A program made the position numbers and the translations under genes. Below the pieces are notes generated by a model. The model saw only the letters and a program-made list of their open reading frames with translations. It was not told the DNA's origin and did no database searches. Source: Candidatus Poribacteria bacterium (GTDB taxonomy: Bacteria > Poribacteria > WGA-4E > WGA-3G). From it: 17,930 nt of DNA. Numbering within the stretch: the first letter of the stretch is position 1; every line of letters starts with the position of its first letter. The stretch is from assembly GCA_009845505.1 (NCBI GenBank), contig VXZL01000064.1, positions 1-17,930 on the forward strand, read 5' to 3'. Positions 1 through 17,930 of this stretch are shown piece after piece.

Positions 1-879
1 CTTTAACTCAATTACCTTATCATAGTCCGATACTGCGGCATCATATTCACCCAAGAGGGCATTCGCTGAGGCTCGAAGGCAGTAAGCTTGAGAGGAATTA
101 AGACCCAACGCAATTGCTTTATCAAAATCAGCAATTGCGCTTTCGTAGTCTTTCAATTCAGATTTCAGAATTCCTCGATTGTGATAGGCACTGGCGAAAT
201 TGTGATTCAATTCTATTACTTGGTTAAAGTCGGTCATTGCCTCCGCGGATTGTCCAAGATTGTGCCGCATAATTCCCCGATTATAAAAGGCTTCCCAAGA
301 ATCGGGCTTCAACGTAATCGTCATGTTGTAAGCAGAAAGTGCTTTTTCTTTCCGGTTCCCTTGATAAAGGAGATAGCCCATTGAAAAAAAAGCATGCGCA
401 GCGAGTTCAATGTCACTCAGTTTAGGAATGTTTGAAGCAGGCTGCTTGCTTTTATGAGTTGTTTCTATAGGTGCTTCCTCTGCTAACTCTGGAAACAGTT
501 CTGTGAGTTCTGGAACGTATTTATCCTCATAATTATCAATGAGTTGACGAACAAATGCCATTAAGGGGTGCAAAGGATGCGTCTCACTTTCGCCTACCGC
601 ACCCACTAACTCTACAAGCAACGCATGCGCCCAGTCATAATCGTTTTCAATCAATGTGGGTACACCCTGATTTTCGTCACGACGCATAAACTCAATCAGT
701 TTATCTAACACACCCACCAGCCAATGATAGTCGTTTTCCGGATAGGACGGAAGTACCGGAGGTTGTGAGGTTCGCGTCTGTAACAGTTTAGCGTTGTCCA
801 ACAATTGGGACATACTCGGTATTTCCAAAGTTCCAGGTGGTAGGACCACTTTAGACCAAGTTTGTATACCTGTCAACAT
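1..879 (-). CDS. HigA-like N-terminal domain fused to TPR repeats; putative antitoxin partner of HigB (3' end beyond window)
   Basis: The frame is open for all 293 codons from ATG at 879 to the window edge, so the C-terminus is missing. Residues about 48-138 hold a helical segment resembling the N-terminus of HTH-type HigA antitoxins: an END-Y-x-W start near 78, then HPLHPLMAF, then LIDNYEDKYVPEL near 113-125. From about 158 on there are TPR units (YNRG and YHNRG starts, 34-residue spacing) up to the edge. No helix-turn-helix is visible. The start is firm: AAGGAG lies 6 bases before ATG, inside the last codons of higB, which ends 3 bases upstream, so translation is probably coupled. It is clearly paralogous to the protein at 1557-2621 (shared QLLDNAK and FPELAEEAPI). 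The antitoxin role is inferred from position and domain resemblance; a plain TPR scaffold protein is the alternative. Confidence 0.72.
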   Translation of the reverse strand, partial: MLTGIQTWSKVVLPPGTLEIPSMSQLLDNAKLLQTRTSQPPVLPSYPENDYHWLVGVLDKLIEFMRRDENQGVPTLIENDYDWAHALLVELVGAVGESETHPLHPLMAFVRQLIDNYEDKYVPELTELFPELAEEAPIETTHKSKQPASNIPKLSDIELAAHAFFSMGYLLYQGNRKEKALSAYNMTITLKPDSWEAFYNRGIMRHNLGQSAEAMTDFNQVIELNHNFASAYHNRGILKSELKDYESAIADFDKAIALGLNSSQAYCLRASANALLGEYDAAVSDYDKVIELK

Positions 880-882
880 CGT

Positions 883-1215
883 TTACTCCTTCCATCGCCC
901 TTTATTGTATTCTGCATGTGTTAGAACCTTATCAATTGTGACTCTCTGTTCATTTGTGGCATATTGTATAGAAGCGATAAGGCGGACATTATTACCACCA
1001 ATGTTAAACACTGTCCATATTTCATTTTGAGGTGGCTGGTTGAATTTGCGTTTACGGATTTTCACCTGATCTGCGTGCGGAAAAATCTTACGCAAATCGA
1101 CAAATGAGTTGAAGTTTCCTTGACGCATCAGGTGGTACCAGCGGTTAAGGGCAGATCTATCATTCGGGTGTTTTTGGGCAAATTTGTTTAGGACATTTCG
1201 TCCGGTGATGCGCAT
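883..1215 (-). CDS. higB: HigB-family type II toxin (RelE-like mRNA interferase)
   Basis: This 110-aa protein aligns by eye with E. coli HigB over its whole length: the basic N-terminal helix region (VLNKFAQKHP, 8-17), LRKIFPHADQVKI (41-53), the core FNIGGNNVRLIASI (70-83) and the C-terminal LTHAEYN (98-104) carrying the conserved His of the family. HigB toxins are ribosome-dependent mRNA endonucleases. The ATG at 1215 matches the family start, but its Shine-Dalgarno is poor: the nearest AAGGAG lies 23 bases upstream. That would keep toxin translation weak relative to the next gene, which has a well-spaced AAGGAG. A consensus promoter and near-palindrome lie upstream. Toxin-first gene order is the usual one for higBA. 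The gene looks intact. Confidence 0.88.
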   Translation of the reverse strand: MRITGRNVLNKFAQKHPNDRSALNRWYHLMRQGNFNSFVDLRKIFPHADQVKIRKRKFNQPPQNEIWTVFNIGGNNVRLIASIQYATNEQRVTIDKVLTHAEYNKGRWKE

Positions 1216-1266
1216 TAGGTATTTACAGAAGAGGCCTGCTCCTTGATTGTTTAGGTCAGGTTATTG

Positions 1267-1288
1267 CCTAAATAGTATACCATATAGG
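1267..1288. promoter_or_regulatory. near-palindromic putative operator over the higB -10 box
   Basis: A 22-bp imperfect inverted repeat, cctaaatagta at 1267-1277 against taccatatagg at 1278-1288, has 18 of 22 symmetric positions and is centred on gtatac. It covers the -10 hexamer and predicted start site. This is where toxin-antitoxin complexes usually bind to repress their own promoter, but the partner protein here shows no DNA-binding domain. Confidence 0.5.
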
Positions 1289-1302
1289 CCCCGAACTGTC
1301 AA
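1274..1302 (-). promoter_or_regulatory. sigma70-type promoter of the higB operon
   Basis: On the minus strand TTGACA (1302-1297) and TATACT (1279-1274) are separated by exactly 17 bases, a near-perfect consensus promoter. The predicted start is near 1267, leaving a leader of about 50 bases before higB. Confidence 0.85.
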
Positions 1303-1317
1303 AAATAATTTATCTTA

Positions 1318-1433
1318 TACCATTTCTAAAAGTTTATATTGCATTAACGGGCCCTTTCATGCCCACGCTAAAGCATAATGCGACAAGCCTGCACAAACTA
1401 AAGTTTATGCTACAATTTCAATCAGAAATGGTA
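1318..1433. mobile_element. MITE-like element, 116 bp, with terminal inverted repeats
   Basis: The ends are perfect 10-bp inverted repeats (taccatttct at 1318-1327, agaaatggta at 1424-1433), each flanked by tta (1315-1317 and 1434-1436), consistent with a 3-bp target duplication. Inside are gcatta/taatgc (1341-1346, 1376-1381) and a near-palindrome gcacaaactaaagtttatgc (1391-1410). There is no coding potential. The element sits 16 bp behind the higB -35 box. No transposase in the window matches it, so the mobile nature is inferred from structure. Confidence 0.55.
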
Positions 1434-1436
1434 TTA

Positions 1437-1556
1437 CAACTTCAATACCTGCGCCAAAAATTGGAATTGATTATTAGGTTCAAGGATGGAAACATTATAA
1501 GCATTCAACCGTGAATTAGGGGTTGCGAGGTAGGACGGCAAACTACCGCGGTAAGT
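1437..1556. other. intergenic remainder downstream of the TPR operon
   Basis: This is the non-coding stretch between the MITE-like element and the stop of the gene at 1557-2621. It holds a perfect 10-bp palindrome taccgcggta (1544-1553) directly after that stop codon, and a weak ttgc/gcaa pairing. No T-run follows, so an intrinsic terminator cannot be claimed. Confidence 0.3.
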
Positions 1557-2621
1557 TCATTCATCCTCCCTGCGAAAGACCGACATAAAAGATTCAGGAA
1601 GTTCGTCAAAGTCATTAGCTATCTTCACTTTGCCCTTCCACTGCCCACCACGGCGTGGTTGCTTGGCACTTTTCTGTTTTGAGTCTGACTGCTCAAGTCG
1701 TTGTAACCACTTTTCGATGAGGACTTTGAAATCAGCGTTTCCTTGCTGTTCTGATAGTACCAAAGCAGTCTGGAGATCCGATCTTGCTTTGTCTATATTT
1801 CCCAATTCAGCCTTTGCTACACCACGATAAGCGTACGCTTCGGCATAATCAGAATTTAGGCGAATCGCCTCGGTAAAGTCTATAATAGCGGCATCAAATT
1901 CTTCACATAGGACTTTCTGAACTGCTCGGTTGTAGTATGCTTCGGCAAAATTTGGATTGAGACGAATTGCAGTATCATAATCGGCAACGGCATCATCAGG
2001 ATGCCCCAGTCTATTTTTAACATTGCCTCGGTTGTTGTAAACTTCCGCATAATCTGGTTGCAACCGAATTGCTGTGTCGTAAGCAGAGAGTGCTTTTTCT
2101 GCCTTGCTTCCTTCCCAGAGGAGACAACCGATCGCGAAAAAGGCGTGCGCAGCAAGTTCGCTATCGCTCAATTCTGAGGCGTAAGGTGGTGGGTTATTGT
2201 TTTCGCTTGTTTTTGAAATAGGTGCTTCCTCTGCCAACTCTGGAAACCGTTCAGTCAGTTTTGGAACATAGGCATCTTCATAATTGGCAATGATCCGAAT
2301 AATAAAGGTCATCAGCGGGTCTAACGGGTGATTTTCATTCGCGCCAACGGAATAGATTAACTTTTCTAATACATCGTCCAGCCACTGATACTCGGCTTCA
2401 GTCAACTTGATGGCCCCGGAATGCCCGTGCCGTTGTCCGAAGTCGATTAATCCATCTAATACCTCGGCTAACCACTGGTAGGCAGTTTCGGGATACGGCG
2501 AAGGGACAGCAGGTTTGGATGTGCGCGTTTGTACCGGTTTAGCGTTATCCAACAATTGCGGCATACTCGGCACGATGTCTGTGAGCAAAAGATTATTTTT
2601 CCCAAATCTGAATGTTAACAT
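1557..2621 (-). CDS. TPR protein with HigA-like N-terminus and antitoxin-like C-terminal tail (orphan paralogue)
   Basis: This 354-aa protein has three parts. Residues about 45-138 resemble the HigA toxin-binding region (TEAEYQWLDDVLEKLI at 74-89, HPLDPLMTF at 98-106, IIANYEDAYVP at 110-120) and contain a duplicated YQWL-x3-VL-x2-LI segment (48-59 and 78-89). Residues about 155-310 form four TPRs. The tail, 326-350, reads GKVKIANDFDELPESF and resembles the toxin-neutralising ends of VapB/DUF2281-type antitoxins. No HTH is seen. It lies 22 bases after the 823-aa TPR gene, with AGAGG/AGGA before the ATG, so it is probably cotranscribed with it. It has no toxin of its own beside it; the nearest is HigB, past the MITE-like element and a separate promoter. 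The TPR call is certain; the antitoxin-like role is inferred. Confidence 0.75.
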   Translation of the reverse strand: MLTFRFGKNNLLLTDIVPSMPQLLDNAKPVQTRTSKPAVPSPYPETAYQWLAEVLDGLIDFGQRHGHSGAIKLTEAEYQWLDDVLEKLIYSVGANENHPLDPLMTFIIRIIANYEDAYVPKLTERFPELAEEAPISKTSENNNPPPYASELSDSELAAHAFFAIGCLLWEGSKAEKALSAYDTAIRLQPDYAEVYNNRGNVKNRLGHPDDAVADYDTAIRLNPNFAEAYYNRAVQKVLCEEFDAAIIDFTEAIRLNSDYAEAYAYRGVAKAELGNIDKARSDLQTALVLSEQQGNADFKVLIEKWLQRLEQSDSKQKSAKQPRRGGQWKGKVKIANDFDELPESFMSVFRREDE

Positions 2622-2643
2622 TATTTAGTCCTACCTCTGTTTA

Positions 2644-5115
2644 TTATCTTTCATCGGTTTGCGATGTTAAATTGTCAAATTGCTGAAGTTTTTTTTCTAT
2701 GTCGGTTTTGAGCGCAGTATTATTTTGCTGTTCTGCCAATTCCAACGCAGTTTGGTAATCCGCTCTCGCTTCGTGAATCCGAAGTCGGAAAGCTTTCATG
2801 TCTCCCCGAGATACGAAAGTCCTTGCAGAATCAGGTTCGATCCGGATAATTTCATCAAGATCAAGAAGTGCTTCATCAAACTGGTTGTTGAATAGTTTCG
2901 CTGTTGCCCGGTTTTTGTAAGCTGTAATGTAATTCGGGTCAAGATGCAGTGCCGTGTCATAATCCGCAATAGCACTTTCAAGTCCATGAACTTCCATTTT
3001 AACATTCCCTCGGTTAGTGTAGGCAGCCGCTGAATTCGGATAAAGGCGAATTAACTCATCATAATCCGCAATGGCAGACTCGCTTTGTCCAGACATAATT
3101 TTTGCGAATGCTCGTCTTTTGTAAGCATCCGCGTAATCCGGATTTAACTGAATTGCTTGGTCATAATCCTCAATGGCAGCTTCAAAATTTTCCAATACGA
3201 GCTTTGCTTCCGCCCGGTTTTGATAAAAGACAACAGCATCTGGATTTACACGAATTGCTTCATCAAAGTCAGCGATAGCTTCCTCATATCGTTCAAGTTG
3301 CTTCTTCATAATTCCGCGGTTGTTATAGGCCCCGGAATCATTCGGATCTAATTCAATCACCTTATCATAATCAGAAATGGCGGCTTCGTAGTTGCCAAGA
3401 GATGCCTTCGCGTTACCACGATTGCCATAGGCTCCGGCATCATTCGGACGTAATTCAATCACCTTATCATAGTCAGCAATAGCCTCCTCATATTTGCCAA
3501 GTGCCACATTTGCAGTGCCACGATTTTTTTGGGCAGCGGCACAATCTGGGTTTAGGCGGATAGCTTCATCAAAATCGATAAGGGATTCATCAATTTTGTT
3601 AAGTAAATACTTAGAAAGTCCCCGGTTATTGTAAGCGGAGGCATCATCTGGCTCTAAACGAATTATCTCAGTATAAGTAGCAATAGCTGCCTCATATTGC
3701 TTAAGGCTGAGCTGCATATCTCCTCGATTCCTATAGGCCCCAACATAATTTGGTCTTATACGAATGGCTTCATTAAAATCAGTAATAGCAGCTTCGTAGT
3801 TGCCCATATCTCCATTTGTATTTCCCCGATTGTTATAGGCAGTTGCATAATCGGGGTACAATTCAATAGACTTATCGTAATCAGCGATGGCGGCCTCATG
3901 ATTGCCAAAATCCGCATTTGTCCTTCCTCGGTTATTATAGGCTCCAGGATAATCTGGTTTTAATTCAATTGCCTTGTCAAAGTTAGCGATGGAGGCTTCG
4001 TAGTTGCCCATATCTCGATTTATGTTTCCCCGGTTATTATAGGCACCAGCATAATCTGGTTTCAACTCAATTGCCTTATTAAAATCCTCAAGTGCAGCCT
4101 CATAGTTGCCAGAATCTCCGTTTGTAATCCCGCGATTATTGTAGAATTGTGCATCGTTCGGTTCTAATCGGATTGCTTCGTCAAAATCTGCAATCGCATC
4201 TTGATAGTTCTTGAGGAGTAACTTTACAGTTCCGCGGGTATTGTAAGCTCGAGTAAAATCAGGTTTCAGTCGGATCGCCTCGTCACAGTCAGCAAGGGCA
4301 TCTTGATACCTTTCAAGATCCTGTTTTACCAGAGCACGAGTATTGTAAGTCTCGACATAATCAGGTTTCAGTCGGATCGCCTCGTCACAGTCAGCAAGCG
4401 CGTTATGATAGTTCTTAAGCATGAGCTTCGCCGCACCTCTACCGTTGTAAATTTCAGCGGAATCCGGTTTCAAATTAAGTGCCTTGTCTAAGGCAGCGAG
4501 TGCCTCCTTTCCTATACCTTCATTAATATAGAGAAAACCTACTGATGCCCAGGCTCGAAATGCCAAGGCTTTATCGTGTCCTTCTGCTATGTTAGCAATG
4601 GAACGCCATTTCTCAATTGCCTCTTCAATTTTTTCGCTCCGTTGCAATGCATAAGCGTCAGCAATAGCTTTTTCTACAAGAGTGGCTTTAGGATTCCGCT
4701 CAATTGCTTTAATGTACTCCTCGACCTCACTGGCATTCTCTGGTTTGCTTACTTCTTCACTCGTCAATTCCGGAGGGGGTTTGGATCGCGTCTTACTACC
4801 GAAAACAAAAACAAGGACCGCAATAAGGATACTGAGGGACATGTCCAATCTGATTATAGGATCGAAATGGATACCAAATATACGGATACCAGTAGATGGG
4901 CTTTCCCCTATTGTATCATTTGGAGTTTGTGTTTGCTGAGTAGCGGGATCACGCGGCGTTTGGGTTGATGCTTGTTCTTTTGATGTGTCATTTGGAGTTT
5001 GCGTTTGCTGGGTTGCAGATCCCGTTGAATCCTGCGCAGACAATATCATCAACTCTCCGGCACACATCACACCTAATACCAATACAACCGCCATAATCCC
5101 AATTTTCCTACACAT
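2644..5115 (-). CDS. membrane-anchored protein with about 18 tandem TPR repeats
   Basis: This 823-aa protein begins with a hydrophobic segment (5-26), then a Thr/Gln/Pro-rich loop in which ATQQTQTPNDT occurs twice (34-44, 58-68), then a second membrane segment (about 91-106) followed by basic residues (SKTRSK). The positive-inside rule puts the rest in the cytoplasm. From about 182 to 800 come roughly 18 contiguous TPRs, most starting YNNRG at 34-residue spacing, enough for more than two superhelical turns. TPRs bind proteins; the partner is unknown. The ATG overlaps the stop of the upstream restriction-gene remnant (TAATG) and has AAGGAGG 7 bases before it. The N-terminal 180 residues match the protein at 5966-7120, so they are paralogues. 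The linker before the repeats (YALQRS, AIEKW) looks like a degenerate TPR. Confidence 0.85.
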   Translation of the reverse strand: MCRKIGIMAVVLVLGVMCAGELMILSAQDSTGSATQQTQTPNDTSKEQASTQTPRDPATQQTQTPNDTIGESPSTGIRIFGIHFDPIIRLDMSLSILIAVLVFVFGSKTRSKPPPELTSEEVSKPENASEVEEYIKAIERNPKATLVEKAIADAYALQRSEKIEEAIEKWRSIANIAEGHDKALAFRAWASVGFLYINEGIGKEALAALDKALNLKPDSAEIYNGRGAAKLMLKNYHNALADCDEAIRLKPDYVETYNTRALVKQDLERYQDALADCDEAIRLKPDFTRAYNTRGTVKLLLKNYQDAIADFDEAIRLEPNDAQFYNNRGITNGDSGNYEAALEDFNKAIELKPDYAGAYNNRGNINRDMGNYEASIANFDKAIELKPDYPGAYNNRGRTNADFGNHEAAIADYDKSIELYPDYATAYNNRGNTNGDMGNYEAAITDFNEAIRIRPNYVGAYRNRGDMQLSLKQYEAAIATYTEIIRLEPDDASAYNNRGLSKYLLNKIDESLIDFDEAIRLNPDCAAAQKNRGTANVALGKYEEAIADYDKVIELRPNDAGAYGNRGNAKASLGNYEAAISDYDKVIELDPNDSGAYNNRGIMKKQLERYEEAIADFDEAIRVNPDAVVFYQNRAEAKLVLENFEAAIEDYDQAIQLNPDYADAYKRRAFAKIMSGQSESAIADYDELIRLYPNSAAAYTNRGNVKMEVHGLESAIADYDTALHLDPNYITAYKNRATAKLFNNQFDEALLDLDEIIRIEPDSARTFVSRGDMKAFRLRIHEARADYQTALELAEQQNNTALKTDIEKKLQQFDNLTSQTDER
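4259..4398 (-). repeat. identical 38-bp copies in adjacent TPR units, 102 bp apart
   Basis: Positions 4259-4296 and 4361-4398 are identical over 38 bases, exactly 34 codons apart, inside TPR units 2 and 3 of the 823-aa gene. A similar near-identical pair lies at about 3339-3378 and 3441-3480. Identity at synonymous sites points to recent repeat duplication or gene conversion within the gene. Confidence 0.8.
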
Positions 5116-5579
5116 TATGATTCCTCCTTGTTAATGTCTAATCCCGACAACTTTTCAACAATCCCCACCGTCTCCAAACTCACACTGATAACCTTCCGAA
5201 TCAAATCCACGATATACGTCTCATCATCTGCGCGGTTCGGGTCGTTCACGATGCCACTCCGTCTATCTGTCTTCACACGATACTGATCTACCACCCACTC
5301 TAACGCTGCGCGGTTCCCTAACCGATACTGAAACGCCTCGGCAGGGATACCCGCCAAGGTCAAGAAATCGTTGTATTTTATCTGTGTTTTGTCTTTAGAG
5401 AATTTCATCTGCTCCACACGCCAATCCAGTGGCATATCCGGTGTTTCGCTCAGGTCTAACTTATACGGAGGCTGGTCTTCATAGTGGACATGGATATGTG
5501 CTAAGCGTTTCCCCGCCTCGACAAACTTCCAGAAGTCTTTAGCAAACGGAATGTGGGGCAAGTCCCGCTTGAGGTTCAT
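5115..5579 (-). pseudogene. C-terminal remnant of a type ISP restriction-modification enzyme
   Basis: This 154-aa fragment matches the C-terminal specificity region of type ISP-like restriction-methylase polypeptides: NLKRDLPHIPF at the start, AGKRLAHIHVHYE, LAGIPAEAFQYRLGNRAALEWVVDQY near 75-100, and SGIVNDPNRADDETYIVDL near 107-125. Full enzymes are many times longer. The homologous frame continues upstream of the internal ATG (LHHPSYRERYQ) to a TAA at about 5635, and no Shine-Dalgarno precedes the ATG, so the natural start is lost. It is in a different frame from the N-terminal remnant at 5669-5851. Methylase and nuclease domains are absent. Its stop overlaps the ATG of the 823-aa TPR gene by one base, so it may persist as the translated head of that operon. 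Confidence 0.8.
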
Positions 5580-5639
5580 CTGATACCGTTCCCGATACGA
5601 AGGGTGATGCAGGGCGGTAAACCGAAGTCGTTATCCGTA

Positions 5640-5670
5640 AGCATACCATCGACGTAAATTGTAGTATGCT
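5640..5670. repeat. inverted repeat at the junction between the two restriction-gene remnants
   Basis: agcatac (5640-5646) and gtatgct (5664-5670) form a 7-bp perfect inverted repeat with a 17-base loop. It lies exactly between the N- and C-terminal remnants and overlaps the stop of the former, so it may mark the deletion junction. Confidence 0.4.
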
Positions 5671-5851
5671 AAGGTGTTCGGAGGGGTTTTTCACAGATAA
5701 GCGTTAGATTGTTTTGACGAGCGTAGTGTTGGAGGAGCGTTGCGAAGGCGAGTCGGATTTCGGTTTCATTTGTTGCACCGAGATTTTCGTATTGTTTGAG
5801 TTCTGCGTAAAAGGTTTTGATCGGCTTATGCGTTGGTTTGATGTCTCGCAC
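5669..5851 (-). pseudogene. N-terminal remnant of a type ISP restriction-modification enzyme
   Basis: This 60-aa open frame starts with GTG at 5851, preceded by AGGAGG 11 bases upstream. It resembles the N-terminus of type ISP/Eco57I-like enzymes: an Ile-Lys-Thr-Phe start, YENLGATNETEIRLAFATLL (residues about 21-40), then HYARQNNLTLICE. It stops at TAG (5669-5671). The C-terminal remnant follows after about 90 bases in another frame, so several hundred central codons have been deleted. A strong promoter directly upstream suggests this was the true start of the ancestral gene. Enzyme activity is impossible in this form. Confidence 0.65.
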
Positions 5852-5868
5852 TCCTGTGTTGCCCTCCT

Positions 5869-5880
5869 AATGTATACATT
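5869..5880. promoter_or_regulatory. perfect 12-bp palindrome, putative operator
   Basis: aatgtatacatt lies between the predicted start site (near 5884) and the Shine-Dalgarno of the restriction-gene remnant. Its position suits repressor binding, perhaps from an old restriction control protein. It shares the gtatac core with the higB operator candidate. Confidence 0.45.
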
Positions 5881-5890
5881 TATGTGAAGT

Positions 5891-5919
5891 ATTATAGACC
5901 CGTTCGCGGTAGATTTCAA
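5891..5919 (-). promoter_or_regulatory. sigma70-type promoter of the remnant/TPR operon
   Basis: On the minus strand TTGAAA (5919-5914) and TATAAT (5896-5891) are 17 bases apart. It would drive the restriction-gene remnants, the 823-aa TPR gene and probably the 354-aa gene. Confidence 0.8.
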
Positions 5920-5965
5920 GTGAAATTAGCTGCATAGATGAAGGCAATTCAGTTTTCCGGCGATG

Positions 5966-7120
5966 TCACGATTGATCGGTTAGCAACCAGGGTTTCAAAG
6001 CTTCTATTTCGTGTTCGTCTGCTAATTCCAACGCTGTTTCGCAATCCGTTTTTGCCTCATTGACCTGCCCCAGATCGCTTCTTAAGATTCCTCGGTTAGC
6101 GTAAGCGAGCGCGTAATCTGGCTTTATCTGAATCGCCTCATTGTAGTCAGAGAGGGCTTCCTGAGCGTCGGTGTACTGTTCGTATTTTCTTTTTAAACTG
6201 CCTCTATCGTAATATGCTTCGGCGTAATCAGGTTTGAGCCGAATTGCTTCAGTATAGTCGTTGATCGCTGCTTCCCCTTGACCGATTAAACTTCTGACAC
6301 TGCCGCGACCGATGTACGCCTCAGTATAATCAGGTTTGAGCCGAATTGCTTCGTCAAAGTCAGCAAGTGCGTCCTGATGTTCTCCAAGGGCACTTTTCGC
6401 CACACCGCGATTGTTATACGCTTCTGCATAGTTTGGGTTGAGTAGAATCGCTACATCAAAGTCGGCAAGTGCGCCCCGATGTTCTCCAAGGGCATTTTTC
6501 GCCATACCGCGATTGTTATACGCTTCCGCCAAATCGGGCTTCAACGCAATTGCCTTGTCTAAGGCTGAAAGTCCATCCTCTCCCTTACCTTCTGCGACAT
6601 ATAGATAACCCACCGAAACCAAGGCTTGGGCAGCGAGATTCTTATCGTTATCTTCCAGGACATTGGCGATAGAGTCCCATTTTTCAATTGCGCCAGCAAT
6701 ATCACCACTCCGTTGTAAAGCATAGGCATCAACTATAGCCCGATCTATGTGATGGGCATTCGGGTTTCGCTTGACTGCTTCTATGCTATCATTAACCTTA
6801 TTGTCGTTTTCAGATTTACTTACGTCTTCGCTGGTGAGTTCTGGTGTCGTGTTAGATCGTGCTCTACGCGCGAAAATAAACGCAAGGATAGCAGCTAAAA
6901 GGAACAGGCATGTATCAAGACTAATCACAGGCTTGACGGCAATGAAACCGAATAAGGAGATACCACTGGAGGCATCCGCATTATTTGTGTCATTGGATAC
7001 TTGCGTTCTTTGGGTTGTAGATTCCGATGGGGTTTTATTTGACAGTAGTACCAACGTCACCACAAACGTCAAACCCAACACCAGCAGGACAGTTACCATA
7101 ATCCCAATTTTCATTTGCAT
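5966..7120 (-). CDS. membrane-anchored TPR protein, paralogue of the 823-aa protein
   Basis: This 384-aa protein has the same plan as 2644-5115: a hydrophobic N-terminus (4-26), a Thr/Ser/Gln-rich loop with TTQRTQVSNDT (35-45), a second membrane segment (about 66-84) followed by RRAR, a shared linker (TPELTSEDVSK, DAYALQRS, AIEKW), then about six TPRs from about 163 to the end. One unit has three extra residues (YEQYTDAQEALSDY). The TPR domain should face the cytoplasm. The start at ATG 7120 has AGGAGG 7 bases upstream. Its stop lies about 50 bases before the promoter of the next operon, so it is probably a separate transcript. Partner and function are unknown; a membrane-tethered scaffold is the most that can be said. 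Confidence 0.82.
   Translation of the reverse strand: MQMKIGIMVTVLLVLGLTFVVTLVLLSNKTPSESTTQRTQVSNDTNNADASSGISLFGFIAVKPVISLDTCLFLLAAILAFIFARRARSNTTPELTSEDVSKSENDNKVNDSIEAVKRNPNAHHIDRAIVDAYALQRSGDIAGAIEKWDSIANVLEDNDKNLAAQALVSVGYLYVAEGKGEDGLSALDKAIALKPDLAEAYNNRGMAKNALGEHRGALADFDVAILLNPNYAEAYNNRGVAKSALGEHQDALADFDEAIRLKPDYTEAYIGRGSVRSLIGQGEAAINDYTEAIRLKPDYAEAYYDRGSLKRKYEQYTDAQEALSDYNEAIQIKPDYALAYANRGILRSDLGQVNEAKTDCETALELADEHEIEALKPWLLTDQS
6225..6527 (-). repeat. near-identical 102-bp-spaced segments within TPR units
   Basis: Twenty-six identical bases recur at 6225-6250 and 6327-6352. A roughly 50-bp segment starting at 6376 recurs at 6478 with about two mismatches. The spacing is 102 bases in both cases, which indicates recent TPR unit copying within this gene. 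Confidence 0.7.
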
Positions 7121-7475
7121 CCTAATACCTCCTTACCAATTTCGGATGCCGATAGACCCCTTAATTTCTGTAATTATTATTATTTATGTTTTTCCATGAA
7201 AAATCGTATCATAATTTGCCTTGCAAGCCAAATTAAATCTGCAAGACTATTCAGTTTTCCAATAATTTCATTCTTTTGCGCAATCCTCCTTCTGTTGTAG
7301 AACGGTTCATAATCCCGATAAATGCGATGTGCATTCAGACAACTGAAAATTAAACGCCTCTGGTAGACAGGCGCATTTTTCTTGACAATTTTTACGGAAC
7401 TTTGATATACTTATGTGTATCACTTGAAAAGGTGCTGTAGGCAGGCTATTGATTCTAACTGGTAACTATAAAAAT
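7121..7475. other. divergent intergenic region
   Basis: Between the TPR gene and the DUF368 gene I see the Shine-Dalgarno of the former, an AT-rich tract (7161-7215), a start-less minus-strand open frame ending at TAA 7182-7180, a short hairpin cgcct/aggcg (7355-7359, 7369-7373) followed by cattttt, and the plus-strand promoter at 7382-7411. The hairpin is too weak to call a terminator. Confidence 0.4.
7382..7411 (+). promoter_or_regulatory. sigma70-type promoter of the DUF368 gene block
   Basis: TTGACA (7382-7387) and TATACT (7406-7411) are separated by 18 bases. The predicted start near 7418 lies about 60 bases before the ATG at 7476. Confidence 0.8.
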
Positions 7476-8501
7476 ATGAATTCACTCCGGTTTTTTATTA
7501 ACGGGTTTTTGATAGGCATCGCCAACATCATTCCCGGCATGAGCGGCGGAACGCTCGCACTTGTTTTAGGTATCTATGAGCGGCTCATTGGAGCCTTACG
7601 AAACATCGGACTTTCAACAGTAAAAAACTTACTCGGCGTGGTAAGGTTAAAAAAGGATGCCTTCGCAGCAGCAGAAACAGAACTGCATCGTATTGACTTC
7701 GGTTTTCTCGCACTGTTAGGCACTGGCGCGATAGCGTCAATCCTGCTCACATCGAAGCTGATTGTCTATCTGCTGAACGACCATCATGATCCAACTTACG
7801 GCTTCTTTAGTGGACTCATTTTAACATCTATTCTGGTCCCGGCACGAATGCTAAAACGATGTGGGGTGAGAGAATTACTTGTGTTACTGGTTGCTGTCGT
7901 GCTTGTGCTAAGTCTGTCTGTCGGTACAAGTGAAAAACAGTTAGAGCGGGTCGCCTATAAATCTGGAAGTGAGATTGCGGTGGATACCAATGTCCAGCGA
8001 ACCGCTTTTCCGACCTATTGGGACTTTGGGATCTTTTTTGGAAGCGGGGCATTGGCTATTTCGGCGATGATTCTGCCCGGCATCAGCGGCTCCTTTCTGA
8101 TGATTGCTCTCGGTGTCTACTTTCGGCTCTTAACCGCAATAAACACCTTAATAGAAGGCGTTCCGAAATTGATCAACGGGGTTTTCGACGAGGTGATGTT
8201 AGCGAGTTTACTGATAATCGGAGTTACCACAATCGGGTGTCTGTTCGGGCTGCTCGCTTTTACACGATTACTTAACTACCTCTTGGAACGCTATCGCAAC
8301 TTGACAATTGCCTTTCTTATCGGATTAATGGTGGGATCGCTTTATGGATTATGGCCCTTTCGTAAGTTCGCAATGGCTGATGGGGAACGGATAGACACGG
8401 CTCATATTCTCCCTCAGCTGGATGTGAACCTGCTTATCACGACAGGGGCTTTTCTCGTCGGTTGTGGTGTGATTTTTCTCTTTACCCGTTTGGAGAATTA
8501 G
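7476..8501 (+). CDS. DUF368 family membrane protein, probable undecaprenyl-phosphate translocase (PopT-like)
   Basis: This polytopic membrane protein of about 341 aa has the DUF368 hallmark IIPGMSGGTLALVLGIYERL near residues 18-37 and a second, related LPGISGSFLMIALGVYFRLL from about 200, which shows the internal two-fold repeat of the family. DUF368 proteins have been shown to recycle the C55 lipid carrier undecaprenyl phosphate across the inner membrane for cell-wall and surface glycan synthesis. A hydrophilic insertion near residues 157-175 (SEKQLERVAYKSGSE) separates the halves. I chose ATG 7476 because the domain begins right there; an in-frame TTG at 7449, with AGGCAGG 4 bases upstream, would add nine residues. 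It is the first gene of the plus-strand block. Confidence 0.88.
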   Translation: MNSLRFFINGFLIGIANIIPGMSGGTLALVLGIYERLIGALRNIGLSTVKNLLGVVRLKKDAFAAAETELHRIDFGFLALLGTGAIASILLTSKLIVYLLNDHHDPTYGFFSGLILTSILVPARMLKRCGVRELLVLLVAVVLVLSLSVGTSEKQLERVAYKSGSEIAVDTNVQRTAFPTYWDFGIFFGSGALAISAMILPGISGSFLMIALGVYFRLLTAINTLIEGVPKLINGVFDEVMLASLLIIGVTTIGCLFGLLAFTRLLNYLLERYRNLTIAFLIGLMVGSLYGLWPFRKFAMADGERIDTAHILPQLDVNLLITTGAFLVGCGVIFLFTRLEN

Positions 8502-8508
8502 AGGAATA

Positions 8509-8532
8509 GCGAACCGCGAACCGCGATTAGCC
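8509..8532. repeat. heptamer-like intergenic repeat
   Basis: gcgaacc occurs twice in tandem followed by gcgatta and gcc, filling most of the 36-bp gap between the DUF368 and NAD kinase genes. Similar heptads appear at 11214-11227 and 11316-11334. Confidence 0.6.
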
Positions 8533-8537
8533 ATTAA

Positions 8538-9422
8538 ATGAAAAAGATAAAAAGCGTCGGTTTTTTCGTCAATACAACCAAAGCGAATGCGGCAAGTGTC
8601 GTTGAAGGCGTATACACGTGGCTTGAGGCGCGCGGGATTGTACCTCTCCTGCCAGACGAACAGGCATCGGCGTTGGGGCGAACCAGCGATACACCAATCT
8701 CCAGAACCGAAGTCGTACAACAAGCCGATGTGATGCTCGTCCTTGGTGGAGATGGTACGCTCCTAAGCGCAGCACATACACCGAAGATTGAAAATGTTCC
8801 AATCCTTGCGATCAATATTGGAACGCTCGGGTTTCTGACGGATGCGTCGCTTGATGAACTCTATCCAACTTTGGAAAGTCTTTTGACCGGGGATTATCGT
8901 ATAGAACATCGGATGATGTTGGAGGTTGTTGTCGACAGCCAAGGGTTTCCAGAACCATTTCGGGCTTTCGCGCTCAACGATGTTGTTATTCGGCATTACA
9001 CGCGTCTCATCGAGTTGGATGCGTATATTGATGGTGAGCTCTTTATTCCGTATAATGCTGACGGCTTAATTATCGCAACGCCAAGTGGGTCAACGGGATA
9101 TTCGCTCTCTTGCGCAGGCACTATTGTCGAGCCGCAATTGGAAGCAATCCTTTTGACACCTATCGCACCGCACAGTTTGACAGTGCGTCCGTTCATTGCC
9201 CATGGTGAGGCGGAGATCACCGTCAAAATGCGCGCTGCATATCAGAGCGTTGATGTTTTTGTCGATGGACAGCGTGAGACACACAGCCTCACTGCAGGGG
9301 CAGTCATAAAAGTAGAAAAAGCAGAACGTACAATTCAACTCATCCGTTCTCAGCATCATAGTTATTACAAAGCCTTGCGTGAAAAACTAATGTTAGGTGA
9401 AAGTGTCAGAAATGTTAGGTAA
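8538..9422 (+). CDS. nadK: NAD kinase (ATP/polyphosphate-dependent NAD+ 2'-phosphotransferase)
   Basis: This 294-aa cytoplasmic enzyme phosphorylates NAD+ to NADP+. Family motifs are complete: VLGGDGTLL with catalytic GGDGT at 70-74, NIGTLGFLTD (93-102), the LND motif that binds NAD (146-148), and TPSGSTGYSLS (181-191) followed by the conserved C-A-G and TPIAPHSLTVRP segment (207-218). The length is normal. There is no Shine-Dalgarno before ATG 8538; the short upstream gap is filled by heptamer repeats. It supplies NADPH precursors, which the shikimate dehydrogenase further on uses. Confidence 0.95.
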   Translation: MKKIKSVGFFVNTTKANAASVVEGVYTWLEARGIVPLLPDEQASALGRTSDTPISRTEVVQQADVMLVLGGDGTLLSAAHTPKIENVPILAINIGTLGFLTDASLDELYPTLESLLTGDYRIEHRMMLEVVVDSQGFPEPFRAFALNDVVIRHYTRLIELDAYIDGELFIPYNADGLIIATPSGSTGYSLSCAGTIVEPQLEAILLTPIAPHSLTVRPFIAHGEAEITVKMRAAYQSVDVFVDGQRETHSLTAGAVIKVEKAERTIQLIRSQHHSYYKALREKLMLGESVRNVR

Positions 9423-9446
9423 AGGGTCAGATGTCCTTAGAGGAAT

Positions 9447-9475
9447 GGTTATCAGCGTTTAGTTAACCGATAACC
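9447..9475. repeat. inverted repeat between nadK and recN
   Basis: ggttatc (9447-9453) and gataacc (9469-9475) pair perfectly around a 15-base loop that contains gttaacc. No T-run follows, so this is more likely an intergenic repeat of the same style as the other heptads than a terminator. Confidence 0.45.
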
Positions 9476-9488
9476 GTATACCGTCGAA

Positions 9489-11207
9489 ATGATAGAAACA
9501 CTCTCTATCCGCAACATTGCACTCATAGACGAACTTGACTTGGAACTCGCACCTGGGCTAAATATTTTTACCGGTGAGACGGGTGCTGGTAAATCCGTTA
9601 TTCTCAGATCAATTGGACTGGTCTTAGGTGAGAGGGTCTCTGCCGATATTGTACGCGAAGGTACCGATTTCGCAAAAGTAGAAGCAGGGGTCGCACCTCA
9701 CGCGCAGCATCCAATGTGGCACACAGATTTCGCTTTTAGCGATGTTTTGGACCCGTCAGATGCCACAATTCTCTCCAGAAGGATTAGTGCCGCCGGTAGA
9801 AGCCGTTGTCATGTTAATGGACGGTTGGTGAACTTGAGCCAGCTTCAAGCGATTGGGGCTTTGCTCGTTGATATACACGGCCAACATGAACATCAATCCT
9901 TGTTTAGAACACAAACCCATCTCAGGCTTTTAGATGATTTCGGGGGATGTAGTGAGGCGAGACAGCATATTAGCAAGGTTCATGCCCACTTACAAGCCTT
10001 ACAACAAGAAGCAGCCGACCTGACACAAACTTTGCGGGCATCAGAACGGGAAAAAGACCTCCTTGAATTTGAGATTAAAGAACTCGACGCAGCGAGTCTT
10101 GAGGAGGGTGAAGACGAAGAATTGGCCGCTGAAGCCCGTATACTTAGCAATGCCGAAGAATTGGCTAACGCTGCCAGCCGCCTGTATGCCTTACTGGATA
10201 GTGATACTTCTAATAGCAGCAACGCATCGGTGCTCGAACGACTCAAAGATGGCGCAAAGACGCTTGCGAAATTGTCCGAGTTAGATAACAGCCTCTCGGA
10301 AGTCCAAGAACGCTTGGAAACATCCCTCTACGAACTCGAAGATGTCGCCTTACACGTCCGCCAATATAGGGATACCGTGGAATACAATCCTATGCGCTTG
10401 GACGAGGTTACCGACCGTTTGGCACTGATCTCGAAACTCAAACGGCGTTACGGCAATACGATCGCTGAGATATTAGCCTACCACGCCGAAGCAGCGCAGA
10501 AATTGCAGACGTTAGAACTCGGTTCAGAAAAGCAAAAATCACTTCAGGTAGAAATCGACAAAACCGTTCAAGAGGCGCGACATCTGTGTCGTTCGCTTTC
10601 TGTGAAACGTCAGCACGTTGCCAAGCAGCTTTCAAAGCAGATTGAGAAGGAATTGCGAACGCTCGGCATGGACAAGGCAGAATTTCAAGCATCTGTCCAG
10701 CACATAGCCGACGAACGGGGGCCATTTCAGATAGACGGTAAGCACTACGCCTTCCGCTCTCACGGAATGGATGATGTCGAGTTCTTAATCGCACCGAATG
10801 TCGGTTCTGAGGCGCGTCCGATTTCCAAAATTGCATCAGGCGGCGAAATCTCACGCATTATGCTCGCTTTGAAGACGGTATTGGTGCAAGTAGATGAAAT
10901 CCCAACGCTTCTTTTCGATGAAATTGATAGCGGAATTGGTGGCAAAGTGGCGAACGTGGTCGGTAGGAAGTTGAAGGAGCTTTCTGAATTCGCACAGGTA
11001 ATCTGTATTACCCACCTCCCTCAGATTGCTCGTTTCGCAGACAGACATTTCCGCGTAGAAAAGAAGGTCGTTGATGGAGAACGCACGCTGATTACAGCAA
11101 AATCCCTGACACCGGAGGAACAGATTAACGAAATTGCCCGAATGCATGGAGGTGAAGAGACTGAGATTGGACTTGCCCATGCACGTGAATTATTGTTTGA
11201 AAAATAG
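9489..11207 (+). CDS. recN: DNA repair protein RecN
   Basis: This 572-aa SMC-like ATPase works in double-strand break repair. It opens with MIETLSIRNIALIDEL, then Walker A GETGAGKS (29-36) and the family-typical DIHGQHEHQSLF near 131. A central Glu/Leu-rich coiled coil runs from about 165 to 385. The C-terminal head carries the ABC signature SGGE (450-453), Walker B LLFDEID with DEID at 477-480, and the THLPQIARFAD switch region. Length and motif order are normal. The ATG at 9489 has no clear Shine-Dalgarno, like others in this block. Confidence 0.96.
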   Translation: MIETLSIRNIALIDELDLELAPGLNIFTGETGAGKSVILRSIGLVLGERVSADIVREGTDFAKVEAGVAPHAQHPMWHTDFAFSDVLDPSDATILSRRISAAGRSRCHVNGRLVNLSQLQAIGALLVDIHGQHEHQSLFRTQTHLRLLDDFGGCSEARQHISKVHAHLQALQQEAADLTQTLRASEREKDLLEFEIKELDAASLEEGEDEELAAEARILSNAEELANAASRLYALLDSDTSNSSNASVLERLKDGAKTLAKLSELDNSLSEVQERLETSLYELEDVALHVRQYRDTVEYNPMRLDEVTDRLALISKLKRRYGNTIAEILAYHAEAAQKLQTLELGSEKQKSLQVEIDKTVQEARHLCRSLSVKRQHVAKQLSKQIEKELRTLGMDKAEFQASVQHIADERGPFQIDGKHYAFRSHGMDDVEFLIAPNVGSEARPISKIASGGEISRIMLALKTVLVQVDEIPTLLFDEIDSGIGGKVANVVGRKLKELSEFAQVICITHLPQIARFADRHFRVEKKVVDGERTLITAKSLTPEEQINEIARMHGGEETEIGLAHARELLFEK

Positions 11208-11340
11208 GGGGAAGCCGTCAGCGGTCAGCACTGTCGCGCAAGTCTACACGCGACTTGCGTAGCGGTTAGCAAGAGGAGACGACTTCATCAGAGAACTCTA
11301 TACTGAGGGCTGAAAGCCGACAGCCGACAGCCGTAAAAAA
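11208..11340. other. 133-bp intergenic spacer with heptads and a hairpin
   Basis: The spacer holds gccgtca-gcggtca heptads (11214-11227), a perfect 8-bp hairpin cgcaagtc/gacttgcg with a 7-base loop (11237-11244, 11252-11259), and tandem gccgaca (11316-11329) plus gccgt just before the next ATG. No T-run follows the hairpin and no promoter was found. Confidence 0.55.
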
Positions 11341-14300
11341 ATGGATGAAAGGTTTACACAAGCCAGTGCTGCACATGTTTATACGGGTTGCGAATTGTTA
11401 GTCAAAGGGGCTTTGGAGAGCGGGGTTAGCCTCCTTACAGGCTATCCCGGTTCCCCACTTGCTGAAGTGTTTGACGTTATTGAGCGGAATGCTGAATTGT
11501 TGAAGACCAATGGCATTGTTGCCCAGATAGCCAACAACGAGGCATTGAGTATCGCTCGACTCAACGGTTCGCAAATGGCAGACCTTCGCGCAATCACGTT
11601 TATGAAAAGCGTCGGTTTACATGTTGCTTCCGATGCGCTTGCAATTAGCAATCTCGCTGGCACAACCGGGGGGGCTGTCGTTGTTATCGGTGATGATACT
11701 TGGTCGCACAGTACCCAGGTCCCAGCGGATTCTCGGTTTTTGGTGCGGCATGTCTACACCCCCCTGCTTGAACCCGGCACATTTCAGGAACTTAAAGACT
11801 GGATTGATTGCGCCTTCCAAATTTCCGCTGCTGCAAATCTCTATGTCTGCTATCTAACAACTGAGAATCAAGCGAGTGGTGGCGGTAACGTTGAACTGCG
11901 TCCTAACATTTACCCCGATATTAGCGATTTAAAGCGAATTAATCTTGATACGCAACTCATTGATGCTGATAAGCGGGTCGTCTTACCACCCCATACCGCT
12001 CGAATTGAGGTCGAAACGTTACGAGAAAGGTTGCCTGCCGCGCTTGAGACCGCACGCGCTTTAGAACTCAACAAGATCCAGTTTCTTGAGAAGGCTTCAA
12101 CTACAAAGAGACACCCTCTCGGATTTGTCAGCGCAGGCTTGGCGTATAGCTGCCTCCTCCACGCACTTGAAGAGTTGAACCTGCATGGCGATATCCCAAT
12201 CCTCAAGCTCGGTATGACCCACCCGATTGATTCGGACATCGTCCGGGAATTTGCCGAGCAGGTAGACGAAATTTATGTTGTTGAAGAGAAACGTCCGCTC
12301 TTAGAAAACGAAATCAAAGCACTTCTCACGCAAATGTATCAAGGTGGCGACATCAAACGGTACGTAAATGTCTGGGGCAAGCAATTCCCTAACGGTTTGG
12401 CGGGTGTGCCGGTAGCCTCTGGCTTGGATGCCTCTATTCTCATTCAGAAACTTATTCCACTTCTTAGAGACCGTCTCGGTACAGCAGACACAACTATTGA
12501 TACTGAGCACTTTGCACGTGAAGAAGCACTCCAAAAACAGGTCTCCGAACAACAGATTGATATTCCGCAACGCACGCCTACCTTCTGTCCAGGCTGTCCA
12601 CATCGCGACTCTTCAAGCGTTTTTCTTGAAATCACAGATCAATTTATGGATCCCGATTACATGAAAAAATATCACGGTTCGGGACCGGTGGATCTTGTCT
12701 TTCACGGTGATATCGGTTGTTATTCTATGCTCAAATATGAACCCTTTCCGAGGTTGATGCACAATCTCTCTGCGATGGCATTAGGGGGCGGTGCTGGTGC
12801 CGGGATTGATCCATTTATTCAAAACAAACAGATCGTTTTCATGGGGGATTCGACCTTTTTTCACGGCGGTATGTCAGCGATTTCGGATTCAATTAAAAAC
12901 GACCAAGACATCGCCTACATCATTTTAGACAACCAGACAACGGCAATGACGGGGCATCAACCGACACCCGCTGATGAACGTGATCTGCTTGGTAATCCCA
13001 CCTTCGCACAAGACATTGAGCAAGTCGCACAAGGACTCGCTGGCGACTCTGGGATAGAAATTGTCCGCACTAACCCTGAAGATCGGGTCAACTATAAAAA
13101 ATACCTTGAAAAAACCATTCTCAAATCCGGTGTCAAAATTGTCATTGCTGATAAGGAGTGCGCAATCACCTATCATCGCCGGGTACGCCGAGAGCAACGA
13201 AAAACTATAGCCAAGGACGGTTTCCTTAAATACGAAAAACATATCAATATTACCCCTGAAGTCTGCGAATTTTGTCGGGAATGCACAACTGCTACAGGGT
13301 GTCCGGGTTTGAAAATTATTGATACCGATTACGGTGAGAAAATTGCGATTGATCGCTCGAATTGTGTCTCCGATGGGGCATGCGCGCGGATTAAATATGC
13401 CTGTCCAGCCTTTGAAGAGGTTATCGTCACACGGAAACGTCCGCCTCAAGAGACGGATGTAGCATCTGGTTATCGCGGGCTTTTGAGTGATGACCCTTTA
13501 CCTCCACCGCCTCCACTGAATTTTGAGAGAAATTGGAACATCTACGCCGCAGGGGTCGGTGGTATGGGTATTGGCACGATTTCTAAGGTCCTCGTCGTTG
13601 CGGGATATCTCCAAGGCTACGACGTGACATTTTGCGACAGGAAAGGCTTAGCGATTCGCAATGGAGGTGTCTATACTCATATCGCGTATACGCGGTCCGA
13701 CGTTCACGCCTCACCGATGATTCCGTATGGCAAGGCGGATCTTCTATTAGGACTCGACATTTTGGAAGCCGTTCGTGGCATTACTGCCAATTCCCTTTTC
13801 CGTATCGCATCGCCATCACGCACCGCTGCCGTGGTAAATACAGCCAAAACTGAAACTATATCCACGCTTATCGGCAAGGACCATTTTGATCCAGAGACAC
13901 TTGAAGATGACCTTCAGGCGTATACCAATACCGACGCGTATTTCGGCATAGATCTCTTTGCGGTTTCTGAACAATTGTTTGGGAGTAAATTATATGCTAA
14001 CATGATGCTCCTCGGTACTGCCTTCCAACGCCAGTTGATACCCCTTGAATTGGGACCTTTGCAACTTGCACTCAAGCAAATGGTTCCGCATGCCGATTTG
14101 GATACTAACATGAGAGCGTTTACCGTCGGACGTCGTCTTGCCTTGGAATCATCTGAATCTTCTGTTAACGCACCGTCAATAAAGACGTTAGTAACTTATA
14201 ATGAGATGCTTGAAGCAAAACAGCGGATCTTGGCGCGGAAATGGCGCGGGAAGCGTTTAGCGCGGGAATACGTGACCCTCGTCGAGAATGTAGTGAAAAC

Positions 14301-14922
14301 ATTGGACATCAGCTCGGAGAGCGTCAACCGAATGTTGGCACTCTATATCTACGACCTCGTTCAGTTTGCGGATATCGACTACGCACGTAGATATGTTGAG
14401 AAGATTAAGCAGGTTTACGCATACGATACGGCTGATTACGACTATCGCGCCACAAAAGCCGCGATCAGGTACCTGCACAAAGTCATGCTGATTAAAGATG
14501 AAGTTTACGTCGCACACCTCTTGACGAGCGAAGAGAAATTGCAGCGTGACAAGGAATTGTATAAGGTTGATACCGCGAACGGTGATAGAATTCAGTATAT
14601 TCATCTCAACCGGCCTCATTTCACTGTGATGGGACTTGACATCGAAGGAGATATTGATACACGAAATTGGCAATTAAACCTGATGAGACGTATGAAATTT
14701 CTCAGGCGATGGCTGCCGCAGTGGCACGCAAAGGAGAAAGCGTTCCGGGAGTGGTATATCACCCGTGTGATTGACACTTTTGCACCCAACGGTGAAGAGG
14801 CTTATGAAAAGCATCTCCAAGCATTGGAATGTGCTGAAGAGGTCCGCGGTTATCGGGGGATCCGTTACCCCAAAATGGAAACGGCGAAACAGACAGTTGA
14901 GGACTTACTTGCACACAAATAG
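11341..14922 (+). CDS. fused indolepyruvate:ferredoxin oxidoreductase (IorA-ferredoxin-IorB type)
   Basis: This 1193-aa enzyme should convert aryl pyruvates such as indolepyruvate to aryl-acetyl-CoA with reduction of ferredoxin. In order: an N-terminal pyrimidine-binding domain (LTGYPGSPLAEVFD from 32); a TPP domain with FCPGCPHRDSS (415-425), GDIGCYSM, MGDSTFFHGGM (501-511) and DNQTTAMTGHQPTP (530-543); a Cys-rich Fe-S segment starting CEFCREC (642-648) with C654 and then NCVSDGAC; a gamma-type domain (GVGGMGIGT, about 738-746); and a C-terminal extension of about 240 residues typical of the large fused forms. Archaeal enzymes split this into two subunits. ATG 11341 follows an A-run with no Shine-Dalgarno. 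A branched-chain or other 2-oxoacid substrate is possible. Confidence 0.88.
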   Translation: MDERFTQASAAHVYTGCELLVKGALESGVSLLTGYPGSPLAEVFDVIERNAELLKTNGIVAQIANNEALSIARLNGSQMADLRAITFMKSVGLHVASDALAISNLAGTTGGAVVVIGDDTWSHSTQVPADSRFLVRHVYTPLLEPGTFQELKDWIDCAFQISAAANLYVCYLTTENQASGGGNVELRPNIYPDISDLKRINLDTQLIDADKRVVLPPHTARIEVETLRERLPAALETARALELNKIQFLEKASTTKRHPLGFVSAGLAYSCLLHALEELNLHGDIPILKLGMTHPIDSDIVREFAEQVDEIYVVEEKRPLLENEIKALLTQMYQGGDIKRYVNVWGKQFPNGLAGVPVASGLDASILIQKLIPLLRDRLGTADTTIDTEHFAREEALQKQVSEQQIDIPQRTPTFCPGCPHRDSSSVFLEITDQFMDPDYMKKYHGSGPVDLVFHGDIGCYSMLKYEPFPRLMHNLSAMALGGGAGAGIDPFIQNKQIVFMGDSTFFHGGMSAISDSIKNDQDIAYIILDNQTTAMTGHQPTPADERDLLGNPTFAQDIEQVAQGLAGDSGIEIVRTNPEDRVNYKKYLEKTILKSGVKIVIADKECAITYHRRVRREQRKTIAKDGFLKYEKHINITPEVCEFCRECTTATGCPGLKIIDTDYGEKIAIDRSNCVSDGACARIKYACPAFEEVIVTRKRPPQETDVASGYRGLLSDDPLPPPPPLNFERNWNIYAAGVGGMGIGTISKVLVVAGYLQGYDVTFCDRKGLAIRNGGVYTHIAYTRSDVHASPMIPYGKADLLLGLDILEAVRGITANSLFRIASPSRTAAVVNTAKTETISTLIGKDHFDPETLEDDLQAYTNTDAYFGIDLFAVSEQLFGSKLYANMMLLGTAFQRQLIPLELGPLQLALKQMVPHADLDTNMRAFTVGRRLALESSESSVNAPSIKTLVTYNEMLEAKQRILARKWRGKRLAREYVTLVENVVKTLDISSESVNRMLALYIYDLVQFADIDYARRYVEKIKQVYAYDTADYDYRATKAAIRYLHKVMLIKDEVYVAHLLTSEEKLQRDKELYKVDTANGDRIQYIHLNRPHFTVMGLDIEGDIDTRNWQLNLMRRMKFLRRWLPQWHAKEKAFREWYITRVIDTFAPNGEEAYEKHLQALECAEEVRGYRGIRYPKMETAKQTVEDLLAHK

Positions 14923-14943
14923 TTTTCGGAGAAGCGCACTACA

Positions 14944-15810
14944 ATGCAGACACGATCCATGCTGACAGTGACAGGACACACTCGCGTTGTTGGCGTTATC
15001 GGTGATCCGATTGAACACAGCCGTTCACCGCAAATGCAGAATGCCGCCTTTGCGAAAGCGGGTCTTGATTATGTCTATGTGCCCTTTCATGTCCGACCGG
15101 ATGATTTGGCGCAGGCGATCGCAGGATTCAAGGCACTTAACGTCGTTGGCATTAACGTGACACTCCCACATAAACAGGCTGTTATTCCATATCTTACATC
15201 GATTTCAAGGGAAGCCGAGCTTATCGGAGCTGTCAATACACTCACTTTTCTTGAGGATGGGATACACGGTGATAATACGGACGCACCGGGTGTTTTAAGA
15301 GTTTTGGAAGAGGACGGAAACCTGTCTATACCCGTCGGTGAAAATGTCGTCGTCTTGGGGGCAGGGGGCGCAGCAAGAGCCATTGTCGTTGCATTCGCCC
15401 TTGCAGGCGTTGCATCTATAACAATTGCCAATCGCACAACCGAGAAGGCTATCGCATTAGCAGAAGAAATGCAGCAAAAAACAGGTGTGTCGATGCATGG
15501 GATGGGACTTACAGATGCGCGGGTGGCGGATGCTGTTCGCCAAAGCACGCTTCTTGTCAATACTGCTACGGCGAGTATGGATCTGACACAACCACTGCTG
15601 ATTTCTGTTGACTGGCTTCAACCGCATGCTATCGTTTACGACATTGTCTATACACCGCCGGTGACGCCTCTCATGAGGGCAGCCGCTGAACACGGATGTC
15701 AAACGCTTGGTGGCATCGGAATGCTAATTCATCAAGGGGCTATCGCTTTTGAAAAATGGACGGGTGTTCCCCCCTGTACCCAGACGATGCAACAAGCACT
15801 TTCTATATAG
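14944..15810 (+). CDS. aroE: shikimate dehydrogenase (NADP+)
   Basis: This 288-aa enzyme reduces 3-dehydroshikimate to shikimate in aromatic amino-acid synthesis. It has the substrate site GDPIEHSRSP (20-29), NVTLPHK with catalytic Lys77, AVNTL with N98, NTDAPG with Asp113, the nucleotide-binding GAGGAARA (139-146), NRT (163-165), and the C-terminal GGIGMLIHQGAIAFE. The start at ATG 14944 has GGAG 12 bases upstream; an in-frame ATG at residue 6 is less well placed. It follows the oxidoreductase gene by 21 bases, so both are probably cotranscribed. Confidence 0.95.
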   Translation: MQTRSMLTVTGHTRVVGVIGDPIEHSRSPQMQNAAFAKAGLDYVYVPFHVRPDDLAQAIAGFKALNVVGINVTLPHKQAVIPYLTSISREAELIGAVNTLTFLEDGIHGDNTDAPGVLRVLEEDGNLSIPVGENVVVLGAGGAARAIVVAFALAGVASITIANRTTEKAIALAEEMQQKTGVSMHGMGLTDARVADAVRQSTLLVNTATASMDLTQPLLISVDWLQPHAIVYDIVYTPPVTPLMRAAAEHGCQTLGGIGMLIHQGAIAFEKWTGVPPCTQTMQQALSI

Positions 15811-15879
15811 GTGTTGTAGCGCAATCTGAGAATCTCATACAGTTCACTAAGAAATACGAAAGGGGTCAATAACAACATA

Positions 15880-16173
15880 ATGCAAGAGCAAGAACACGAC
15901 TTTAAGCCGATTCGATTTGTCATACTCGGAACGCCCTATACCATCAAGCCAACTGAAGACCTAACCTCCGACAATATCAACGAACTTGTTGAATATGTCA
16001 AAAGTTTGGTTGAATCTTATCTCAGAAAGGGCTTTGACGAACAAAGGGTTCCACTGCTTGTTGCGTTCCATATTGCTGATGAAAAACGTCGCCTTCAAGA
16101 AAAATATGAATTGCCATTGTACCGGATAGTCGAAAGGCTACAGTTTGCAATTGAAAAGGAAGCACCACAGTAA
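15880..16173 (+). CDS. ZapA-like cell division protein
   Basis: This 97-aa protein resembles ZapA, the small coiled-coil protein that bundles FtsZ at the division ring. It has the N-terminal beta motif FVILGTPYTIKP (13-24), a LTSDNINELVEYVKSLVES helix matching the family DPEYL-x-x-LA-x-YVD region, and LLVAFHIADEKRRLQEKYE corresponding to the conserved LAALNIADEL. The length is normal. aaagggg lies 14 bases before the ATG, a loose Shine-Dalgarno. It is the last gene of the plus block and converges on the protease gene. The match is a short-motif recognition, so moderate certainty. Confidence 0.7.
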   Translation: MQEQEHDFKPIRFVILGTPYTIKPTEDLTSDNINELVEYVKSLVESYLRKGFDEQRVPLLVAFHIADEKRRLQEKYELPLYRIVERLQFAIEKEAPQ

Positions 16174-16243
16174 CTCTCCACAGAAGCTCTCGATTAAAGT
16201 GTTTGTTCAGGGCAGAAGGATGCTCTTAATTGGCATGCTTATC

Positions 16244-17728
16244 TTAGCGGAGCAATAGTACCGCAAGCACACAGAATATCGGGAGTAAGACAATCAGAAT
16301 TTTAACTTCAATTAGGTAGTTTTTGTAACGTTGAATCTGCGAACTGCGGGCGATCCACTGATTGATGAAGCCAATTCGCCGATGGATGGATGGATGGGTG
16401 TTGAACATTTCAAATAACCGCCGAATTGATTTCGGTGCTGAATTCAGTACTGCCAGTTTCATTAATGCCGTTTTGAAGGCTTCCGGTTTTTCTGTGAGCC
16501 TGACCGCATACAGATCCGCTTGATGTTCACAGCGTCTTGACAAATATCGGAATATTAACACGAAATAGGTAATCAGAAAAGTCATTGAGCAGAGCGTTGG
16601 CAAAATTTGTGATTCCCCAAAATGTATCACCAGCGGTTCTTCAACAAGGACATAAAAGAACGGATAACTCAACAGGTAGAAGAGTGAAAAGAGCATATAA
16701 GTTTGAATGTGTTTGTAACGAATATGGCCAAGTTCGTGCGCGACAACGGTCTCAATTTCGTCATCTGTAAAGTATTCCAGGAGCGCATCTGTCAAAAAAA
16801 TACGCCGATTCCACGGGAGGGTCCCCGCAACAGCTGCATTTGCTATCAACAGTGAACCCGTCTGCCAGACCATAATATCTTTATGTTTTGCCCCGCTCTG
16901 TTTTGTTAACTGTTCTAACCGGGTCTTTAGTCCTGAATTTGGAGCCAACGGTTCTGTTTTCCACAGAAACTGCATTAGTAACGGCGCAAGGATATACGCC
17001 GAGACAATCACTGGTAGGATGAGTCCGATTAAAATGTATGGATGTTCAACGATGAACACCTTCGCCGAGTATGGGAGCCAATGAAGTGCGTCTATTGTTA
17101 TGAGGTAAATGAACATCGGCAGCAGTGGGAAAAGTAGAAACTTAAATTGAAGACTCAGGACTTCTCGGTAGTGTCCCGGTTGGAGTTGATTTACTTGGTA
17201 AAACGCAAGCCGAATGCAAATTAACCCGACCAAAAGCGGAAACAATGCAAGCATCTGACGCAAATTTTCCATCGGAAAAAATGCGAAATATTTATCAATC
17301 AATACCGGCAGATTCAATAGATATAGGTTGCACAGATAACCCGCTAAGCTGAGGCATTCAAAGGCAATCATATAGCGGCGCAGCCGATGGAGTTTCGGTA
17401 GGTTTTCCTCTTTATGGGCAGGAAAAGTTCGCGCAACATACGCTGTCACGAAATACGCTATAAGAATAGGGTAGCCCGTCAACACAATTGTCCAAAGGAC
17501 CACCTGCATATCACTGATGTTCATCCGTGTTTCCGGTGGTTCAAAGTGAAAAAGGGAGATGAGCCCGGCGATTAAAATGATACTTATCTGTCCCATTCTG
17601 TCAACGACCTTCCTTACTGTATTATGGGAAATAGACGCAGCGTGTTTACGAAGCGTAACTACCGAAGAGGGCTTCCAGACCAAGATTTTCTGTGCCCATA
17701 GGTGACAAAATTTTACTCTATCCTGCAT
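16244..17728 (-). CDS. integral-membrane M48 family metalloprotease
   Basis: This 494-aa protein has about six to eight hydrophobic segments and the zinc site HELGH (331-335) in VVAHELGHIRYKH, with the third ligand Glu401 in CEHQAD and the family-typical NTHPSIHRRIGFI near the C-terminus. M48 proteases (HtpX, Ste24-type) cleave membrane or misfolded proteins. The active site lies between a membrane-rich N-terminal half and two or three further helices. I prefer ATG 17728 (GAGG 11 bases upstream) over the adjacent TTG at 17731. An in-frame ATG at about residue 45 would remove a basic cytoplasmic leader. Confidence 0.85.
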   Translation of the reverse strand: MQDRVKFCHLWAQKILVWKPSSVVTLRKHAASISHNTVRKVVDRMGQISIILIAGLISLFHFEPPETRMNISDMQVVLWTIVLTGYPILIAYFVTAYVARTFPAHKEENLPKLHRLRRYMIAFECLSLAGYLCNLYLLNLPVLIDKYFAFFPMENLRQMLALFPLLVGLICIRLAFYQVNQLQPGHYREVLSLQFKFLLFPLLPMFIYLITIDALHWLPYSAKVFIVEHPYILIGLILPVIVSAYILAPLLMQFLWKTEPLAPNSGLKTRLEQLTKQSGAKHKDIMVWQTGSLLIANAAVAGTLPWNRRIFLTDALLEYFTDDEIETVVAHELGHIRYKHIQTYMLFSLFYLLSYPFFYVLVEEPLVIHFGESQILPTLCSMTFLITYFVLIFRYLSRRCEHQADLYAVRLTEKPEAFKTALMKLAVLNSAPKSIRRLFEMFNTHPSIHRRIGFINQWIARSSQIQRYKNYLIEVKILIVLLPIFCVLAVLLLR

Positions 17729-17748
17729 CAAAAATCAAGCCTCTTTTT

Positions 17749-17777
17749 ACGCTTAACCTTGGCTTTCTGTTAAGCGT
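17749..17777. repeat. inverted repeat between divergent transcription units
   Basis: acgcttaac (17749-17757) and gttaagcgt (17769-17777) pair perfectly around an 11-base loop and are flanked by a T-run on the left and an A-run on the right. The orientation of these runs is wrong for an intrinsic terminator on either strand. It lies between the protease start and the outward promoter, so an operator role is possible. Confidence 0.5.
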
Positions 17778-17787
17778 GAAAAAACTT

Positions 17788-17817
17788 TTGACTTTTTTTT
17801 AGAAAAGGTGGTATAAT
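17788..17817 (+). promoter_or_regulatory. strong outward sigma70-type promoter
   Basis: TTGACT (17788-17793) and TATAAT (17812-17817) are separated by 18 bases, preceded by A/T-rich DNA. Transcription would start near 17824 and leave the window on the right. Confidence 0.78.
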
Positions 17818-17930
17818 TTATATTAAAAGTGCCTGTCGGGGAGAATTGCTTGCGGGTGTCTTACATTGTGAGTTCGGAGTGCAGTTTCGGGCATTGAAAA
17901 CTTTTGTCTGTGTAGGAAAGGGGATTGTCC
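17818..17930 (+). other. transcribed leader or start of an unidentified gene
   Basis: About 110 bases follow the promoter. A frame from TTG 17846, with ggggag just upstream, stays open for 28 codons to the edge (LLAGVLHCEFGVQF), but it matches nothing I recognise. An untranslated leader or a small RNA is equally possible. Confidence 0.3.

Follow-up and report, generated by a model that had tools for sequence, protein, structure and literature searches.

The analyzed stretch of Candidatus Poribacteria DNA (the window, 17,930 bases, which is an entire contig) carries a HigB toxin gene directly followed by the gene for a HigA-like protein without a helix-turn-helix (HTH), which harbours tetratricopeptide repeats (TPRs). 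This partner is probably the cognate antitoxin of HigB and a derivative of HigA, in which the N-domain would neutralise the toxin, no repression through a HigA-type HTH would take place, and the TPRs would act as a scaffold. The toxin gene (883..1215, minus strand) encodes a protein of 110 aa that matches PF09907 with 81.6 bits (cut-off 27) and contains a loop extension of 17 residues (1012..1062, minus strand), as compared to the 4-5 residues found in HigBs with HTH-bearing or short partners. Along the minus strand, the higB stop TAA (885-883) is followed by ACG and by the ATG of the partner gene (879-877), with the toxin gene first and 3 bases between both, and a Shine-Dalgarno-like AAGGAG for the partner gene (886..891, minus strand) lies within the last higB codons. 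The reading of 891-877 thus bears out the 3-base spacing and the Shine-Dalgarno within the end of higB described in a previous sequence-only reading, whose proposal of a toxin with an HTH-less antitoxin is partly supported by the present analysis. The partner gene (1..879, minus strand) encodes 293 aa of this antitoxin candidate and stops at base 1 because the window is the whole contig, but the ORF of another assembly of the same species (L091) shows a full-length partner of 383 aa with six TPR_1 stretches and TPRs to near its C-terminus.

Three regions can be recognized in the partner: a HigA-type N-domain at residues ~76-134 (478..654, minus strand), which scores 41.3 bits against a profile of 75-aa partners and is connected to HigA through an hhalign bridge; a weak second copy of this helical element, lying upstream of it at residues ~45-75 (655..747, minus strand; 11.4 bits for residues 48-78), which corresponds to helix 160-177 of an AlphaFold2 model; and the TPRs, detected in a Pfam-type scan at residues ~155-293 (1..417, minus strand) and running past the contig. 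Profile comparisons indicate homology between the N-domain and the N-terminal part of HigA. A profile built from 11 N-domains (HTH-less or TPR-type) aligned over 51 columns with that of eight HTH-bearing poribacterial HigAs (hhalign 97.7%, E 1.9e-12), and the profile of poribacterial HTH-HigAs in turn matched E. coli HigA (5ifg_B) at E 3.1e-18. Similarly, a profile of 11 HTH-less 75-aa partners gave 32-45 bits on HTH-bearing HigAs of 132-136 aa, but a second kind of HTH protein, with 115-137 aa, reached only 3-13 bits. The TPR-type N-domain profile searched directly against the PDB gave no HigA match, so the link between N-domain and HigA runs through the HTH-HigAs of the phylum itself as a bridge. 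The HigA-like N-terminus claimed from sequence alone, for which a profile search against HigA families had been suggested, is therefore confirmed through intermediates. The HTH of E. coli HigA is located at the C-terminus (PMC7984235), which means that the part in common with the TPR partner is the other half. The presence of TPRs in place of the HTH was also sustained, as the repeats start at residue ~155 and no match to the HigA-type HTH profile was obtained. None of the Pfam, NCBIfam and PADLOC models calls the window partner an antitoxin, nor is there a peptidase family among its Pfam matches or any PADLOC match.

HigA proteins usually have a double job, the neutralisation of the toxin and the repression of their own operon. 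The profile for HigA-type HTHs, which was built in this analysis and also defines the 39 HTH partners described below, matched none of the ORFs of the window or of the sequences fetched around 58 loci with long partners, and an HTH-HigA that could be the true partner, an outcome named beforehand as a refutation, was therefore not found in the vicinity. Lacking the HTH of HigBA, the partner is HigA-like rather than a HigA in the strict sense, and since this motif is missing from the fetched stretches, operon repression through a HigA-type HTH would be impossible for the TPR partner. Palindromes upstream of higB were found in 5/50 long-partner, 6/45 short-partner and 6/36 HTH loci, with no excess over shuffled sequences in any class, so that not even the HTH loci stood out in this operator test.

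A survey of HigB-TPR neighbours, as the sequence-only reading had advised, revealed that the pair belongs to a recurrent class. HigB occurs in 60 of 84 Poribacteria genomes with 175 matches, and the 151 loci listed among them (the remaining 24 were left out) stand in 58 genomes; closely similar loci of related species are included in these counts, as are both assemblies of the window species. An ORF follows higB at 148 of these 151 loci, and the partners correspond to 39 HTH proteins, 50 short HTH-less proteins (70-155 aa), 58 long proteins (189-837 aa) and one relic (L129), whereas three loci show no partner ORF (L058, L095 and L137, the last one ending 16 bases past the stop). Long partners were detected in 40 genomes, short ones in 35 and HTH ones in 32. 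TPRs were counted with a small five-repeat profile, which scored 52 of the 58 long partners, so six proteins were assigned to this class by their length (L115, L134, L136, L138 and L144, of 251-371 aa, and the frame-disrupted L124, of 189 aa), whereas L114 (155 aa, contig-cut, HigB loop of 22 residues) was placed in the short class. The C-terminus is out of view in four long partners, owing to contig ends (L004, L103, L146) or a run of N (L099), and duplicate hits from the overlapping loci L099, L100 and L121 were removed. When the start was taken to be the first ATG, GTG or TTG in a scan beginning 45 bases upstream of the last base of the higB stop codon, a simple rule that sets both gaps and lengths, a gap of 3 or 6 bases was obtained in 51/58 long-partner loci, in line with the tight synteny proposed previously, and in 29/50 short-partner loci, whereas HTH partners overlap higB in 28/39 cases. 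The existence of 50 short HTH-less partners indicates that HTH loss and TPR gain are not linked to each other. HigB is broken by stops or frameshifts at 12 of the 151 loci (L049, L052, L059, L075, L077, L086, L104, L116, L118, L124, L140 and L150), which suggests that some modules are decaying, as a sign of turnover. The window genome itself contains five HigBs in all, with partners that include an HTH-HigA of 135 aa (L002), an HTH-less protein of 119 aa (L003), a 70-aa protein formed only by the N-domain (L001; 75 aa in the same species) and, at the window locus and at L005, the two proteins with an N-domain plus TPRs.

Some of the long partners differ in their C-terminal regions. Seven of them (L105, L106, L107, L115, L136, L138 and L144) have few TPR-like stretches and a common C-terminus, whose copy in L107 matches HSDR_N_2 with 17.5 bits, under the cut-off of 25, and could be a possible nuclease domain. 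In the case of L142 and L150, the terminal sequence recurs in L231 and L235 at the end of a separate ORF, which bears a VIDGDT-like motif and may be thermonuclease-like.

The short form also follows HigB outside the phylum. Among 79 loci kept from the best 80 matches of one peptide pattern, 46 are poribacterial and 33 are not, as judged from their record titles, and all the TPR forms are poribacterial. HigB directly precedes the short form in 24 of the 33 non-poribacterial loci, with examples in Chloroflexi, Acidobacteria, Ignavibacteriae, Verrucomicrobia and Deltaproteobacteria records, and was not found before it in the other nine, a Latescibacteria locus included. The loci L185-L230 contain mostly HTH-less HigA-like partners of HigB with 70-90 aa from several phyla, and the examples scanned gave no Pfam or NCBIfam model over cut-off. 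A search of the N-domain in 5.8 billion proteins, which by its length limits excluded proteins of less than ~211 aa, returned 96 relatives, the window protein among them, and TPR domains of Pfam were present in 95.

The toxin also shows a feature that accompanies the long partners. Among the 130 loci with an intact-looking HigB used for the tree and the loop counts, the HigB loop has 11-22 residues in 52/52 intact HigBs of the long class and 4-5 residues in 77/78 of the others, the exception being the contig-cut L114. Long-class HigBs form one tree group with an SH-aLRT of 95 (53 rows, L114 included). Independent gains of the loop and the partner type were considered and rejected, as the tree shows one origin; the association between loop and partner arose once, and represents shared inheritance from a single event, rather than repeated evidence.

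The distances between HigBs correlate with those between the N-domains of their partners (r 0.73 for 114 pairs and 0.81 for 52 long pairs), and none of 1000 within-genome shuffles of the partners reached the observed value in either set. In the long class, which is informed by 10 genomes with at least two long pairs, the best shuffle gave 0.803 against an observed 0.814, whereas in the short class (r 0.79 over 44 pairs) the observed value was reached by 1 of 1000 shuffles. Operon linkage or linked inheritance alone could produce such a correlation. In seven pairs formed by the window locus and a relative, where some dS values exceed 1 and an eighth locus (L085) was unreadable, dN/dS ratios ranged over 0.09-0.21 (HigB), 0.12-0.19 (N-domain), 0.16-0.33 (TPRs) and 0.38-0.55 (N-terminal tail); HigB, the N-domain and the TPRs are under purifying selection.

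These data bear on the possibility that the TPR protein is not an antitoxin at all, but a neighbour that acquired a HigA-like domain while HigB became inactive or controlled in trans by another antitoxin, or even that the toxic component is the TPR protein, with the roles exchanged. The N-domain has diverged from E. coli HigA, the window genome has an HTH-HigA elsewhere (L002), and paralogues such as the one encoded at 1557-2621 occur without HigB alongside (12 proteins in the 79 loci). Moreover, in the PD-lambda-2 system, according to PMC9519451, a fusion of HigA and a peptidase is toxic alone and a HigB-like protein rescues the cells, so the roles could be reversed in the HigB/TPR pair too. 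However, the low dN/dS of HigB, the occurrence of 58 linked pairs across 40 genomes, the pair-specific correlation of HigB and N-domain distances, and the existence of eight genomes with long-class partners only among the loci examined, all argue against a mere neighbour, which makes this explanation quite improbable.

A different alternative accepts the partner as an antitoxin and regards the TPRs as a passive fusion, where the N-domain would neutralise HigB and the repeats would only help stability or solubility, their number rising and falling as is usual for TPRs. The short HTH-less partners present at 50 of the 151 loci suggest that the N-domain may suffice, and the length of the long partners varies widely, from 189 to 837 aa. 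Nevertheless, the purifying selection detected in the TPRs (0.16-0.33 in the seven pairs), the conservation of the first TPR, which equals that of the N-domain (3.57 bits each, as calculated from 36 of the 96 relatives, with 2.77 for the fourth TPR), and the restriction of the longer HigB loop to the long class render this alternative unlikely.

The reading of the partner as a HigA-derived antitoxin with a TPR scaffold was also approached through structure prediction. AlphaFold2 models of an in-frame tethered HigB-antitoxin chain, which were based on shallow alignments of 35 and 41 rows, reached a pTM of 0.70 with 160 residues of the partner and of 0.80 with all the 293 residues in the window; these values favour a defined arrangement of HigB and its partner, and are what the tethered chain offers on the lack of a predicted interface that the sequence-only reading had listed as a refutation. 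The predicted arrangement is compact, with the TPRs beside the toxin complex. Searches of the tethered model with Foldseek and VIA-align gave HigB chains among the matches listed, and no HigA chain for the N-domain part, an absence that is not evidence either way. In the reading favoured here, HigB would be neutralised through the HigA-type N-domain, and the TPR scaffold is predicted to pack against the N-domain and the toxin and may offer a binding surface. The likeliest role of the repeats would be either a stable hold on the toxin complex or, hypothetically, a release coupled to another protein.

The window contains a second gene of this type (1557..2621, minus strand), a paralogue for which the ORF and profile scans indicate a HigA-type N-domain, TPRs and a VapB-type C-terminal tail (1602..1727, minus strand; NF050009 TA_VapB 28.3 bits, E 1.8e-6, under the cut-off of 60). 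No toxin gene adjoins it, and no ORF of at least 60 aa was found on the minus strand between 1216 and 1556, where a VapC gene would be expected. The tail peptide is nearly the same as the C-terminus of the VapBs at four other loci (L242, L243, L244 and L246). Tails like GGQWKGKVKIAEDFDELPESF end nine of the 58 long partners of HigB (L083, L089, L092, L094, L112, L113, L119, L147 and L148, with four C-termini out of view), and in five of them (L092, L112, L113, L147 and L148) an apparent PIN (VapC-like) gene comes next and overlaps that of the tail-bearing partner by 4 bases, the two that were scanned matching PF01850 with 54.2 and 61.5 bits; such a gene was not found after the partners of L083, L089, L094 and L119. 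The window HigB partner does not carry a VapB-type tail, as judged from the full-length protein of the same species (L091).

When the VapC of these loci was searched against the 84 genomes, 16 matches in 15 genomes were obtained at E 1e-25. The six best ones are each preceded by a tail-bearing protein, namely those of the five higB-tpr-vapC loci and that of L240 (genome G067), whose N-terminus is out of reach. At L242, L243, L244 and L246, VapBs of 79-95 aa with a nearly identical C-terminal peptide stand before the VapC, the genes again overlapping by 4 bases, and the single VapB scanned among them matches both TA_VapB and Phd under cut-off. A VapB-like protein with a related tail precedes the matches L248, L249 and L251, the tail of L250 is more distant, and the filter for a preceding VapB-like protein returned nothing for L245 and L247. 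The tail-bearing proteins of the five loci resemble VapBC modules (Phd-type VapB and PIN VapC) in the peptide at their C-terminus and in an overlap of 4 bases with the PIN gene, but the Phd part is missing and the tail stands on a TPR protein that also bears a HigA N-domain. Most simply, a TPR antitoxin would have acquired a VapB tail devoid of the Phd part, presumably in this direction. Some solitary copies also exist among the 79 loci, where eight of the 12 long N-domain proteins without a HigB within the 800 bases before them have the tail.

The VapB-type tail, the adjoining VapC-like gene and the occurrence of the same tail in ordinary VapBs make some of these TPR proteins look like two-ended antitoxins. 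It is conceivable, although we lean somewhat against it, that the N-terminal HigA domain of such HTH-less TPR antitoxins holds HigB while VapC is bound by the VapB peptide at the other end; a single scaffold would then control two flanking RNase toxins, and a TPR ligand could free both at the same time. Solitary two-ended copies, such as the one at 1557-2621, would buffer toxins encoded elsewhere. A further combination was observed on contig C47 of the window genome, where a seventh N-domain protein of this genome (L257, 1029-1701, minus strand) has a HigA-type N-domain and a different C-terminus. No HigB was found on this contig, and the next gene, which overlaps, is PemK/MazF-like (PF02452 26.2 bits, cut-off 23.1), a third toxin family adjoining the same N-domain.

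Upstream of the paralogue, the window contains on its minus strand a remnant of the C-terminal part of a Type ISP restriction-modification protein (5115-5579; PF18135 125.7 bits) and, between this remnant and the two-ended paralogue, the gene for a TPR protein of 823 aa (2644-5115), which starts on the final base of the remnant ORF. Type_ISP_C has eight matches in the window genome, two of them beside N-domain loci (the window and C47).

A phage-defence module, in which the TPRs would sense infection and free HigB, can be envisaged by analogy with PD-lambda-2 and the toxin-antitoxin-chaperone systems. In this respect, the window HigB matches the PADLOC model PD-Lambda-2_A with 58.8 bits, the HTH-HigA of the genome matches PD-Lambda-2_B with 67.4 bits and a 75-aa partner does it weakly, with 14.8 bits; the defence by PD-lambda-2 is described as abortive (PMC9519451), and the Type ISP remnant at 5115-5579 has a longer counterpart beside L257. 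However, the window partner has no PADLOC match, the association with a defence island amounts to 2/8 ISP matches in one fragmented genome, and there is no known phage trigger, so this function seems doubtful. The reports on PD-lambda-2, HigBAC and CmdTAC indicate that domains or chaperones added to antitoxins can serve phage defence (PMC9519451, PMC11980606, PMC11618068), but the comparison with these systems is one of analogy, not of membership. The Poribacteria pair resembles PD-lambda-2 in having a HigB-family toxin and a HigA-like protein with an extra C-terminal domain, whereas PD-lambda-2B, as presented in PMC9519451, keeps the HTH, has a peptidase, is itself toxic and is accompanied by a third gene C, in contrast to a pair of two genes with TPRs and no HTH. 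In HigBAC and CmdTAC, the antitoxin is likewise tied to a protein-interaction function and its release can couple to a phage protein, but this function resides in a separate SecB-like chaperone instead of the fused TPRs of an HTH-less partner.

Among other known systems, HigBA of E. coli (ygjNM, with a PF09907 HigB; structures 5ifg and 6kml, and 5ycl for Shigella) has in common with the Poribacteria pair the HigB family, the toxin-first order and the HigA N-domain; the poribacterial partner differs in the absence of the HTH and the presence of TPRs after the N-domain, and its HigB in a longer loop. The candidate is thus HigBA-like by its HigB, gene order and N-domain, and lacks a defining feature, the HTH. 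An antitoxin without a DNA-binding domain is not new in itself, as paaA and epsilon are known: PMC5086665 describes such antitoxins, similar in this regard to the TPR partner, in the paaR-paaA-parE and omega-epsilon-zeta systems, where a third protein is the repressor. This repressor is encoded there by a separate gene, whereas none was identified here in a search for HigA-type HTHs. On the other hand, PanA/NetFlax antitoxins are also modular, in that their toxin-binding elements can be exchanged and an additional domain has been put forward as a sensor (PMC10440598), but the domain is Panacea and not a TPR, and neither 'TPR' nor 'tetratricopeptide' appears in the main text of that work. Both the reversed roles in PD-lambda-2 and the existence of antitoxins free of DNA binding slightly reduce the probability of the reading of the partner as the HigB antitoxin and that of the two-ended forms. 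No description of a TPR-bearing or HTH-less HigA, or of the two-ended form, was found in the literature searched, which comprised abstract openings among the matches listed and few subscription papers.

Altogether, a likely history would start with an HTH-HigA that gave rise to a short HTH-less antitoxin, followed in the Poribacteria by a single gain of both the long C-terminal extension and the longer HigB loop. The C-terminus would have diversified afterwards, and one branch would have gained the VapB tail, as the counterpart of a VapC encoded downstream. In any case, the repressor half of HigA is gone in these proteins and a protein-interaction scaffold stands instead, in a set spread over a phylum, whose likely intermediates still coexist in one genome. 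Two questions thereby become accessible to experiment, namely the way in which such an operon manages with no repressor of its own, and the possibility that an antitoxin acts as a hub responding to a further protein. The form of 70-90 aa present in several phyla allows one to check in a simple setting if the N-domain of HigA is sufficient by itself. Two-ended forms located between higB and vapC would illustrate the wiring of two toxin systems into one and, if this reading is true, would constitute a new architecture of type II antitoxin.
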